64,000 nt of DNA from contig AUJT01000005.1 of NCBI GenBank assembly GCA_000424365.1, positions 62,001 to 126,000 on the forward strand, written 5' to 3'. Position 1 is the stretch's first letter. The number at the start of each line of letters is the position of its first letter. The translations under genes were made by a program, and so were the position numbers. Source of the stretch: Lachnospiraceae bacterium NK4A144. GTDB lineage: Bacteria > Bacillota > Clostridia > Lachnospirales > Lachnospiraceae. Positions 1 through 64,000 of this stretch are shown here, in pieces. A model generated the notes under the pieces. It saw only the letters and a program-made list of their open reading frames with translations. It was not told the origin of the DNA and ran no database searches.

Positions 1-2504
1 ATTGTTTTATCCGTTACTGCATTATCCGATGCTGTTTTATCCTCAGCTTCGCCTCGTCTCAGCGTGAGGTTCAGATCTCCGTTCATGGTACCCTTAAATT
101 CTCCTATCATGTATCCTGAGAAATAACCGTTTACCATACCGTTGAGGACAACTGTTCCGGCAGTTTTCTGAAGTACCGATCCTGCTCCGCCAACCGAGAT
201 CTCCGGTGTCTTTACACTAAAGCTCGTCTTATCAAGGATAGGATCTGCCATGAATAAAAGCTGGGGAAGAACCGTCATTACAAGTACTATACTTGTAAGT
301 GTTCCTCTGCCAAGCACCAGTCCAAGGTTTGCTATAACCGCGTTACTCGTGATATTTGCAATAAGGAAGCCGCATGCTGTGAGGATAGTTCCACTTGTAA
401 GGATAGTCGCAAAGGACTCATTAAGGCTCTGTACTATCGCCTGCTGTCTGTCCGGAACTTCTTTTCTCAGATGCACATATCTGTTTGTGATAACGATCGC
501 ATAGTCAATGGTCGCGCCCATCTGGATAGAACTAACGATCAGATAGGCAAGGAAGTAAAGCGGTGCATTCTGAAGATAAGGGAAGGAGAAGTTGATCCAG
601 ATACTTCCCTGTATAGTTATCAGCAGGATAAGCGGTAAACTTATCGACTGGAAAGTAAAGAGCAGGATCATTCCTACAAAGAACGCTGTCAGTATGCTTA
701 TCAGCAGGTTATCGTGGCTGAAAGATCCTGAAAGGTCATCATTACTCGTTGCATCACCGACCACATAGATCCTTTCCTTATAGTAAGACTGTGCCATTGA
801 ACGGATATCGCGGATCTTTTCATACACTTCCTGTCCTTCAGCCGGTCCTGTAAGCGTAAATACTATTCTGGAATAATTATCACTTTCCAGCTGTTTACGG
901 GCATTCTGTATCTGATCGTGAATATCTGTTATGTCCTGAGACTGCTTGGCGCTAAGATTAAATGCACCGGCTTCTTTTTTATCATAGATAAAGTCGATGA
1001 GATCAATAACAGCCACTCTGTATTCATCGATACCGTCTATAAAAGCACCGTAAATCTCTTTATCCTGCGCATATGCTGTATAAAGAAGCTTTGCAAGTCC
1101 CGCGTCAACCTTTGCAACTTCCGCAAATTCTCTGGGATTTAAGTCATCAGTCAGGACATATTCCTTTTCATCACCTACATCTACATTTGCGAGAGCCAAT
1201 ATATCATCTACATAATCCCTGCTTTTCAGATTAGCGATGATCTCCGCCTCTGTCGCATAATCTCCCTTAGGAAGGACTATCGCTACATTCGTTCCCGTCT
1301 CAAAGGTCTGATCTATGCGTTCCTTTGCAGCTATAAAATCCGTCATTTTAGGACCGCGCGCAGTGTTTTTATCAAAGATATACGGACAGTTCTGTGAGAA
1401 ACGGAATGCAAAAACAAGTGTTACTATAAATAACAGAGGCAGTATATATCTCGTTTTATAGATAAATTTTCCCCAATAATTGATCTGTGGAACAAAGCTC
1501 TTGTGGCGCGTCTTATCTATCATATCCCTAAAGGTCATGATGAGTCCCGGCATAAACAGGAATACCGTGATCATTGAAAACATGATTGCCTTGCAAAGCA
1601 CCAGACCAAGATCCCGACCTATCTGGAACTTCATAAATACCAGAGCTACCATTCCTGCCATCGTTGTAAGGGAACTGGAAGAAATCTCGACTATCGCCTT
1701 TGAAAGAGCAACCACCATAGCGTCTCTTGGACTCAGTCCATTGTCACGTTCTTCCATATACCGGTGAAACATGATGATCGCGTAGTCGATAGCAAGTGCC
1801 AGCTGAAGGATTATATCAACGGCATTTGAAATATAAGATACTGTGCCAAAAATATAATTCGTACCCTTATTAAGTACAGCTGCCATGGCAAATGTCAGCA
1901 TGAAGATCGGTACTTCGGCATAAGTAGATGATGTAAAGATCAATACCGCAAGAATGACTATAACTGCCATTCCAAGAATTACTTTTACATCGCTTTGAAG
2001 CTCAGCCGACTCGTCGAGATCGACTGTTGTGTAAACATAGTTATCGTAATCTTTTACATAATCCCTGACTTCTGCGATCGCCTTTTGAGAAATATCAGCT
2101 TCCTTACTGTCTTCAAACATTATCGTTATAAGCGCCGCAGAGTCTTTATAGTAATCATCAAGCGTCTTATCGGAATAATCAGTATCATCAGGATCATAGA
2201 ACTTAACAGTATCGACTCCGTCGATTTTCTCCAGTCCCTTAGCCACTGCAAGAGCACGCTCATACGTAATATTTGTGAGAAGAACCTTGGCAGAGCCGTT
2301 TGTCTGGAATTCTGCGTCCATGAGGTCCACGCCCTGTCTCGTCTCCGTATCTACCGGCAGATACTTTGTTACGTCATTTTCCACCGTTACATGACTTATC
2401 ATGACTCCGCAGTATATAGCTGCTATAACAAAGAGCAGCATAAACGCTTTTCGCCTATCTACGATAAACGCGGCAAGCTTATACATAAAGTTTTTTTCTT
2501 CCAT
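1..2504 (-). CDS. MMPL/RND-family transporter (3' end cut by window start)
   Basis: The reading frame is open from an ATG at 2504 to the window edge, over 830 codons. The protein starts MEEKNFMYKLAAF, has a first membrane helix, a soluble loop containing VENDVTKYLP, and then a helix block with the RND-like segment DIILQLALAIDYAIIMFHR. A second loop and helix block contain GATIDYAIVITNRYVHLR. The duplicated loop-plus-helices layout and the conserved 'DYAI' segments are those of MMPL proteins, which export lipids or other hydrophobic molecules using the proton gradient. A GGAGG ribosome site precedes the ATG. It starts 17 bases after the GLUG surface protein and is probably co-transcribed with it under the divergent TetR regulator. 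The substrate is unknown. Confidence 0.9.
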   Translation of the reverse strand, partial: MEEKNFMYKLAAFIVDRRKAFMLLFVIAAIYCGVMISHVTVENDVTKYLPVDTETRQGVDLMDAEFQTNGSAKVLLTNITYERALAVAKGLEKIDGVDTVKFYDPDDTDYSDKTLDDYYKDSAALITIMFEDSKEADISQKAIAEVRDYVKDYDNYVYTTVDLDESAELQSDVKVILGMAVIVILAVLIFTSSTYAEVPIFMLTFAMAAVLNKGTNYIFGTVSYISNAVDIILQLALAIDYAIIMFHRYMEERDNGLSPRDAMVVALSKAIVEISSSSLTTMAGMVALVFMKFQIGRDLGLVLCKAIMFSMITVFLFMPGLIMTFRDMIDKTRHKSFVPQINYWGKFIYKTRYILPLLFIVTLVFAFRFSQNCPYIFDKNTARGPKMTDFIAAKERIDQTFETGTNVAIVLPKGDYATEAEIIANLKSRDYVDDILALANVDVGDEKEYVLTDDLNPREFAEVAKVDAGLAKLLYTAYAQDKEIYGAFIDGIDEYRVAVIDLIDFIYDKKEAGAFNLSAKQSQDITDIHDQIQNARKQLESDNYSRIVFTLTGPAEGQEVYEKIRDIRSMAQSYYKERIYVVGDATSNDDLSGSFSHDNLLISILTAFFVGMILLFTFQSISLPLILLITIQGSIWINFSFPYLQNAPLYFLAYLIVSSIQMGATIDYAIVITNRYVHLRKEVPDRQQAIVQSLNESFATILTSGTILTACGFLIANITSNAVIANLGLVLGRGTLTSIVLVMTVLPQLLFMADPILDKTSFSVKTPEISVGGAGSVLQKTAGTVVLNGMVNGYFSGYMIGEFKGTMNGDLNLTLRRGEAEDKTASDNAVTDKT

Positions 2505-2521
2505 CTGTAAACTCCTCCGGA

Positions 2522-5500
2522 TCACTTAGCCTTTCTGTTCTTTTTCTTAAATATGACTACTAATCCTATCAGTATGACGAGCATTCCTCCGATAATAAAT
2601 AACTGCCACAACCGACTGTTCTTTTTAAGGATCACAAATTCACCGTCACCTTTCATGGCAAATACAATGTAATTTCCATCAACCTTAGAAGGAATAAGTG
2701 ATACTTTATTGTCCTTTACCTCAGCTGCTGCGATGTTATCTCCGTACCCATCCTTAAGAAAACGAAGTACATAATCATCATCACGTGCTCCATACACTCC
2801 ATGCACCGAATACTTGTAAGCACCGGCGATACTGTATCCACGAGGTGCAGGCATATTTACCGAAGTCTCTTCCAAAACCACATCGCTATGATCATAAAAA
2901 TCCCCAGTTATCAAAAGTTTTGGATTTTCCTCTGCCGTCGCGATAGTAGTTACATAATCAACATATATCGCATGAACAGTTGTGTTCTGTTTAATATTAG
3001 TCAGGTCAATATTTTCCCAATATGCAAACCTTCCTTTTTTTCCTTCCGGAACAGGCGGATAAAGCGACTCTCTTATGCTGCCGCCATACTTTACAAAGAA
3101 GGTCTTTATGATCTTTCCTCCATCTGTAAAATCAACCCGCATCTCCCTGAATTCTTCCGGAACTCCGGTTTTATTTATCAGCTCACCATATGTTATAGGT
3201 TTTGCTTCTTTCTCTACTGTACATCCATTTATAGCGCCTGTTTCATTTAAGACAAAGACATTATCCCTGATATCACTCTCAGGGTCTGCTTCGCCTGCTA
3301 CCGCTCCGGTCTTTTCGTTGCTTCCCCCTACATTTGAGAGACATGCAGAACCTGTAAGGACTTTTACATATCCTGCTATTCCGCCAACATTTGTATTTCC
3401 CGAAACCTCACTCATGGAGTATGAATCGCGGATAACATATGCACTCTTACCGGCTATTCCACCAACAAAATTTCCTTCCTCAGAAGAAATCCTGCCGAAA
3501 TTATTTCCGGACAAAACCGCTCCCATTTCTGCACGTCCGACTATTCCACCGGCATAATCATTTCGTACCGATACTTCGCCTCTATTTGTACAGTCAAGGA
3601 TCGTAGCCTTTCTGGTCCTCTCATAATTAAGACTGATCTCACCAGCTGATACAACTTCAAAGTCTGACTGTGTATCGTAGTCATAATCCATGTATCCTAC
3701 GATTCCGCCAACGTTTATGTCCGCATCGATCCGACTGTTATTTATTGATGAATTAAGACTTCCCTTTCCGGGAGTACGATCAGGATCATCTGACACATCA
3801 TCAAAGACATCGTCTATGTCTTCTGTCTGTCTGATCCTTTCAAGTTCATCCTGAACTTCATCAAATCCGTCATTTAAGGTGCTGTTAATAGTCTGCATCT
3901 GACCTGTTATGGTATTTAACTGTCCTCTGACAGACGCATCTGATTCTTTTAGGCCATCAAGCAGCGTATCCATCTGCGTTGCCAGACTATCAGTCTTTCC
4001 CGTAATATCATCATCTGTCGTGCGGATATCTTTTTTGTAGTCATCGATGCAGCCCTTAAGATAATCATCAAGAGCACCGCTCTTATCTCTTATATCAGAA
4101 AGCTGATCTCCAAGTTCTTCTAAATCATCTGTACCTTCTGAAGCTTTTCCAAGTAATGTAGATAAGCTGTCATTTCCCGATGCGAGCATACGAAGAAGTT
4201 TATCCATATAATTGGTCATGTCTACCGTAATGCCGCGTCCTGCTGCTTCCTCCGCAGAATCAAGGAGTTTCTCAAGATCTTCAACATTGTCTTTCAACGC
4301 CTGAAGCGCATTTTTTGTATCATTATCATAGATATCAGGGTCGATCGAATCAATCGTACTTCGGATGCCATCAACCTGCGATCTGATCTCACGCTCTACC
4401 GAGTCATTCTTGCACTGATAATAGGTCTTGTAATCACTCACTGTCTGACGCAGTTCATCCGCAGTTCCTCTGATGGCATCTATATTGTTCTGCGCTTTAT
4501 CGTCTTCTTTTCCGACAGTATTGTGGAGCTTATCCGCCATATCGACGAGATCATCCAGCTGGTCTCCTGCTTTAGAAAATGAATCCTCGGAATATTTATT
4601 CACTACATACGGCTCAAACTGTCCTGCGATACCTCCGACATCTTTTCTTCCGTATACTTCACCGTTATTCACACATCCGGTAAGTATTCCTCTCTCGTAT
4701 CCAACGATACCGCCCGTTTTATAGCCGGTGTGTTTATATCCGACAACACCTCTGTTTTCACATTCCTTTATCACACCGGAGGATGCTCCTGCTATACCTC
4801 CCGTGTAATTAATCTTTAGCTTATCCGATAATTTTTCTTTAATGTCATCATCCTTAAGGTCGATCATGTCCGGATTAAGCTGCGCAAGGCTCTCATTTGT
4901 ATCGTCAAGCTCATCCACCGTATCCGAATCAAAACTTACATGGTCATCACTTCTTGCATCGTCCGTCTCCCACGCCGTCGTTTTCTCAGCATTTATATTT
5001 CCGGAATTAACAGAACTCTCAATGATACCCTCATTAAATCCAGCTATGCCTCCGCTTCTGCGTGTTCCGAGCACTATCGCATCCGAACTGCAGGAAATGA
5101 TCCTTCCTTCTTCCATATTGTGACCGGTTATGCCTCCGACACACTCTGCCCCGAGCACATATCCGGAAAAAGTCACACGATCCAGCACACCGTAGTTCCT
5201 TCCGGCTATGCCACCTATTTCCTTCATTTCGCCTTCGGGAGATAAATTTCCGGACACACAAAGATTTCTGATACACCCTGTCTTTCCAACAGAACGTATC
5301 AGACCTGACTGACTGGCATTTCCGCCGAGTTCAAATCCTTTTATTGTATGACCCTGCCCATCAAAAACTCCGGAAAAAATCGACACAGGCTTAAATTTTG
5401 TCCCACTTAGGTCGATATCATTCGTGAGGACATAATATTTTCCCTGAGTCTCTGATTCATCGGAACTCTTCTCTGAAAGAGCAATGAGGTCTTCTGCACT

Positions 5501-5659
5501 GGTAATCTCTATAGCATTACCTGACAATTCGTTTTTTTCTTCTACTGCTTTTGCCGGCTGTTCCGCTGCCTCTGCATGATTTACCGGTATTCCGGTAAAG
5601 ATCAGTGCCGCAGAAAGTATTAGAGCCGCAAAAGTTTGGTCATATTTTCTCTTTTTCAT
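2522..5659 (-). CDS. GLUG-repeat, coiled-coil surface protein with C-terminal membrane anchor
   Basis: About 1045 residues. A signal peptide (MKKRKYDQTFAALILSAALI, cleavage likely after AEA) is followed by repeats of the GLUG type (GGIAGRN, GGITGHN, GGIVGYE, GGIAGQF). A central acidic coiled-coil region of about 280 residues follows, then a second set of GLUG repeats. Next is an InlB-like segment (KTFFVKYGGSIRESL), then a beta-rich part, one membrane helix and the basic tail KKKNRKAK. Met7 of the longest frame was chosen because the first six codons overlap a strong -10 box. The protein is predicted to be membrane-anchored and exposed. Downstream is an MMPL transporter, so it may be an extracytoplasmic partner of it. 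GLUG domains have no agreed molecular function. Confidence 0.8.
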   Translation of the reverse strand: MKKRKYDQTFAALILSAALIFTGIPVNHAEAAEQPAKAVEEKNELSGNAIEITSAEDLIALSEKSSDESETQGKYYVLTNDIDLSGTKFKPVSIFSGVFDGQGHTIKGFELGGNASQSGLIRSVGKTGCIRNLCVSGNLSPEGEMKEIGGIAGRNYGVLDRVTFSGYVLGAECVGGITGHNMEEGRIISCSSDAIVLGTRRSGGIAGFNEGIIESSVNSGNINAEKTTAWETDDARSDDHVSFDSDTVDELDDTNESLAQLNPDMIDLKDDDIKEKLSDKLKINYTGGIAGASSGVIKECENRGVVGYKHTGYKTGGIVGYERGILTGCVNNGEVYGRKDVGGIAGQFEPYVVNKYSEDSFSKAGDQLDDLVDMADKLHNTVGKEDDKAQNNIDAIRGTADELRQTVSDYKTYYQCKNDSVEREIRSQVDGIRSTIDSIDPDIYDNDTKNALQALKDNVEDLEKLLDSAEEAAGRGITVDMTNYMDKLLRMLASGNDSLSTLLGKASEGTDDLEELGDQLSDIRDKSGALDDYLKGCIDDYKKDIRTTDDDITGKTDSLATQMDTLLDGLKESDASVRGQLNTITGQMQTINSTLNDGFDEVQDELERIRQTEDIDDVFDDVSDDPDRTPGKGSLNSSINNSRIDADINVGGIVGYMDYDYDTQSDFEVVSAGEISLNYERTRKATILDCTNRGEVSVRNDYAGGIVGRAEMGAVLSGNNFGRISSEEGNFVGGIAGKSAYVIRDSYSMSEVSGNTNVGGIAGYVKVLTGSACLSNVGGSNEKTGAVAGEADPESDIRDNVFVLNETGAINGCTVEKEAKPITYGELINKTGVPEEFREMRVDFTDGGKIIKTFFVKYGGSIRESLYPPVPEGKKGRFAYWENIDLTNIKQNTTVHAIYVDYVTTIATAEENPKLLITGDFYDHSDVVLEETSVNMPAPRGYSIAGAYKYSVHGVYGARDDDYVLRFLKDGYGDNIAAAEVKDNKVSLIPSKVDGNYIVFAMKGDGEFVILKKNSRLWQLFIIGGMLVILIGLVVIFKKKNRKAK

Positions 5660-5665
5660 AATCTC

Positions 5666-5693
5666 ATTATACAACATCGTGATTTTTATTCAA
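5666..5693 (-). promoter_or_regulatory. Sigma-A promoter of the GLUG-MMPL operon
   Basis: On the minus strand TTGAAT (5688-5693) and TATAAT (5666-5671) are separated by 16 bases. The predicted start of transcription falls at about 5659, at the first base of the preferred ATG. The -35 box overlaps the inverted repeat at 5690-5704. Confidence 0.7.
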
Positions 5694-5704
5694 CAGTGTG
5701 TTGA
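5690..5704. promoter_or_regulatory. Candidate TetR operator
   Basis: Inverted repeat TCAACAgtgTGTTGA with perfect 6-bp arms. It overlaps the -35 boxes of both divergent promoters, so one bound dimer could block both. Assignment to the adjacent TetR protein is inferred from position only. Confidence 0.6.
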
Positions 5705-5729
5705 TTTACCAACCGAGATGTATTATAAT
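5701..5729 (+). promoter_or_regulatory. Sigma-A promoter of the tetR-type gene
   Basis: TTGATT (5701-5706), 17-base spacer, TATAAT (5724-5729). The transcript would have an untranslated leader of about 60 bases before the ATG at 5796. Confidence 0.7.
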
Positions 5730-5795
5730 GTCATTCGGACAGGATAGCAATAGTCCTGCGGAAATTTTTTAAATAAATACTTAGGGTGATAGTTT

Positions 5796-6377
5796 ATGAG
5801 AATGTCTGAAGTAAAAATGGATCGGCGTATCCGCAAAACGAAGAGTCTTCTGTGGCACGGCCTTGCCTCACTGATGATGGAAAGAGATATTCAGGATATT
5901 TCTGTCAAGAGACTGACAGAGTATGTAGACCTGAATCGAAGCACCTTCTATATCCATTACAAGGATATAAATCAGCTGCTTGATTCCATTGAAAATGAAC
6001 TGATGGAAGAATTTCGCGAGATCATTTCTCACAACATAGATATTTCAAATCTCTACGAGTCTAATCTGCAGCTTTTGCACGACCTGTACAGAGATCTCCT
6101 GCAAAACCGCGAGATCATAAGTGCTCTGCTTGGTCCTCACGGAGATTTTCAGTTTATCAAAAAATTAAAACAGATCCTTACGGAAAGAATTGAAGAAATC
6201 GGAAAAGCTCTGAATTTTTCCGAAGAAGTTCTGACCTACTATTCCGCCTTTTGCTTTACCGGCTGTGTAGGTATCATACAGCAATGGATAGAAACGGATT
6301 TTGAACAGAGTCCGGAACACATCGCAGATATCACCAACCGCTTCATGATTCACGGAATGGACTCGATACTTCATTAA
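5796..6377 (+). CDS. TetR/AcrR-family transcriptional regulator
   Basis: 193 residues. The N-terminal helix-turn-helix is typical of TetR proteins (RIRKTKSLLWHGLASLM ... ISVKRLTEYVDLNRSTFYIHY). The C-terminal helical ligand-binding and dimer domain resembles the type common in Firmicutes. An AGGGTGA ribosome site lies 8 bases before the ATG. The gene is transcribed away from the GLUG-MMPL operon and is expected to repress that operon and itself through the inverted repeat at 5690-5704. The inducer is unknown, but an exported substrate of the MMPL pump is the usual pattern. The gene ends about 25 bases before an inserted MITE-like element. Confidence 0.9.
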   Translation: MRMSEVKMDRRIRKTKSLLWHGLASLMMERDIQDISVKRLTEYVDLNRSTFYIHYKDINQLLDSIENELMEEFREIISHNIDISNLYESNLQLLHDLYRDLLQNREIISALLGPHGDFQFIKKLKQILTERIEEIGKALNFSEEVLTYYSAFCFTGCVGIIQQWIETDFEQSPEHIADITNRFMIHGMDSILH

Positions 6378-6393
6378 ATAAACATTCAAAAAA

Positions 6394-6555
6394 GGGAACC
6401 GGTTACTGTTCACTCGCTTCCAGCTCGCTCACGTAACGGATTTTGCCAATTAAATCGCCTCCGGCGATGGGCAAAATCCAATGGCTTTTCATCTTTCTTG
6501 GTCGTAAACTCCGCAGCGTAGTGCTCCGTTTACGTGCGAACTGTTAAGGGAACCG
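6394..6555. repeat. Target-site duplication GGGAACCG flanking MITE copy 1
   Basis: The 8-bp sequence GGGAACCG occurs at 6394-6401 and again at 6548-6555, directly on either side of the element at 6402-6547. This is the footprint of a transposition event. Confidence 0.75.
6402..6547. mobile_element. MITE-like palindromic element, copy 1 (146 bp)
   Basis: No coding capacity. The left end GTTACTGTTCAC is an imperfect inverted match of the right end GCGAACTGTTAA. Inside is a strong stem (GGATTTTGCC ... GGCAAAATCC enclosing CGCC/GGCG) and a second stem (GTAAAC ... GTTTAC). Most of the sequence recurs at 33804-34004. The 8-bp direct repeats on its flanks identify it as a non-autonomous mobile element. 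No transposase gene is in the window. Confidence 0.75.
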
Positions 6556-6584
6556 CACTTTTTACAGTACGGCTCCCTTTTTTA
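6548..6584 (+). terminator. Rho-independent terminator after the TetR gene, disrupted on the other strand
   Basis: GGGAACCG (6548-6555) pairs with CGGCTCCC (6570-6577) and a T-run follows, so it works for plus-strand transcripts. The matching A-run that would serve minus-strand transcripts lies at 6388-6393, on the far side of the inserted element. Confidence 0.75.
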
Positions 6585-6603
6585 TTTTAGTCCTGTCATT
6601 ATC

Positions 6604-7290
6604 TTACTCAGCTGTTTCCGCTGTTGTTTCTTCGGAACTGCTGTCTTCTGTATCCTCTGTACTCTGTTCATCAGGTTTTCCCGGTGCCTTATTATCATCT
6701 ATTGAAATCGAAACAACTTCATTGTCATCGTTATATGTGATAACTACCATTGTTTCCTCTTCAAGGTCTTCTGCTGAACAATCCTTATATTCTGTAGAAC
6801 TTGTGAGTATCAGTTCAAGAGTTTCTCCAGACGGTGCCTCTCCGCCCTTCTGATCTTGACCGCCGCCGGGCTGTCCACCCCTGCCGCCTTTACCGCCTTC
6901 CGGTGCTTTTCCACCGGATGTCTCCCCTGACGGCGCTTCTCCGGATGGTGCCTCACCTGATGGTGCCTCACCTGACGGCGCTTCTCCATTTCCGCCGGCT
7001 CCCGGGCCGCCCTTACCACCCATATTTGCAAAAGCCTCTACTGTCAGTTTCTCACCATCTATCGATGTAATCTTCGCGTGTACTTCGGTTCCTTCAGCAT
7101 TTTCTTCCGACATAGCCGTGCTTGGCTCATCCGTAGGTGCAGGTGCGTCAGACGGCGCCTCTGCAGTCGTCTCTGCCGGTGTTTCCGCTGCTGCAAAAGA
7201 ACTTCCGCATCCTGTCACAGAAAGAGAAAGCACTGCCGCTGCAATTATCGCTGCAACTCTTTTACAAACCTTCTGATTTCTTCTTTTCAT
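6604..7290 (-). CDS. Gly/Pro/Glu-rich lipoprotein of unknown function
   Basis: 228 residues from the ATG at 7290, chosen for its GAGAGGATG ribosome site; the longer frame has none. A signal peptide ends in the lipobox LSVTGC, so the protein is probably lipid-anchored on the outer face of the membrane. An acidic Thr/Ala/Pro-rich stretch leads to a short motif (KITSIDGEKLTVEAF), a Gly-rich region with four tandem GEAPS units, and a segment ELILTSSTEYKDCS that resembles the end of a small beta domain. The tail is Ser/Thr/Glu-rich. The two beta segments around the Gly-rich insert could form one fold. No family was recognised. Confidence 0.75.
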   Translation of the reverse strand: MKRRNQKVCKRVAAIIAAAVLSLSVTGCGSSFAAAETPAETTAEAPSDAPAPTDEPSTAMSEENAEGTEVHAKITSIDGEKLTVEAFANMGGKGGPGAGGNGEAPSGEAPSGEAPSGEAPSGETSGGKAPEGGKGGRGGQPGGGQDQKGGEAPSGETLELILTSSTEYKDCSAEDLEEETMVVITYNDDNEVVSISIDDNKAPGKPDEQSTEDTEDSSSEETTAETAE

Positions 7291-7424
7291 AATCCATCCT
7301 CTCATTTCTGACAGATCATCTGTCATTAAATTTCATTTCTTAATGAGATAGATTGTAATATGATCGTTTGAAAACTTTTTGATGAGACTGTGAAAAAACA
7401 GGGGACGGGAGCTTAACCATAGCT

Positions 7425-7453
7425 TAAAAAGGCTGACCCTTAACGGATCAGCC
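7425..7453 (-). terminator. Rho-independent terminator of the alanine symporter gene
   Basis: On the minus strand GGCTGATCC pairs with GGGTCAGCC and a T-run follows (A-run 7426-7430 on the plus strand). It lies just after the stop codon at 7464. Confidence 0.8.
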
Positions 7454-7463
7454 TCCCAAAATC

Positions 7464-8900
7464 TTATGCGTTTTCTGCCTCGGTACGTCTTACAACGTCC
7501 TCAGCCTTCGTAAAAAAACTTTTTACTTCCTTTGCTGCCACACCGCTAAGTGCGATAAGGGCTACCAGATTCGGCAGTGCCATAAGTCCGTTAACGATAT
7601 CCGCGATAGTCCATACTGCGCTTACAGTCATATACGGTCCGAAAAATACACATGCAATATATATCCATCTATATGACTTCACGACTTTCTGATTATCATT
7701 TGTCAGATACTCAAGACATCTCTCAGAATAGTAGTCCCATCCAAGAATAGTCGTAAACGCAAAGAACACGAGACAGATCATCAGGATAAATGCGGAAACC
7801 TGCGCCGGGATAGGAAGTCCCTCCTGGAAAGCACGGGTAGTAACCGCAGCTCCCTCAAGTCCCTGATTCCATGAACCTGTAACAACAATGCAAAGACCTG
7901 TCATAGTACAGATGATAAGTGTATCTATTACAGTTCCGAGCATGGAAACAAGTCCCTGCTCAACAGGCTCATCAACCTTTGCCGCAGCTGCTGCGATAGG
8001 CGCCGAACCGATACCTGCTTCGTTGCTGAAGATTCCTCGTGCGATACCTTTCTGCATAGCTACCATCATTGCACCTAACGCACCGCCGGAAACCGCGCGA
8101 AGCCCGAAAGCGCCTGTTACGATCTCTGCAAGAGCTCCCGGTATCTTTGTAATGTTAAGGAGCAGGATGATCAAACCACACACTACATAAAGAATTGCCA
8201 TGAACGGTACTACGACCTGTGCAACCTTTGAAATTCTCTTAAGTCCGCCGATAAGTACCAGTGCTACACAGACTGTGAGGATCAGACCTGAAATAACCAC
8301 GCTCCATGAATACTCACGTCCGAAAAGGCTTACCGCATTTACGGTTTCAGGATCAAAGAAGCCCTTTACAGCACTTGTGATACCATTTATCTGAGTAAAG
8401 GTTCCGATACCGAAAAGACCTACCATTACGCCAAAGACTGCAAAAATCTTTGCAAGCCATGACCACTGTTTTCCCATTCCCTTTTCAATATAGTAAAAAG
8501 GACCACCGATTATATGTCCATCTTCTGCAACCGAACGGAATTTGATCGCCAGCATACACTCGGTAAACTTGGTAGCAGTTCCTACGAGTGCAGCGATCCA
8601 CATCCAGAACATGGCACCCGGTCCACCTGCAACGATGGCTGTGGCAACACCTACGATATTACCGGTTCCGATAGTCGCGGACAGTGCTGTACAAAGAGCT
8701 GCAAAGCTGGAAACCTCTCCTGTTTCTCCGCTCTGATCATTCTTAAACATCAATTTAAATCCCATCAGAAGCTTTGAAAATTGGATTCCTCTCAAGCGAA
8801 CAGTGAGCATGAGGCCTGTAAACAGTATCAGGACGATAAGCGGCACACCCCACACAAAATCATCAATTGCGCCAAGGACATTATTAATCGTATCCAGCAT
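7464..8900 (-). CDS. Sodium:alanine (amino acid) symporter, AgcS family
   Basis: 478 residues from the ATG at 8900, which has an AAGGAGAG ribosome site 8 bases upstream; the longer frame does not. About 11 membrane helices. Family segments are visible: SFAALCTALSATIGTGNIVGVATAI, GPGAMFWMWIAALVGTATKFTE, ARGIFSNEAGIGSAPIAAAAA and the cytoplasmic tail after the last helix. AgcS proteins import alanine or glycine with Na+. It is a single-gene transcript: its own promoter lies at 8984-9012 and its own terminator at 7425-7453. Confidence 0.95.
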   Translation of the reverse strand: MLDTINNVLGAIDDFVWGVPLIVLILFTGLMLTVRLRGIQFSKLLMGFKLMFKNDQSGETGEVSSFAALCTALSATIGTGNIVGVATAIVAGGPGAMFWMWIAALVGTATKFTECMLAIKFRSVAEDGHIIGGPFYYIEKGMGKQWSWLAKIFAVFGVMVGLFGIGTFTQINGITSAVKGFFDPETVNAVSLFGREYSWSVVISGLILTVCVALVLIGGLKRISKVAQVVVPFMAILYVVCGLIILLLNITKIPGALAEIVTGAFGLRAVSGGALGAMMVAMQKGIARGIFSNEAGIGSAPIAAAAAKVDEPVEQGLVSMLGTVIDTLIICTMTGLCIVVTGSWNQGLEGAAVTTRAFQEGLPIPAQVSAFILMICLVFFAFTTILGWDYYSERCLEYLTNDNQKVVKSYRWIYIACVFFGPYMTVSAVWTIADIVNGLMALPNLVALIALSGVAAKEVKSFFTKAEDVVRRTEAENA

Positions 8901-8948
8901 TTTTTCTCTCCTTATCAACTCTAGTTGCAAACCATCAGTCCGTAAGAA

Positions 8949-8964
8949 GCGGACAAGTGTCCGC
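8949..8964. promoter_or_regulatory. Small palindrome in the symporter leader
   Basis: GCGGACA-ag-TGTCCGC, perfect 7-bp arms, about 15 bases into the predicted transcript. It could be an operator or a leader hairpin; nothing in the sequence decides between them. Confidence 0.4.
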
Positions 8965-8983
8965 ACACGTTGAACTAAGCAAC

Positions 8984-9012
8984 ATTTTACTTATGTAAAG
9001 TGATAAAGTCAA
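8984..9012 (-). promoter_or_regulatory. Sigma-A promoter of the alanine symporter gene
   Basis: On the minus strand TTGACT (9007-9012), 17-base spacer, TAAAAT (8984-8989). The predicted leader before the ATG at 8900 is about 75 bases. Confidence 0.75.
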
Positions 9013-9014
9013 GT

Positions 9015-9055
9015 AAAAAAATGCGCGGGCCTTGTTTTTCAATGGTCCGCGCATT
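9015..9055 (-). terminator. Rho-independent terminator after hisC
   Basis: On the minus strand a 12-bp stem (AATGCGCGGACC with GGCCCGCGCATT, one G-T pair) is followed by a T-run. It lies just after the hisC stop at 9063. Confidence 0.9.
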
Positions 9056-9062
9056 TCTGCTT

Positions 9063-10130
9063 TTACGGAAGCATAGGCTTCAATGTCTCTATAAATTTCT
9101 GCATTTCTTCATCAGTTCCGATGGAAATCCGGAGATAATCTTTAAGTATCGGTTTATCAAAGAACCTTACAAAAATATCCTTTTCCTTAAGTCCCTCAAA
9201 TACCTTCTTCATGGAACCATCACGTTCCAGTACAGCCGGTGATGATGCAAAGATAAAATTCGTCATCGAGTCACGGAAAGTAAATCCGAGAGCTCTTAAC
9301 TGCTCTTTTGTCCATTCACGGGTAGATATAACACGTGATGTTATATCCTTGAAATACCCGTCATCTTCGATAGCAGCTTTACCTGCTGTAAGTGCCGGCA
9401 TATTCATGGTATAGGAATTTACCGAAAACTTTACGTCATTCAGATACTTGATAGCCTTAGCATCTCCAAAGGCATATCCAACACGAAGTCCCGCAAGCGC
9501 TCTGGACTTTGACATAGTCCGTGTGATTATCACGTTATCATACTTTGAAATAAGAGGGATCGCTGTCTCACCGCCAAAGTCGATATATGCTTCATCAACT
9601 ATTACGATAGAGTCCGGATTTGCCTTTACGATCTTTTCAATAGTATCGAGGCTCTCAAGTACTCCTGTGGGTGCATTTGGGTTCGCGATCACGATACCGC
9701 CGTTTTCACGTCCGATGTAGTCTTCCGGATCAAGTGAAAAATCTTTTTTAAGCGGGATCTGTTCATACGGTATCCTGTAAACATCAGCCCATACATCATA
9801 AAATGAATAGGTGATATCCGGAAAGATCACCGGCTTGTCTCCGGCAAAGAAAGTCAGGAAACACATGGACAGAACATCGTCTGAACCTACCCCTACAAAA
9901 ACCTGATCATCCGTAAGTCCGTAATACTTCGCGATAGAATGCACCAATTCAGCACATACGGGATCGGGGTAACGCCGTAATGCTTCCGTATCAAATTCAT
10001 GCAGCACCTTTTCTACCGCAGGTGATGGCGGATAAGGGCATTCATTTGTATTGAGCTTTATAACCTTACGCTGCGGCTGTTCGCCCGGCGTATAGGGTAC
10101 ACATTTCCGGATATTCTTTTCGTAACTCAT
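9063..10130 (-). CDS. hisC: Histidinol-phosphate aminotransferase-like enzyme
   Basis: 355 residues from the ATG at 10130, which has AAAGGA at proper spacing; that ribosome site lies inside the end of the upstream gene. Class II PLP aminotransferase fold: VIKLNTNECPYPPSP at the N-terminus, VGVGSDDVLSM, NPNAPTG, VDEAYIDF, and the PLP-lysine segment RTMSKSRALAGLRVGYAFG. HisC converts histidinol phosphate and glutamate in histidine synthesis. Many relatives also act on aromatic amino acids, and no other his gene is nearby, so either role is possible. It is coupled to the aminotransferase upstream (stop 10142). Confidence 0.85.
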   Translation of the reverse strand: MSYEKNIRKCVPYTPGEQPQRKVIKLNTNECPYPPSPAVEKVLHEFDTEALRRYPDPVCAELVHSIAKYYGLTDDQVFVGVGSDDVLSMCFLTFFAGDKPVIFPDITYSFYDVWADVYRIPYEQIPLKKDFSLDPEDYIGRENGGIVIANPNAPTGVLESLDTIEKIVKANPDSIVIVDEAYIDFGGETAIPLISKYDNVIITRTMSKSRALAGLRVGYAFGDAKAIKYLNDVKFSVNSYTMNMPALTAGKAAIEDDGYFKDITSRVISTREWTKEQLRALGFTFRDSMTNFIFASSPAVLERDGSMKKVFEGLKEKDIFVRFFDKPILKDYLRISIGTDEEMQKFIETLKPMLP

Positions 10131-10141
10131 TTTCATTCCTT

Positions 10142-11332
10142 TCAGCAAAGACCGTAACGTTCTGCGAGTCTCTTAAATCCCGGAAGGGAATTAACAATAG
10201 TATCGCGGGCTACACAATAGGAGATCCTTACATATCCGGGACCGGCAAAAGAAGAACCCGGAACTATGAGGATATGTTCTTTCTTGGCTTCTGTCACAAA
10301 TTCCTTTTCATCAGGAACAGGACTCTTCATAAATAAATAAAAAGCACCCTGAGGTTCTATGCAGGTAAATCCGGCTTCCGTAAGCCCTTTATACAAAATA
10401 TCACGATTTGTCTTATAAAAATCAATATCTGCCTTTTCGTCAAGACACTCAGCCACAACCTTTTGGAAAAGTGAGGGAGCATTGACGCAGCCGATCACAC
10501 GATTCGCTATCGTAATTGCTGTAAAGAGCTCTCCGCTCGGATCCGCTTCTGTTGGCACTACCAGATAGCCTATTCTTTCTCCCGGCAAAGATAATGTCTT
10601 TGAGAAAGAGTAGCATACGATCGTATGATCATAATACTTTGTCACATAAGGTACTTCATCCCCATTGTAGACAAGTTCTCTGTATGGTTCATCAGAGATC
10701 AGAAAGATCTCGGTTCCAAGCTCTTTCTGCTTCTTTTCCAGAACCTCTGCTATTTTTTTAATTGTTTCTTCGGAATAAATAACACCGGTAGGATTATTGG
10801 GTGTATTGATGATGAGTGCTCTGGTGCGGCTTGTAATACTCCGTTCAAGAGCTTCCACATCAGGAATGAACGTACTTGTATCAGGCTCTATGGCACGTAA
10901 TTCCGCGTCATAGTTTGCCACATAGTTTTTGTACTCTACGAAATAAGGAGCAAAGGTCAGTACCTCATCTCCCGGATTAAGAATTGCTTTTAATGCACAG
11001 TTAAGCCCTGCAGCAGCCCCTACTGTCATCATGATATTACTTTCATCAAAAGATGTTCCAAAACGTCTATTTATGGATGAAGCGATCTTTTCCCGAACTT
11101 CAGGGTAACCTGCGTTGTTCATGTATCCATGAATGATGACCGGGTCTTCCGATTCCAGCAGCTTTGCTATCGTTTCCCTTACTTTTTCCGGCGCGGGAAC
11201 ATTTGGATTTCCCAAAGAAAAGTCGTAGACGTTTTCTTTTCCGTACTTTTCTGCCATGATCTTTCCTTCTTCAAACATCTGCCGGATCACGGAATTGTTG
11301 TTTACGAGGCCCTTCATCTTTTCAGATATCAT
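10142..11332 (-). CDS. Class I/II pyridoxal-phosphate aminotransferase (aspartate/aromatic type)
   Basis: 396 residues. The PLP fold is clear: DFSLGNPNVPAP, TVGAAAGLNCALKAILNPGDEVL, INTPNNPTGV, SDEPYREL and the PLP-lysine segment CYSFSKTLSLPGERIGYLV. Proteins of this group transaminate aspartate or aromatic amino acids. The exact substrate cannot be read from sequence. An AAAGGA site stands about 10 bases before the ATG. The end of the gene carries the ribosome site of hisC, so the two are translated from one message. Confidence 0.9.
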   Translation of the reverse strand: MISEKMKGLVNNNSVIRQMFEEGKIMAEKYGKENVYDFSLGNPNVPAPEKVRETIAKLLESEDPVIIHGYMNNAGYPEVREKIASSINRRFGTSFDESNIMMTVGAAAGLNCALKAILNPGDEVLTFAPYFVEYKNYVANYDAELRAIEPDTSTFIPDVEALERSITSRTRALIINTPNNPTGVIYSEETIKKIAEVLEKKQKELGTEIFLISDEPYRELVYNGDEVPYVTKYYDHTIVCYSFSKTLSLPGERIGYLVVPTEADPSGELFTAITIANRVIGCVNAPSLFQKVVAECLDEKADIDFYKTNRDILYKGLTEAGFTCIEPQGAFYLFMKSPVPDEKEFVTEAKKEHILIVPGSSFAGPGYVRISYCVARDTIVNSLPGFKRLAERYGLC

Positions 11333-11376
11333 TTCAACTGCATCCTTTCGTTTTTTGTCACATTAACACGACATTA

Positions 11377-11928
11377 TCAATAGTCCAGCTTTTTGATTCC
11401 CGGCCAATAACGGAGTACCGCTTTTCCGACAATCTTTTCTTCGCTGAGATATGTGTTATTCCAAAAACGGGAATCAGCTGAATTATTTCTGTTATCACCG
11501 AGCATGAAATAATGTCCCTCGGGAACCTCGTAAGGACCGTAATCTCCATCCGTTGCCACTGTGAGATATGGCTCATCCAACTCTTCGCCGTTTATATAGA
11601 CCTTTCCGTCACGGATATTTACGGTTTCTCCTGGCATTCCGACAATCCTCTTAATATAAAGGATACTTTCGTCATCAGGGAATCGGAATATTATGATATC
11701 TCCCCTCTGTGGTTTATCAGCGATATACGCGAGACGCAGACCTATAACTCTGTCGTTAGTCATGATCGTCTTTTCCATTGAGGAACTTGGTACAGTTGCA
11801 TTTACGATAATAAAGTTGTTAATAAAAAATGAAACGAGCACTGCAACCAAAATCACAAGTACCCATTCCACTATCTCTTTAGCAACTTTATCATAATTAT
11901 TTTTACGCTTATTTATATCGAAATTCAT
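11377..11928 (-). CDS. lepB: Signal peptidase I
   Basis: 183 residues from the ATG at 11928 (AAGGA upstream); the in-frame extension to 12033 has no ribosome site and looks non-coding. One N-terminal membrane helix (IVEWVLVILVAVLVSFFINN) is followed by the catalytic Ser segment VPSSSMEKTI. The catalytic Lys segment is YIKRIVGMPGE and the conserved box is GDNRNNSADSR. It cleaves signal peptides of secreted proteins on the outer face of the membrane. Length fits the short Gram-positive SipS type. Confidence 0.95.
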   Translation of the reverse strand: MNFDINKRKNNYDKVAKEIVEWVLVILVAVLVSFFINNFIIVNATVPSSSMEKTIMTNDRVIGLRLAYIADKPQRGDIIIFRFPDDESILYIKRIVGMPGETVNIRDGKVYINGEELDEPYLTVATDGDYGPYEVPEGHYFMLGDNRNNSADSRFWNNTYLSEEKIVGKAVLRYWPGIKKLDY

Positions 11929-12042
11929 CTGTGTATTTTCCTTTTCAAATTTATTATCGACTGCTGCAAAAAAATGAGCAGTTGCTATCTTTAGAATTTT
12001 ACCGCATGCTGTTACTTTTAACAAGCATAACAAACACGTTAA

Positions 12043-12071
12043 TTGACAGTGTAATGGGGATACTGTAAAAT
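12043..12071 (+). promoter_or_regulatory. Sigma-A promoter of MBOAT/SGNH pair 1
   Basis: Perfect -35 TTGACA (12043-12048), 17-base spacer, TAAAAT (12066-12071), about 45 bases before the ATG. Confidence 0.8.
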
Positions 12072-12120
12072 TGTTTGGATTCTGAAAAATAACTGTTTAT
12101 GCGGTTTCCGGGAGATTTTC

Positions 12121-13560
12121 ATGCTCTTTAATTCAATATCATTTGTAATTTTCTTTCCCATTGTCGTTATGGCATATTTCCTTATGCCGGTAAAGCTGAG
12201 AATGGGATGGCTGTTAATAACAAGCTACTTTTATTATATGTGTCAGGGTCCGGTGTATGCTCTGCTCCTCCTCTGTTCTACTCTGATAACCTATACCGCC
12301 GGACTGCTTCTCGGGCGGTTCAATACTGATATTTCCGCAAAAAAGCTGACCATTTTTTTAACAGTACTCCTAAATCTCGGTCTTCTTTTTTACTTTAAGT
12401 ATTTCAATTTCTTTATGGATAATATCGGGATCGATCCGGGCTTCAGAGTAGTATTGCCTGTAGGAATATCTTTCTACGTTTTCCAGGCTATCGGTTATAT
12501 CGCAGATGTTTACCGCGGAAAGATCGCACCTGAGAAAAACCCTGTGCGTTATGCACTCTTTGTATCGTTTTTCCCGCAGATCCTCGCAGGCCCCATCGGA
12601 CGTGCTCCGGAGCTCCTGCCGCAGTTTGACGAGATCCATACCTTTGAATACGACAGGGTGCGCCACGGTATGCTCCGTATGCTATGGGGTTATTTCTTAA
12701 AACTCGTGATAGCATCGAGGCTTTCCATCGCAGTGGAACTGATCTTTAGTAATTATGCTTCCTGCTCCGGATGGCAGCTTTTCCTCGGTGCAGCCGCATA
12801 CTCTTTCCAGATCTACTGTGATTTTGCGAGCTATTCTATATTGGCACTCGGTGCTGCGGAGGTCCTCGGTTTCCGCCTTACAGAAAATTTCCGTCAGCCG
12901 TTCTTTGCCCTGTCGCTGGCAGATCTTTGGAGACGCTGGCACATATCACTCATGAACTGGTTTAGAGACTATGTTTATATCCCACTCGGCGGAAGCAGAA
13001 AGGGAACGTTCCGTAAGCACCTGAATACTCTTATCGTATTCACACTTTCCGGACTGTGGCATGGTGCTGCATGGACTTATGTACTCTGGGGTTTTCTGTC
13101 CGGTGTGCTGCAGGTCATCGGTACTCTCACAAAACCAGCCCGTCTGAGTGTAATTTCAAGATTTCCTCTGAAATCCGGAGCTGCACATCACATTCATGTA
13201 TTTTTACAGAGAGTGATCACCTTCCTGCTATTTACATTTACGGTCGTATTTTTCAAAGCTTCCGATATACCGACAGCTTTGGGGGTTCTCCGCGGTATCT
13301 TTACAGATTTCCATCTATCGGACATCCTTAGCAGACAGATCTTCCAGATAGGTCTCGGAACCAAGAACCTTTTGATAGTCCTTGTCATGCTCGCAGTACT
13401 CTTTATCGTTGACACTATTAATGAAAAAACAGGTGACGCCGCAGCTGTACTTTTCCGCCAGAAATGGTTCATTCGCTGGGGAACCTATTATTTCTTTGTG
13501 ATCATGATACTCAGCAGCGCAAATATCGGAGCTGCACAGTTTATTTACTTTAATTTCTGA
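12121..13560 (+). CDS. MBOAT O-acyltransferase, pair 1 (AlgI/DltB-like)
   Basis: 479 residues, about 11 membrane helices. The hallmark segments are present: ILAGPIGRAPELLPQF, YSFQIYCDFASYS, LWRRWHISLMNWFRDYVYIP with the first invariant His, and LSGLWHGAAWTYVLWG with the second. MBOAT proteins of this type pass acyl groups across the membrane to extracellular glycans. In place of the WGxxHG ending seen in the second copy (25139-26635) this one reads WGFLSG. GGGAG stands 6 bases before the ATG. The next gene is its predicted SGNH partner. Confidence 0.93.
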   Translation: MLFNSISFVIFFPIVVMAYFLMPVKLRMGWLLITSYFYYMCQGPVYALLLLCSTLITYTAGLLLGRFNTDISAKKLTIFLTVLLNLGLLFYFKYFNFFMDNIGIDPGFRVVLPVGISFYVFQAIGYIADVYRGKIAPEKNPVRYALFVSFFPQILAGPIGRAPELLPQFDEIHTFEYDRVRHGMLRMLWGYFLKLVIASRLSIAVELIFSNYASCSGWQLFLGAAAYSFQIYCDFASYSILALGAAEVLGFRLTENFRQPFFALSLADLWRRWHISLMNWFRDYVYIPLGGSRKGTFRKHLNTLIVFTLSGLWHGAAWTYVLWGFLSGVLQVIGTLTKPARLSVISRFPLKSGAAHHIHVFLQRVITFLLFTFTVVFFKASDIPTALGVLRGIFTDFHLSDILSRQIFQIGLGTKNLLIVLVMLAVLFIVDTINEKTGDAAAVLFRQKWFIRWGTYYFFVIMILSSANIGAAQFIYFNF

Positions 13561-13583
13561 CCTAATGGAGAACTGAAATATAA

Positions 13584-14594
13584 ATGTCTCGCCACAATTT
13601 TTCTAAAATAATACGAAATCTGATCCTTTTATCGCTGCCCCTCATAATACTGTGCGTATGGTGCGCACAGTTCCCTATGTCATACCTGGCTATTGAGTAT
13701 GCCATGTGGGCAGAGGAACGCGATTATACACATACGGTGCCTGCCGAAAATGAAGCCCTTTCATCCCCTGAGATTCTTATAATGGGGGACTCAAGAGCAA
13801 AATCAAGTTTTATACCTGCCATTCTTTCCGAAGACAATGACCGCCGGATCTACAATATCGCGATCGGAGGAACAACTTCTGTTGAAATGTACTATGCGTT
13901 ATCAAACTATCTTAAGCACCATGATGCTCCGGAGGAAGTGATACTGACCTTTGCACCGTATCACTTCTGCACGATGGATAACTGGCAGCAGACGCTCTAC
14001 TATAATTACCTCACTCTTCCGGAATTATTTGAAGTTGAGCGCCGTGTTTCAGCTGTCGGCGGTGATGATACCACCCGTTACAACGGCTGGTTTGCAGATA
14101 TCATCTCCTTTAAGCTCCGTCTCCCGAATAAATATCTGGACGCAGTATATACCGCCCATTTTACCGGTAATTACAGTTCAAATATGGAGAAGTACCATTC
14201 CGTACAGAAAGATATGGGATATACCGAGTTTGGAACAGATCCTGGGAATGACAGGCCTAATTATGAAACGCATCACAAGACCTTCGATTCTTCTCCGCTG
14301 ATCCTTGACTACTACGACAGGCTTCTGAGCCTCTGCAGGGACAATAACATCCATGTCTCAATAATACAGGCACCTATAAACGAAGCGTCCTCTCCGCTTA
14401 TTACAGACGATTTCATGAATGGCTACAATAGCTTTCTATCTTCTGTACAGGAGAGTTACCCGGAGTTTACTGTAGAAACAGAGATCCCTGTATATGATAA
14501 TAAATACTTCGGCGACAATAACCATCTGAACCGAAGCGGCGCAGAGAAGTTCTCAAATGAATTTCGTGATAAATATTCAGAATTATTAAAATGA
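13584..14594 (+). CDS. Membrane-anchored SGNH/AlgX-like protein, pair 1
   Basis: 336 residues. One N-terminal membrane helix (NLILLSLPLIILCVWCA), then an extracellular domain with the SGNH nucleophile block ILIMGDSRAKSSF and a C-terminal block FGDNNHLNRSGAEKF that carries the Asp/His pair. In alginate and similar systems such proteins work with an MBOAT partner to O-acetylate polysaccharide; that partner is encoded 24 bases upstream. GGAG precedes the ATG. The glycan target is unknown. Confidence 0.8.
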   Translation: MSRHNFSKIIRNLILLSLPLIILCVWCAQFPMSYLAIEYAMWAEERDYTHTVPAENEALSSPEILIMGDSRAKSSFIPAILSEDNDRRIYNIAIGGTTSVEMYYALSNYLKHHDAPEEVILTFAPYHFCTMDNWQQTLYYNYLTLPELFEVERRVSAVGGDDTTRYNGWFADIISFKLRLPNKYLDAVYTAHFTGNYSSNMEKYHSVQKDMGYTEFGTDPGNDRPNYETHHKTFDSSPLILDYYDRLLSLCRDNNIHVSIIQAPINEASSPLITDDFMNGYNSFLSSVQESYPEFTVETEIPVYDNKYFGDNNHLNRSGAEKFSNEFRDKYSELLK

Positions 14595-14603
14595 TTTCAG
14601 TAC

Positions 14604-14640
14604 AAAACACCCTCGCATTGAAAGCTGCGAGGGTGTTTTG
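14604..14640. terminator. Bidirectional rho-independent terminator
   Basis: AAAACACCCTCGC and GCGAGGGTGTTTT form a long stem with A- and T-runs on each side. It serves the SGNH gene (+) and the convergent ABC ATPase gene (-). Confidence 0.9.
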
Positions 14641-14660
14641 CATATAACATACATGTTTTA

Positions 14661-15398
14661 TTAAAGTACCTTTGACAGAAACTCCTTGAGTCGGGGAGTC
14701 TGCGGTTCTGTAAAAAACTTATCAGGTGTATTTTCTTCCATGATGATACCATCAGCCATAAAAAGCACCTTTGTGCCAACTTCACGTGCAAATCCCATCT
14801 CGTGTGTTACCACTACCATGGTCATTCCATCGTCAGCAAGCTGCTTCATAACATCAAGTACTTCACCTACCATCTCCGGATCAAGCGCAGATGTAGGCTC
14901 ATCAAAAAGCATCACTTCCGGATTCATACAAAGCGAACGGACAATTGCTATTCTCTGCTTCTGACCGCCGGACAAAGATGACGGATATACATCCGCTTTT
15001 TCCTCAAGATTAACACGTTTAAGAAGATTAAGCGCTTTTTCCTTCGCTTCTTCCTCTTTCATGATCTTAAGCTTGACCGGAGCAAGCGTAAGGTTCTCCA
15101 TAACAGTCAGGTTATTAAAGAGATTAAAGGTCTGAAAAACCATTCCCATTCTCTGACGGACCTTATTTATGTCAGTCTTCGGATCAGTGATATTTTCTCC
15201 ATCAAAGATAATATCTCCGCCAGTAGGTGTTTCTAAGAGGTTAAGGCATCTTAAAAACGTGCTCTTTCCTCCACCGGACGGACCTACTATAACAATTTTT
15301 TGTCCCTGCTCAACTGTATAATCAATGCCCCGAAGAACGTGATTTACAGAGCCATCCATATTTTTAAAATCTTTAACGATATTCTTAACGGTTATCAC
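14661..15398 (-). CDS. glnQ: Polar amino-acid ABC transporter, ATP-binding protein
   Basis: 245 residues, starting at a GTG codon with AGGAGG 10 bases upstream; the start overlaps the permease gene by 14 bases. Walker [10 protein letters not shown], signature SLSGGQKQR, Walker [13 protein letters not shown], and the switch His in VVTHEMGF. The sequence is of the GlnQ/HisP type. It drives uptake of a polar amino acid with the permease and binding protein encoded upstream. Substrate specificity (glutamine, histidine, cystine and others) cannot be read directly. Confidence 0.92.
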
Positions 15399-16071
15399 TT
15401 CTTCTAAGCCTCCTTTCCACTACACCGAGGACCAGCGTCAATGCCTTGATAACGACAAAGTAGATCACAGCGGCACCTATAAGAGGCATAAATGCCTCAT
15501 AGGTTCTGGACTGGATCAGATTCGCTGCACGGGTAAGGTCATTAAGACTTACATATCCGACGATAGCCGTCTCTTTAAGCAGTGTTATGAACTCATTTCC
15601 CATTGGCGGAATGATATTTTTCATCGCCTGCGGCAGTACTATATAACGCATGGTCATACCCTTTGTAAGACCAAGAGAACGTCCTGCTTCCATCTGTCCC
15701 TTGTCAACTGCCAATATACCTGCACGAACGATCTCTGAAACGTATGCAGCAGAATTTAATCCGAAGGACAGTGAAGCTACAAGCACACCATTATTACTGC
15801 TCTTCATAACGATAAACCACATAATAAGGAGCTGCAGAACACTCGGTGTTCCACGAATGATATCGACATATGCGGTTGCAATATAATGCATGACCCCCGG
15901 CTTTCCGTTTCTATGTGTCGAAAGCTTCATAAGTGCCAGAACAGTTCCGAGTATAAGACCAAGGATCGCTGCAAAAAATGCGATCTCGATCGTAATGCCA
16001 AGTCCCTTCAGATATAACTGCCAACGATTCTCTGCTATAAATGCCGAGGTAAATTTTTCACCAATAGTCAT
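15385..16071 (-). CDS. Polar amino-acid ABC transporter, permease
   Basis: 228 residues, about 5 membrane helices. The ABC-contact loop [23 protein letters not shown] is typical of HisM/GlnP permeases, and [20 protein letters not shown] follows as expected. It begins 3 bases after the binding-protein stop, so the three genes form one transcript. Confidence 0.93.
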
Positions 16072-16074
16072 TGT

Positions 16075-16920
16075 TTATTCACCTGTAATGTTTTCTGCTA
16101 CGAGCTTATCGAATGTTCCGTCTTCTTTAAGCTCCTTAAGTGCCTGATTTACTGCCTCTACGAGAGCTGTATCACCCTTCGGCATAGCAATGGCATAATT
16201 CTCTGTCTCAAATCCAAACTGAGATCCCTCAAGAGCTGTAAGTTCCTCTGTGTGCTGGCTTACAAATTCCTGAGCCGGATTTGCATCGACGATCACGCAG
16301 TCAACACGTCCGTTAATAAGGTCATTTACAGCGTCTACTGCTTTGTTGTACTGTGAAACCTCTGATCCTTCAATATCTGATGCGATGAAATCACCTGTTG
16401 TTCCGAGCTGCACACCGATCTTCTTATTCTTGAGATCATCTGCGGAAGCGATAGCAGAATCCTTAGTAACGATCACGTTCTGAACAGCTTCATAATAAGG
16501 ATCGGAGAAGTCAACCATCTTCTGACGCTCCTCAGTAACCGTCATTCCTGCTATAGCGATATCGATCTTATTTCCGATAGAAGCTACGAGAGAATCAAAC
16601 TCCATATCCTTGACCTCTACCTTTTTGCCGAGCTTCTCTCCGATAGCATTGATAAGTTCTATATCAAATCCTGCCGGTGTGCCATCGTCTCCTGCGTACT
16701 CAAACGGCGGAAATGCAGCATTTGTACCAATAACAAGAGTATCCTTATCAAGAGCTGAGCCTGAAGCTGACTCTGTCTCTGCCGGAGCTGAAGCGCTCTC
16801 TGTCGAAGCTGTCTCAGCCGGTGCAGATGATGCAGATGATGCAGATGAAGAACTTCCACATGCTGTAAGTAAAGATACACCAAGAACACCTGTTAAAACC
16901 AATGCAAGTAACTTTTTCAT
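16075..16920 (-). CDS. Polar amino-acid ABC transporter, substrate-binding lipoprotein
   Basis: 281 residues from the ATG at 16920 (AAGGAGG 5 bases upstream); the longer frame to 17031 runs through the promoter and is rejected. The signal peptide ends in the lipobox LLTACG. A Ser/Ala-rich linker leads to the SBP family 3 domain: LVIGTNAAFPPFEY, GFDIELINAIGEKLGKKVE, IAGMTVTEERQKMVDFSDPYYEAVQ, KKIGVQLGTTGDF. It captures an amino acid outside the membrane and hands it to the permease encoded next. Confidence 0.95.
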   Translation of the reverse strand: MKKLLALVLTGVLGVSLLTACGSSSSASSASSAPAETASTESASAPAETESASGSALDKDTLVIGTNAAFPPFEYAGDDGTPAGFDIELINAIGEKLGKKVEVKDMEFDSLVASIGNKIDIAIAGMTVTEERQKMVDFSDPYYEAVQNVIVTKDSAIASADDLKNKKIGVQLGTTGDFIASDIEGSEVSQYNKAVDAVNDLINGRVDCVIVDANPAQEFVSQHTEELTALEGSQFGFETENYAIAMPKGDTALVEAVNQALKELKEDGTFDKLVAENITGE

Positions 16921-17003
16921 AAAAACCTCCTTAAAAGAATACCCCCTTACAAATGGATATTCGTTGAATAAAAAGTGCATATAACGCATAACTTCATAAC
17001 GCA

Positions 17004-17032
17004 ATATACCACGATTTATCATTGTATTCAAG
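17004..17032 (-). promoter_or_regulatory. Sigma-A promoter of the amino-acid ABC operon
   Basis: On the minus strand TTGAAT (17027-17032), 17-base spacer, TATATT (17004-17009). The predicted leader before the ATG at 16920 is about 75 bases. Confidence 0.7.
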
Positions 17033-17113
17033 TATTCAACGAATTTTATTGATTTTATTTTATATTTAAATGATGTATTTTATTCAAACATGCATGAATA
17101 CCCACAACAATTC

Positions 17114-17719
17114 TCAGTTAAGCAGGCCTCGCAGTTCTCTGTATACGTGCCCTATAGGAAGACCTACTACATTACTGTAATCTCCACGTATACTACGGAT
17201 ATATTTTGCAAATCCGCCCTGTATAGCATATGCTCCGGCCTTGTCCATAGGCTCACCCGTAGCGATGTATGCGCGTATCTCGTCATCGCTCACAGGATAA
17301 AACTCAACTACAGTCCTCTCATTAAAGATTTTGCTGGAAGGCTCGCTTCCACTATCTTTTACGGCTATGACCACCCCTGTATAGACCTCATGACTCCGTC
17401 CCTGCAACTCTTTCAGGTAGCCAAAAGCTTCTTTTTCATCAGATGGTTTGCCGAGGATCTTTCCATCAATGGCAACTACAGTATCTGCGGCAAGAACGAC
17501 AAAATTTTCATCCTTTCCTTCTTTTAAGACCTTTTCCATAACATCTTTTGCCTTCCCTCTGGCAATTTCCTCAGCTATGGCAGACGGTTCTCTTGAGGTA
17601 TATATTTCATCACTATCACTGGTAACTACAGTAAACGGAATATCTGCTTTAGCCAGCAATTCTTTTCTCCTGGGTGATGCCGATGCAAGTATCAGCTTTC
17701 TTTTTATTCCATTTCCCAT
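17114..17719 (-). CDS. maf: Maf-family nucleotide pyrophosphatase
   Basis: 201 residues, the usual length. N-terminal LILASASPRRKELL matches the Maf signature (SxSPRR), followed by DSDEIY, AADTVVAIDGKILGKP and the C-terminal GAYAIQGGFAKYI. Maf proteins hydrolyse non-canonical or modified nucleoside triphosphates and are linked to septum and cell-shape control. An AGGAGA stands 13 bases before the ATG, somewhat far. The gene stands alone. Confidence 0.95.
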   Translation of the reverse strand: MGNGIKRKLILASASPRRKELLAKADIPFTVVTSDSDEIYTSREPSAIAEEIARGKAKDVMEKVLKEGKDENFVVLAADTVVAIDGKILGKPSDEKEAFGYLKELQGRSHEVYTGVVIAVKDSGSEPSSKIFNERTVVEFYPVSDDEIRAYIATGEPMDKAGAYAIQGGFAKYIRSIRGDYSNVVGLPIGHVYRELRGLLN

Positions 17720-17810
17720 ACTATATTCTAAGTCTCCTTTCTCGGAATAAAATATTTCTTAATTATTGATTCTACCCTTTTTACATCGGACGTTTCAATC
17801 TGTTTAAACA

Positions 17811-17841
17811 GAAAAAGCCCACAGGCATTTGCCTGTGAGCT
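17811..17841 (-). terminator. Rho-independent terminator of the repeat lipoprotein gene
   Basis: On the minus strand AGCTCACAGG pairs with CCTGTGGGCT, followed by a T-run. Confidence 0.85.
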
Positions 17842-17879
17842 CTCTCTTAAGTATCTTCAGATAATCGCTATCGTTAGAA

Positions 17880-18188
17880 TTACTCAGCCTCTGTAGAAGC
17901 AACCTCTGTAGAAGCAGCCTCAGTTGAAGCCTCCTCTGTAGCCTCTGTAGAAGCCTCTTCTGTAGACTCAGTAGCCTCTGTAGAAGCAACCTCTGTAGAT
18001 GCAACCTCTGTAGAAGCAACCTCTGTGGAAGCAACCTCTGTAGAAGCAGCCTCTGTAGAAGCAACCTCTGTAGATGCTACTGTAGAAGCCTCTGTAGAAG
18101 CTGTCTCAGCTGTCTTAGCGCCACAACCCATCATAAGTGTAGCAGCAACCATAGCAGATACCATAAGTACAACGATCTTGTTTCTCAT
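17880..18188 (-). CDS. Small lipoprotein made of VASTE/AASTE repeats
   Basis: 102 residues. Signal peptide MRNKIVVLMVSAMVAATLMM with Cys at the lipobox (LMMGC), then almost only Ala-Ser-Thr-Glu-Val in pentapeptide units to the end. The DNA is a chain of near-identical 15-bp units. GAGGAGG precedes the ATG, a good promoter lies at 18268-18296 and a terminator at 17811-17841, so it is expressed as a single gene. There is no folded domain; it may be a surface spacer. No known family. Confidence 0.7.
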   Translation of the reverse strand: MRNKIVVLMVSAMVAATLMMGCGAKTAETASTEASTVASTEVASTEAASTEVASTEVASTEVASTEVASTEATESTEEASTEATEEASTEAASTEVASTEAE

Positions 18189-18267
18189 AATTTTTTTCCT
18201 CCTCGTCGTGAATTAAAAATAATATTATAAATTGCAAAATGCAGATGTGTTTCTCACGACACTAGGA

Positions 18268-18296
18268 AGTATAACGCTATCGCTTTTCTTTGTAAA
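18268..18296 (-). promoter_or_regulatory. Sigma-A promoter of the repeat lipoprotein gene
   Basis: On the minus strand TTTACA (18291-18296), 17-base spacer, TATACT (18268-18273). Confidence 0.75.
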
Positions 18297-18483
18297 CACT
18301 TTTTGGACGATTTATGAATTTTTTGCGTTTCTATTCATAATTCGTTCACATTTCCATCATAATATACATATTCGATATTATTTTTGACTATTCATTGTTT
18401 AAAATGTATATTCAATTCTTAAGATTCCCTTATGATTCGAAAGATAAAGTGATGTTCAGTCCAAAAACATACATTCTGAACCA

Positions 18484-18549
18484 TGTTTGGACCATGGGGA
18501 CGGGGGTATAGGTTCATGGACCAGTAACCCCGTCCCCATGGTCCAAACA
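18484..18549. repeat. Perfect 22-bp inverted repeat with 22-base loop
   Basis: Arms at 18484-18505 and 18528-18549 are exact reverse complements; the core reads GGACCATGGGGACGGGG. No T-run follows, so it is not a standard terminator. It lies after the GHL10-like gene on the minus strand. It could be a mobile palindromic repeat or a mRNA-end hairpin. Confidence 0.7.
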
Positions 18550-18620
18550 GGTCACAATTAAATAAAAATGAGACGATCATGAACGACCGCCCCATTTTGT
18601 TAGCAAATTTTGAACTTTTT

Positions 18621-19616
18621 TCAACCCTTTGCACGAAGTGCTGCAAGTTCTGCAGATGCTGCTCCGCTTAAAAGAGTGTTATATCTGTAAAGGATATATC
18701 CTGTGTAGCCCTGTGCACGAGCCTTGTCACACTGTGTAGCAAGGTTTGTGGAATTAAGAGCCCAGCCCGGATCGCTTGCTATCGGCTGTCCTGCCTTGTA
18801 TGCTGCAAGTCCTACATAAAGAGGGATACCTGCTGTATCGATAGCCTTGAACTGTGCAATACGATTGCTGTACATTGCTACATTTGCTGCTGCGCTGTAC
18901 TGATCTGACCAGTAGATCTGAGGTGCCAGATAATCAACGTAGCCCGGTGTAGAAAGCCATGTATCAACGTCTGCACTGGATGCACGGAGATTTGAAAGGT
19001 TTCCTGCCGGAGAAATACCAAATACCTTTCCGGATGCAGCACATACCTGATGTACTGAAGAAACCATTGAATTTACAGATGCCTTTCCGATTGCCGGGAA
19101 ATAATCATCAAAATGGATTCCATCAACTGCGTATTTGCTTACTATTTCCTGTACACCTGCAACTACATTGCTGTTTGTAGCAAGCGCTGCATTTCCGGTG
19201 ATAACACCGTTTCTGTAACCATAAGGATTGATCCATGCATGGAACTGAAGTCCCTTGCTGTGTGCGATGGATACCATGTCTGCGAGCGGATCAAACCCCG
19301 GATTTCCGTTCAGCATCATTGTGCTCCACGGATAGATATTTGACGGATAAACCGCGTCATTATGTGAACGAACGTGAACAAAAATCGCGTTTAAGCCATT
19401 TGCAGCTGCTGTATCACAAACCGAAGTGAATGATGCATCAAAAGATGCCTGATCCTTACCCTTGAGATATAACTGCCAGTCAAGGAAAGAGAACCATACG
19501 CCCTTTAAGCCCGATGTAGCTGCAGCAGCATTTGCATCAACACTTCCAACACCCGAGATACCTGCGAGCATTGAAAATGCCAGCATAACCGCCAGAAATT
19601 TCTTTATAATCTTCAT
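18621..19616 (-). CDS. Secreted GHL10-type glycoside hydrolase-like protein
   Basis: 331 residues. Signal peptide with cleavage after VDANA, then a (beta/alpha)8-like domain: GLKGVWFSFLDWQLYLKG, AAANGLNAIFVHVRSHNDAVYPS, GFDPLADMVSIAHSKGLQFHAWINPYGYRNG, VDGIHFDDYF and LAPQIYWSDQ. These match the 'family 10 glycosyl hydrolase-like' (YngK/UPF0748) group, which is thought to act on wall-associated glycans. GGGAGG precedes the ATG. It is the third gene of an operon with a lipoprotein and an N-acetylmuramoyl-alanine amidase, which supports a cell-wall role. Confidence 0.85.
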   Translation of the reverse strand: MKIIKKFLAVMLAFSMLAGISGVGSVDANAAAATSGLKGVWFSFLDWQLYLKGKDQASFDASFTSVCDTAAANGLNAIFVHVRSHNDAVYPSNIYPWSTMMLNGNPGFDPLADMVSIAHSKGLQFHAWINPYGYRNGVITGNAALATNSNVVAGVQEIVSKYAVDGIHFDDYFPAIGKASVNSMVSSVHQVCAASGKVFGISPAGNLSNLRASSADVDTWLSTPGYVDYLAPQIYWSDQYSAAANVAMYSNRIAQFKAIDTAGIPLYVGLAAYKAGQPIASDPGWALNSTNLATQCDKARAQGYTGYILYRYNTLLSGAASAELAALRAKG

Positions 19617-19631
19617 AAATAAAAGCCTCCC

Positions 19632-20339
19632 TTATTTCTTTGCCTTTTCGTCGAGATCCTCATAGATCGCGGCAAATCCGCTCATATCGCCCTTATCACG
19701 GATCTCAAGGCCATTCTTTGTTCTTTCAAAGATCAGAGACACCTTATCATCTTCATAAGTTGCCTGCCAGCGATCTTTCCCATCTGCTATGGCAACACCC
19801 TGAAGCTCAGGTTCATCTTCACCATCCTTTGTTATGGTGAACTCAAAAGAAGTGTTATCTGCGGGCTCCAAATGGACTGTTCTGGGATCAAGGTAAAAAT
19901 CACCCTGCCAGTCTACTTTAGCATCCTTTTTCTCATTGTAATACTTGAAAGTGGAATAATCAGAAATTTTATCTGCTTCCAAATCGTAAACCACTACCTC
20001 TCCCGAAACAGCATTTACAGCGAGCATCTGCTCTAATTCATTATTATCTGAATCTACTACTGTATAGGTGTAATACTCTTCGGCCCCAATATCCCTGTAA
20101 TCATTGAAAACCGCCTGACATTCTGTTCCATCAAGTTTTTCTGCAAGGATAGCATCTGCATCTCCCTGACCGATCTGAATGATTTCCTCTTCTGTCTCTT
20201 CTTCTGTTGATTCCGTTTCTGAGGTTTCCGTTTCTGCCGACGCAGTGCTTCCTGCCCCGCTGCCGTTGGAGTTAACCCCGCAGGCAGTGAAGGACAGAAC
20301 ACATCCTGTCAGTAAAAACAGCAGGATCTTTTTCTTCAT
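19632..20339 (-). CDS. Lipoprotein of unknown function
   Basis: 235 residues from the ATG at 20339 (AAAGGA 4 bases upstream); the longer frame overlaps the amidase and is rejected. Signal peptide with lipobox SFTACG, a Ser/Thr/Glu-rich linker, then a domain with a repeated pattern around EYYTYTVVDSDNNELEQMLAVNAVSGEVVVYD (PepSY-like in appearance). A beta-rich C-terminal domain follows (ISDYSTFKYY ... FEFTITKDGEDEPELQG). Its genes on either side encode an amidase and a glycosidase-like protein, so it may assist wall remodelling; no function can be assigned. Confidence 0.65.
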   Translation of the reverse strand: MKKKILLFLLTGCVLSFTACGVNSNGSGAGSTASAETETSETESTEEETEEEIIQIGQGDADAILAEKLDGTECQAVFNDYRDIGAEEYYTYTVVDSDNNELEQMLAVNAVSGEVVVYDLEADKISDYSTFKYYNEKKDAKVDWQGDFYLDPRTVHLEPADNTSFEFTITKDGEDEPELQGVAIADGKDRWQATYEDDKVSLIFERTKNGLEIRDKGDMSGFAAIYEDLDEKAKK

Positions 20340-20385
20340 AAATTCCTTTCGTGTTGCACTCCTGCATAACAGGAGTTTTTTTACA

Positions 20386-23300
20386 TCAATCTTTATTCCA
20401 GTAATTTGCGATTGCCTTTGCTTCTGCCTCTGCGATCGCATCCTGATTATTGATAAGCTGATTAAGGTCAGAGCTGTTGCTCATGAAACCATGTTCAACG
20501 ATCAGACCAGGGATTCCCTTGGCAGCCGATGTACGGATTACTGAATAATAATCACCGTTATCGCCTTCACGTGTCTTTGCTCCATCATTTTCTGTGCTCA
20601 TTGCTGATGAAACACCGGAAGAAATAGCTGCTGCAAGCTTAGGTGCCGCATACTGCTTCTTTATTGAATAGTATACCTTTGTTCCCTTTGAACTGCTGCT
20701 GTCGCTGTAATCGCAATGAAGACTTACAAAAAGATTACAACCTTTATCCTTTGCGATATCTGTTCTGCCTGTAAGTGACACATAGCTGTCATCTTTTCTT
20801 GTGTAATAAACAGATGCGCCGTACTTGCTTGAAAGGATGCTTCCGACTTTCTTTGCAAGAGCCAGGTTTACAGCCTTTTCATAATATGTTGTTCCGTTAA
20901 GTGTTCCCTTTGTACCTGAATCTGTTCCGCCGTGACCAGCATCCAGACATACAACCAGTCCGTCTGTCTTTCCGGAACCATCATCACTGCTTCCGTCGGA
21001 TGAAGATGTAGTTACCTCTACTTCGATCTCATCGTAAACATTGTTCGGATCACTCTTTGAAGAAGCTGTCAGATATACATTATGGCCTTTTGTAGACTTG
21101 ATACCCTTGATCTTACCATTACTATCAACTGTTATGTACTTCTTAAGCTGTGTAGCTGTGAGATCATCACAGTACAGTGCATAATCAACATCCTTGTTGA
21201 AAAGATATACTTCCTTAAAATCAGACTTTGACAGATCGTCCATTGTTGCCGGCTGCTTTGCCGGCTTGTACTTAAGTGTAGTTGCTGTTGTGTTTCCTAC
21301 ACCAACCTTGTACAGATTCTTTGCCTTAAAGGAAATCTCTGTCGGATTCATGTAGTAGTAAGAAGAAGGCTCACTAAGGATATAACCGTCCTGATTCTCA
21401 CCAAGCTTCAAACTAACTGTCTGATCAGTCTTATAAGCGGACTGAACTGTGTACTTTATGAGATAACCGTTCTCAATCGTTTTTTCATTTGTACTTGCCC
21501 AATGCTTATTCTTGTTTCCACTCTTATAATCCTGCAGAACTGTTGTAGAAACATGTGAATCGTATTTCTTTGTCTGAGAGCTGTAGCTGTAAACATCTCT
21601 CACAACGTAGTATCCGACAATACCTGATTCTTCGTCAGACCATGTGAGCTTTGCATCACTTCTCTGCCCACCATCTTCATAGAATACAGCCTTAAGGCTC
21701 TTAACCTTGCTCTGACGACCATAAGTCATTACTGTATCCGACGTATCAAGGGCTGTTCCCATTGTGGAACTGTCATTCTTACCCTTCTTATATGCAGTAA
21801 CCTTTGCATAAACTGGAATACCCATAGTTACATCATTTAATGTAAGTTTCCTTGTGGAATACATGCTCTTCTTTGTGCTCTTATCGCAGAACACTGATGT
21901 AACGCCTGTTGCAAATGTCTTGTCTGTAGAGTACTCAACGAGATAGCCTGTAGCGCTCTTAACCTTTGTCCAGTTAAAGTGGATCTTTGTCTTGCTGTCT
22001 GCTTTTCCTGTAAGTGTAGGAGCAGTTGCTTCAAGCTTACACTTAGTAGTAACAGTCCATCTTGTCTCCGGAACAGTAACAGTCTTTCCGTAATCAACTA
22101 CCGAAACTTCATTTGCGCGAACTCTGAATCCGAATGTATGATTGTTCATTCCGGATACAGTGACATTTGATGCACCGGAGTCAACGTAATTATTTACGCT
22201 GAGTGTTCTCTTACCGTTCTTTGCCTTGTAGGAACCCTTTGTTACCTTGTCAGAAGTAACATCAATCTCGTCTGTTACTTTTTTCTTTTTAGTATCCCAA
22301 TGCTGGAGAGTGTATGTACCTTTTTTTCCTCCTGTTGCAACAAACTGTACATTAATGTTTGTCTTGCTCTTCTTTGTAGTAGCTGAAATGATACGAGGCG
22401 CTGCCTGAATATATGCAGGTGTTTCGCATTCACCCTTTACACCACTGGCATCTACTCCGTATGCAATGATCTTATAGATAAGAGTCTCACCATCAGAAGA
22501 CTTCGCATCTGTGTAGGTTGTCTTTAATACACGATCAGCCAGAGCATCCCATGTACCGTTTTCATTGTATCTATAAACAGAATATGTAGCCTTCTGCTTT
22601 CTGCCGCCTGACTTATACGTCTTTACAGCCTTCCAGGAAAGCTTTACATTTCCGTTTGTCTGGATCGTTGCCTTTACATTTTTCGGTGTATCAAGGTCAT
22701 TTACTTCATTTCTTGATGCAGTAACGATCAGATCACCAAAAATCTTATTAAAGTTATAGTTTGATGAAACTGATGTAGCATTCTCTGCTTCCATTGTGAA
22801 AGTGTTCTTTACAGAACCTGGCTCAGTAATGGATGCATTAAATACTGCCTTAAAACGATCATTATTGATATAGCTTCCTGTTGTTGTATAGGATGCATCA
22901 TTGTTGGAAAGCGGCTTTCCATCGTACTCTTTATAAAGAGTCTGTGACTCGACTGTGATGTCGAGAGGTTTAACTGTCAGAATGTAAAGTGTGTAATCCT
23001 TGTCATTTCTGGCATTTTCTTCTGATGTATAGAAGCGAACATATGTTGATCCGGCTTCTGTTCTGGTCGGCTCAACATTTGTTGCTCCTGACAGACCATT
23101 ACCTGATATCGATCTGAACCAGCCACTCAGATTTATGCTGCTGTCGTCTGAACACTTATGAGCCTTTCCATCATATGTGAAAGAAACGATCGTAGCTGTT
23201 GTAGTCTCATCGATCTTTGCATTTTCAGTTGATACAGCTTCTGCCGCTTCAATATCAGCATCCTCAGTGCTTTCTTTACTCTGCTCTGACTCTGCCTCCT

Positions 23301-23529
23301 CTGTGCTTTCTTCTGCTGCTTCTGTAGATGATTCAGTTGTCTTTTCTTCCGCACTATTTTCTGTAGATGCAGTCTCCTGTGCTTCTTCAGAAAAATCCGT
23401 GCTTATCTCCTCCTGAATTGCAGCTGTAGGAGCTGCAGCTTCACTCGCATAAGCCGTGACGCCCATATTTCCAAACGCCATGGATGCAGAGAGAAGGAGA
23501 GTCATTAAAACCTTCAAACGTCTTTTCAT
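20386..23529 (-). CDS. Multidomain secreted N-acetylmuramoyl-L-alanine amidase
   Basis: 1047 residues. Signal peptide, then a Glu/Ser/Thr-rich stretch (residues ~45-105). An MBG-like bacterial Ig segment (ITVESQTLYKEYDGKPL) is followed by several fibronectin-III-like repeats (PKNVKATIQTNGNVKLSWKAV; PTLTGKADSKTKIHFNWTKV). The C-terminal ~170 residues are an Amidase_3 zinc domain: VVCLDAGHGGTDSGTKG, YEKAVNLALAKKV, LFVSLHCDYSDSS and GLIVEHGFMSNSSD, carrying the His/Glu/His metal ligands and catalytic Glu. It cleaves the bond between MurNAc and the stem peptide. AAAGGGG stands before the ATG. It heads the operon amidase-lipoprotein-GHL10. Confidence 0.92.
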   Translation of the reverse strand: MKRRLKVLMTLLLSASMAFGNMGVTAYASEAAAPTAAIQEEISTDFSEEAQETASTENSAEEKTTESSTEAAEESTEEAESEQSKESTEDADIEAAEAVSTENAKIDETTTATIVSFTYDGKAHKCSDDSSINLSGWFRSISGNGLSGATNVEPTRTEAGSTYVRFYTSEENARNDKDYTLYILTVKPLDITVESQTLYKEYDGKPLSNNDASYTTTGSYINNDRFKAVFNASITEPGSVKNTFTMEAENATSVSSNYNFNKIFGDLIVTASRNEVNDLDTPKNVKATIQTNGNVKLSWKAVKTYKSGGRKQKATYSVYRYNENGTWDALADRVLKTTYTDAKSSDGETLIYKIIAYGVDASGVKGECETPAYIQAAPRIISATTKKSKTNINVQFVATGGKKGTYTLQHWDTKKKKVTDEIDVTSDKVTKGSYKAKNGKRTLSVNNYVDSGASNVTVSGMNNHTFGFRVRANEVSVVDYGKTVTVPETRWTVTTKCKLEATAPTLTGKADSKTKIHFNWTKVKSATGYLVEYSTDKTFATGVTSVFCDKSTKKSMYSTRKLTLNDVTMGIPVYAKVTAYKKGKNDSSTMGTALDTSDTVMTYGRQSKVKSLKAVFYEDGGQRSDAKLTWSDEESGIVGYYVVRDVYSYSSQTKKYDSHVSTTVLQDYKSGNKNKHWASTNEKTIENGYLIKYTVQSAYKTDQTVSLKLGENQDGYILSEPSSYYYMNPTEISFKAKNLYKVGVGNTTATTLKYKPAKQPATMDDLSKSDFKEVYLFNKDVDYALYCDDLTATQLKKYITVDSNGKIKGIKSTKGHNVYLTASSKSDPNNVYDEIEVEVTTSSSDGSSDDGSGKTDGLVVCLDAGHGGTDSGTKGTLNGTTYYEKAVNLALAKKVGSILSSKYGASVYYTRKDDSYVSLTGRTDIAKDKGCNLFVSLHCDYSDSSSSKGTKVYYSIKKQYAAPKLAAAISSGVSSAMSTENDGAKTREGDNGDYYSVIRTSAAKGIPGLIVEHGFMSNSSDLNQLINNQDAIAEAEAKAIANYWNKD

Positions 23530-23614
23530 TCTCTGTCCCCTTTGTTGATAAAAATTTTGATGGGTTTTAGATTATGTAACCTTATTAAGTATACATACCT
23601 TTTAGAAATATAGC

Positions 23615-23644
23615 ATACTAATCTAGGTTTTACCACAAATTCAA
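23615..23644 (-). promoter_or_regulatory. Probable promoter of the amidase operon
   Basis: On the minus strand TTGAAT (23639-23644), 18-base spacer, TAGTAT (23615-23620), giving a leader of about 80 bases. Confidence 0.5.
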
Positions 23645-23853
23645 CGATAATTAAGAAATAATAAGATAGTGAATTTGTTGTTATTTTATGTAATCCGTTT
23701 TTTCAAACTGCATATCATTTTATACAGAAATCGCATCCTTTCCGCATCTTTTTTACGCAGATCATGAAACCACCGATTACCCTTTTAAGTACCAATTTAT
23801 GTGCAAAAAGGTTTTATTTCAAACCTTAACTTTCTCTTAAGATGATGATGACA

Positions 23854-23912
23854 GGGTACCAAGCAAAAAATCCGCTTGTGCTTGCACAAATAGGATTTTT
23901 TATTTGGTCCCC
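23854..23912. repeat. Long nested hairpin
   Basis: GGGTACCAA/TTTGGTCCCC, AAAAAATCC/GGATTTTTT and TTGTGC/GCACAA nest around a short loop. Similar length to a terminator but without a trailing T-run outside the stem. Confidence 0.6.
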
Positions 23913-23914
23913 GT

Positions 23915-23958
23915 AAAACACGAGCATGTAGCGTAATCACGCGGAATGCGAGTGTTTT
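23915..23958. repeat. Imperfect palindrome
   Basis: AAAACAC...GTGTTTT ends enclose GCAT/ATGC and CGT/ACG pairs. REP-like; function unknown. Confidence 0.55.
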
Positions 23959-23959
23959 A

Positions 23960-23994
23960 GAATTGCGTGAGCTTCATAAGAAGCGAAGCAATTC
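23960..23994. repeat. REP-like hairpin, family member A
   Basis: GAATTGC...GCAATTC encloses GCTTC-ataa-GAAGC. A closely similar hairpin is at 27231-27280. Confidence 0.6.
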
Positions 23995-24012
23995 ATGTCA
24001 TCAAGAAAGCGC

Positions 24013-24046
24013 AAAAAATCCCCACGGCACTTTTCGTACCGTGAGG
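24013..24046 (-). terminator. Rho-independent terminator of MBOAT/SGNH pair 2
   Basis: On the minus strand CCTCACGG pairs with CCGTGGGG and a T-run follows (A-run at 24013-24018 on plus). Confidence 0.75.
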
Positions 24047-24055
24047 CTGTATGAA

Positions 24056-25120
24056 TTATCTGTCTTCTTTTTTATTAAGTGTATCCGGATATGTGTCTGT
24101 CGGCAGATCGAAGTTTACTGCCTGCGCATACAATATATCCATCAGATCATCAACATTATCCGGTGTGACATATACACCAAATCCCTCAGATAAGAGCTGC
24201 GGATCTGTCTCATCGTGATACATCGTGTCTATGATCATTCCTGAAACCTTTGGCGAAAAATGACTGGTTTCATAGTAATTAGTCATGTCGAGAGTCACAC
24301 TGTTGAATCCACTGAAATTCCAATAGGGTGTTACCTCTGCAAGTTTCCTTAAAAATACCAGATATCCGTTCGAGATATCCTTCTGATAAGTATAACCGTT
24401 TATCGGATTTGTAAATATCCTGAGATTAATATTATTTTCTTTGCAAAAATCAACTATCTCACGGATCTCATCAAATGATTCTTCTCTCGGTGAGTAGTAA
24501 TCTGACCATGTAGGTTCTGTCCTGTCATAATGAAAATCCGGCTTTATATTGAGGTTTTCAGTACCGGTTTCCAGAAGTCTCTCACCATATTCCGGATCAG
24601 TATTCTTATGATCCATGATAACAGAAAGAGAATCTGACAGGGTTATCAGATCAAAATAGCTAAGATAAAATCCAAGCTTGTCCATTAACGAACCGTTCCA
24701 CGGAAAATTTCGCCTGTAAAGCTGCTCATCATGAAATGACGGATCAACAAAGTAGGAAATATCATCTATTCCGATAGTGACATTCTTTGGGATAATACCG
24801 CGGCTTTTAAGCACCTTAAGATTATCCATGTGTTCAGCCGGAGTTCCCTCTGAATAAGACATATCGTAGTAGTTTCCGTCATCCATCTTTGAAACATCAA
24901 AGAATCCTACTCGCGATGATCCAAATAAAAATGAATCATACTTATCCGGATTCGTCAGGACATTTTTCATCTTTACATAGCTTTTATTCGGTTCAACGCC
25001 ATTATTCCGTATATTGTTCCAGTGGAATATATTGTAAGGATCCAGGAGAACCGCAAATGGGATGAATATGATCCCCAGGATCAAAACAAAGATCAGGCAT
25101 TTTGTTAAAAACTTTTTCAT
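24056..25120 (-). CDS. Membrane-anchored SGNH/AlgX-like protein, pair 2
   Basis: 354 residues. N-terminal membrane helix (CLIFVLILGIIFIPFAVLL), then an extracellular domain with the nucleophile-type block FLFGSSRVGFFD and a C-terminal block NYYETSHFSPKVSG, which places His in the expected SGNH position. Overall organisation is like the protein at 13584-14594 but the sequences differ widely. GAGAGG precedes the ATG. The gene follows an MBOAT gene by 18 bases, so the two are expected to O-acylate a surface glycan together. Confidence 0.78.
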   Translation of the reverse strand: MKKFLTKCLIFVLILGIIFIPFAVLLDPYNIFHWNNIRNNGVEPNKSYVKMKNVLTNPDKYDSFLFGSSRVGFFDVSKMDDGNYYDMSYSEGTPAEHMDNLKVLKSRGIIPKNVTIGIDDISYFVDPSFHDEQLYRRNFPWNGSLMDKLGFYLSYFDLITLSDSLSVIMDHKNTDPEYGERLLETGTENLNIKPDFHYDRTEPTWSDYYSPREESFDEIREIVDFCKENNINLRIFTNPINGYTYQKDISNGYLVFLRKLAEVTPYWNFSGFNSVTLDMTNYYETSHFSPKVSGMIIDTMYHDETDPQLLSEGFGVYVTPDNVDDLMDILYAQAVNFDLPTDTYPDTLNKKEDR

Positions 25121-25138
25121 AAAGTGCCTCTCTATCTC

Positions 25139-26635
25139 TTAGAAACTAAAGTAGATAAACTGCTGTGATGTACCGCCATGAAGTTCCGATACGATGATAA
25201 CAACCGTCAGAGCAACATACAGGAGCCAGCGCACAGGTGCCTTGATCCTGCTTATCTCCTGCGGAATATCATGCTTTAGAGATATAAAATCATAAACCAT
25301 AAGGAAAATAAGAGCTGCAAAAAGCTTTATAATTCCAAAGGTTGTGAGACTCATGTCTACCATCATCTTAGTCCATGCATCAGCAAAATGGAACACTACT
25401 CCATTATGGAAATGCGTCACTACAAAGAACGCATCAGAAATAGTATCGGCACGGAAGAATACCCAGGCAACGCTCACCAATATAAAAGTAATGAGCCAGT
25501 GCATAAAATTGGAAGCTGCGAGTTTAATAGTGAGTTTTCCGCCATTCGCGGGCATCTCAATGATCTTCTTATCCTGCGGCTTCTTTACAAGATCACGGAA
25601 GAATCCCTCTATTATCTGATACAGACCATGAAGTCCGCCCCAGATAACAAATGTCCAGTTTGAGCCATGCCACAGGCCTGATACCAGCATCGTGATCATC
25701 TGGTTCAGATCTTTACGGATCTTTCCTTTTCTGCTGCCTCCGAGAGGAATATAAACATAATCTCTGAACCATGTTGACAGAGAAATATGCCAACGGCTCC
25801 AGAACTCACGGACCGAACGCGCAAAGTACGGACTCTTGAAATTATCCATAAGATCGATATTAAAGAGCTTTGCCACACCTATCGCAATATCAGTATAACC
25901 GGAGAAATCGCAGTAAATCTGGAAAGTGTACATTACCGCTGCCATTATAAATGTCATTCCAAAATAATACGGTACGGCGCCAAATATCCTGTCCACATAG
26001 ATAGCCAGTGAATCTGCGATTATCAGCTTTTTAAAATAACCCCAAAGCATGAGCCTGAGTCCATAAACAGCCTTACGGCCATCAAATTCCTTTTCATCAA
26101 AAAACTGATGCATGAGCGGCTCTGTCCTGCCGATAGGTCCCATTATTATCTGAGGGAAGAATGAAATGTACAAAGCGAGACGCGCAAAGTTTTTCTGAGG
26201 TTCTATCTTTCCCCTATATACATCAATGAGGTAACTCACCGACTGGAACGTATAAAAAGAAATTCCCGCCGGCATCAGTATTTTTAATGTATGCGGATGC
26301 AGATGGATACTAAAGAAATTCAGGAAATCCGTTGCAGATTCGATCGCAAAATTATAGTACTTAAAAAATCCCAGTAAACCGAATACGCATAAAAGTGTTG
26401 CCGCGAGCACTGCTTTTTTCTGTGTTTTTGTATGTGACGCCGCAACAAAACGTGCCGATCCGTATATCACAAGAGTCGTGAAAAACAGAAGCAAAACATA
26501 TTTCGGACTGGTCGCCAGATATGAATAGTAGCTTATTACCAGCAATACGATCCAACGGATCTTTACAGGTGCTGCCCAATAGATCAAAAAAGCTATCGGA
26601 AGAAAAAACAAAAATGAAAGTGAATTAAATAGCAT
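25139..26635 (-). CDS. MBOAT O-acyltransferase, pair 2 (AlgI/DltB-like)
   Basis: 498 residues with about 11 membrane helices. Family segments: ILMPAGISFYTFQSVSYLIDVYRG, IIMGPIGRTEPLMHQF, YTFQIYCDFSGYTDIAIG, FWSRWHISLSTWFRDYVYIPLGG and VSGLWHGSNWTFVIWGGLHGLYQ. Both invariant His residues are present, plus the full WGGLHG ending. It resembles AlgI more closely than the first copy does. It is expected to carry acyl groups across the membrane for the SGNH protein encoded next. The start is divergent from the Rrf2 gene. Confidence 0.93.
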   Translation of the reverse strand: MLFNSLSFLFFLPIAFLIYWAAPVKIRWIVLLVISYYSYLATSPKYVLLLFFTTLVIYGSARFVAASHTKTQKKAVLAATLLCVFGLLGFFKYYNFAIESATDFLNFFSIHLHPHTLKILMPAGISFYTFQSVSYLIDVYRGKIEPQKNFARLALYISFFPQIIMGPIGRTEPLMHQFFDEKEFDGRKAVYGLRLMLWGYFKKLIIADSLAIYVDRIFGAVPYYFGMTFIMAAVMYTFQIYCDFSGYTDIAIGVAKLFNIDLMDNFKSPYFARSVREFWSRWHISLSTWFRDYVYIPLGGSRKGKIRKDLNQMITMLVSGLWHGSNWTFVIWGGLHGLYQIIEGFFRDLVKKPQDKKIIEMPANGGKLTIKLAASNFMHWLITFILVSVAWVFFRADTISDAFFVVTHFHNGVVFHFADAWTKMMVDMSLTTFGIIKLFAALIFLMVYDFISLKHDIPQEISRIKAPVRWLLYVALTVVIIVSELHGGTSQQFIYFSF

Positions 26636-26794
26636 GATCAGACTTTACCTTTTCCTATTGACTTAGTATGGAATGTAGGATAAACTATTTGCATACACAC
26701 CTCTGTCACTGTAAGGCAGGGGAGCAAAGCAAACCGAGTATGATTATATCATATGCATCGGGGGATTTGTAGAAAGGAGACAACGAATATAAGT

Positions 26795-27232
26795 ATGAAG
26801 ATTTCTACCCGCGGAAGATACGCCGTTCGGGTAATGCTTGATCTTGCTCTCCATAATACCGGAGAATACATCAAGGTAAAGGATATTGCCCGTAGGCAGG
26901 ATATCTCAGAAAAGTATCTGGAACAGATCATTTCCATTCTGAACAAAGCCGGCTTCGTTCATTCCGTTCGCGGCGCACAGGGCGGTTACCAGATTGCAGA
27001 TGATCCAAAGAAATACACTATCGGAATGGTTCTGCGTCTGACAGAAGGCTCTCTTTCTCCTGTCGCATGTCTTGATACCACACCGAACCAGTGTGAACGC
27101 TGCGATACCTGCGAAACACTGGAAGTCTGGAAACGACTTTCAGACGCGATAAATAACGTGGTTGATGATGTGACGATCCAGGATCTTGTAGACCGTCATA
27201 ACGCAACTATCTCATATGATTACATCATCTGA
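26795..27232 (+). CDS. Rrf2-family transcriptional regulator
   Basis: 145 residues from the ATG at 26795; the longer frame adds an unlikely 14-residue lead. N-terminal winged helix: MKISTRGRYAVRVMLDLALH, YIKVKDIARRQDISEKYLEQIISIL, VRGAQGGYQIAD. A cysteine cluster CLDTTPNQCERCDTC lies at about residues 91-105, where Fe-S-binding Rrf2 proteins keep their ligands. The group includes IscR, NsrR and CymR. Carbamate kinase and cysteine synthase genes lie just beyond on the other strand, so a role in sulfur or cysteine control is possible but unproven. Confidence 0.88.
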   Translation: MKISTRGRYAVRVMLDLALHNTGEYIKVKDIARRQDISEKYLEQIISILNKAGFVHSVRGAQGGYQIADDPKKYTIGMVLRLTEGSLSPVACLDTTPNQCERCDTCETLEVWKRLSDAINNVVDDVTIQDLVDRHNATISYDYII

Positions 27233-27280
27233 TAACAGGGTTGCGAGAGCTTCGCAAGAAGCTCCGCAATCCGTGTTATC
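27231..27280. repeat. REP-like hairpin, family member B
   Basis: GATAAC...GTTATC encloses GGTTGCG/GCAATCC and AGCTTC-gcaa-GAAGCT. Its core matches the hairpin at 23960-23994. It begins at the last base pairs of the Rrf2 gene. Confidence 0.6.
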
Positions 27281-27285
27281 ACAGA

Positions 27286-27334
27286 AATCCCGCCGGGAAC
27301 CGCAATTTACGATTCCGGCGGGATTCTTATTTTT
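27286..27334. terminator. Terminator between the Rrf2 and carbamate kinase genes
   Basis: AATCCCGCCGG (27286-27296) and CCGGCGGGATT (27315-27325) form an 11-bp stem followed by a T-rich run on plus; the two genes converge here. Confidence 0.85.
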
Positions 27335-27337
27335 CTT

Positions 27338-28276
27338 TTATTTCGTTGTAATAACTGTACCGTTCTTACCCGCAAGGGCATCTGCAACTGCGTCGATCGA
27401 GGTGATAAGCACCTTTCCTTCAGGATTTGATGAAAGGAAATCGACCGCTGCCTTAATCTTCGGCTTCATTGTTCCATCCTCAAATGCTCCGTCTCTCTCA
27501 TAAAGAGCTGCTTCCTCTACGCTCATGTGATGAATGGATTCCTCATTTGCAGTTCCGAAATTCTTCTTAACTGCATCTACTCCTGTAAGGATGATGAGCT
27601 CATCTGCTTCCAGCTCTTTTGCAAGGAGCGCTGCTATATCATCTTTTTCGATAACAGCACTTGCGCCCTTAAGGTTGCAGTTTTGCTCGATAACAGGTAT
27701 TCCGCCGCCGCCTGCTGCCACGACGATCTGGCCCGCATCAAAAAGTGTCCTGATCGCATCGATCTCAACGATCTCCATAGGCTTCGGAGTAGCAACTACA
27801 CGGAGATATCCTTTTCCCGGATCCTCTTTTGTGAAGTTACCCTTTCTCTCCTCCATAGACGCTTCTTCTGCTGTCATATGACGTCCGATAACTTTTGTCG
27901 GTGCATAAAACGCGTCATCATAAGGATCAACTGTTACCTGTGTCAATACTGTCGCTACTGTCTTGCTGATTCCTCTTGAAAGAAGTTCGCCCTTCAGTGA
28001 ATTCTGAATATCATATCCGACATATCCCTGACTCATTGCAGAACATACGCACATTGCTGCCGGAGAATAGTCCGGGTACAGACGACGAAGTTCTGTCATA
28101 GCCTTATGGATCATGGATACCTGCGGTCCGTTTGAATGTGTTATCGCAAGTTCGTATCCTTCTTCTACAAGATCAGCCAGTGCCTTAACTGTACGGCTAA
28201 CTGCCTGTTTCTGCTCGTTCGTCGTCTCACCCAGTGCATTGTGCCCAAGAGAAACTACTGCACGCTTGTTTGCCAT
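27338..28276 (-). CDS. arcC: Carbamate kinase
   Basis: 312 residues, the usual length. Amino-acid kinase fold: VVSLGHNALGET at the N-terminus, ITHSNGPQVSMI, VAAGGGGIPV, VIEKDDIAALLAKELEADELIILTGVDAV and the C-terminal GKVLITSID. The enzyme makes ATP from carbamoyl phosphate, usually after arginine or citrulline breakdown, or purine/allantoin breakdown. No arcA or arcB is nearby. AGGAGG precedes the ATG. Confidence 0.95.
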   Translation of the reverse strand: MANKRAVVSLGHNALGETTNEQKQAVSRTVKALADLVEEGYELAITHSNGPQVSMIHKAMTELRRLYPDYSPAAMCVCSAMSQGYVGYDIQNSLKGELLSRGISKTVATVLTQVTVDPYDDAFYAPTKVIGRHMTAEEASMEERKGNFTKEDPGKGYLRVVATPKPMEIVEIDAIRTLFDAGQIVVAAGGGGIPVIEQNCNLKGASAVIEKDDIAALLAKELEADELIILTGVDAVKKNFGTANEESIHHMSVEEAALYERDGAFEDGTMKPKIKAAVDFLSSNPEGKVLITSIDAVADALAGKNGTVITTK

Positions 28277-28363
28277 TATTGCTTCCTCCTGTGAACTGCC
28301 CCAGAGGCAGGATTGTTTACATCATCATATCACAGAAAGGGCATCTGCAAAACATTTTAATGA

Positions 28364-29296
28364 TCAATCCTGATACAGTGCTGTGGAAAGATAACGGTCA
28401 CCACTGTCAGGAAGGAGCACTACGATATTCTTTCCCTTGTTTTCGGGTCTGGATGCGATGACCTTTGCTGCGTGAAGAGCTGCACCTGAGGAAATACCTA
28501 CAAGGAAGCCCTCTGTTCTGGCAACTTCTCTGCCTGTTGCAAAAGCATCATCATTTTCTACCGCGATGATCTCGTCATATACCTCTGTATTAAGTGTCTT
28601 CGGTACAAATCCTGCGCCGATTCCCTGAATCTTATGAGGTCCTGCTGTTCCCTTGGAAAGAACCGGTGAGCTTGCAGGCTCAACAGCGATGATCTTGATC
28701 TCAGGATTCTTGCTCTTCAGATACTCACCTACACCTGTAATTGTTCCGCCTGTTCCGATACCTGCGATAAAGAAATCAACCTTTCCGTCTGTATCTTCCC
28801 AGATCTCAGGTCCGGTAGTTGCTCTGTGTGTTGCAGGGTTTGCCGGATTCTCAAACTGACCTACGATAACAGAATTAGGTGTGTTATTGTGGATTTCCTC
28901 TGCCTTTGCAATTGCGCCCTTCATGCCGGATGCACCGTCTGTAAGAACGATCTCAGCGCCATATGCCTTAAGGAAATTTCTTCTCTCTACAGACATTGTC
29001 TCCGGCATCGTGAGAACTGCCTTATATCCCTTTGCTGTAGCTACAGCAGCGATTCCTATGCCTGTATTTCCGGATGTAGGCTCGATAAGAGTAGCCCCTT
29101 CTGAGATGACTCCTCTCTTTTCATAGTCCTCGATCATGCCGAGAGCGATACGATCCTTTACGGATCCTGCCGGATTAAAATACTCAAGCTTTGCGATGAT
29201 ATGTGCGTCGAGATTTTCTTTTTTCTCAAACTTAACGACCTCGAGAAGCGGTGTATGTCCAATAAGCTCTGTTGCTGATGTCTTTATGTTTGCCAT
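28364..29296 (-). CDS. cysK: Cysteine synthase (O-acetylserine sulfhydrylase)
   Basis: 310 residues. PLP-Lys segment [19 protein letters not shown], the substrate loop [11 protein letters not shown], the glycine-rich phosphate loop [15 protein letters not shown] and the C-terminal [13 protein letters not shown]. The enzyme makes cysteine from O-acetylserine and sulfide. In Bacillus subtilis CysK also partners with the Rrf2 repressor CymR; an Rrf2 gene lies 1.1 kb away. It has its own promoter at 29341-29369. Confidence 0.96.
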
Positions 29297-29340
29297 TCCT
29301 CATTTCCTCTCTTTCATATATTTCCCATGTGTTAAGTATG

Positions 29341-29369
29341 AATATAATGGAAGATCATATTTTTGTCAA
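29341..29369 (-). promoter_or_regulatory. Sigma-A promoter of cysK
   Basis: On the minus strand TTGACA (29364-29369), 17-base spacer, TATATT (29341-29346). Confidence 0.8.
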
Positions 29370-29380
29370 TATTTATGCAG

Positions 29381-29418
29381 AAAAAAACTGCCCTGCTTTT
29401 TCACAGGACAGTTTTTTC
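29381..29418. terminator. Rho-independent terminator after the LspA-like gene
   Basis: AAAAAACTG(T/C)CCTG stems pair across a short loop with T-runs on both strands, ending just beyond the stop at 29426. Confidence 0.85.
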
Positions 29419-29425
29419 ATTCTGA

Positions 29426-29905
29426 TTATTCTTTTTCTAAGATCTCCGCTGCTGTAGCTATGGCTGCACCGGTATAAATCTCCAGATCTCCAAGATTATA
29501 AACATACTTTCCGTGCGGCAGATAATCTACTACATATCTGTTCCTCACGCGATCGATAGTATTACTGAAGGCACCACCGAGCACCAATGCCCAGCCTAGT
29601 TTCTTCTTATCGCTTTTATGAAAAGGAAGCCTCAGTGCCAGAAACAGTGTAAATATACCTGCAACAGCAGCCACTATCTCCGGTTTTTCCCGAAGTCTTT
29701 CACCTGCAAAACCGCTGTTATGTATCACTTCGCGAAACCTAAGTTTTCTTTTTTTATTTGAGCTCTTTTCCGTATGCTCTTCTATATACTGTTTTTCCGC
29801 AAAATGCTTGAGACACAGATCTGCTGCAGCCGCAGCACCGGCGATCCCGTACCAGACCGCATTCATCTCCACAGTCTTTTTTAGGCTTTTAAGACAATCT
29901 TTCAT
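29426..29905 (-). CDS. LspA-like signal peptidase II, divergent
   Basis: 159 residues. Typical LspA parts are visible: DLCLKHF near the N-terminus, VIHNSGFAGERL, then GGAFSNTIDRVRNRYVVDY and YNLGDLEIYTGA, which place the two catalytic Asp residues (VVDY, NLGD). Some positions depart from the usual consensus (NLGD for N-A-D, and a charged stretch of about 15 residues before the first Asn). LspA removes lipoprotein signal peptides. It starts 4 bases after the ClpX-like gene. Another, standard lspA may exist elsewhere. Confidence 0.8.
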   Translation of the reverse strand: MKDCLKSLKKTVEMNAVWYGIAGAAAAADLCLKHFAEKQYIEEHTEKSSNKKRKLRFREVIHNSGFAGERLREKPEIVAAVAGIFTLFLALRLPFHKSDKKKLGWALVLGGAFSNTIDRVRNRYVVDYLPHGKYVYNLGDLEIYTGAAIATAAEILEKE

Positions 29906-29909
29906 AAGC

Positions 29910-31553
29910 TCAATCTTCGTTCTTTTCTTCGTTTTTTTCCTCGAGCTTTACTACCTGCTCTTCTTCCAGCTCAGCTACACCTCTTAGATCGATAACCGGT
30001 CCGCCTGAACCCTCGATAAATTCCTTGGTGATCGTAACACGGCCGATATTGTCATCTTTCGGTACTTCATACATGATATCCAGCATAAAGGACTCGATTA
30101 TGGAACGAAGTGCTCTCGCTCCGGTATCACGCTTCATTGCCTTTGCAGCGATAGCATGGAGCGCATCATCTGTGAAACGAAGCTGTACTTCATCCATTTC
30201 CAGCAGTTCTTCGTACTGTCTGATTATCGCATTTTTAGGCTCTCTTAAGATCCTTACCATACTGTCCTCTGTAAGACCTTCCATCGGACAGGTGATCGGC
30301 AAACGTCCGAGAAACTCAGGGATCATACCAAAGGAACGGAGATCTTCTGTCGTTACTTTCTTAAGAATATCCTTTTCCTTGTCCCAATGATCCTTTAACT
30401 CTGCATTGAAACCAATAGAAGTCTCCTTACGAAGACGGGCTCTTATAAGCTCATCAAGATCCGGGAATGCACCGCCGCAGATAAAGAGGATATTTTTTGT
30501 ATTCACCTTTACCATGGGAACCATAGCATTCTTTGAATTTGCGCCTACAGGCACCTCGACCTCTGCGCCCTCAAGGAGCTTCAACATTCCCTGCTGTACG
30601 CTTTCGCCGCTTACGTCACGGCTTGTGGAGTTTTTCTTTTTTGCGATCTTATCTATTTCGTCGATAAAGATGATACCGCGCTCCGCACGCTCGACGTCAT
30701 TATCAGCTGAAGCAAGGAGCTTTGATACAACAGACTCGATATCGTCACCAATGTATCCTGCCTCTGTAAGGCTCGTTGCATCTGCTATCGCAAGCGGCAC
30801 ATCAAGTAACTTTGCAAGTGTCTGTACGAGATAAGTCTTTCCGCATCCTGTAGGACCAAGGAGCAGGATATTTGACTTATCAATCTCTGCTGTGTTCTTC
30901 CCTGTGATCTCAGCATTTATCCTTTTGAAATGATTGTAAACCGCAACGGATACGACTTTCTTTGCGTAATCCTGTCCGATCACATATTCATCAAGCTGTT
31001 TCTTTAATGCATGAGGCTTGGGAATCCTCTTAAAATCAAATTCCTTTTCAATGTCTTCCTTTGATGACTTTTTAACCTTGTTACTGCGTCCCTGCATAGG
31101 TCCGCCAAGGTCTCCAAGATTTAAGAACTGGATATTCGGGAAACCGGGGATACCGAAACCGCCCCTTTTATTTTCTCCGGATTCTTTCTTTTCAGTATCC
31201 GGCTCTTTCTTATCCTGTTTATCCGACTCAGTATCTCCGGCAGTTTCACCTGATGCAGCCTTATCTGAACTGCTTTCGATCTTTTCTGCTGAAGCTGTTT
31301 CAGCGGAAGCTTTTGCCTGTTCTGACGGTATTTCTGTCATAAATGCAGAATAATCGAGCGGAATACCACTCATCTGAGACAGCATGTTCATATCAATACT
31401 TCCGATCTGATCCATGAACCGCTGCATGCAGTCGTTGCATATATTCATATTATTGGGAAAATGAAGCATCTTTCCTGCTACTGTATCAGGTCTTCTGCAA
31501 ACAGTGCAGATCTCTACTTCTGTTTTACTGTTATTGTCTTTATTATCGCTCAT
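29910..31553 (-). CDS. clpX: ClpX-like ATPase with long acidic linker
   Basis: 547 residues against about 420 for ordinary ClpX. A zinc domain (Cys16, Cys19, Cys39, Cys42) is followed by ~90 residues rich in Ser, Ala, Glu and Lys. The AAA+ core has Walker A GPTGCGKT (233-240), Walker B FIDEID, the pore loop GYIG (266-269) and sensor 2 TGARALR. The IGF loop that binds ClpP is present (SIGF, 380-382). The usual RKH loop around residue 340 reads ANSKNAM instead. It unfolds proteins for ClpP. It sits with an LspA-like gene rather than with clpP, so it may be a second copy with its own substrates. Confidence 0.88.
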   Translation of the reverse strand: MSDNKDNNSKTEVEICTVCRRPDTVAGKMLHFPNNMNICNDCMQRFMDQIGSIDMNMLSQMSGIPLDYSAFMTEIPSEQAKASAETASAEKIESSSDKAASGETAGDTESDKQDKKEPDTEKKESGENKRGGFGIPGFPNIQFLNLGDLGGPMQGRSNKVKKSSKEDIEKEFDFKRIPKPHALKKQLDEYVIGQDYAKKVVSVAVYNHFKRINAEITGKNTAEIDKSNILLLGPTGCGKTYLVQTLAKLLDVPLAIADATSLTEAGYIGDDIESVVSKLLASADNDVERAERGIIFIDEIDKIAKKKNSTSRDVSGESVQQGMLKLLEGAEVEVPVGANSKNAMVPMVKVNTKNILFICGGAFPDLDELIRARLRKETSIGFNAELKDHWDKEKDILKKVTTEDLRSFGMIPEFLGRLPITCPMEGLTEDSMVRILREPKNAIIRQYEELLEMDEVQLRFTDDALHAIAAKAMKRDTGARALRSIIESFMLDIMYEVPKDDNIGRVTITKEFIEGSGGPVIDLRGVAELEEEQVVKLEEKNEEKNED

Positions 31554-31657
31554 TGTTCCTGTCTTTCTTATTCTTATCCTAATCCTATGTCACGATCGGT
31601 ACTGTTCCGCCTTCTTGACCGTATACAGTCACGCCGCAAAAACTATGATAACACTAA

Positions 31658-31682
31658 AGGGACTGTTGCAACAACAGTCCCT
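31658..31682 (-). terminator. Hairpin after the HtrA gene
   Basis: AGGGACTGTTG-caa-CAACAGTCCCT, perfect 11-bp arms. Only a short T stretch follows on the minus strand, so termination may be partial. Confidence 0.6.
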
Positions 31683-31714
31683 CTATGAAGAATCTATTAA
31701 CTTTTTATAAGATT

Positions 31715-33613
31715 TTACCAGAGATTACCAAAAATATCGTACAGACTGTTTCCGCCATACTGGCTCTCATCATTCTGATTTCCTTCATTCTGATTTCCTT
31801 CACTCTGACCGTCCTGTTCCTGTCCGGGCATATTCGGGTTAACATTCTGTTTACTCTGTTCCTGACTGCCGGAAGTATTTCCTGCGTCACCTGTTGAAGT
31901 TGAAAGTACTACAGAATACGTCTTTTCTGTATAACCGTAGTTATCGCTATTCGGTTCCTGAACTACTACTTCAACTGTATCTCCGGCCTTGTAATAGGTC
32001 AGAAGTTCCTGCAGCTGTTCCATAGACTGTATGGTCTGACCATCAAGCGAAGTAATGATATCCTTTTCCTGAAGTCCTGCGCTCTCTGCACCTGTGTCCT
32101 TGTAAACTTTCGCAATATACACACCGCGAGGCATGCTGTACTGCTCAGAGATCTCACTTGTAACATCTCTTCCGGCTATTCCAAGATAACCACGTTCTTC
32201 TTCTGAAGTCTTTTTCTTTGTTGACTTATTCATGAGCTGCTCGATAATAGGCTTTGCAGTTGAGATCGGGATCGCATATCCCATGCCTTCAACCTCATCA
32301 CTTGCAAGCTTTGCCTCGTTGATACCGATAAGATTTCCATTCATATCAAGAAGAGCACCGCCGGAATTACCGGGATTTATAGCAGCATCTGTCTGAATGA
32401 GCTTATGTGTACCGTTTTCAAGTGTAAGCTCTCTGTTTACTGCACTTACGATACCTGTTGTTACAGACTGTCCATAACCCAGCGCATTACCGATAGCTAC
32501 TACCTGCTGGCCAACTTTCAGGCTGTCAGAGTCACCAAGTGTGGCAACCTTTATAGCACTAAGTGTATCAGATGACAGGCTGCTCTTATCAACTGCGATC
32601 ACCGCAATATCAGCACTTTCGTCTTCACCCTTTATATTTGCTTCTGCAGATGTTCCGTCATCAAACTGAACACCAAGTGAATCTGCCTTGCTTACAACAT
32701 GCTCATTTGTAACGATCAGAAGCTCTGATCCATTATCGCCAACAATTATTCCAGAACCTGCTGCTTCACCATTCTTACTGTACTGCTGACCCCAAAAATC
32801 CTGAACTGTCTCAGTATATTCATTTGTGATAGCTACTACTGCAGGCATTACATTTGATGCGACACCGGAAACATCCATTGAACCGAAAGTTACTGCACTT
32901 GTCGTGGTTGTTGTTCCGGAAACTTGTCCATCAGCTGTATTTGCGCTTATGGTAGTTGATGCAACTGACGAATTCTCTTTTTCCGGAACAGTTTCCTGAA
33001 CTGTCTGTTCATTATTATTGTTTCCGTGTCCTGTTATGAGATTCACTGCAAACAACCCTGCTCCGGCAAACGCTCCGAATACCAGTCCAAGTGCAACAGC
33101 TGCCAGTGCTTTTTTCCAGAACGGAACGCGTTTTTTAGGCATCCCTGAACCATTATGATTCATCGGATTATTCGGGATATGTGCATTTCCGTTATCTGCA
33201 AATTTGTAATCCGCATAACGGTTTGCATTATTATTTCCACTTGAGCCTACATTCGGATAACCGGTACTGTATCTGCCGCCATAGCTGTTTCCGGTTCCGT
33301 AGGTACCTGTCTGACTGTTGTAACCTGTACCTGTGGGATTTCCGGTTCTCTGATAATTATATCCGGATCCCGTTGTACTTCCTGTATTGTAGCTGCTGTA
33401 ACCCGTACCTGTCGTACTTCCGGTACTCTGGCTGCTATAACTTGTTCCTGTAGTATTTTCTGTACTCTGGGTGTAGTATCTTGAACCAGTCGTACTACCT
33501 GTATTCTGACTATCTCCGGTATTTACTGATTCACTTTTATTTTCACTATAGCTGCTTCCTGTATCACCTGAACTTCCGGTGTATCCACCATATTCGTTTC
33601 TGTTTTCATCCAT
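31715..33613 (-). CDS. HtrA/DegP-like membrane serine protease with PDZ domain
   Basis: 632 residues. The first ~165 are a cytoplasmic Gly/Ser/Thr/Tyr-rich repeat region (units like STGSTTGTGYSS). A membrane helix follows (ALAAVALGLVFGAFAGAGLFAV), then the trypsin-like domain with the triad His (VTNEHVVS), Asp (ESADIAVIAVD) and Ser (NPGNSGGALLD). A PDZ domain follows (RGVYIAKVYKDTGAESAGLQEKDII). It degrades or chaperones misfolded exported proteins at the outer face. The tail is Asn/Gln/Gly-rich. The repetitive front is longer than in most HtrA proteins. Confidence 0.94.
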   Translation of the reverse strand: MDENRNEYGGYTGSSGDTGSSYSENKSESVNTGDSQNTGSTTGSRYYTQSTENTTGTSYSSQSTGSTTGTGYSSYNTGSTTGSGYNYQRTGNPTGTGYNSQTGTYGTGNSYGGRYSTGYPNVGSSGNNNANRYADYKFADNGNAHIPNNPMNHNGSGMPKKRVPFWKKALAAVALGLVFGAFAGAGLFAVNLITGHGNNNNEQTVQETVPEKENSSVASTTISANTADGQVSGTTTTTSAVTFGSMDVSGVASNVMPAVVAITNEYTETVQDFWGQQYSKNGEAAGSGIIVGDNGSELLIVTNEHVVSKADSLGVQFDDGTSAEANIKGEDESADIAVIAVDKSSLSSDTLSAIKVATLGDSDSLKVGQQVVAIGNALGYGQSVTTGIVSAVNRELTLENGTHKLIQTDAAINPGNSGGALLDMNGNLIGINEAKLASDEVEGMGYAIPISTAKPIIEQLMNKSTKKKTSEEERGYLGIAGRDVTSEISEQYSMPRGVYIAKVYKDTGAESAGLQEKDIITSLDGQTIQSMEQLQELLTYYKAGDTVEVVVQEPNSDNYGYTEKTYSVVLSTSTGDAGNTSGSQEQSKQNVNPNMPGQEQDGQSEGNQNEGNQNDESQYGGNSLYDIFGNLW

Positions 33614-33687
33614 TGTATTTCCCTCTTTTCACAAAAAACAGTCCCAACCAAGGCTTATAGAACAAAGAATCCCAATGCACGTAGTGC

Positions 33688-33737
33688 ATATAAAGCCTGT
33701 ACAAGGATTTCTTGTTTCCTTTGTACAGGCTTTATAT
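33688..33737. repeat. Perfect 17-bp inverted repeat
   Basis: ATATAAAGCCTGTACAA (33688-33704) and its exact reverse complement (33721-33737), with a further 4 bp of pairing beyond one bulge. No T-run follows. A small hairpin (GCAC-gta-GTGC, 33678-33688) lies at one end. Confidence 0.65.
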
Positions 33738-33795
33738 TAGCAACGAGTTGTGTTCAATTTGTGTTTCATTTTTTACAAATCTGTGACCCTTTGTA

Positions 33796-34012
33796 TTTAT
33801 TCTGTTACTGTTCACTCGCTTACAGCTCGCTCACGTAACGGATTTTGCCAATTAAATCGCCTTCGGCGATGGACAAAATCCAGTGGCTATTCATCGTTAT
33901 TGATCGTAAACAGCTCACGCATACACTCTCACTAAGCTCACATGCGTTCGCTAAGTGTTCGTAGCATCCGCAGCGTAGTGCTCCGTTTACGTGTGAACTG
34001 TTACTTTATTCT
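33796..34012. repeat. Target-site duplication TTTATTCT flanking MITE copy 2
   Basis: TTTATTCT at 33796-33803 and again at 34005-34012, directly around the element. The right copy includes the stop codon of glmS. Confidence 0.7.
33804..34004. mobile_element. MITE-like palindromic element, copy 2 (201 bp)
   Basis: Ends GTTACTGTTCAC and GTGAACTGTTAC are inverted repeats with 10 of 12 positions matching. The first ~105 and last ~35 bases are nearly the same as the element at 6402-6547; about 55 extra bases sit between the two conserved parts. It has the same internal stem (GGATTTTGCC ...). No gene inside; flanked by 8-bp direct repeats. Confidence 0.75.
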
Positions 34013-35832
34013 ACAGTTACTGATTTTGCAAGGTTTCTCGGGTGATCAACGTCAAATCCCTTACCGAGAGAAACATAATAACCAAATAACTGAAGCGGGA
34101 TAACAGCCAGTGAATTTGTAAAGAACTGATCTGTTTCCGGAATATAAACCGAATAATCCGCAACCTTTTCAATATCCGGATTATCTACATTTGTAACTGC
34201 CATTACAAACGCGCCTCTTGCCTTTACCTCACGGATATTGGAGATAGTCTTATCATAAAGGTCTTTCTGAGTTACCAGCGCAACTACGAGTGTTCCCTCT
34301 TCGATAAGAGAAATCGTTCCGTGCTTCAGCTCGCCTGCTGCATATGCCTCAGAATGAACATAGGAGATCTCCTTTAACTTAAGGGAACCTTCAAGAGAGA
34401 TCGCATAGTCGATTCCGCGTCCAATGAAGAATACATCCTTTGCAGCAGTATATCTGTTTGCAAACTTCTGGATCTTTTCCTTTTCACCAAGGAGAAGCTC
34501 TATCTGCTGAGGAAGCTTGCGGAGATCGTGAATGTATGATGCCAGCTGATCATCACTGATAGTTCCGCGTGCGGACGCAAACTTTAACGCAATAAGGTAA
34601 AGAGCTATAAGCTGTGCGCTGTATGCCTTTGTTGTCGCAACTGAAATCTCCGGTCCTGCCCAGGTGTACATAACCTTGTCAGCTTCACGAGCGATAGAGG
34701 AACCTACTACATTTACAATAGCGAGTACCTGACATCCCTTTCTGTGAGCTTCCTCGACAGCTGCCTTTGTATCAGCTGTTTCTCCGGACTGAGAGATAAC
34801 GATAACCAGATCTGACGGATCAAGAAGCGGATCACGGTATCTGAACTCAGATGCGATGTCTACTTCTACCGGGATCCTTGCCATTCCCTCTAAAACATAA
34901 CGTGCCGTAACACCTGTATGATACGCAGATCCGCATGCTACGATATGGATCTTTCCAATGGCCTTGATCTCATCATCTGTCATGTTGAGCTCATCGATAA
35001 CGACCTTATTATCACGGATCCTGGGATTAAGAGTATCACGTACAGTCTTCGGCTCCTCGTAGATCTCCTTCAGCATGAAGTACTCATAACCGCCCTTTTC
35101 TGCTGCATTGGCATCCCACTTGATTTCTGTTACAGGTTTCTCGATCTCTTCTGCGTCAGAATCATAAAAATGTACATCATCAGCCTTTAATACCGCTATT
35201 TCCTCTTCTCCGATATAGTAAACGTTTCTGGTGTATCGAAGAAGTGCTGTTGCATCTGATGCAATGAAGCATCCCTCATCATTCTTTGCAACGATCAGAG
35301 GGCTGGATTTTCTGGCAGCGTAAATCTCATCCGGATGATCTGCAAATATAATTCCGAGTGAATATGAGCCTTCTATTCTCTGGATCACCTTTGAGATCGT
35401 CTCAAGAGGATTCCCATTGTAGTAATAGTCAAGAAGCTGAGGAATAACCTCTGTATCTGTCTCTGACTTAAATGTATATCCCTTATTCTTAAGCTTTTTC
35501 TTAAGGCTTATGTAATTTTCAATAATACCATTATGAACAACTGCGATAGTTCCGTTTTTATTTGTATGAGGATGCGCATTTACATCAGACGGTTCTCCGT
35601 GTGTAGCCCATCTGGTATGTCCGATTCCCAAATGTCCCGGAACAGTTGCTCCGCCATGAGTTACCTCTTTAAGCACCTGCAGGCGTCCCATAGCCTTTGC
35701 TATATTTACCTTTTCTCCGTCATAAACAGCCATTCCCGCTGAGTCATAGCCTCTGTACTCCAGCTTTTCAAGTCCCTCGAGTATGATTTCTGCCGCCTGC
35801 TGTTTACCTATATATCCTACTATTCCGCACAT
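34006..35832 (-). CDS. glmS: Glucosamine-fructose-6-phosphate aminotransferase (isomerizing)
   Basis: 608 residues, full length. After Met, CGIVGYIG gives the N-terminal Cys nucleophile of the glutaminase domain. GHTRWATHGEPSDVNAHPH follows, then two SIS domains (VACGSAYHTGVTARYVLE; FFIGRGIDYAISLEGSLKLKEISYVHSEAYAAGELKHG) and the C-terminal LAKSVTVE. It makes glucosamine-6-phosphate for wall and surface glycans. GGAGG precedes the ATG. Only 48 bases separate it from the gene upstream, so there is no room for a glmS ribozyme there. Confidence 0.97.
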   Translation of the reverse strand: MCGIVGYIGKQQAAEIILEGLEKLEYRGYDSAGMAVYDGEKVNIAKAMGRLQVLKEVTHGGATVPGHLGIGHTRWATHGEPSDVNAHPHTNKNGTIAVVHNGIIENYISLKKKLKNKGYTFKSETDTEVIPQLLDYYYNGNPLETISKVIQRIEGSYSLGIIFADHPDEIYAARKSSPLIVAKNDEGCFIASDATALLRYTRNVYYIGEEEIAVLKADDVHFYDSDAEEIEKPVTEIKWDANAAEKGGYEYFMLKEIYEEPKTVRDTLNPRIRDNKVVIDELNMTDDEIKAIGKIHIVACGSAYHTGVTARYVLEGMARIPVEVDIASEFRYRDPLLDPSDLVIVISQSGETADTKAAVEEAHRKGCQVLAIVNVVGSSIAREADKVMYTWAGPEISVATTKAYSAQLIALYLIALKFASARGTISDDQLASYIHDLRKLPQQIELLLGEKEKIQKFANRYTAAKDVFFIGRGIDYAISLEGSLKLKEISYVHSEAYAAGELKHGTISLIEEGTLVVALVTQKDLYDKTISNIREVKARGAFVMAVTNVDNPDIEKVADYSVYIPETDQFFTNSLAVIPLQLFGYYVSLGKGFDVDHPRNLAKSVTVE

Positions 35833-35880
35833 AACGGTATTCCTCCTATAAATAATGCTATCGGATACCCGTCTACTAAA

Positions 35881-36882
35881 TCAAAGACCCTCTTTATTTT
35901 TTCCATAACCCGCATACACATCATCCGGAACCTGAGTGAGATCCCAGTAACGTGTCCAATAGGAACGGTTGGATGTGAATTTCCAAATGAGCTTTTTACT
36001 TAGCGACTTATAATTAATACCAAATTTAAACCCTATAAACCTGGCTCCACAGTGTACAAAAAATCCGGGTATCATCCAAAACTTTCCGGCTTCCAAAAGA
36101 GCGTCAACCGAGCCTTTTACAAGGCGTATGCCCTCTTTTTCACTTTTCACACCTGCAAAGACTTCCGGATGGTCTGCCTGAGATACACCCAGATCAAAAT
36201 TCCTTCTAAACTGCTGAAGCGCCTTATAGTTATGTGAATGCACCACTTTTGCCTTTGAAGCGTAGTACACTTTTTTGCCGGCATTAACTACGCCTGCCGC
36301 AAAGACCATATCTTCATTAAAGATCGCTCTGTTCACAAATCTTCCGACTTCTTCAAAGTATGATCTCCTATAGCATGCGCATACATCAGAACAGAAATAT
36401 GTCTTTATGCCAAGTTCCGGAAATGTCTCCTGATCCTGCACCCTGTCATGATCGGGATAATTAAAGTTTCTGTTATATACTTCTATCGGTCCGGCATCCT
36501 TTGACGGCAACTGTCTTGCATAACTTATCTGAACCTCCGGATCTTCCATCGGACGAAGAAGCTCCTGCACCAGATATTCATCAGCAGGAACCGCATCCTG
36601 CGTCATATATATCAGATAATCTGCCGAAGAATAGTCTGCAGCATGACTTCTGGTAGCCCCATGATCGAACTCTTTCTTTGAAAGGTGATGGACTTCCACA
36701 TTTGGATTTTTATCCACGAACCGCGTTCCATATAGAAGGCGTTCCAGATATTTTTCCTCTGTATTCATTATGATGATACGTTTCGGCCGTACCGTCTGCT
36801 TCTGAAGCATATTCATAAGATCAAGAAATTTCTGATCCGGACGGTACGTAAGTACCACGACGTCAACTGTTTTCTCACTCAT
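35881..36882 (-). CDS. Family 2 glycosyltransferase (rhamnosyltransferase-like)
   Basis: 333 residues from the ATG at 36882 (GGAGAG 7 bases upstream). GT-A fold: VVVLTYRPDQKFLDLM, KEFDHGATRSHAAD, the metal-binding region YMTQDAVP, and FNEDMVFAAGVVNAGKKVYYASKAKVVHSHNY. This pattern is typical of rhamnosyltransferases of surface polysaccharides. The donor would fit the dTDP-sugar genes at 59-63 kb. A terminator hairpin (36896-36929) stands directly before its ribosome site. Confidence 0.85.
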   Translation of the reverse strand: MSEKTVDVVVLTYRPDQKFLDLMNMLQKQTVRPKRIIIMNTEEKYLERLLYGTRFVDKNPNVEVHHLSKKEFDHGATRSHAADYSSADYLIYMTQDAVPADEYLVQELLRPMEDPEVQISYARQLPSKDAGPIEVYNRNFNYPDHDRVQDQETFPELGIKTYFCSDVCACYRRSYFEEVGRFVNRAIFNEDMVFAAGVVNAGKKVYYASKAKVVHSHNYKALQQFRRNFDLGVSQADHPEVFAGVKSEKEGIRLVKGSVDALLEAGKFWMIPGFFVHCGARFIGFKFGINYKSLSKKLIWKFTSNRSYWTRYWDLTQVPDDVYAGYGKNKEGL

Positions 36883-36895
36883 AAAGCTTCTCTCC

Positions 36896-36929
36896 AAAAA
36901 ACGCCGATGTCCTGCAAAAGACATCGGCG
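36896..36929 (-). terminator. Terminator of the LCP gene abutting the next ribosome site
   Basis: On the minus strand CGCCGATGTC pairs with GACATCGGCG and six T residues follow; the next bases are GGAGAG, the ribosome site of the glycosyltransferase gene. Confidence 0.85.
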
Positions 36930-36950
36930 CCTCTTCGCTTGTTTACCCGG

Positions 36951-38048
36951 TCAGACACCATTCTTGGTGCGGTCTGACTGAATTTTGGAACTAATATCCT
37001 GAACTGTCTGACTCGGTGAATATTCCGAATCACCAAACAGGAACTGATGCAGCTCTATAACATTCTGTGAAAAGTTGTCTGCTACAACTGAACTACCTGC
37101 CTTACCCATGGTTCCGGTAGATCTCTCAAACGGGAAGCCACTCTGCTCACCGATCTTGAATGTAGTAGCCTTTGCTGCATATTCGACCATTTCGGCCTTT
37201 GAAAGTGATGTACTGCAAAGCGGGAATACATCATCAATAATATCATTAAGTGTGGACGGATCCGATGCCATTGCCTTCTCAGCGATCTGTGTCAGAACCG
37301 TACGCTGTCTCTCTGCACGCTTAAAGTCATCACCCTTTGTATATCTGATACGACAATAGGATGTTGCCTGAAGACCGTTAAGAGTCTGGAGACCTGATGA
37401 CTTGATATCAACAATATCACTCTGCTTTATACCGATAGCCTCTGCAGTTCCGATCTGATAGTCATTAAGATAATGGATCTCCTCGTCTGTGATATTGACT
37501 TCGACGCCGCCAAGATCATCTATCGTATCCACAAGTGCCTTAAATCCGACCGTTACATATGCATCGATATCAAGGTCAAGGTTTGTATTGAGCATCTGGA
37601 TAGCCTGCTCGGCTCCACCTGCAGAATAAGCTGAATTCGCCTTGTTATAGGTGTCATTTCCGATATTGAGATATGTATCACGGAATACGGAACAGAGCTT
37701 TACTTCACCTGTCTTATTATTAAGTGAAGCGATCATGATCGTATCTGTACGTGCGCCCTTTCCGAGATTTGTATCACGGGAGTCAACACCGAAAAGTGCG
37801 ATATTGGTGTACCCGTTCATATTCCAGGAATCGTCTCCCTTATCATCTGTATGGGCCTGAACCTCGTCATTGACCGTTGCCATCTCGACATCTTTTTTGT
37901 TTCCTGTATCTGCAAGGTCGAGCTTATAAACGACAAAAAGCGCGATCACGAGAAAAAAGATCACTGCGATCTCTACCGCAAAAAGAATCCTTCTCTTTCT
38001 TCTCCTGGCTCTTTTCCGGCCAGACTTCCTTCTATTAGCATCTGACAT
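36951..38048 (-). CDS. LytR-CpsA-Psr (LCP) family wall-glycopolymer transferase
   Basis: 365 residues. A basic N-terminus and one membrane helix (RILFAVEIAVIFFLVIALFVVY) are followed by the extracellular LCP domain: NIALFGVDSRDTNLGKGARTDTIMIASLN, SVFRDTYLNIG, the Arg-rich RIRYTKGDDFKRAERQRTVL. LCP proteins move lipid-linked glycopolymers onto peptidoglycan. This one is the natural candidate to attach the polysaccharide made by the downstream locus. It has its own promoter (38118-38146). Confidence 0.95.
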   Translation of the reverse strand: MSDANRRKSGRKRARRRKRRILFAVEIAVIFFLVIALFVVYKLDLADTGNKKDVEMATVNDEVQAHTDDKGDDSWNMNGYTNIALFGVDSRDTNLGKGARTDTIMIASLNNKTGEVKLCSVFRDTYLNIGNDTYNKANSAYSAGGAEQAIQMLNTNLDLDIDAYVTVGFKALVDTIDDLGGVEVNITDEEIHYLNDYQIGTAEAIGIKQSDIVDIKSSGLQTLNGLQATSYCRIRYTKGDDFKRAERQRTVLTQIAEKAMASDPSTLNDIIDDVFPLCSTSLSKAEMVEYAAKATTFKIGEQSGFPFERSTGTMGKAGSSVVADNFSQNVIELHQFLFGDSEYSPSQTVQDISSKIQSDRTKNGV

Positions 38049-38117
38049 GACTAATCCTCTTTATAATGTACTTTTGTAATTTGAATGCAGCACCTGTAAA
38101 AGGCACTTAACCCCAAA

Positions 38118-38146
38118 AATATACCTCAATGAATCGCTAATGTCAA
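38118..38146 (-). promoter_or_regulatory. Sigma-A promoter of the LCP gene
   Basis: On the minus strand perfect -35 TTGACA (38141-38146), 17-base spacer, TATATT (38118-38123). Confidence 0.8.
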
Positions 38147-38171
38147 GAAAACAGGGTGAGTATTGTATACA

Positions 38172-39575
38172 TCAGTACGCGTTTTTATTGATAAGACCCT
38201 TAAATATAGTAAGAAACATGATCTTTATGTCAAAACTCATAGTCCAGTTTTCTATATAGTACAGATCATATTCTACTCTCATTCGTATAGATGTATTTCC
38301 TCTGAGTCCGTTTACCTGAGCCCAACCTGTAAGTCCCGGTCGAACCTGATGTTTTATCATGTAGCGCGGGATTTCTTCTTTAAATTTCTCTACAAACTGA
38401 GGTCTCTCGGGTCTAGGTCCCACGATGGACATATCTCCGCGAAGGATATTAAAGAGCTGCGGAAGTTCGTCCATACTTGTGCGCCTCAGCACTTTTCCTA
38501 TTGTTGTCACTCGAGGATCGTTCGGAGTTGTCCAGCCTTTCTTTTCCTGTGACGGTTTCTGCACTTCCATAGTCCGGAATTTGTACATCATGAAAGGTCT
38601 GTTGTGAAGCCCGACTCTCTCCTGCTTAAATATGATAGGTCCCTTGGACGTGAGCTTTATCGCGATCACAGAAAACAGCATGACCGGTGAAAAGATCACT
38701 ATCATTAACAGTGAACCTATGATATCCACTATTCTTTTTGCAAAGGAATAAACCGTATTTGTAAGCGGAACATGACGGATATTGATGATCGGAAGTCCGT
38801 CCAGATCTTCCATGTACGGCTTAGACGGGATAACACGACTGTAATCCGGAACAAACTGAGTGTGAACACCTGACTTTTCACAAAGCGAAACTATCTTTTC
38901 GAGCTTACCGTACTCACTCAGAGGAAGTGTAATGGCAATCTCGTCCAGATGATTCTCCGGAAGTATGTATTCCAGATTTCCAATGGTTCCGAGAACCTTT
39001 ATGCCCTTATATACGGTTCCTGCCTTTACTCTGTCATCCAGGATTCCCCTGATCACATATCCCCACTGGGGATTTAATCTCAATTTGTTTATATAGCTTT
39101 CCGCAGCGCTGGAATATCCCACGAGCAGGACAAATTTACGATTGAAACCACGTCTCCTGAAGTAACGGAGCAGCAGACGTATGACATTTCGAAAAATCGT
39201 AGTCAGTACAATGTTTATCCCACAGAAATAACCTATCATTTCACGGGAAAAATGCGTCTGATGGATCATGTACAAAACAACGATGAATATCAACGCACCT
39301 ACTGCATTTGCCCGTATTATGTTGTAAAATTCCCTTTTTCTTCCTGATGCGCGCTTTGAATTATACAGATTAAACAGACTGTATAGGATCAAATATCCGA
39401 TCACCAAAAAAGGCAGCGCCATCATGTACATCCGATAAGGAAGATGCAGGATAGAATGGTTTTCCCACGGAGACAGGAATTTTGCTACGTATGCAAGATT
39501 ATAAGCACCGGCAATGACCAGCGCATCCAAAACTACATGCAGCCGGTTGAAAAGCCTCTGATTATCTTTTATCAA
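38172..39575 (-). CDS. Undecaprenyl-phosphate sugar phosphotransferase (WcaJ/WbaP type)
   Basis: 467 residues, starting at a TTG with AGGTGAG 5 bases upstream. About four N-terminal membrane helices, a CoA-binding-like middle domain (VLLVGYSSAAESYINKL), then the catalytic bacterial sugar transferase domain: RIVDIIGSLLMIVIFSPVML, GPIIFKQERVGLHNRPFMMYKFRTM, RRTSMDELPQLFNILRGDMSIVGPRPE, RPGLTGWAQVNGLRG. It transfers a sugar-1-phosphate (often glucose or galactose) to the lipid carrier, the first step of polysaccharide assembly. It is the last gene of the minus-strand polysaccharide run. Confidence 0.96.
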   Translation of the reverse strand: MIKDNQRLFNRLHVVLDALVIAGAYNLAYVAKFLSPWENHSILHLPYRMYMMALPFLVIGYLILYSLFNLYNSKRASGRKREFYNIIRANAVGALIFIVVLYMIHQTHFSREMIGYFCGINIVLTTIFRNVIRLLLRYFRRRGFNRKFVLLVGYSSAAESYINKLRLNPQWGYVIRGILDDRVKAGTVYKGIKVLGTIGNLEYILPENHLDEIAITLPLSEYGKLEKIVSLCEKSGVHTQFVPDYSRVIPSKPYMEDLDGLPIINIRHVPLTNTVYSFAKRIVDIIGSLLMIVIFSPVMLFSVIAIKLTSKGPIIFKQERVGLHNRPFMMYKFRTMEVQKPSQEKKGWTTPNDPRVTTIGKVLRRTSMDELPQLFNILRGDMSIVGPRPERPQFVEKFKEEIPRYMIKHQVRPGLTGWAQVNGLRGNTSIRMRVEYDLYYIENWTMSFDIKIMFLTIFKGLINKNAY

Positions 39576-39595
39576 AGTTTCTCACCTGTTTTTTC

Positions 39596-40558
39596 TTAGA
39601 ATATATCTGTGAAACGACGTATCGCGTTGTACCAGAGTTCAAGCTGTATCCGTACATAATTTCCGAAATTCCTTGAGGAATAAGGATATTTACGGCTCTT
39701 TCTGCAAAGAAGATAGCCTCTCTTTATACCGGAGAGGTATGGTCTGCCGTATCCCTTGCAGATAAAGAAAAGCGCCTTTATTCCAAATCCTGCCAAAAGA
39801 AACGGCAGATTCAGCAATATCTGTAATGAAGGCATGTTTTTCATTACAACATACATATTATTTCTGGCGGAGATACGTACCTTGAAGTCATTATATCTGG
39901 AGCCTGTTGTTCCGGATCCCTTGTGCCAGACGACGGCTTCGGGTTCATATACATTTCTGTATCCCATGATCCTGGCTCTGTAGCCGATGTCCACGTCTTC
40001 GAGATATGCAAAATGAAATTCATCAAACCAGCCTATTTCATCCAGGATCTTTCTCCTGTAAATAGCTGCTCCTCCGCAGGATGCAAAGACATCGCATTTT
40101 TTTGTATAACGGCTGCTCTTTTTTCCTTTTCCGCGAGCAAATGCCCATCCCCATGCGCTGTACAGATCTCCGGCGCCATCTATCCTGTCCGGTGCATCCA
40201 TCTGAAGCATCTTTGCCGAGGCAGAAAAGATACTGCCATCTGCCGAAATTGCTTCCACCATTTTTCGGACAAAAGCTTTGTCTGCTGTCGTATCGTTATT
40301 TAACAACAGTACATAAGGGGTCTTTGATGCCTTTATTCCTTCATTTACTGCCCTTGAAAATCCAAAATTATCAGAAAGGCGTATGAGCTTTGCTTCCGGA
40401 TATTCCCTCTCTACGATGTCATCGCTTCCATCATCTGAGTGATTGTCTACGACGATCAGGTCATAATCCATATAGTCCTGATCCCTTAATGAATCAAGAC
40501 AGGGGCGGATGCAGTCTGCGCCTTTGAAATTTGGAATGATCACTGTTACCTGGTTCAT
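39596..40558 (-). CDS. Family 2 glycosyltransferase
   Basis: 320 residues. GT-A: VTVIIPNFKGADCIRPCLDSL, VVDNHSDDGSDDIV, DNFGFSRAVNEGIKAS, the metal motif LLNNDTTADKAF, then GAAIYRRKILDEIGWFDEFHFAYLEDVDIGYRARIMGYRNVY. Two C-terminal hydrophobic stretches suggest membrane association. The layout is common in rhamnosyl- and similar transferases. AAGGA stands 6 bases before the ATG. Confidence 0.9.
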   Translation of the reverse strand: MNQVTVIIPNFKGADCIRPCLDSLRDQDYMDYDLIVVDNHSDDGSDDIVEREYPEAKLIRLSDNFGFSRAVNEGIKASKTPYVLLLNNDTTADKAFVRKMVEAISADGSIFSASAKMLQMDAPDRIDGAGDLYSAWGWAFARGKGKKSSRYTKKCDVFASCGGAAIYRRKILDEIGWFDEFHFAYLEDVDIGYRARIMGYRNVYEPEAVVWHKGSGTTGSRYNDFKVRISARNNMYVVMKNMPSLQILLNLPFLLAGFGIKALFFICKGYGRPYLSGIKRGYLLCRKSRKYPYSSRNFGNYVRIQLELWYNAIRRFTDIF

Positions 40559-40583
40559 ATTGATTCCTTAAATGCCTCGCCTT

Positions 40584-41951
40584 TTACTGCGCAAGCTGAA
40601 AATTTATATTTGGATCTATAACGACCCTGAATCCGCGCTTACGAATATTTTCACATGTTTCCATCGAATCGCCGGTTATGCAGTCCGCAAGCTCGGCGCG
40701 CACCACACAGGCATGACGGCTTACAGCTTCAGTATCCCTGACCATGGATGCACGGTGCATATCTCCTGAAAATCTGAAATCCATTTTACCATAAATAGAC
40801 ACTCTTCTGCCACTTGTATCCTTTTCGTACCCGTTGCAGATAGTCCTTCCGGTCTTTCCAATGATACGTCCTCCGACGATCCCCACCTCAGGACGCACGA
40901 AATAACCGCAGAGAGCCCTTTCAAAATCAGGATCCAGCGGGTAAAGACGATCATCCAGCAGAAGCAGGTATTTGTCCTTTTCTATTTCAGTATTTCTGTA
41001 ATCAGGATAATAAAAACCTCTGTGCTCCGTATCCTTTACTTCTACCTTATCGTATCCCTTACTCAAAAAGAAATCCTGCACAGCTTTCCTGCCGTTTTCA
41101 TAGGCATATAGTTTGCTCTCCGGATTGTCTGCAGTTGAATTAATCGATACCCTCCAGTGATAGAGAACTTCCGGGATATGTACAATTTTTTCCTCAGGCA
41201 GTCCATCGGTAAGTCTCAGGATAAAGTCAAAGTCCTGTGCTCCGTCATACTCACTCCTGAAACCGGTCTTAAGCGCAAGCTCACGTTTTACAGCAAGAAA
41301 ATGACAAATATAGTTATTGCTGTAGAGAAGATCCGGATTAAAATCCGGTTTACGGTTCGGTCTGAAGAAGCGGTCTGTACGCGCATCATACTTGTCTTCA
41401 TCCGTATAAATAACTTCTGCCCCGTCTGCAGCCTTTTCTGCGATGCGGCTTAATGCAGTCGGCTCAATGAAATCATCATGATCCAGCAGGGCTATGTAGT
41501 CTCCCTTAGCAAGTTTCAGTGCCTCGTTCGTATTTCCGGATATCCCAAGGTTTTCCTCTAATCTGTGATATACGATAGGAAGTCCTGTATCCGGATCAGA
41601 CATATATGTATTAACAACAGCCTCCGCATTGTCTGTTTTTCCCGCATCTACAAGGATCAGCTCATAGTTTCCGTATGTCTGAAGTGCAACCGAATCAAGG
41701 AGATGAGCAAAGTCATCCGGATCAGGATCACATACAGGAACTATTATACTTATCATTACGCTCCCGCCGATGATCTCATTATTCCGGATTGAAAACGTTT
41801 CACGGTTGTTTCTCATTTCCTCCGCATATTCTCGGTCTTCAAGAGTCTCTTTCACCCCTTCAACAGCGCGAAATACGGTTTTTTCGATACCGTTTCTCTC
41901 TGCATATGACTTAAGCTTTTTTATCTTTTTCCCAACCGAATCAAGATTCAT
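40584..41951 (-). CDS. Family 2 glycosyltransferase with an incomplete second domain
   Basis: 455 residues from the ATG at 41951, which directly follows the HAD stop codon (TGAGATG) and shares its GGGGAA site; the longer frame lies inside the HAD gene. After a helical N-terminus, a full GT-A domain: ISIIVPVCDPDPDDFAHLLDSVALQTYGNYELILVDAG, LLDHDDFIEPTAL, YTDEDKYD. The C-terminal part (KYLLLLDDRLYPLD ... EVGIVGGRIIGKTG) looks like a second GT-A that lacks its start. Such two-part GTs occur in rhamnan-type loci. Confidence 0.85.
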   Translation of the reverse strand: MNLDSVGKKIKKLKSYAERNGIEKTVFRAVEGVKETLEDREYAEEMRNNRETFSIRNNEIIGGSVMISIIVPVCDPDPDDFAHLLDSVALQTYGNYELILVDAGKTDNAEAVVNTYMSDPDTGLPIVYHRLEENLGISGNTNEALKLAKGDYIALLDHDDFIEPTALSRIAEKAADGAEVIYTDEDKYDARTDRFFRPNRKPDFNPDLLYSNNYICHFLAVKRELALKTGFRSEYDGAQDFDFILRLTDGLPEEKIVHIPEVLYHWRVSINSTADNPESKLYAYENGRKAVQDFFLSKGYDKVEVKDTEHRGFYYPDYRNTEIEKDKYLLLLDDRLYPLDPDFERALCGYFVRPEVGIVGGRIIGKTGRTICNGYEKDTSGRRVSIYGKMDFRFSGDMHRASMVRDTEAVSRHACVVRAELADCITGDSMETCENIRKRGFRVVIDPNINFQLAQ

Positions 41952-41952
41952 C

Positions 41953-42351
41953 TCATTCCCCCATACGGTCTCTCTTGCAAAGCTCGTCCATCTGATCTGT
42001 AGTAAGTTCGGCAAATTCTCTGGGACGGACTGTTCTGTCATCTACATAAAAGCCTTTTTTTCCGGCCCAGGGTTTTCCGAAAATTATCTCATCAAAAGGG
42101 ATTTCCCATTTTTTAAGCCAGTCTATCATTACAGGTGCTGTATTTGCATTTATAAGACCGATGTTATTTTCATAAGTCCTCATGTTTCTGCTGGAACAGA
42201 TTATTATTCTGGCACCTTCTTTTTTCATGTCCTGTATCTTCTTTACGATTTCCGGATACGGTATCAGATCCTCGTATTTTTCATCCGTTTTTTTTACAGG
42301 GCAAAGAGTTCCGTCTACGTCAAAAACAAATGTATAATCTTCGTACTTCAA
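41953..42351 (-). CDS. Small HAD-family phosphatase
   Basis: 132 residues. Motif I FVFDVDGTLCP, motif II ICSSRNMRTYENN, a lysine (GKPWAGKKG) and motif III FYVDDRTVRPREF. The short, capless form is like the HAD proteins in capsule loci. It starts with an ATGA overlap to the kinase-like gene upstream and runs into the GT gene downstream, so the three are coupled. It may remove a phosphate made by that kinase or make a sugar precursor; this is inference. Confidence 0.85.
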   Translation of the reverse strand: MKYEDYTFVFDVDGTLCPVKKTDEKYEDLIPYPEIVKKIQDMKKEGARIIICSSRNMRTYENNIGLINANTAPVMIDWLKKWEIPFDEIIFGKPWAGKKGFYVDDRTVRPREFAELTTDQMDELCKRDRMGE

Positions 42352-43817
42352 AATAAATTTCCCTTTCGGCTGTTATCCAGTTCTCCTATGATATCTATAG
42401 CATTCAGTACAAACGCGAGCACCTTATGCACTCTGTCCATATGCAGCGGAAGCATGGACAGGAACAATGAACATTCAAATAGTCTTATCAGCTCATAGTC
42501 CATACCGGCTTCCTGTATCTTCTTTTTGAATGTCTCGATATACGCATGATTATCTCCATCAATACGGAGATTTAAAAACAGGCCTTCATCTACTGTTATC
42601 TCATAGAGTCCGCTATTCATGAAATCATATGAACCGCAGATCGAATGTGATAATTTTGCTATGTCATACAAAGGATCCGTGAAAAGTTCATCCTGTTTTT
42701 CCGCCCCCTTTGGATCTATAAATCGCATCAGATCCGTTTCAGCAGAATAAAGGATATTTGAGAAACAAAGGTCTCCGTGTCCGATGACTTCCACGAGTTT
42801 TTCCTTGTGTTTTCCTATCATCCTGTCATAGAGCTCTTCATATTTTTTTACTATAGCATCAATGCCATCATATCCCGTGCCTGAACGGATCATCGAATCC
42901 AACATGGGGTATTCAATATCTTCTTTTAATTCTGCCATTCTCTGTTCAACTTTATCAATGTACAGAGCTTTCCTCCTGGCATAGAATGTATCCCAGTCCA
43001 CTTCCCTTTCAGTCCTCATGGAAATGAAGCGAAAAAGATCGTTAAGTATACGTTCAAATTCCTCGATGGATATCGCGCCATGAACATAACGGATAGCGAG
43101 ATCCGTCATATGCATCCTTTCCATCGTATAAGAGGCAGTACCGTTTTCTTCTTTGTAATCATAAGGTTCTACAAACCAGTATTTCATCCGGTCCGGCAAG
43201 AGATGATAGAATTTGTACTCAGCATGGATCTTACGTATATTTGTACTGGTCTTTACTACGTTATATTCATCACCCTGAACAAAATTGAAAAATCTTGCTT
43301 CAAAACCGCTGGTAATAAACCTTAAGAAAGCATCTCTTCCGGAAATATCCGCAAATGCATCTGCATCGATCTGCGGGTATTCCTCTGCTGCAAGTCTGAT
43401 CGCATCAGGGGTGTCTGAATCCGTCATCATTTCATCCCAGCTGTCAAGATCCGGAAACATAACAACTGCTGTTTTTTCGTGGTCCTTTACTATGTAACGC
43501 TCACGTATATGAACTGCTTTTCTAATAAGAAGGTGAAATTCCGCAGGATCTTTTACTGCACAATCGGAAAAGATATGTACTACCGGAGTTTTTACAGAAA
43601 ATGCTGACAATTCAGGGATATGATCCGAATCCATAAGCCAGAATTTTGTCTTGATCCCGTTTTTTTCAAGTTCCGGAGCTTCCACATGATGCTCTACTAT
43701 CTCCCTAAGGCTTTTTCTTTTGTAGATCGTATTTCCGAAACTGTTTCCACCGGTTATGCCTCTTATCGCATACCCCGGTTTCTTTCTGTCATCATATATT
43801 ACAAAGACGTTCTTCAT
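42348..43817 (-). CDS. Kinase-like (APH fold) capsule-locus protein
   Basis: 489 residues. The first ~190 residues have no recognised family (MKNVFVIYDDRKKPGYAIRG). The rest carries kinase-like features: YTMERM in a hinge-like position, catalytic loop VIGHGDLCFSNIL and metal segment LRFIDPKG. That is the pattern of aminoglycoside/choline-type kinases. The neighbouring HAD phosphatase and GT genes suggest phosphorylation of a sugar or small alcohol precursor. Both ends show ATGA overlaps with neighbours. Confidence 0.7.
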   Translation of the reverse strand: MKNVFVIYDDRKKPGYAIRGITGGNSFGNTIYKRKSLREIVEHHVEAPELEKNGIKTKFWLMDSDHIPELSAFSVKTPVVHIFSDCAVKDPAEFHLLIRKAVHIRERYIVKDHEKTAVVMFPDLDSWDEMMTDSDTPDAIRLAAEEYPQIDADAFADISGRDAFLRFITSGFEARFFNFVQGDEYNVVKTSTNIRKIHAEYKFYHLLPDRMKYWFVEPYDYKEENGTASYTMERMHMTDLAIRYVHGAISIEEFERILNDLFRFISMRTEREVDWDTFYARRKALYIDKVEQRMAELKEDIEYPMLDSMIRSGTGYDGIDAIVKKYEELYDRMIGKHKEKLVEVIGHGDLCFSNILYSAETDLMRFIDPKGAEKQDELFTDPLYDIAKLSHSICGSYDFMNSGLYEITVDEGLFLNLRIDGDNHAYIETFKKKIQEAGMDYELIRLFECSLFLSMLPLHMDRVHKVLAFVLNAIDIIGELDNSRKGNLF

Positions 43818-44575
43818 CTTGTCCTTTCACCCCTTACAATAACCACAGCTGCAGAGATCGCCATGGCTACAAAGATCAGTACAACAGCGAGTATATGGTA
43901 AAAATGTCCAAGTGTGCTCTCTCCTGCCATGAAAATCGAATTTATATATGTGTTAAATTCCTGTATTCCAAACTTTCGACCAAAGAAAGCCGCACAGGTT
44001 CTCAATGCCAGAAATTCTGCTCCCCATCCGATAAATGATGAAAGGAGTATCATCGGGCTCCTGCCCCTTATCAGACTTCTTGCAAACAGATACCATTCAT
44101 TTGCCGTATCGAGTGCCTTAAGTACCGCCATTGCTCTTTCGGATTTTTTTGTAGTTACTAGATAACGGTTCAAGAAACTGTAGGACGGCGCAAATGATAG
44201 GTATATAAAAAGCAGTATTAACAGACACAGGAACAGTACTGCCGGTATCACATTAAGAGTACCGGTAAAAAACAGCTCAAAAGGCAGTATTATCACAAGC
44301 AATGCTGTTGTGTCAAAAAAGCGGTCCATTACCACACTCAGGACGCCAGTCTTGACGTATCCTGTCATGTGATAGACCGCTCCTATCCTGTATATCTCAC
44401 CAAGCTTAAATGGGATTATGAGATTTATAAAGGTTGTACGAAAGTAGAGAAACAGCACGTCTGCAAATGATAGCTTTTTTTCTTCCAATAGCACCAGATA
44501 AAACCGTATGAACTTTGCAATATGGGCTGCTCCGAAAAAGATCAGGAACAGCACCACTTCTGCTGTTATCATCAT
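43814..44575 (-). CDS. LPG-synthase-like membrane protein (flippase-like)
   Basis: 253 residues, about 7 membrane helices. LYFRTTFINLIIPFKLGEIYRIG and GVLSVVMDRFFDTTALL match the membrane domain of lysylphosphatidylglycerol synthase-like proteins (UPF0104), which are thought to move lipids across membranes. It is short for the family. Start ATGATG overlaps the preceding GT2 stop (ATGA). Its genes on either side suggest it moves a lipid-linked sugar. Confidence 0.8.
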   Translation of the reverse strand: MMITAEVVLFLIFFGAAHIAKFIRFYLVLLEEKKLSFADVLFLYFRTTFINLIIPFKLGEIYRIGAVYHMTGYVKTGVLSVVMDRFFDTTALLVIILPFELFFTGTLNVIPAVLFLCLLILLFIYLSFAPSYSFLNRYLVTTKKSERAMAVLKALDTANEWYLFARSLIRGRSPMILLSSFIGWGAEFLALRTCAAFFGRKFGIQEFNTYINSIFMAGESTLGHFYHILAVVLIFVAMAISAAVVIVRGERTR

Positions 44576-45366
44576 CTGGTTATCTCCTCTGCACGATATG
44601 AATCGACAACTTTTGTTCTATATTCTCCGCGTATAGTCGTAGGACAATCTACAAAGTTAAAGAGCATTTTCAGCACCTTGATCGCCTGTGATGTCATTTT
44701 TACGTTTGAAACCTGATCTGTTTCTCTCCAGGATATGGGGAAAAATCTGCAGGTCTGATTATAGAATCTGAGAGCCATCACCATGCAGTAATTGAAGGTC
44801 AGATCGTCTGGAAATCTCTCATAGAATCCATCTTTCAGCATGGATACCTGATACATATTTAATCCGCTTCCGAGATCAAATACTCTCTGACGGATAGCTG
44901 CGGCAAAGAGGAAGTCATAGACTACATTTCCGAATGTACGGAAAAGCGAGTAGCCTTCCAGTCTGGATCCCAGCATAAATCTTGCGCCGAGTATACAGTC
45001 ATAGGCTTTATAGAGTTTTTTTTGCAATACAGGCAGGAAATCATGGATATTTCCCTGATCGTCTCCGTGGAGGACGATTATTTCGTCAAATTTATTTTTT
45101 ACTGCGTAGCCGAATGCGACTTTATGAGAACCGCCAAGACCGTAGTTGTCTGCATTTCGTAAGAGATGGAGCGGTATTTCAGGATGAGCTTCTGCATAGT
45201 CCAGTACTGCCTGCTCTGTGTTATCTGTACTGCGGTTATTTACTACGATCACCTCAGTGATATACTGCATGATCTCAGAGTCGAGCTGCGAGAGGACTCT
45301 TTTTATCTGATTTTCGCAGTTGTATGCAGGTATAAATAACAATATTTTGTCTTTTGCTTTGCTCAT
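44572..45366 (-). CDS. Family 2 glycosyltransferase, DPM1-like
   Basis: 264 residues. KILLFIPAYNCENQIKRVLSQL, VIVVNNRSTDNTEQAV, LLRNADNYGLGGSHKVAFGYAV, the metal motif VLHGDDQGN. No C-terminal membrane helices are obvious, as in dolichyl-phosphate-mannose-synthase-like enzymes. Such enzymes make a polyprenyl-phosphate sugar inside the cell. The overlapped membrane protein downstream could move the product across. Confidence 0.88.
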   Translation of the reverse strand: MSKAKDKILLFIPAYNCENQIKRVLSQLDSEIMQYITEVIVVNNRSTDNTEQAVLDYAEAHPEIPLHLLRNADNYGLGGSHKVAFGYAVKNKFDEIIVLHGDDQGNIHDFLPVLQKKLYKAYDCILGARFMLGSRLEGYSLFRTFGNVVYDFLFAAAIRQRVFDLGSGLNMYQVSMLKDGFYERFPDDLTFNYCMVMALRFYNQTCRFFPISWRETDQVSNVKMTSQAIKVLKMLFNFVDCPTTIRGEYRTKVVDSYRAEEITR

Positions 45367-45381
45367 CTTTTGCCCCTTTCT

Positions 45382-46494
45382 TTACAATCCTTCATAAACT
45401 ATGGGTTCAAACAGCTCGCCTGTGCGATAATCCATGATCTGAGGATCCCGGCGGTTTATTGCGAAGTAAGCCGCGTTTTTGCCTGCGTCTGTACCTACCG
45501 CGTTTAAAGCATCCTGATCGTAATGATAGGTATCTGTCATGTGATCTGCACCGAAATTGGAAAAGAGGGTTGATATCAGTACAAATCTGGGATCTGTCCT
45601 GCAAAGTTCCGTCTGCACATCAAGGATCCTTTTATATGCGTCGGGATCGGTATTTGTTGCGCCGATCCGTATCATCAGAAATTTGTCGATCCCGCAGTAA
45701 AACATTTTATTTGAGAATACGTTTATGTCTGAAAGATATTGTTCTGTGGAAACATTTTCTATTACGTCGTTTTCACCCTGTAAAAATACCAGAAACTGGT
45801 TTCTCACCTCATACCCGTTTTCCTTGAGCCAGTTTTTGGCATTTAAGTATCTCGTCTTTACATCTTCTCCTACTGCTTCTGTTGCCCAGTAGGTGGATGG
45901 TGTTCCACCCTTTGATGCGGATACTGCGACTACAGGTACACCAGTTTCTTTGTAATATGCGTTTACGAATGCTGTTACGAGAGTTCCCCTTTTTATGAAC
46001 ATATCGTTCATTATGGGAGTATTTTCATAAAAACCGAAAGGCTCTGTTATAGTATAAAGCTTTGACGGATCTGATACTGAGCGAAATTCTCCTCCTGCAC
46101 CCTCTGTGAGCGCAGGCGCTTTTGACGCGTCTCCGCCCCAGCCTGCCATATTGCTCTGTCCTGCAAAAACGATCAGATCTACTGAAACCGCCGTAGTCTT
46201 ATCCTCTGTCTTGATCTCAGTTTCTTCTGCTTCTTCCAGCTTCTTTTTTATCTCAGGTGAAATATTTGCTTTATTTGCAGATACCGGTTCCAGCTCCGGA
46301 TCCGAAACCGCTACGGTTCCCGAGGCGGTTGCGAGGATACTCTCCGGTACTGTTCCGTTTGCACGTGCCTGAACAGATCTGTGATATTTCTTCACTGCCA
46401 AAAACGCAACTATGATAATACAAAGTAAAAGTACAACGGCGCCTAAATATATCACGGGTCTTATTCTATTTTTAACTCTGCTGACTTTACCCAA
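45382..46494 (-). CDS. Membrane-anchored sialate O-acetylesterase-like (SASA) protein
   Basis: 370 residues, starting at a TTG (TAAGG 9 bases upstream). One N-terminal membrane helix (VIYLGAVVLLLCIIIVAFLAV), then a spacer and a domain with the SGNH-type Ser in DLIVFAGQSNMAGWGGD, VSASKGGTPSTYW, VFLQGENDV and MTDTYHYDQDALNAVG (the Asp/His region). This is the SASA/DUF303 esterase fold, which removes O-acetyl groups from sugars. Its place inside the polysaccharide run suggests it trims acetyl groups from the exported glycan. Confidence 0.82.
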   Translation of the reverse strand: MGKVSRVKNRIRPVIYLGAVVLLLCIIIVAFLAVKKYHRSVQARANGTVPESILATASGTVAVSDPELEPVSANKANISPEIKKKLEEAEETEIKTEDKTTAVSVDLIVFAGQSNMAGWGGDASKAPALTEGAGGEFRSVSDPSKLYTITEPFGFYENTPIMNDMFIKRGTLVTAFVNAYYKETGVPVVAVSASKGGTPSTYWATEAVGEDVKTRYLNAKNWLKENGYEVRNQFLVFLQGENDVIENVSTEQYLSDINVFSNKMFYCGIDKFLMIRIGATNTDPDAYKRILDVQTELCRTDPRFVLISTLFSNFGADHMTDTYHYDQDALNAVGTDAGKNAAYFAINRRDPQIMDYRTGELFEPIVYEGL

Positions 46495-46509
46495 AAATAT
46501 TTACCTTAC

Positions 46510-46977
46510 TTAGCTCTTCTTTTCAATAAAGATCTTTCTTGAAATGAAGTTATAAACCATTACTATGCCAGTTGCAAAAATCTTTCCAATGAGCTCCTTG
46601 AAATCCCAAAGAAGTCCACTTCTTAAGAAAGGTGTGATGTCATAGATCGCAAGTACACCCATGATGATAGCTTCATTAAGCACAAGACCTATAGCTGAAA
46701 GGATTACAAAAATAGTAAACTCAGCCTTTCTGTCCTTGCTTTCGTCACGCTCAAATACATATTTCATGCTTACGATATAATTGAACGTAACTGAGATCAT
46801 GAAACCAAAGAAAGCTGCAATAGCGACAGTCGTCTTTTCTTTTCCAAAAATGAAAATGATCGCAGAATAAACCGCAAAGTCAATAACGAACGATAATCCG
46901 CCTACTACACCAAAACGAAGTATCTGCTGGATAAGTGTAGGTTTCTGTGTTTCTGTTGATTTTAATGACATTTCCAT
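46510..46977 (-). CDS. GtrA-family membrane protein
   Basis: 155 residues, four membrane helices. ILRFGVVGGLSFVIDFAVYSAIIF at the N-terminus and FGFMISVTFNYIVSMKYVF are typical. GtrA proteins are thought to move polyprenyl-phosphate-linked sugars across the membrane for glycan decoration. AGAGGA precedes the ATG. It stands next to a DPM-like GT2 (47020-47724) and a GT87-like enzyme, the other members of a three-part system. Confidence 0.92.
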   Translation of the reverse strand: MEMSLKSTETQKPTLIQQILRFGVVGGLSFVIDFAVYSAIIFIFGKEKTTVAIAAFFGFMISVTFNYIVSMKYVFERDESKDRKAEFTIFVILSAIGLVLNEAIIMGVLAIYDITPFLRSGLLWDFKELIGKIFATGIVMVYNFISRKIFIEKKS

Positions 46978-47019
46978 AAATTCCTCTTTCTAACTAAAAC
47001 AAACAGATATGTACCGTCA

Positions 47020-47724
47020 TCACAATACCTTATTCAGGCGAATAAAGTCACGCAGTGCATTTTTTCCGATTCCGAAAATCCTCTTCATATTGATGGAATT
47101 TACTCCACCCTGACGGGGACGGAATGTTATCGGGATGAATCTCAGGTTTTTATTGTGCTTCGTATATGCAACAGTGAGAAGTACGTTCGTTAAGAAATAG
47201 TTCTTTGGAACGTATTTGATCTCACGCTTTAATGTGTCTGCCTTCATGAGACGGAACGGGGTATTTGCATCCTTTACCCATACGTGGAAGCACAGGAAGA
47301 TCACGGTCTTTAATACCTTTGTTACAAATACTCTGGAGCCTCCGTCCTGTCTGTGATTTCTGTAACCGACTATCATGTCATAATGACGGCGGCATCTCCA
47401 AAATGCCGGAAATTCCTCAGGACGTGTCTGACCATCAGAATCTGTCTGAAATACATAATCAGCCCCCTGCTCCAATGCATAATGATAACCGTACAGGATC
47501 GTAGGCCCATGTCCGGAGTTTTCCTTATGGAGAGCTACAAGCTGTGGACGCTTTGCTGCCTCTTCCTGAAGCACGCTCCATGTACTGTCACGGCTTCCGT
47601 CATCGATCACTACCAGACGACTTTCCTCTCCGGTCATGACCACCATAGGATACCATTCTTCGATTACTTCCCTGATAGTTGCTTCTTCATTGTAAGCAGG
47701 GATTACTGCATAAAGCTTATCCAT
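47020..47724 (-). CDS. Family 2 glycosyltransferase, DPM1/GtrB-like
   Basis: 234 residues. LYAVIPAYNEEATIREVIEEW, RLVVIDDGSRDSTWSV, GHGPTILYGYHYALEQGADYVFQTDSDGQ (metal motif) and RPRQGGVNSINMKRIF near the end. It is short and has no membrane tail. Probably makes the polyprenyl-phosphate sugar that GtrA moves across. AAAGGGA precedes the ATG. Confidence 0.9.
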   Translation of the reverse strand: MDKLYAVIPAYNEEATIREVIEEWYPMVVMTGEESRLVVIDDGSRDSTWSVLQEEAAKRPQLVALHKENSGHGPTILYGYHYALEQGADYVFQTDSDGQTRPEEFPAFWRCRRHYDMIVGYRNHRQDGGSRVFVTKVLKTVIFLCFHVWVKDANTPFRLMKADTLKREIKYVPKNYFLTNVLLTVAYTKHNKNLRFIPITFRPRQGGVNSINMKRIFGIGKNALRDFIRLNKVL

Positions 47725-47742
47725 GACATTCCCTTTAGACCC

Positions 47743-48972
47743 TTAGCCCCGGGTCACCTTTCTTTCTCTCAGATTGTCTACCACGCAGCGAACAAAGCTT
47801 GCCAGATAAACGATCATATAACCGTAATAAAGTACTGCTGCTATCATAAGTGCCTTTTCGTTTTCTGAAAAAACTCTCATGCCAAAGCTTACCCATATGA
47901 GTAAAACACTATATAAAAGTACCAGCTTATCTTTGATAGTTTCAAGCGGCTCTGCATGACCCAGTCCTCTTAACGAAAGAGTCCCGGATGCAGCTGCCAT
48001 AAGCACAAAGTAATCATATGACCTGTGATAGGTCATTACAAGACTCACTAAAAGAAGTAGTGAAAAAACTTCTTTATCCAGTTTTGCCGGAACTACAAAC
48101 ACTGCCGCAAAAAGTACAGCCATCAGTGCTACTGTAATAAGTACAGACCATGATGCACCGCCTGTCAGCGCACCCACGTCGATAGAACCTTCTCCTGTAA
48201 GTGCTGCCGATACCTTTAACGGTTTTATGATCATATCCATAAAAGATTCATTAAGCATTCTTACTGCCACAAATGTACCGACCACATGAGGAACAACAGA
48301 GATCACAAACTCTTTCCACTTTTTCTTATAAATGAAATACAGTGCAAGCGGGGCTGTAAGTGTATACTTAAAATATGACACCGACAAGCAGAGTCCTGAT
48401 AAAACCGCATAGAAATAAGGGTTTTTCTGCTCCTGCTCTCCCTTTTCGGTGATCCAGACCGCTAAGAGGAAAAACATAAACGAAAATAACGTATGCTGTC
48501 CTACACCAATCTGATTTCGCCACGGTGTTCCTGCAACCATAATGAGACTTAATAATAAAAACATCTCATTTTTCATCTCTTTTAAGAAAGTCTTTCTCAA
48601 AAGGAAAATGATAAGAGCAGTAAATATGAGATTTAAGATAAGCCACAGCACTTTTGCCGTACCGTATGGCAGAAGAGTTAACGGAATGAGTTCATAAAGA
48701 AGACTTGGAAACTGATTTGCTTCCATTTTCTGTGGAGCATCTATCGCTCTAAAGGATTCATAAAACTCTCTGATACCATCCCGTTCCAATGCTCCTGTCG
48801 GGCTAAGGCTCTCTGTATAGGGATCTATCCGCATAGCAAGCGCTTTCGCGGCATCCCACTGAAAGTCCTGACTGAAATGCAGGGCGTTCCTCACGCCCTG
48901 CACCACTGAAAGCACCGTCAGCAGAGCCAGCAGCACATACACTGCCCTGCAGAACACTTTCTTTTTATTCAA
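47743..48972 (-). CDS. GT87-like integral-membrane glycosyltransferase
   Basis: 409 residues, about 10 membrane helices. A conserved extracellular loop after helix 1 (RIDPYTESLSPTGA) and PSLLYELIPLTLLPYGTAKVLWLILNL, plus GTPWRNQIGVGQHTLFSFMFFLLAVW, match the DUF2029/GT87 group, which use polyprenyl-phosphate sugars outside the membrane. The start is uncertain: the first codons of the frame (TTG/GTG at 49002-49005) lack a ribosome site, while a TTG at 48972 has GAGGAT 6 bases upstream and was chosen. It likely adds side groups to the exported polymer. Confidence 0.8.
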   Translation of the reverse strand: MNKKKVFCRAVYVLLALLTVLSVVQGVRNALHFSQDFQWDAAKALAMRIDPYTESLSPTGALERDGIREFYESFRAIDAPQKMEANQFPSLLYELIPLTLLPYGTAKVLWLILNLIFTALIIFLLRKTFLKEMKNEMFLLLSLIMVAGTPWRNQIGVGQHTLFSFMFFLLAVWITEKGEQEQKNPYFYAVLSGLCLSVSYFKYTLTAPLALYFIYKKKWKEFVISVVPHVVGTFVAVRMLNESFMDMIIKPLKVSAALTGEGSIDVGALTGGASWSVLITVALMAVLFAAVFVVPAKLDKEVFSLLLLVSLVMTYHRSYDYFVLMAAASGTLSLRGLGHAEPLETIKDKLVLLYSVLLIWVSFGMRVFSENEKALMIAAVLYYGYMIVYLASFVRCVVDNLRERKVTRG

Positions 48973-48994
48973 AGCTTTATCCTCATTCTGATTT

Positions 48995-50734
48995 TCACGC
49001 ACCAAGCTTTTTGATAACTTCCTGCTTCAGTTCTTCAAGATTCTTTTCAGATTCTTCAAGGCTGTTTCCCTTTACACCCATGTAGAACTTGATCTTCGGC
49101 TCTGTACCTGAAGGACGTACACAGCACCAGGAATTATTATCAAGGTCAAAGTACAATACATTCGAGATCGGCAGACCTGTACTGCTCTTCTCTCCGTTTG
49201 ACATGTTTGTTACTTCATCCTTCTGATAGTCACGGAATTCCTTAACGGCAAGACCTGCGATCTCCTTAGGCGGATTATTGCGGATCCTCTCCATCATATC
49301 CTGGATCTCTTTTGCACCATCAACACCCTTGAGTGTTACTGTATGGATTCCTTCTCTGTAATATCCGTACTTTTTGTAGATGTTTAACATCTGATCCCAT
49401 ACGGTGATGTTTCGTGTCTTACACCATGCAGCTACTTCAGCAAGACACATTACAGCAACGATAGCATCTTTATCACGTGCATGTGTTCCAACGAGGCAGC
49501 CATAGGATTCTTCATATCCAAAGACATATTCGTAAGAGTTATTCTCCTCAAACCACTTGATCTGCTCGCCGATGTACTTAAAGCCTGTAAGCACTTCGAT
49601 GAGTTTCAGCTTATATTCTTCTGCGATAGGATCTGCCATGTTGCTGGAAACAATAGTCTTTACGAGAGCTCCATTCTTAGGAAGCTTACCCATCTCAGCA
49701 AGTTCGCGGATACGATACTCTGCGATCAGGATACCTGACATATTTCCTGTGAAAGGCATATATTCGCCTGTCGCAGTATCCTTTGCATAGATACCGAGGC
49801 GGTCTGCATCGGGATCTGTAGCCATTACTATGTCAGCATCTTTTTCCTTTGCGAGCTTCAGTGCAAGTGTAAATGCCTTGGGGTCCTCCGGATTAGGATA
49901 CTCAAGTGTTGTAAAATCAGGATCCGGCAGTTCCTGCTCTGGAACTACATATACATTTTCAAACCCAAGTTCCTTAAGTACTCGTCTTACAGGCACATTA
50001 CCTGTTCCATGGAACGGTGAATAAACGATCTTTATATCCTTTGCAGCTTTCTCTAAGAGATCCGGATGGATTATGAGTTTCTTAAGCTCTGCGATATATT
50101 TATCATCGATCTCGCTGCCGATCACCTCATAAAGTCCCTGTGCCTTGGCATCTTCAAGATCCATTGTCTTTGCATCACTGTAGGACTTAACTGCGTCTAC
50201 TTCACTGATGATATCTTTGTCACGCGGTGCAGTTATCTGTGCGCCATCCTCCCAATAAACCTTATAGCCGTTGTATTCCGGCGGATTATGGCTGGCTGTG
50301 ATAACAACGCCTGCTGTGCAGTGAAGTTCACGAAGCGCATAAGAAAGTTCCGGTGTGGGGCGAAGTGAATCAAACACATATGCCTTAATGCCATTCGCTG
50401 CAAGGCACAGTGCAGTTACATCTGCAAATTCCGGTGACATGCGGCGGCAATCGTAAGCGATCGCTACACCCTTATCCTGTGTTCCTTCTTTAAGGATGTA
50501 ATTTGCAAGTCCCTGTGTTGCCTTACGTACGGTGTAGATGTTCATACGGTTTGAACCGGCTCCGATAACACCTCTGAGTCCACCTGTTCCAAAAGCCAGA
50601 TCCTTATAAAATCTGTCCTGTATTTCTGCTTCGTTATCTGAAATAGACTTCAGCTCTTTTTTTGTTTCTTCATCAAAATACGGATCGTTCATCCAGTATT
50701 CGTACTTTTCTTTATAATTATCCATCTTTAACAC
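48995..50734 (-). CDS. pgcA: Alpha-phosphoglucomutase/phosphomannomutase
   Basis: 579 residues. GTGGLRGVIGAGSNRMN, the phosphoserine loop TASHNPPEYNGYKVYW, the metal loop DPDADRLGIYA, the sugar-binding GYEESYGCLVG and the C-terminal phosphate-binding RPSGTEPKIKFY. It interconverts glucose 6- and 1-phosphate, and so feeds RfbA at 61136-62005. The start is either GTG at 50734 or ATG at 50725; the GAGGAG site is a little near the first and far from the second. It sits inside the polysaccharide run. Confidence 0.93.
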   Translation of the reverse strand: MLKMDNYKEKYEYWMNDPYFDEETKKELKSISDNEAEIQDRFYKDLAFGTGGLRGVIGAGSNRMNIYTVRKATQGLANYILKEGTQDKGVAIAYDCRRMSPEFADVTALCLAANGIKAYVFDSLRPTPELSYALRELHCTAGVVITASHNPPEYNGYKVYWEDGAQITAPRDKDIISEVDAVKSYSDAKTMDLEDAKAQGLYEVIGSEIDDKYIAELKKLIIHPDLLEKAAKDIKIVYSPFHGTGNVPVRRVLKELGFENVYVVPEQELPDPDFTTLEYPNPEDPKAFTLALKLAKEKDADIVMATDPDADRLGIYAKDTATGEYMPFTGNMSGILIAEYRIRELAEMGKLPKNGALVKTIVSSNMADPIAEEYKLKLIEVLTGFKYIGEQIKWFEENNSYEYVFGYEESYGCLVGTHARDKDAIVAVMCLAEVAAWCKTRNITVWDQMLNIYKKYGYYREGIHTVTLKGVDGAKEIQDMMERIRNNPPKEIAGLAVKEFRDYQKDEVTNMSNGEKSSTGLPISNVLYFDLDNNSWCCVRPSGTEPKIKFYMGVKGNSLEESEKNLEELKQEVIKKLGA

Positions 50735-50800
50735 ATACTCCTCTATGTTTGTTGTGTATCCGCCTAATCTTGAATTTAAACAGATACATTATAACACATA

Positions 50801-52879
50801 TCACTGAACCATTGGTGCAGGGCTGGCTTTTAAGGTGTAATTACTGTGATCCAAAGAGAAATTAGGATTGTAGTACGGATCACCCTTTTTAAGTACTTCC
50901 TTCCACTTGGTGCGGAAATGCTTAGACTCTGCCTCGTAACGTTCAGCCTTTTCTTTATTTGCTCCGTCCGTGTCATCGCCTCTCGAAACAGATTCATAGT
51001 GGAAAAGCTCTGAGAACGGTGTGAATACGTTCAGAAGCCCTTTTTCTCTAAGCTTTAAGCAGAAATCAACGTCATTAAGCGCAACTGCAAAGCTCTCATC
51101 AAAACCGCCTACTGCTTCGTAATCAGCCTTTGATACAAGCATACATGCTCCGGTTACAGCAGTAACATTCTGAGCATAACAAAGTCTTCCCATGTATCCC
51201 AGATTTTCCTTATAAAGTCTGTAGTGCGTATGACCTGCAGTTCTATGAGCACCGAGACCGATCACGATTCCTGCATGCTGTATGAGGTAATCCGGATAGT
51301 ACAATTTACATCCAACGGCACCTACATCTGATCTCTGCGCATACATAAGGAGATTTTCCATCCAGTCACGGGTAATGACCTCGGTATCATTGTTAAGCAA
51401 CAGGATATATTCTCCATCAGCCTTTGAAACACCATAGTTTACAAGCTTTGAGAAATTAAAACCTTCCATTTCAGGTGCTGTCACGATCTTTACCATAGGA
51501 CAGCTCCTGAGTTCCTCATAACAGCGCTGTGTTTCAGGCTCAGTGCTGCCATTTTCAACTATTACGATCTCGTAATTATCATATGATGATCTTGAAATAA
51601 TTGATTCTGTGCAGCGCTTAAGGTCTTCCGCATGATCCTTTGAAGGGATCACGATACTGATCTTTGGATGAGAAGTAAGCTCATATCTGATACGGAATAT
51701 AGTTGCAAATGCCTTTGTGCTCTCAATCTCAAAATTCTTAAAACCACAGCCTGTAAGGTGAGCTGCAACTGCTCCCTTTGCTGCATTTATGGCATAAGTC
51801 TTTGTATTGATGTCAGAAGCTGTAGAACCTGCATGGCTTCTCCAGTAATAAAGGATCCTAGGGACATGATAGATCTTATTTGCCGCAGCAGTAAGACGAA
51901 GGATCATGTCATGATCCTGACTTCCGTCAAATTCGCTCCTGAATCTTCCTACCTTATCAGAAAGTTCCTTCTTAAATACCGAGAAGTGGCAGATATAGTT
52001 ATTTGCCCTGAGATTATCAATAGCAAAATCCGGCTTAAAGTGAAGTGTCACCATGTTATCTATGCTGTTTCCGGTAAAGGTCGCCTCATCGCAATAGATA
52101 AAATCCGGATGCTCTTTTTCAATGACCTTCATATATTCGAAAAGAACGGAAGGATGAAGCAGATCATCATGGTCAAATAAACCGATAAAATCACCGTGAG
52201 CTATATCAAAGCAGACATTGGTGTTTCCGGAAATACCCAGATTTTTCTCAATCTTTTTATACTGGATCCTCTGTCTTCCGTCAGGGCTTACGGCCTTGTC
52301 CTTTGCAATATATTCATCAACGATTTCTTTTACATACTTATGCTCATCATCAGAACCGTCTGCAAGACAAAGTTCCCATCCACCATAGGTCTGGTTTGTA
52401 ACACTTTCGATCATCTCACGAAGGAATTTCTCGGGAGTATTGTAAAGAGGAACGAGAATACTGAAAACATGCTTTTCTTTGAAAGAAGTATTCTCCTCTT
52501 TTTTTCTCTGCTCTTCATTAGGAAAGCTCAGTGTTCCATGGTAACGGTAAGCATTTCTCTCTATCCTCTTGCTCTTAAGCTTTCTAATAACTTCGCTTAT
52601 GCTGCCAAGGCGCTTTACACGCACGATCACAGCGAGGCTCTTGGCATAGATCGTACGAAAGGGCTTTATGATCTTAAAAAGCTTACTGCGCTTAAGTGTA
52701 TCGATCTTCCCCTTCATCTCAGCATTATCTGCTTCGCACTCAACGAGCTCACGTGTGAGCTTTTCATTTTTCTTTTTTTCGTCTTCGTAGAGTTTCTTAT
52801 AGTATTCTGCCAGATCTCCGACATTATTCTGTGTCTTGTCTTTATTATTTTCCATTTCTTTCAGCATCCTGTCTATCAT
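50801..52879 (-). CDS. Two-domain family 2 glycosyltransferase with N-terminal coiled coil
   Basis: 692 residues from the ATG at 52879, which overlaps the stop of the gene upstream (ATGA). Residues ~10-75 form a strongly charged coiled coil (YYKKLYEDEKKKNEKLTREL). Two GT-A domains follow: FSILVPLYNTPEKFLREMI with FDHDDLL, then KISIVIPSKDHAEDLKRC with LLNNDTEVITRDW. Bifunctional GTs of this layout build repeat units of rhamnan-type polymers. The coiled coil could mediate contact with partner proteins. Confidence 0.88.
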   Translation of the reverse strand: MIDRMLKEMENNKDKTQNNVGDLAEYYKKLYEDEKKKNEKLTRELVECEADNAEMKGKIDTLKRSKLFKIIKPFRTIYAKSLAVIVRVKRLGSISEVIRKLKSKRIERNAYRYHGTLSFPNEEQRKKEENTSFKEKHVFSILVPLYNTPEKFLREMIESVTNQTYGGWELCLADGSDDEHKYVKEIVDEYIAKDKAVSPDGRQRIQYKKIEKNLGISGNTNVCFDIAHGDFIGLFDHDDLLHPSVLFEYMKVIEKEHPDFIYCDEATFTGNSIDNMVTLHFKPDFAIDNLRANNYICHFSVFKKELSDKVGRFRSEFDGSQDHDMILRLTAAANKIYHVPRILYYWRSHAGSTASDINTKTYAINAAKGAVAAHLTGCGFKNFEIESTKAFATIFRIRYELTSHPKISIVIPSKDHAEDLKRCTESIISRSSYDNYEIVIVENGSTEPETQRCYEELRSCPMVKIVTAPEMEGFNFSKLVNYGVSKADGEYILLLNNDTEVITRDWMENLLMYAQRSDVGAVGCKLYYPDYLIQHAGIVIGLGAHRTAGHTHYRLYKENLGYMGRLCYAQNVTAVTGACMLVSKADYEAVGGFDESFAVALNDVDFCLKLREKGLLNVFTPFSELFHYESVSRGDDTDGANKEKAERYEAESKHFRTKWKEVLKKGDPYYNPNFSLDHSNYTLKASPAPMVQ

Positions 52880-54759
52880 GCCTGCGCCGTGATCCATCCG
52901 GTACGGCAACCTCTATATTTACTAAAAAGACCTCTTCTTAAAAGCCCTATCTGTATCTCTGTCTTATCTCCGTCAGGCAGTAATTTCTCATCTATCATCA
53001 AGAAAAATCCTGACAATAACAGATCTGTCTCTGAAGCGAAAACCTCAGGTACATCCTTTCTCACATAACGCACTGCCGGAAATACTTTTTCCCCGTCAGC
53101 AGTCTTTACTGCTATAAAAGGATCGTACTCATACCCCGGTCTTCCGGATACAAATGCCCAGCCGCGGATCTCATAATATTTCTCTCTTCCGCAGGCATCA
53201 CTTCTGCAAAAGCGGATATTTTCGAGAGAATACCGCATCTTTTTATGTCCGGACTTTAATTTATTAAATTCTGCCAGTGTCACTGACGAAAAATCCTCTC
53301 TGCCGATCACTGAAGCTTCTTCCTCTGTGTCAGGAACATTCACGCGATAATCCAGTCCCGTGTCTGTAAGATTCGGACTGTACCATGGATCACCGTTTTG
53401 AATCAGAGCTGCATTTTTTTCTTCAAAATATGCTCTCTCTGATGCCAGTCTTGCAAATGCCGCTTCACTGATGTCATCACTTCTCCTGCTAAGGCTCTCA
53501 TGATGGATCAGATAAAAATCGCACATGCAGACATTATATAAGCCTTTTCTTAAAAGTGACGCGCACAGATCCACATCCGTATAAGCTATTGCCAGTTTCT
53601 CATCAAAACCATGCACAAGCTCAAACTTTTCTCTGGATACCATGAGACACGCGCCTGTTACAGCAAAGCAGTTATGCATGCCTCGATTGATACCGTGATA
53701 GTATTCCTGATCGTCAGTATAACCTGCAAGCTTATGGGAAGCCCCCGTCCTAAGTAGAGTAATGCCGCAATGCTGTATCCTTTCGGCTCCGGGATAAAGA
53801 AGCTTGCATCCTACAGCACCGACATGCTCTTCACCGGATTTTTCCGCCATTTTCCTTAGGAAAACCGTATTTTCCGGAACTTCCACATCATCATTAAGGA
53901 ACAGCAGGAAATCTGTTTTCCCTGCATTTTCTGCGCCTCTGTTGCATAACGCAGAATAGATGAACGGTGATTCATAACGGTCGTATGCAAATCTGTATTT
54001 TTCAGAAAGCTTCCTGTATTGCTGCGTGTTTGCATCATTACTTCCGTTGTCGACTACTACAATACTTAAGTTTGTTCTGTCAAGCTCTGCCGATTGCCGC
54101 AGGCTGCTCACACAGGTTTCCAGGAGTTCAGGATGATCCTTTGAAAGTATCACCGCAGTCACTCTAAAGCTTTTATCATCAGTCAGTTCATTAGTTGTTC
54201 CGACCGGCTTCTCTGCATATCCTGTGTGATCCGTTCCATCACCATGTGAAAGGATCTCAGGTATATGAAGCTGTGTTTTCGCAGAAAATATGCATTCTCT
54301 TAAAAAATCAGTGCTTCCATAGGGTAACGGGCCTTTTTCAGCCTTAACTTTCTCAACAATTTCATGTTTAACGAGGGTCAGACTTCCAAAATAATACAGG
54401 GACTCCAGCGTATCCGGAGACCAGTCAGGCTTAAACCACGGGTCATGCCTTCCATTCTGATCAAGCACATCCTCGTCTCCGTAGATCACATCCGGCAGAC
54501 AGCCTTCATGATAATTTTTCAGAGCTCTTTCAATTTTTGTGCCTGCATCATCTGCGATCTTCGCACCCAGCAGCAAAAAAACTTCATATTTTCCCCGAAA
54601 ACACGCCATTTGATCCGAAGCCCCGGAAAGTACGGATTTCTCCGCATCCTTCCGAGTCTCCGGATCAGCCACAATACGCTTTTCTTCCTGCTTCTTTATC
54701 CATCTGAGATAAGGATTCTGAAGATTATTCAGTTGTGTTTCATATTCCGCGCGCCTCAT
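52876..54759 (-). CDS. Family 2 glycosyltransferase with extra N- and C-terminal parts
   Basis: 627 residues from the ATG at 54759, which overlaps the stop of the WbdD-like gene (ATGA); the longer frame is inside that gene. The N-terminal ~200 residues look like a worn-down GT-A domain (EVFLLLGAKIADDAG, DVIYGDEDVLD). A complete GT-A follows (RVTAVILSKDHPELLETCVSSL, LLFLNDDVEVPEN, AYTDVDLCASLLRKG). The last ~120 residues are a beta-rich domain (YEIRGWAFVSGRPG). It likely elongates the exported chain. Confidence 0.87.
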   Translation of the reverse strand: MRRAEYETQLNNLQNPYLRWIKKQEEKRIVADPETRKDAEKSVLSGASDQMACFRGKYEVFLLLGAKIADDAGTKIERALKNYHEGCLPDVIYGDEDVLDQNGRHDPWFKPDWSPDTLESLYYFGSLTLVKHEIVEKVKAEKGPLPYGSTDFLRECIFSAKTQLHIPEILSHGDGTDHTGYAEKPVGTTNELTDDKSFRVTAVILSKDHPELLETCVSSLRQSAELDRTNLSIVVVDNGSNDANTQQYRKLSEKYRFAYDRYESPFIYSALCNRGAENAGKTDFLLFLNDDVEVPENTVFLRKMAEKSGEEHVGAVGCKLLYPGAERIQHCGITLLRTGASHKLAGYTDDQEYYHGINRGMHNCFAVTGACLMVSREKFELVHGFDEKLAIAYTDVDLCASLLRKGLYNVCMCDFYLIHHESLSRRSDDISEAAFARLASERAYFEEKNAALIQNGDPWYSPNLTDTGLDYRVNVPDTEEEASVIGREDFSSVTLAEFNKLKSGHKKMRYSLENIRFCRSDACGREKYYEIRGWAFVSGRPGYEYDPFIAVKTADGEKVFPAVRYVRKDVPEVFASETDLLLSGFFLMIDEKLLPDGDKTEIQIGLLRRGLFSKYRGCRTGWITAQA

Positions 54760-56957
54760 ACCAGACTCACCGGTACATACTCCGGTCTCGTGCCGTGAAT
54801 GAGATGTGACCACTTTGAACCTTCATTATCAAGCGGCACCGCAAACTCAAACGCAAGCGGCTTCCAGAAGCGGTCATCCACTCTTGCTATAGCATACTCC
54901 ATATGAAGAGTTGATCCTTCTGTGGCTTTTTCCAAAATGATCTGTGAATCATCTGTGTCGAAAAGGATCACATGCTCGGAAATACCTGTTCCGTTTACAA
55001 GGCACTCCTCAACAACTTTTCCATCAAGTGAAATATTTGCGATCTTTACCATACAGGGATAGGTTGCAGGATCAAATCTGACTGCTCTGCATCCCTCCGG
55101 CAGTACAGTATCAAATGAAATATTGTCATTTTCATCGCGGAGCGCATTAATAACGCAGGAATTTTCCTCGCTGTAACCCATTCCTGTATCATAATAGATA
55201 ACCACATGCTCAGGTCTGTAAAGAAGTCTCGCATGCTTCATGGAGTTCTCAAAGAGAATGTTGTTTCCTCCAAAGATAGAATACATTCCCACAAGAGAAA
55301 TATTTCTTCCCGCAATATGTCTCTGGAAACCTGCCTCCATCTGTTCATAGATATGCTTCTCTACTTCGCTTATAGAAAGCTTCTCCCAGATATCAAGGTC
55401 TCCCATCCATTCACTTCCTGCCTCCGCGATGTAATATCTCATTGCTCTGTAGATCAGGAAATCTACCGGTATCGGGAAATCAAAGGTCCATTCGTAATCA
55501 ATGATATTCCAACCATTACTAAAGATCAGATTTGAAAAGATCATATCAAGATCCGTACACTTCATGCTCATATGCTGACCCGGTACGGACTTCACCTGAA
55601 AGATCTCTCTAAACTCATCTGTGATAACAAACTTCTCAGTAGCGATCTTTCTGAGCGCTACAGCAAAATTCAGGATAGCTGTTATGCATTCACGTGCATG
55701 ACCTTTTTTACGCATAAGGTCAAGCTCGTCATTCATGCTGCGGCCTGTAAGGAACTCAAAATCAAGGCATCTGAGCTTACCATCTTTATCTCTCTCAGCC
55801 TTGCATTTATTGGGCTTAAACGCAGTTCCCTTAAATTCTTCACGGATCTTTTCTGATGCAGCTTCCATCTTTTCAAGATGAGGAATAGCTTCATCAGTAA
55901 ACGGATATTTAACAACAACCTTACGATGATTGTCATCTTCTTCTATATCAGTTCTGATCTGATACAGCGGATCTCTCTCATTACTGTGCTTAGAGTAGAT
56001 AGCACGACGTGCCGAAGTACTCTCAAGGCGCATGCTCTTCTCCAAAACTACCAGATAAGAATTTGAGAAGAACGGGAAATATCCGTCAGAAAGAGCTTCA
56101 TCCAAAGCCTCGCTCTCATTAAAGAGAGTGATCCTCTCTCCGTCAAAGTTTCTCCTGTTTTCTGTAAAATCACCAACTGAAGGCAGACGATCATCTGAAT
56201 AGATGGTTATCGGAAGCTTGTAGTCAGGATACGGATAGAAGAATTTTGCCTTGTAGCCCGTCTTTTTGAAAAGTCTGGCCAAGCCTTCCTTTGAGAAAGT
56301 ATGCGCACTTCCGCCATGATGATATCCCTCTATACCATCAAAGTATCTGCCTGTATGATCCTCTCTGCAGCCGGCAAAATATTTCATGCCGTACTTATTC
56401 TCAATAGCGATAACGATCTGACCACCCGGAGCCAGATGTCTCGTTAAGATCTGCAGAAACTTTTCATACGGTGCCTTATCATGAATATATGAAACAGCAT
56501 ATTCAAGTACACCTATAAGCATTATATAGTCATACTTTTCATCAAGATGTTCCTCTATATCCTCGAAATTGCCAACAAGAATATCGATATTGTCGGCATC
56601 CTTATTTCTCCACGCATTAATAAGGCTTCTCTTGCGGCTGAGCTCGATACAGGTCACATGTGCTGCTTTCTCAGCCAATGTTCCTGTAATGGCGCCGCAT
56701 CCAGCTCCGATCTCAAGAACCTTATGTGTCTTTCTGATAGGCAGGAAATCAACGATATTTCCTCTCAGATGTGACAGATGATAAAGAACACTCCAACGCT
56801 TCTCCACAGCGATGATGTGATTGAACTCATCCTTTGTATGTGTCTTTACAATCTGAAGAAGGGCGTCCTCTTCGGCGCCCTCTGAATACAGATCCTCTCC
56901 GGGATAATCGGTATAGTCCAGATGAACGTTGCCGATGTCCTCGAATTTCATTTCCAT
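54756..56957 (-). CDS. Methyltransferase-kinase fusion, WbdD-like chain terminator candidate
   Basis: 733 residues. N-terminal class I SAM methyltransferase: motif I VLEIGAGCGAITG (80-92), IELSRKR, DYIMLIGVLEY (133-143) and LTRHLAPGGQIVIAIENKYG (161-180). From ~320 to ~500 a kinase-like domain: Lys340 in RKVVVKYPF, the catalytic-loop pattern DMIFSN (Asp461, Asn466) and a metal Asp477 in IIDYEW. The last ~170 residues are beta-rich (VRFDPATYPCMVKIANISLDG). In E. coli O9a, WbdD has the same MTase-kinase order and stops chain growth by capping. Here the next genes encode the ABC exporter. The start ATG has AAGGAAA upstream. Confidence 0.8.
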   Translation of the reverse strand: MEMKFEDIGNVHLDYTDYPGEDLYSEGAEEDALLQIVKTHTKDEFNHIIAVEKRWSVLYHLSHLRGNIVDFLPIRKTHKVLEIGAGCGAITGTLAEKAAHVTCIELSRKRSLINAWRNKDADNIDILVGNFEDIEEHLDEKYDYIMLIGVLEYAVSYIHDKAPYEKFLQILTRHLAPGGQIVIAIENKYGMKYFAGCREDHTGRYFDGIEGYHHGGSAHTFSKEGLARLFKKTGYKAKFFYPYPDYKLPITIYSDDRLPSVGDFTENRRNFDGERITLFNESEALDEALSDGYFPFFSNSYLVVLEKSMRLESTSARRAIYSKHSNERDPLYQIRTDIEEDDNHRKVVVKYPFTDEAIPHLEKMEAASEKIREEFKGTAFKPNKCKAERDKDGKLRCLDFEFLTGRSMNDELDLMRKKGHARECITAILNFAVALRKIATEKFVITDEFREIFQVKSVPGQHMSMKCTDLDMIFSNLIFSNGWNIIDYEWTFDFPIPVDFLIYRAMRYYIAEAGSEWMGDLDIWEKLSISEVEKHIYEQMEAGFQRHIAGRNISLVGMYSIFGGNNILFENSMKHARLLYRPEHVVIYYDTGMGYSEENSCVINALRDENDNISFDTVLPEGCRAVRFDPATYPCMVKIANISLDGKVVEECLVNGTGISEHVILFDTDDSQIILEKATEGSTLHMEYAIARVDDRFWKPLAFEFAVPLDNEGSKWSHLIHGTRPEYVPVSLV

Positions 56958-56973
56958 TACCGATTTCCTTTCC

Positions 56974-58263
56974 TCATGGATGGGATTTCTCTACTGTAGT
57001 TTCCATTCCCATATCGTAATAACCAACTGTATCTTTTGTAGAGATCACGGAAATATTAAAGATGTCATACATCCTGTTATATACCGTAAATTCTCCCTCT
57101 CTGTATCCCACGAGACCGAGAGATATGAGATATTCTCCGCCCTGCAGATTCATATCCTGCGTAAAAGTAGCTGTCAGCTCATCACCATCTTCAACGGTAC
57201 CTGTATCTACTTTTTCAAACATGGTATTTGTACCGGTGATCTCGACTCCAAGCCTGTTTTTGAATGAAACCGCAATGATTGGCTGGTGGATATGAGCATG
57301 AAACCTTGTCCTGACACGTATCGTAAAGGAATCACCCTTTATGATCGTATTTGTGATCTGTCCACTGTTATCTATGCAGCAGAAATCCACGATTTCACCG
57401 AGTCCGTTTCCATACGTATCCTGTGACGGGTTAAGTACCATTTTGTCTCTCCAGAGACCTTCTCCGGAACTCTCTCCGTTCATTCCACCGCGATTAAGAG
57501 AACCTACATGATCACCGGGCTTTGAATCAAGCTGATGTACAAGAACTTTCTTGTACATATCAATAATCTCTTTCGGTGCACCCTCTCCGATCTTCTTTCC
57601 TCTGTCGAGGAGAATTACACGGTCACAGTACTTACTGATACTGGACAGATCGTGACTAACAAACAGGATGGTCTTTCCGGCCTTTTTGAACTCCTCAAAT
57701 TTATGATAACACTTGTTCTGGAAGAAAATATCACCTACTGAAAGTGCCTCATCAACAATAAGGATCTCCGGATCGATATTTATAGCAACCGCAAATGCCA
57801 GACGGACAAACATACCGCTGGAATAGGTCTTACACTTCTGATATACAAAATCTCCTATGTCTGCAAAATCAAGTATATCCTGAAGCTTCGCATCTATTTC
57901 TTCTTTGGAAAATCCGATCATCGTACCGTTAAGATAGATATTCTCGATACCCGTAAATTCCATATTGAAGCCCGCGCCAAGTTCCAGGAGTGCCGAGATA
58001 CGTCCATTTATCTCCACGTTACCTGATGTAGGACTGAGTACTCCGGTTATTATCTTAAGGATAGTCGACTTTCCGGAACCGTTTGTTCCGATGATTCCGA
58101 CTGTTTCTCCCTGATTAACCGTCATCGAAACGTCTCTCAGAGCATAATGCTCATGATAAAGCTTCTTTTTGGTAATTCCGAGAGAATCCCTTAACCGGTC
58201 CCTCTGATGATCATAGAGTTTATACATTTTGTCGAGATGCTCGACCTTAATTGCTGACTGCAT
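56974..58263 (-). CDS. wzt: ABC polysaccharide exporter ATPase with Wzt_C-like domain
   Basis: 429 residues. N-terminal ATPase: Walker A GTNGSGKST (59-67), signature YSSGMFVRLAFA (~147), Walker B ILIVDEALSVGD, switch His FVSHDLSSI. About 190 residues follow, with GLGEIVDFCCIDNSGQITN, GDSFTIRVRTRFHA and LQGGEYLISLGLVG, in the beta-sandwich style of Wzt C-terminal domains that read the cap of the glycan before export. The plain TagH/RfbE types lack or differ in this part. It pairs with the permease encoded 22 bases upstream. GAGG precedes the ATG. Confidence 0.92.
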   Translation of the reverse strand: MQSAIKVEHLDKMYKLYDHQRDRLRDSLGITKKKLYHEHYALRDVSMTVNQGETVGIIGTNGSGKSTILKIITGVLSPTSGNVEINGRISALLELGAGFNMEFTGIENIYLNGTMIGFSKEEIDAKLQDILDFADIGDFVYQKCKTYSSGMFVRLAFAVAINIDPEILIVDEALSVGDIFFQNKCYHKFEEFKKAGKTILFVSHDLSSISKYCDRVILLDRGKKIGEGAPKEIIDMYKKVLVHQLDSKPGDHVGSLNRGGMNGESSGEGLWRDKMVLNPSQDTYGNGLGEIVDFCCIDNSGQITNTIIKGDSFTIRVRTRFHAHIHQPIIAVSFKNRLGVEITGTNTMFEKVDTGTVEDGDELTATFTQDMNLQGGEYLISLGLVGYREGEFTVYNRMYDIFNISVISTKDTVGYYDMGMETTVEKSHP

Positions 58264-58285
58264 TAAAAAACCTCAAAACTGGTAT

Positions 58286-59260
58286 TTACAATATATCTGC
58301 AAAATGAACCTTCAGGCGTCTGAACACTATAGCTCCAAAAAGGAACATAGCCGCTGAAACGATCCAAAAATAAGCTGTTGAATAAAAATGCTCCCAAAAC
58401 CACATCTTATCAAGCAGAGCCATTCTGTAACCATCAACCAGATAGTAAACAGGATTCAGCTTGAACAAGATCTGGAAAGGTCTTGAAAGAGAATCCAGAT
58501 GCCACATGATCGGTGTTATCCATACTCCAACCTGGAGCATGATACCTATGATCTGTCCAAGATCCCTGAAAAATACCACTATAGAACACGTGATATAGCT
58601 CATTCCGAGTACAAGGAAAAACGCGCACAAGGTAAAATACGGCAACTGAAGCCAATACAATGTAGGATAATATCCACAAAGTATCATCAGTATGCATGCG
58701 ATTCCCGTAAGAAATATATGTATAAATAAAGCACTGATAACCTTGATGATAGGAAGGATGCTTATCTTAAACACGACTTTCTTTACAAGAAACTGATACG
58801 AAAGAAGTGCGCTTGTTCCCTGACCCCATGCATCAGAGAAAAAGAACCATGGCGTAATGCCTGCGATAAGCCACAGTACAAACGGATATGTGGTCTCACC
58901 GGTCATGTCTGATCTGGCACCCACAGCAAATACGAACCAGTATACAAGTACCGTAACGACCGGCTGTACAAACGCCCAAAAAATACCCAGGTAAGAACCT
59001 GCATATTTGGATTTGAAATCATTCTTGGCAAGCTTCCAGATAAGCTGCCTGTTTTGCCACAGCTCCATTGGAAGCGATATTATCCTCTCGTAACCCAGGA
59101 CAAACGCTATAAAAGCAGCATCGATCATGCAGCAGGAGATAAGTTTCTTAAGTACCTCCTGTACAGGATCTGCCAACACATTATGATGAAGAATAATATA
59201 GGCATTCCAGAGTATTACTAAAAGCAATACTCCGATGATAACCTTTTTCTTTTTAGTCAT
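58286..59260 (-). CDS. wzm: ABC polysaccharide exporter permease (Wzm/TagG type)
   Basis: 324 residues. The ABC-2 membrane domain begins at about residue 68 (NRQLIWKLAKNDFKSKYAGSYLGIFWAFVQP) with the usual run of six helices and the C-terminal ILFKLNPVYYLVDGYRMALL. Before it stand ~67 extra residues with two more hydrophobic segments (VIIGVLLLVILWNAYIIL; CCMIDAAFIAFVLGYERI), absent from ordinary TagG/Wzm. It moves the lipid-linked polysaccharide across the membrane together with the ATPase. GAGGA precedes the ATG. Confidence 0.93.
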   Translation of the reverse strand: MTKKKKVIIGVLLLVILWNAYIILHHNVLADPVQEVLKKLISCCMIDAAFIAFVLGYERIISLPMELWQNRQLIWKLAKNDFKSKYAGSYLGIFWAFVQPVVTVLVYWFVFAVGARSDMTGETTYPFVLWLIAGITPWFFFSDAWGQGTSALLSYQFLVKKVVFKISILPIIKVISALFIHIFLTGIACILMILCGYYPTLYWLQLPYFTLCAFFLVLGMSYITCSIVVFFRDLGQIIGIMLQVGVWITPIMWHLDSLSRPFQILFKLNPVYYLVDGYRMALLDKMWFWEHFYSTAYFWIVSAAMFLFGAIVFRRLKVHFADIL

Positions 59261-59284
59261 AGAACAAAAATCCTCGATAAAACC

Positions 59285-59854
59285 TTACTGGATTCCACGC
59301 TCTGCCTTAAATACAGAGAAATCAGCCCAGTTGCGGTCACGATCATTGATATTTAACTCTTCCGGCTTAACAGAATCCGGCCATACGATTCCGATCTCAG
59401 GATCATCGAAACGAAGTCCGCCATCATCACCGGGATGGAAGAAATCATCACACTTATAGGCAAATTCTGCTTTTTCTGAAAGGACAAGGAATCCATGGGC
59501 AAAATTTCTTGGAATATAGAACATTTTTTTGTTCTCCGCAGAAAGAAGCACTCCAAACCACTTTCCAAATGTCTCTGAACCCGGACGAAGATCAACTGCT
59601 ACGTCATAGACTTCTCCGCTAAGTACGCGTACAAGCTTTGACTGCGGAAATTCCTTCTGGAAATGCATACCACGAAGAACGCCTCTTGTTGAAGAGGACT
59701 GATTATCCTGAACAAATACATCATTGATACCGGCCTCTTTGAACTGGTCTGCACGATATGTCTCCATGAAATAACCGCGCTCATCTCCAAATACTTCCGG
59801 TGTAATGACCTTAAGGCCCTCGATCTCACATGTTTCTACTTTAATCTGTCCCAT
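59285..59854 (-). CDS. rfbC: dTDP-4-dehydrorhamnose 3,5-epimerase
   Basis: 189 residues, the usual length. GLKVITPEVFGDERGYFMETY, FVQDNQSSSTRGVLRGMHFQ (catalytic His), KLVRVLSGEVYDVAVDLRPGS, FYIPRNFAHGFLVLSE and DPEIGIVWP. Third step of dTDP-L-rhamnose synthesis. The reductase gene (rfbD) is not in the window. AAAGGAA precedes the ATG. Confidence 0.96.
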   Translation of the reverse strand: MGQIKVETCEIEGLKVITPEVFGDERGYFMETYRADQFKEAGINDVFVQDNQSSSTRGVLRGMHFQKEFPQSKLVRVLSGEVYDVAVDLRPGSETFGKWFGVLLSAENKKMFYIPRNFAHGFLVLSEKAEFAYKCDDFFHPGDDGGLRFDDPEIGIVWPDSVKPEELNINDRDRNWADFSVFKAERGIQ

Positions 59855-59871
59855 AATTTCCTTTCCATGTC

Positions 59872-61146
59872 CTAATCTCCAAGAGAGAGATTCAGGTTCA
59901 GATCTACATTTCCCTCTATTCCATCAACATGACCCTTTGACGAGTACTGCCATGCATCATAATGCCCTTCATAATCCGGCGTACGTACCTTGTACTGAGC
60001 AAGCCAGATCTTCCAGTCACCGAGAGAATCTGTATCAATATACTTCCTAAACCAGTTCTTGCTGGCATAAACTCCTGCCCGGTATCCCATACCTGTAAGA
60101 GTTTCGCAAAACGCATTTATGTTTTCTGCTCTGGTCTTAGGATCAAGAGCGTCTCCACGTCCTCCCGATCCTTCAACATCTATAAACACAGGAGCGGCAA
60201 GTTCTTCAGGTTTCACCAAAGACGCAACCATACTTGCCTCTTCCACAGCTTCCGTGGTATTTAGAGCCTGCGTAAAGAAATAAACACCAATCTTTACGCC
60301 TGCATCTTTCGCACCTTTAAGATTTTTCTGAAAATATGGATCTTCAACCAGCGATCCACTCGATGATCCACGATATCCCAAACGGATTATCGCAAACTGC
60401 ACTCCACTGTCTCGGACAGTTTCCCAATCTATATCTTTATTGTATTTGGATACATCAATTCCAAGCGTACCGTTTGACAGATCTATCTCACCTGATTCAA
60501 GCAGCTCTCCATCATCATCTTCATCGAGATCCGCAGTATCTTCCACTGACGCATCTATATCCGATTCCATATAGATCATGGAACTGATATCTGCAACCGC
60601 AGTATATGAAATTTCCTGTCTGACAGTCACCGTACTTTCAGATTCCGGAGCGATATATCCGGGGGTTGGTGTTAATTCTGCAGTATATCTTCCGCTCGGC
60701 AGATCAGCTGCATACAGGATACCATCCTTATCTGAATCCTCATACGAAGCAGAAAATGAATCACTCCGAATATTACAGATAAATCCGACACCTGTAACCG
60801 GTCTTCCATCTCTGTCAACTACCAGCATACGAATATCCCGGTTAACAGACGATAAGAGAAGCGTAAGCTGTGTACGCTCCTCCTGATTTGCTGCAGCCTT
60901 CTCAGTAGCCCTTACCGGTTCTTCAACAGGTTCGATCCCCGCATCCGCTAGAGCCGCAAGACTTTCTGTCCCGGGCGCACTGAGAGAAGAGGGTTCTTCT
61001 GCTGTACCAAGTGTATCTGCTTCGACTCTTCTCTGAGTTACGGATCCTGATAATAAACCGTTCATGTTGAGAAGAACTGCAAATGCTCCCAATACCGTAA
61101 GAACCCCTATTATAAAGGTTATTAAAATAAACTGCTTAGTCTTCAT
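59872..61146 (-). CDS. Membrane-anchored GH25 muramidase with a CnaB-like domain
   Basis: 424 residues. N-terminal membrane helix ([21 protein letters not shown]), a Ser/Glu-rich stalk, a CnaB/prealbumin-like segment ([16 protein letters not shown] ... [16 protein letters not shown]), then a GH25 domain: [43 protein letters not shown] (catalytic Asp/Glu) and [24 protein letters not shown]. It is predicted to cut between MurNAc and GlcNAc in peptidoglycan. The gene overlaps rfbA by 11 bases and has only a weak ribosome site, so translation may be coupled. Confidence 0.9.
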
Positions 61147-62005
61147 TTGCTACATCGACCAGGTACTGGCCGTATGCAGTCTTAAGGAGAGGCTCCGCAA
61201 GCTTCAGGAGCTCCTCTTTATCGATAAATCCCTTTTTGTAAGCGATCTCTTCGATACATGAAATATATAACCCCTGTCTCTTCTGGAAAGCTGATACAAA
61301 ATCCGCTGCATCGAGAAGCGAATCGTGACTTCCTGTATCTAGCCATGCAAATCCGCGTCCGAGAGTCTCTACATAGAGATCTCCTCTCTCCAGATAAGTA
61401 TTATTAACAGTTGTTATCTCAAGCTCACCTCTGGCTGAAGGCTTTACATTCCTTGCGATATCAACAACGTCATTATCATAGAAGTAAAGACCCGGAACCG
61501 CATACTTTGACTTAGGATTTTCAGGTTTTTCTTCGATGGAAACAGCCTTGCCATCCTTATCAAACTCAACGACACCGTAAGCTCTGGGATCCTTTACGTA
61601 ATATCCAAAGATAGTCGCACCCTTTTGTCTCTCTGCCGCACGTGTAAGTACAGATGAGAAATCATGTCCGTAGAAAATATTATCTCCAAGAACCATTGCG
61701 ACACTATCATTTCCGATGAAATCCGCGCCAATGATAAATGCCTCGGCAAGTCCGTTAGGATGCTCCTGAACTTTATAGCTCATGTTAAGTCCGAGCTGTG
61801 ATCCATCTCCAAAAAGTTCCTCAAACATAGGAAGATCTCTCGGTGTTGAAATGATCAGGATATCCCTTATACCAGCCAGCATAAGTGTTGACAGCGGATA
61901 GTAGATCATCGGCTTATCATATACCGGCATCATCTGTTTTGAAACAGCCTTTGTCAGGGGATACAGTCTTGTACCGGAACCACCCGCAAGAATAATACCT
62001 TTCAT
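61136..62005 (-). CDS. rfbA: Glucose-1-phosphate thymidylyltransferase
   Basis: 289 residues. [42 protein letters not shown] is the nucleotidyltransferase signature; [30 protein letters not shown] and [19 protein letters not shown] follow. It makes dTDP-glucose from dTTP and glucose-1-phosphate, the latter supplied by PgcA (48995-50734). GGAGGAG stands before the ATG. Confidence 0.97.
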
Positions 62006-62038
62006 AAATACATCTCCTCCATATCGGATGTTTTATTA

Positions 62039-63121
62039 TTAGCGATCAGAATACATCTTATCGTAGTACTTCTGATAATCTCCGCTTGTTACCTCTGTCA
62101 TCCATTCCTGATTCTCGAGATACCACTTAACTGTCTTTTTGATGCCTTCAGCAAAGAATGTCTCCGGCTCCCAGCCAAGCTCAGCCTTGATCTTGTCAGG
62201 CGCGATGGCATATCTTCTGTCGTGACCCTTTCTGTCTGCAACAAAGCGGATCAGTTCTTCACTGACATTTGCCTTTCTCGGATCGGAATCCGGAAGGATC
62301 TCCTTAAGAGTATCAAGGATGATATGAATGATCTCGATATTCTGCTTTTCATTATGACCGCCGATATTATACTTCTCTCCAATACGACCGCCCTCAAGTA
62401 CCATATCGATACCCTTGCAGTGATCATCCACATATAACCAGTCACGGATATTCTTTCCGTCTCCGTAAACAGGAAGCTCTTTGCCCTGAAGCGCGTTGTT
62501 GATGATAAGCGGTATCAGCTTCTCCGGGAACTGATAAGGTCCGTAGTTATTAGAGCAGTTTGTGATAACTGCCGGGAACTTGTATGTATCGACATAAGCC
62601 TTTACAAGGAAGTCTGAAGAAGCCTTACTTGCAGAATACGGGCTATGCGGTGAATACGGTGTTGTCTCATAGAAGAAATCTGTGAGATTATCCAGAGATC
62701 CGTAAACCTCATCAGTAGAAACATGAAGGAATTTCTTTCCTTCCTTAAATGAACCGTCTTCCTGCTCCCATGCATCCTTTGCACAGTTGAGCATGATAAG
62801 AGTACCGAGTACATTTGTCTCTACAAAGATCTCAGGATTAACAATACTGCGGTCTACATGACTCTCAGCAGCAAAGTTAACAACGTAATCTATGTCATTA
62901 TCCTTAAAGACCTTTTCGATCTCCTCTTTATTGCGGATGTCTGCCTTAACGAATGTGTAGTTTTCAATTCCCTCAACATCCTTGAGGTTACCCAGATTTC
63001 CGGCGTAAGTCAGTGCATCCACGTTAATGATGCGGATATCGTTTCCATGCTTACGAAACATATAATGAATAAAATTGGAGCCGATAAATCCTGCTCCTCC
63101 TGTTACAAGATAAGTCTTCAT
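62039..63121 (-). CDS. rfbB: dTDP-glucose 4,6-dehydratase
   Basis: 360 residues. Rossmann motif YLVTGGAGFIGSNFIHYM, NFAAESHVDRSI, VSTDEVYGSL, the catalytic Tyr/Lys in YSPHSPYSASKASSDFLV and NCSNNYGPYQFPEKLIP. Second step of dTDP-rhamnose synthesis. It is the first gene of the minus-strand polysaccharide run, with GGAGG before the ATG and a strong promoter at 63193-63221. Confidence 0.97.
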   Translation of the reverse strand: MKTYLVTGGAGFIGSNFIHYMFRKHGNDIRIINVDALTYAGNLGNLKDVEGIENYTFVKADIRNKEEIEKVFKDNDIDYVVNFAAESHVDRSIVNPEIFVETNVLGTLIMLNCAKDAWEQEDGSFKEGKKFLHVSTDEVYGSLDNLTDFFYETTPYSPHSPYSASKASSDFLVKAYVDTYKFPAVITNCSNNYGPYQFPEKLIPLIINNALQGKELPVYGDGKNIRDWLYVDDHCKGIDMVLEGGRIGEKYNIGGHNEKQNIEIIHIILDTLKEILPDSDPRKANVSEELIRFVADRKGHDRRYAIAPDKIKAELGWEPETFFAEGIKKTVKWYLENQEWMTEVTSGDYQKYYDKMYSDR

Positions 63122-63192
63122 CTTGACCTCCGTAAATTAAAAGCTGAATCCCGTGCCGCGTGATCTACGCACACGAACCCATAATTGCTAAA

Positions 63193-63221
63193 AGTATAGC
63201 ACAAAGTGTACACCGTGACAA
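63193..63221 (-). promoter_or_regulatory. Sigma-A promoter of the polysaccharide locus
   Basis: On the minus strand TTGTCA (63216-63221), 17-base spacer, TATACT (63193-63198), about 65 bases before the rfbB ATG. Confidence 0.8.
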
Positions 63222-63412
63222 TTCTACACCATATTTCCGATCACGCCATCTATTTTTATATTCTTTGAACAGAATTATGTACAAAAGAAATCACAAAAAC
63301 AAATCATTCATAATGTATAATGAACAAAAGGATTTTGAAGCAGCAACATTTTATTAGTTTATAACTCGTATATTCAATAGGGGATAGTATACAAACTTAG
63401 ATCGGAGGGGTT

Positions 63413-64000
63413 ATGACATTCAGTTTATGTATGATCGTAAAGAACGAAGCAGAAATCCTGGAGAGATGTCTTGATTCCATCAGTGATCTGATGGATGAGA
63501 TCATCATTGTCGATACGGGATCTACCGATCAGACAAAAGAAATCGCCAAAAAATACACTGACAAAGTCTTTGATTTTGAATGGGATGATGATTTTTCGGC
63601 AGCCCGTAACTTTGCTTTTTCAAAAGCAACTATGGACTATATTTACAGTGCGGATGCCGATGAAGTTCTGGACGAAGAAAATCATGAAAAATTCCGCATG
63701 CTGAAAGAGGCCCTTCTGCCGGAGATCGAGATCGTGCAGATGTATTACACAAACCAGCTGGAATTTAATACAACTTATAACTTTGATGAAGAACTGCGTC
63801 CAAAACTTTATAAGCGGATACGCACACCGGTCTGGGTCGATCCTCTCCACGAATCCGTACGTCTGGATCCTGTGGTCTTCGACAGTGACATAAAGATCAA
63901 GCACTGTCCGACTTCCGAACATCAGAATAGAGACTTTGCCATCTTCCAGAAAGAAATAGCAGCAAACGGAAAACTATCGGAAAAGCTGCAGAAAATGTAT
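63413..64000 (+). CDS. Family 2 glycosyltransferase (3' end cut by window end)
   Basis: At least 196 residues, open to the window edge. The ATG has GGAGGGG 2 bases upstream. MTFSLCMIVKNEAEILERCLDSI, EIIIVDTGSTDQTKEIAKKY, FDFEWDDDFSAARNFAF and the metal motif YSADADEVLDEEN match the SunS/TPR-type GT2 subgroup (KNExxxLxRCL). It is transcribed away from rfbB. The acceptor is not known. Confidence 0.9.
   Translation, partial: MTFSLCMIVKNEAEILERCLDSISDLMDEIIIVDTGSTDQTKEIAKKYTDKVFDFEWDDDFSAARNFAFSKATMDYIYSADADEVLDEENHEKFRMLKEALLPEIEIVQMYYTNQLEFNTTYNFDEELRPKLYKRIRTPVWVDPLHESVRLDPVVFDSDIKIKHCPTSEHQNRDFAIFQKEIAANGKLSEKLQKMY

Follow-up and report, generated by a model that had tools for sequence, protein, structure and literature searches.

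A predicted bidirectional promoter with a shared -10 element and an operator-like palindrome between a TetR-family repressor gene and a divergent MMPL pump operon in Lachnospiraceae bacterium NK4A144

Organization of the locus

The DNA analysed is a stretch of 64,000 nucleotides from Lachnospiraceae bacterium NK4A144, referred to as the window. Near its left end, a leftward operon and a rightward gene for a TetR-family repressor are separated by an intergenic region with the following features (window positions):

1-2525, minus strand: second gene of the leftward operon, MMPL-family RND pump, cut by the left end of the window
2522-5659, minus strand: first gene of the leftward operon, exported protein of 1045 aa
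5660-5795: intergenic region
5666-5693, minus strand: TTGAAT-16-TATAAT, the leftward promoter of the original prediction (-35 at 5693-5688, -10 at 5671-5666)
5671-5685: possible weak second operator, ACAACA-tcg-TGATTT, 19 bp from the main palindrome
5690-5704: operator-like 15-bp palindrome, TCAACA-gtg-TGTTGA, an exact match whose core is kept in relatives
5701-5706, plus strand: -35 of the tetR promoter, TTGATT, with its first four bases inside the right arm of the palindrome
5722-5727, minus strand: -10 of the conserved leftward promoter, TATAAT, with bases common to the tetR -10 (plus strand ATTATAAT)
5724-5729, plus strand: -10 of the tetR promoter, TATAAT, 17 bp spacer
5745-5750, minus strand: -35 of the conserved leftward promoter, TTGCTA (plus strand TAGCAA), 17 bp spacer
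5796-6377, plus strand: TetR-family repressor gene, 193 aa (PF14278, TetR_C_8)

The repressor belongs to the TetR family, TetR_C_8 type, with an HTH and a C-terminal domain. It matched the Pfam model PF14278 (TetR_C_8) with an E-value of 5.3e-19, above the family cut-off, and a profile search retrieved solved TetR structures (e.g., 4mk6 at 1.5e-21); the score of PF00440 (TetR_N) was 18.9 bits, under the cut-off of 24. Regarding the first gene of the divergent operon, the translation has an apparent signal peptide, G-rich repeats, which we take to be similar to GLUG motifs, a coiled-coil stretch and a C-terminal membrane anchor, and blastp matches to it lie beside the tetR genes of near relatives. 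A Pfam match to GLUG was not obtained for this protein, and its five Pfam matches in all were each under their cut-offs. The second leftward gene carries the MMPL domain in two stretches (PF03176, 1.8e-47); the HAE3 model TIGR00921 reached 7.2e-37, yet stayed under the family cut-off. The original prediction spoke of pump and regulator being silenced together; the gene adjacent to the minus promoter encodes the exported coiled-coil protein, and the MMPL pump comes second.

Relatives and data sets

TetR relatives from the genus and the order were obtained from 27 of 61 genomes (E-value up to 0.001), 11 of 48 genomes (1e-25) and 121 of 392 genomes (1e-25), and from named contigs, which yielded 11 loci out of 33 matched stretches. 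Dropping relatives with more than 80% TetR identity to a better-scoring one reduced 122 loci to a non-redundant set of 69, and the same cut reduced the set with wider flanks, used for the association with divergent genes, from 87 to 68 loci. A smaller set for the operator core was cut at more than 85% identity (82 reduced to 46). Loci without the anchoring promoter pattern were left out (24 or 23 of 69, with 45 or 46 kept); the stricter comparison with control sites left out 33 of 69 and kept 36, and the operator matrix left out 10 of 46 rows, so that 36 loci were scored.

Promoter elements and their conservation

A promoter scan of the region gave three promoter-like sites, each scoring 10 of 12, against 1.7 expected in shuffles, a number which is weak taken alone. 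Two of them, TTGATT-17-TATAAT on the plus strand and TTGAAT-16-TATAAT on the minus strand, had been named in the original prediction and were present where it had put them, as was the 15-bp inverted repeat TCAACAGTGTGTTGA at 5690-5704, which overlaps both of the -35 boxes reported there. The third site, TTGCTA-17-TATAAT on the minus strand (5750-5722), had not been named. Together with the tetR promoter it makes ATTATAAT at 5722-5729 read as a -10 element on both strands, the hallmark of a bidirectional promoter.

Among the 69 non-redundant relatives, the rightward pattern TTGA[TC]-N18-TATA[ACG]T occurred upstream of 35 tetR genes (0.17 in shuffles). The strict signature of the shared promoter, ATTATA[ACG]T-N18-CAA, was found in 34 of the 69 upstream regions (60 shuffles: mean 0.13, maximum 1), a descriptive count and not an independent test, since the signature was discovered by viewing the sequences in which it was later counted. 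The rightward pattern, the shared -10 and the CAA occurred together in 21 of 69 relatives and in none of the shuffles. Both the symmetry and the two -35 elements are thus kept beyond chance.

Two positions outside the rightward promoter contribute to this signal. An A two bases before the tetR TATAAT, which supplies the last T of the leftward -10, was present in 41 of the 46 anchored relatives; in the stricter comparison it was present at 31 of 36 tetR loci, against 10 of 37 control promoter-like sites away from tetR. The triplet CAA followed exactly 18 nt after the tetR -10 in 29 of the 46 relatives anchored on the rightward promoter alone, and at 22 of 36 tetR loci against 0 of 37 control sites. 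At other offsets from +8 to +31 it was seen in 0-3 of 46, except for +25 (14 of 46), where the triplet is part of the same motif, CAATAATCA. On the opposite strand, the conserved A becomes the final T of a -10 TATAAT, and the CAA becomes the TTG of a -35 separated from it by 17 bp.

A scan of 196 genomes with TATAMT-N18-CAATARTCA gave 32 sites, against 18 for the reversed control (rows summed). A role as a general promoter element was rejected: 7 of the 30 examined sites precede a TetR gene of this family, and most of the others look coding or unrelated.

The operator-like palindrome

When two mismatches were allowed, the palindrome pattern matched twice in the window (4.08 expected). Chance is possible for a single sequence with such a count, and conservation must therefore decide. 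The core ACANNNTGTTGA (ACA-N3-TGTTGA) was found upstream of 14 of the 69 non-redundant TetR relatives, against 0.25 in shuffles, and in 14 of 46 upstream regions of the smaller set, against 0.11 in shuffles; the exact core was absent from 55 of the 69. Joined to the -35/-10 pair, ACA/ATA-N3-TGTTGA occurred in 12 of 69 relatives and 0 times in shuffles. In aligned relatives with 45-48% TetR identity the palindrome stands in the same register to the tetR -35. The original prediction had called for the same palindrome before homologous genes, and these counts bear out a shared operator-like site beside the TetR gene. Because relatives keep its core, the palindrome is more than a chance repeat, and its identification as the autoregulatory operator of TetR is a well-supported prediction from sequence comparison.

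The two arms differ in constancy. The left arm TCAACA was seen in 8 of the 46 anchored relatives, in other families as well as in the near clade, and the remaining left arms read TAGATA, TATACA, TAGACA, CCAACA, TAAACA or others; a perfect 6-bp palindrome occurred in 3 of 46 (the window, L091 and L234). The more constant half is thus the right arm, where the palindrome coincides with the -35, and the promoter accounts for part of the conservation of this arm.

Three exact palindrome sites exist in the genome of the strain itself, one of them being the site at tetR. The other two exact TCAACA-N3-TGTTGA sites (contig C21, 28593-28607 and 28632-28646; locus L046, 5994-6047) are 39 bp apart and sit in short reading frames of an apparently broken gene. 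With one mismatch allowed, 18 sites were found in the same genome, against 6 for the reversed control pattern, and TGTTGATT-N17-TATAAT occurs at one other exact place (contig C1, 423893). A wider regulon in this genome was considered and rejected, as exact sites elsewhere are limited to the C21 pair in the broken reading frame.

The possible second operator at 5671-5685 scored 5.3 bits with the operator matrix, against 17.7 bits for the main palindrome. At the corresponding offset of -19, 4 of 36 loci exceeded 4 bits, against 0.22 per offset on average; the z value was 5.5, with higher values at +57 and +3 and several others between 4 and 5 (AT-rich DNA). A tandem operator array with a 19-bp period was set aside as possible only, given that the mean score at offset -19 does not stand out.

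A genome scan with ACANNNTGTTGA-N19-TATAMT yielded 32 sites, against 4 for the reversed controls (rows summed), and at least 5 of the 32 (two of them overlapping) lie at TetR genes of this family. In four genomes of another genus (loci L141, L156, L157 and L144), ACA-N3-TGTTGA-N19-TATAAT recurs in the near-identical sequence ACAATRTGTTGACAAAYACARAAGAAATGGATATAAT.

Association with divergent neighbours

Of the 68 non-redundant loci in the association set, 60 have a divergent neighbour, and the strict signature was present at 33 of these; among the 8 loci without such a neighbour it was present at none (P=0.005, a value that overstates the evidence, since the loci are related by descent). If the divergent neighbour was required to lie within less than 450 nt, the numbers were 32 of 59 and 1 of 9 (P=0.028, to be read in the same way); the sole signature locus outside this limit was L101, which has a divergent gene at 456 nt. 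The association is confounded by clade and includes only 8 non-divergent loci. Conversely, 27 of the 60 divergent loci lack the strict signature. L076 and L074 are divergent loci.

In the near clade (the window, MC2017, L088-L094 and L127) the leftward operon next to tetR retains both the exported protein and the MMPL pump. Where the fetched sequence extends beyond the pump, another exported protein of the same type comes next, with 42-46% identity to the first exported protein of the window. At L088, L091, L093, L094 and L127 the order is exported coiled-coil/repeat protein, MMPL pump and second such protein, the first two of which are present in the window. It is possible that the coiled-coil/repeat proteins form a partner system of the MMPL pump in this clade. 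In other genera the neighbour of tetR is often another exporter; MMPL/RND proteins were recognized by blastp to the pump of the window, and the five neighbours that were scanned are ABC2_membrane_3 proteins, three of the five also with DUF3533, presumably of the YhgE/Pip type.

Proposed regulation and alternative readings

The promoter sequences, the shared -10, the palindrome with its register and the divergent exporter are established as features of the sequence. From these we infer binding of TetR at the palindrome, activity of both promoters, their start sites and competition between polymerases. The reading that we favour, and consider probable, is that the intergenic region acts as a bidirectional promoter with a symmetric shared -10 and that a TetR dimer on the palindrome represses both directions. 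ATTATAAT at 5722-5729 would then serve two mutually exclusive binding modes of RNA polymerase. The rightward mode would use the -35 TTGATT (5701-5706) and produce the tetR mRNA from about 5736, and the leftward mode would use the TTG of the -35 at 5750-5748, with transcription of the exporter operon beginning at about 5715. Bound at 5690-5704, a TetR dimer would cover the tetR -35 and also occupy the leftward transcription unit from about +12 to +26, which would let one dimer block both; the earlier idea of a single dimer covering both directions is upheld in this form, the operator-like palindrome being kept in register with the tetR -35. A ligand would remove the dimer and allow the exporter and tetR to be made, with strong transcription one way limiting the other.

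Against this reading, TTGCTA is a modest -35, and the predicted separation of the start sites, 21 bp, is not among the distances of 18, 10 and 23 named as common for E. coli bidirectional promoters in the available portion of PMC12825309, where small variations are allowed. Moreover, the CAA is embedded in the longer conserved stretch CAATAATCA, which the -35 alone leaves unexplained, and part of this stretch may therefore be a protein site. In an alternative reading, the CAATAATCA element would not be a -35 at all but a second DNA site for TetR or another protein, acting at a fixed distance by repression or looping. The element indeed reaches past the TTG (CAA-Y-AA-T-CA), it reads AATCAACA, the mirror of TGTTGATT, at L091 and L059, and its distance to the operator's left arm is 57 bp, an offset whose mean operator score is second only to that of the main site (z 7.3). 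In absolute terms the matrix score at +57 is poor, averaging -5.2 bits with none of the 36 loci above 4, the spacing of the element fits a 17-bp promoter spacer to the leftward -10 exactly, and the A at -2, needed by the leftward -10 only, is conserved together with the element; a site that wholly replaces the -35 appears unlikely. Much further down the scale stands a chance inverted repeat, with TetR binding elsewhere or regulating other genes. The failure of the palindrome pattern to exceed shuffles in the window alone would agree with it, but the core and register are conserved in diverged relatives, and this explanation is highly improbable.

In the arrangement first proposed, the two promoters stand back to back, each with a -10 box of its own (leftward 5671-5666, rightward 5724-5729), and their -35 boxes have the palindrome in common. 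Both of these promoters score 10 of 12, like the third, and the segment that runs from the leftward -10 through the palindrome hardly differs between the window and the close genome G066, whose coding flanks differ more. The left-arm CAA that its leftward -35 needs is nevertheless present in only 12 of the 46 anchored non-redundant relatives, and a -10 with 5 or 6 matches at 15-18 bp occurs in the window row alone, the other 11 reaching at most 4 of 6; the leftward promoter of such a Tn10-like layout, with its -35 in the left arm and a -10 of its own, was found in a single row of the 46. In the majority of distant relatives the left arm reads TAGACA, TAGATA, TATACA or another sequence that contains no TTG. 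The A of the ATG (5659-5657) is the seventh base past this -10, which ends at 5666, 6 nt before the start codon at 5659, and the message would therefore be leaderless. The absence of a clear Shine-Dalgarno site at the first gene would be in keeping with a leaderless message that begins at 5659; leaderless transcription is reported, in the part of PMC5171806 available, to be much rarer in C. phytofermentans than in other bacteria. TTGAAT-16-TATAAT also exists in the close genomes G009, G030 and G066, which had been dropped from the non-redundant set, and was seen only in these and the window. We consider back-to-back promoters rather unlikely as the working arrangement. Overlapping divergent promoters, as first proposed, are retained; the minus promoter named for them is doubtful and is not the widely conserved one, although it could be a genuine additional promoter in the near clade.

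As an extension of the bidirectional reading, we suggest tentatively, and with less than even confidence, that promoter symmetry itself is under selection in this TetR lineage, so that exclusion between polymerases would be part of the regulatory design and not a by-product. Many genera would on this view have maintained the shared -10, the two -35 boxes and the operator over one of them next to divergent exporters, and a second, different protein site may additionally be present in the leftward -35 region.

Comparison with known systems

In the Tn10 tetR-tetA region, too, the promoters of a TetR repressor and of an exporter diverge and overlap, under the control of palindromic operators; it carries two strong operators and separate promoter boxes, whereas one strong operator-like site and a shared -10 were seen here. 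Regarding bidirectional promoters in general, whose description is recent, Warman et al. reportedly described in Nat Microbiol in 2021 a symmetric -10 read on both strands; in the present case both -35 elements and the symmetry are, in addition, conserved across many species with divergent genes.

The arrangement proposed here, in which a bidirectional promoter serves a TetR autorepressor and a divergent RND pump, is of a known kind, represented by E. coli PacrA/acrR. According to the accessible text of Warman et al. (2026, NAR, PMC12825309), the control of bidirectional promoters was unknown and had hardly been studied before, and competition between the directions of PacrA/acrR was shown when one direction is activated. 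As far as that text goes, the two systems are alike in that an RND efflux operon diverges from the gene of a TetR-family autorepressor, a single -10 is common to both directions, and a repressor site, which is a prediction in our case, lies on the promoter. They differ in that the present locus, from a Lachnospiraceae-related genome, has an MMPL-type pump with an exported coiled-coil partner, an operator-like site on the tetR -35, no known activator site and a predicted start-site separation of 21 bp, and in that the arrangement is conserved beside divergent exporters of several types. For TetR genes of another clostridial species, C. phytofermentans, conserved palindromes have likewise been described, in that case at start sites that were mapped (PMC5171806); a shared promoter is not reported in the portion of that article at hand. 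A study of this operon was not among the matches listed in one open literature library, which is not proof of absence.

What the comparative data would add is the maintenance of the symmetry and of both -35 boxes across many genera, in this sample only at loci with a divergent gene. A collection of diverged yet alignable loci, in which a repressor gene and an operator at constant register are found each time and an exporter frequently, would allow a comparative test of whether the symmetry is selected; it also offers a compact natural setting in which repressor action and polymerase competition are combined. In annotation terms, the likely start site of the exporter transcript moves from about 5659 to about 5715.

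Additional observations

At 6604-7290 of the window a leftward gene encodes a lipoprotein-like protein with a repeated PSGEA-type segment, for which no Pfam match up to an E-value of 0.01 was found. A dispersed repeat of 145 bp lies at 6402-6546, immediately 3' of tetR. Including this copy, it has at least 40 matches (probably more) in the genome of the strain, with 94-100% identity; a second copy in the window (33804-33911 with 33956-34003) looks interrupted. Among the loci fetched from other genomes, the repeat was found in G066 only, 77% identical and elsewhere in the locus. It folds strongly, with -40.6 and -46.0 kcal/mol for the two strands (values for the native sequence alone), and is possibly a MITE-like or REP-like element.

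Follow-up and report, generated by a model that had tools for sequence, protein, structure and literature searches.

In the convergent gene pair described here, a young, non-coding MITE copy has entered one stem arm of a probable bidirectional intrinsic terminator shared by the two genes, with an 8-bp target duplication, and has split it, leaving the terminator intact for tetR and, as predicted from the sequence, broken for the facing lipoprotein gene. The locus lies in a stretch of 64,000 nucleotides (the window, G000:C5:62001-126000) of the 4.09-Mb draft genome of a rumen-type bacterium.

Results

Layout of the locus and its insert-free relatives

The tetR gene on the plus strand and a predicted lipoprotein gene on the minus strand converge, and 10 bases separate the tetR stop codon from an A-run, with which the site begins. 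The features in and around it are as follows.

2522-5677, minus strand: gene for a predicted secreted repeat protein of 1051 aa, the next minus-strand gene past tetR
5796-6377, plus strand: tetR, a TetR-type regulator with a PF14278 C-terminal domain
6388-6393, minus strand: U-run of the former terminator (the plus-strand A-run), now stranded beside tetR
6394-6401, strand not applicable: left copy of the target duplication GGGAACCG, 8 bp
6402-6547, plus strand: MITE, 146 bp, with ends GTTACTGTTCAC and (reverse complement) TTAACAGTTCGC
6548-6555, strand not applicable: right copy of GGGAACCG, now a stem arm of the surviving hairpin
6570-6577: CGGCTCCC stem arm, after a spacer downstream of the right GGGAACCG
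6578-6583: T-run, the plus-strand U-run for tetR
6548-6583, plus strand: predicted surviving tetR terminator (stem 6548-6577, U-run from 6578; score 15.2, dG -11.3)
6548-6577, minus strand: hairpin without U-run, GGGAGCCGTACT gtaaaa AGTGCGGTTCCC (dG -21.7)
6604-7326, minus strand: predicted lipoprotein gene, whose transcript would end at the minus-strand terminator

The initial annotation of this site was accurate as to its parts: the A-run, both GGGAACCG copies, CGGCTCCC and the T-run were all found. The lipoprotein gene gave no Pfam match, and an Rfam search of 5500-7500 gave no match.

Three relatives share this gene order but lack the insert (MMPL-type and 1051-aa genes on the minus strand, tetR on the plus strand, then lipoprotein, Na:alanine symporter and HisC genes on the minus strand). 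These are MC2017 (L073), identical at the site to G030, L074, identical there to G009, and KH1P17 (L075), in which the lipoprotein stretch showed up through DNA homology but was not the top-ranked ORF. All three carry a hairpin at the same spot with compensating stem changes, the stems being GGCTGCCGCACT..AGTACGGCAGCC, GGGGATGCCGCACTA..TAGTACGGCATCCCC and GCCGATGTACA..TGTACATCGGC. Read from the plus strand, the RNA stem is interrupted by a C.A mismatch, in the window as in its two closest relatives, and in the window also by an A.C mismatch; in minus-strand RNA these are G-U pairs, so that only RNA from the lipoprotein side folds into a perfect hairpin. The GGGAACCG/CGGCTCCC arms named in the initial annotation are real, but the minus-strand stem, at 12 bp with a loop of 6 bases, is longer than the 8 bases it gave. 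In the tetR-lipoprotein gap of G030/MC2017 (L032/L073) the U-run beside the conserved hairpin is poor in either direction, and the hairpin there may act less as a terminator than in stabilising RNA.

Predicted terminator strength before and after insertion

Terminators were evaluated with a d'Aubenton-Carafa type score (hairpin energy per length plus U-tract). Removing the element and one GGGAACCG copy does restore a two-way terminator, as had been proposed: the reconstructed empty site scores 34.2 on the minus strand and 15.2 on the plus strand, while a score of 0 or above was reached by none of 150 dinucleotide shuffles of it and by none of 24 coding stretches, each 250 bases long. The corresponding minus and plus values are 19.8 and 12.7 for KH1P17, 15.3 and -29.8 for G009, and -12.8 and -21.0 for G030, which has no insertion; minus is thus the stronger direction in all four insert-free sites.

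With the insert in place the site scores -14.0 on the minus strand and an unchanged 15.2 on the plus strand. On the plus strand a stable hairpin is followed directly by a U-run, in the manner of an intrinsic terminator, which agrees with the earlier proposal that the side after tetR still works. On the minus strand the hairpin is intact, but the tail that follows it is TTAACAG in place of a U-run, and the score drops because the U-run now lies 154 bases away; the displacement had been foreseen correctly, at an approximate 150 bases. A scan of the minus strand from 6620 to 5400 gave no other terminator, with nothing above -5; the stranded U-run therefore fails to rescue minus-strand termination, as does the element. 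Rescue by a new hairpin ahead of the displaced U-run was rejected (best score -26), and terminator scoring of the MITE itself found none within it. The minimum-energy fold of the plus strand allows pairing across the element between CGGCTCCC and the first GGGAACCG copy; the local hairpin is expected to outcompete this pairing, since it forms first.

Predicted consequences for transcription

Under the split-terminator reading, termination of tetR mRNA would be unchanged, and the lipoprotein transcript would no longer end efficiently at 6548. Some lipoprotein transcripts would traverse the MITE and run antisense to tetR until stopped by Rho or RNA processing, so that antisense read-through into tetR, already raised in the initial annotation, is possible. 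Rho, whose gene the genome encodes, may end such untranslated RNA quickly and limit the read-through, and the stable minus-strand hairpin, with TT after it, may yet make the polymerase pause or lie at the 3' end of a processed RNA.

These same features can be taken further, to an insertion that is transcriptionally silent, the minus-strand hairpin, Rho and 3'-end trimming together still setting the end of the lipoprotein mRNA and little or no antisense RNA reaching tetR. The presence of Rho and the intact hairpin (dG -21.7) are consistent with this, as is G030, which keeps its hairpin despite the poor U-runs on both strands and so suggests that the arrangement is tolerated. However, the ancestral site and two of the three relatives score positive on the minus strand, and a U-run immediately past the stem is generally held to be required for intrinsic termination; we consider a silent insertion rather unlikely, and favor the split terminator. 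The G030 score of -12.8 without any insertion indicates that strong intrinsic termination at this site is not essential, and that read-through there would not be specific to the insertion in the window; the minus-strand signal of G030 being similarly poor, loss of the minus-strand stop is probably tolerated. It is improbable that the lipoprotein transcript crosses tetR in antisense and continues into the gene at 2522-5677, forming a non-contiguous transcription unit in which tetR is lowered and that gene is co-expressed.

Terminators and the MITE family

Insertions of the family were collected from the same genome and from G009, G030, G032 and G036 by a search that demanded an 8-bp duplication with at most 1 mismatch, giving 90 candidates, among which one or two odd-length pairs (e.g., 66 and 287 bp) are probably due to chance. 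Several members of the family are found within or next to terminators, as they would be if it targeted terminators or palindromes and the split were the outcome of such a preference. However, overlap with a terminator-like site is seen for 9 insertions out of 71, where 8.0 (sd 2.4) are expected within their own intergenic regions, which is no excess; and the target duplications of the family are 73% A+T without a fixed motif, whereas that in the window is GC-rich. Such targeting is accordingly very improbable.

What distinguishes the split terminator in the window is where the duplication fell. Among 88 sites, 15 predicted terminators span a target duplication, and 11 of these are kept after insertion; at two more loci, L149 and L158, another terminator on the same strand still scores above 0. 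Losses are confined to the minus-strand terminator of the window, which scored 34.2, and one at L139 that was already weak (4.4), making the former the sole strong terminator lost among the 15. The typical insertion position is the stem edge or the U-run, both of which the 8-bp duplication tends to reproduce, and most spanned terminators survive for that reason; in the window the duplicated 8 bases are the stem arm only, with the result that one U-run was cut off. This suggests why MITE insertions usually spare terminators. The insertions at L149 (773-916) and L158 (99-244) are into terminator hairpins, and the other terminator was possibly re-formed by the target duplication. At L139 (700-844) the insertion is into the loop of GATGTCAGGGTCAAAAG..CTTTTGACCC, a long palindrome whose hairpin it opens.

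Identity and age of the element

That the insert is a MITE, as initially proposed, is borne out by about 90 distinct insertions that the family has made in this genome and in others of the genus, with 8-bp duplications at almost every one, and by the insert-free orthologous sites. Of the first 30 loci, whose flanks were left unfiltered, nearly all have an 8-bp flanking duplication. The two GGGAACCG copies flanking the insert are exactly identical. The direct repeat at the site reads as 10 bases, AAGGGAACCG, because the last base of the element is A here and C in the family; comparison with other copies fixes the boundaries at a 146-bp element plus an 8-bp duplication. The terminal inverted repeats are imperfect (GTTACTGTTCAC / GTAACAGTTCAC, the latter being the family consensus right end), and neither a gene-like ORF nor a promoter-like match was found within the 146 bp.

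The element has 40 scored matches in its own genome at 94-100% identity, and its right end has 93 matches with at most 2 mismatches, versus 7 for a reversed control pattern. Usual lengths are 144-147 bp, with an additional 201-bp form, and the family is limited to the genus of its host among 61 genomes searched. A second member in the window, at 33804-34004, is of the 201-bp form and has the target duplication TTTATTCT. Of 27 oriented 146-bp copies in the genome, 10 are identical to their consensus, to which the window copy shows two changes, T to C at position 136 and C to A at position 146; its insertion is therefore probably recent.

Seven transposase families were searched in the draft assembly for an autonomous partner with the ends of the MITE, and none was found: IS66, ISL3 and DDE_Tnp_1 transposases are encoded, without such ends, and IS256, IS1595, IS6 and IS1 transposases were not detected. 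IS66 elements generate an 8-bp duplication and have ends beginning GTAA. The MITE likewise has an 8-bp duplication, its right end being GTAAC and its left end GTTAC; the IS66 transposases of this genome are not flanked by its ends. No transposase lies near a lone unpaired MITE end at C8:4135. An ISL3-family element with the end GGCTCTTCAGGGGTAATGGTGGG, present in several copies, was seen at L206-L210 (the starts of contigs C13, C2, C32 and C51; and C36), and contigs break inside it. The lack of a transposase with matching ends among the families searched is what would be expected of two GGGAACCG copies made by local duplication with no mobile element, a reading effectively ruled out by dozens of dispersed near-identical copies with distinct 8-bp duplications and by the orthologous sites without the element.

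Comparison with known systems

The kind of event is ordinary and is here cleanly documented, offering a clean natural experiment in which one recent MITE insertion into a known ancestral layout is predicted to turn a two-way terminator into a one-way one. Nothing relevant on Lachnospiraceae/Butyrivibrio MITEs, or on MITEs together with intrinsic terminators, was found in the collection of papers searched. The element resembles other bacterial MITEs (non-autonomous IS derivatives) in being 146 bp long and non-coding, in its imperfect terminal inverted repeats and 8-bp target duplications, and in its high number of nearly alike copies; it differs in that a partner with matching ends was not found among the transposase families searched. 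With the bidirectional intrinsic terminators of convergent genes, the reconstructed site and that of KH1P17 share an A-run, a GC-rich hairpin and a T-run that are read both ways, whereas the site in the window is split, hairpin and U-run being left together for the plus strand alone. A parallel in consequence is S. aureus sbrB/lexA, where a natural sequence variant likewise reduces the strength of a terminator that faces a regulator gene encoded on the other strand, leading to antisense read-through (PMC8745188). There the variant is a single-base mispair in the sbrB stem and the lexA antisense RNA was proven experimentally (PMC8745188), whereas here a MITE parts the stem from its U-run and the read-through is predicted.
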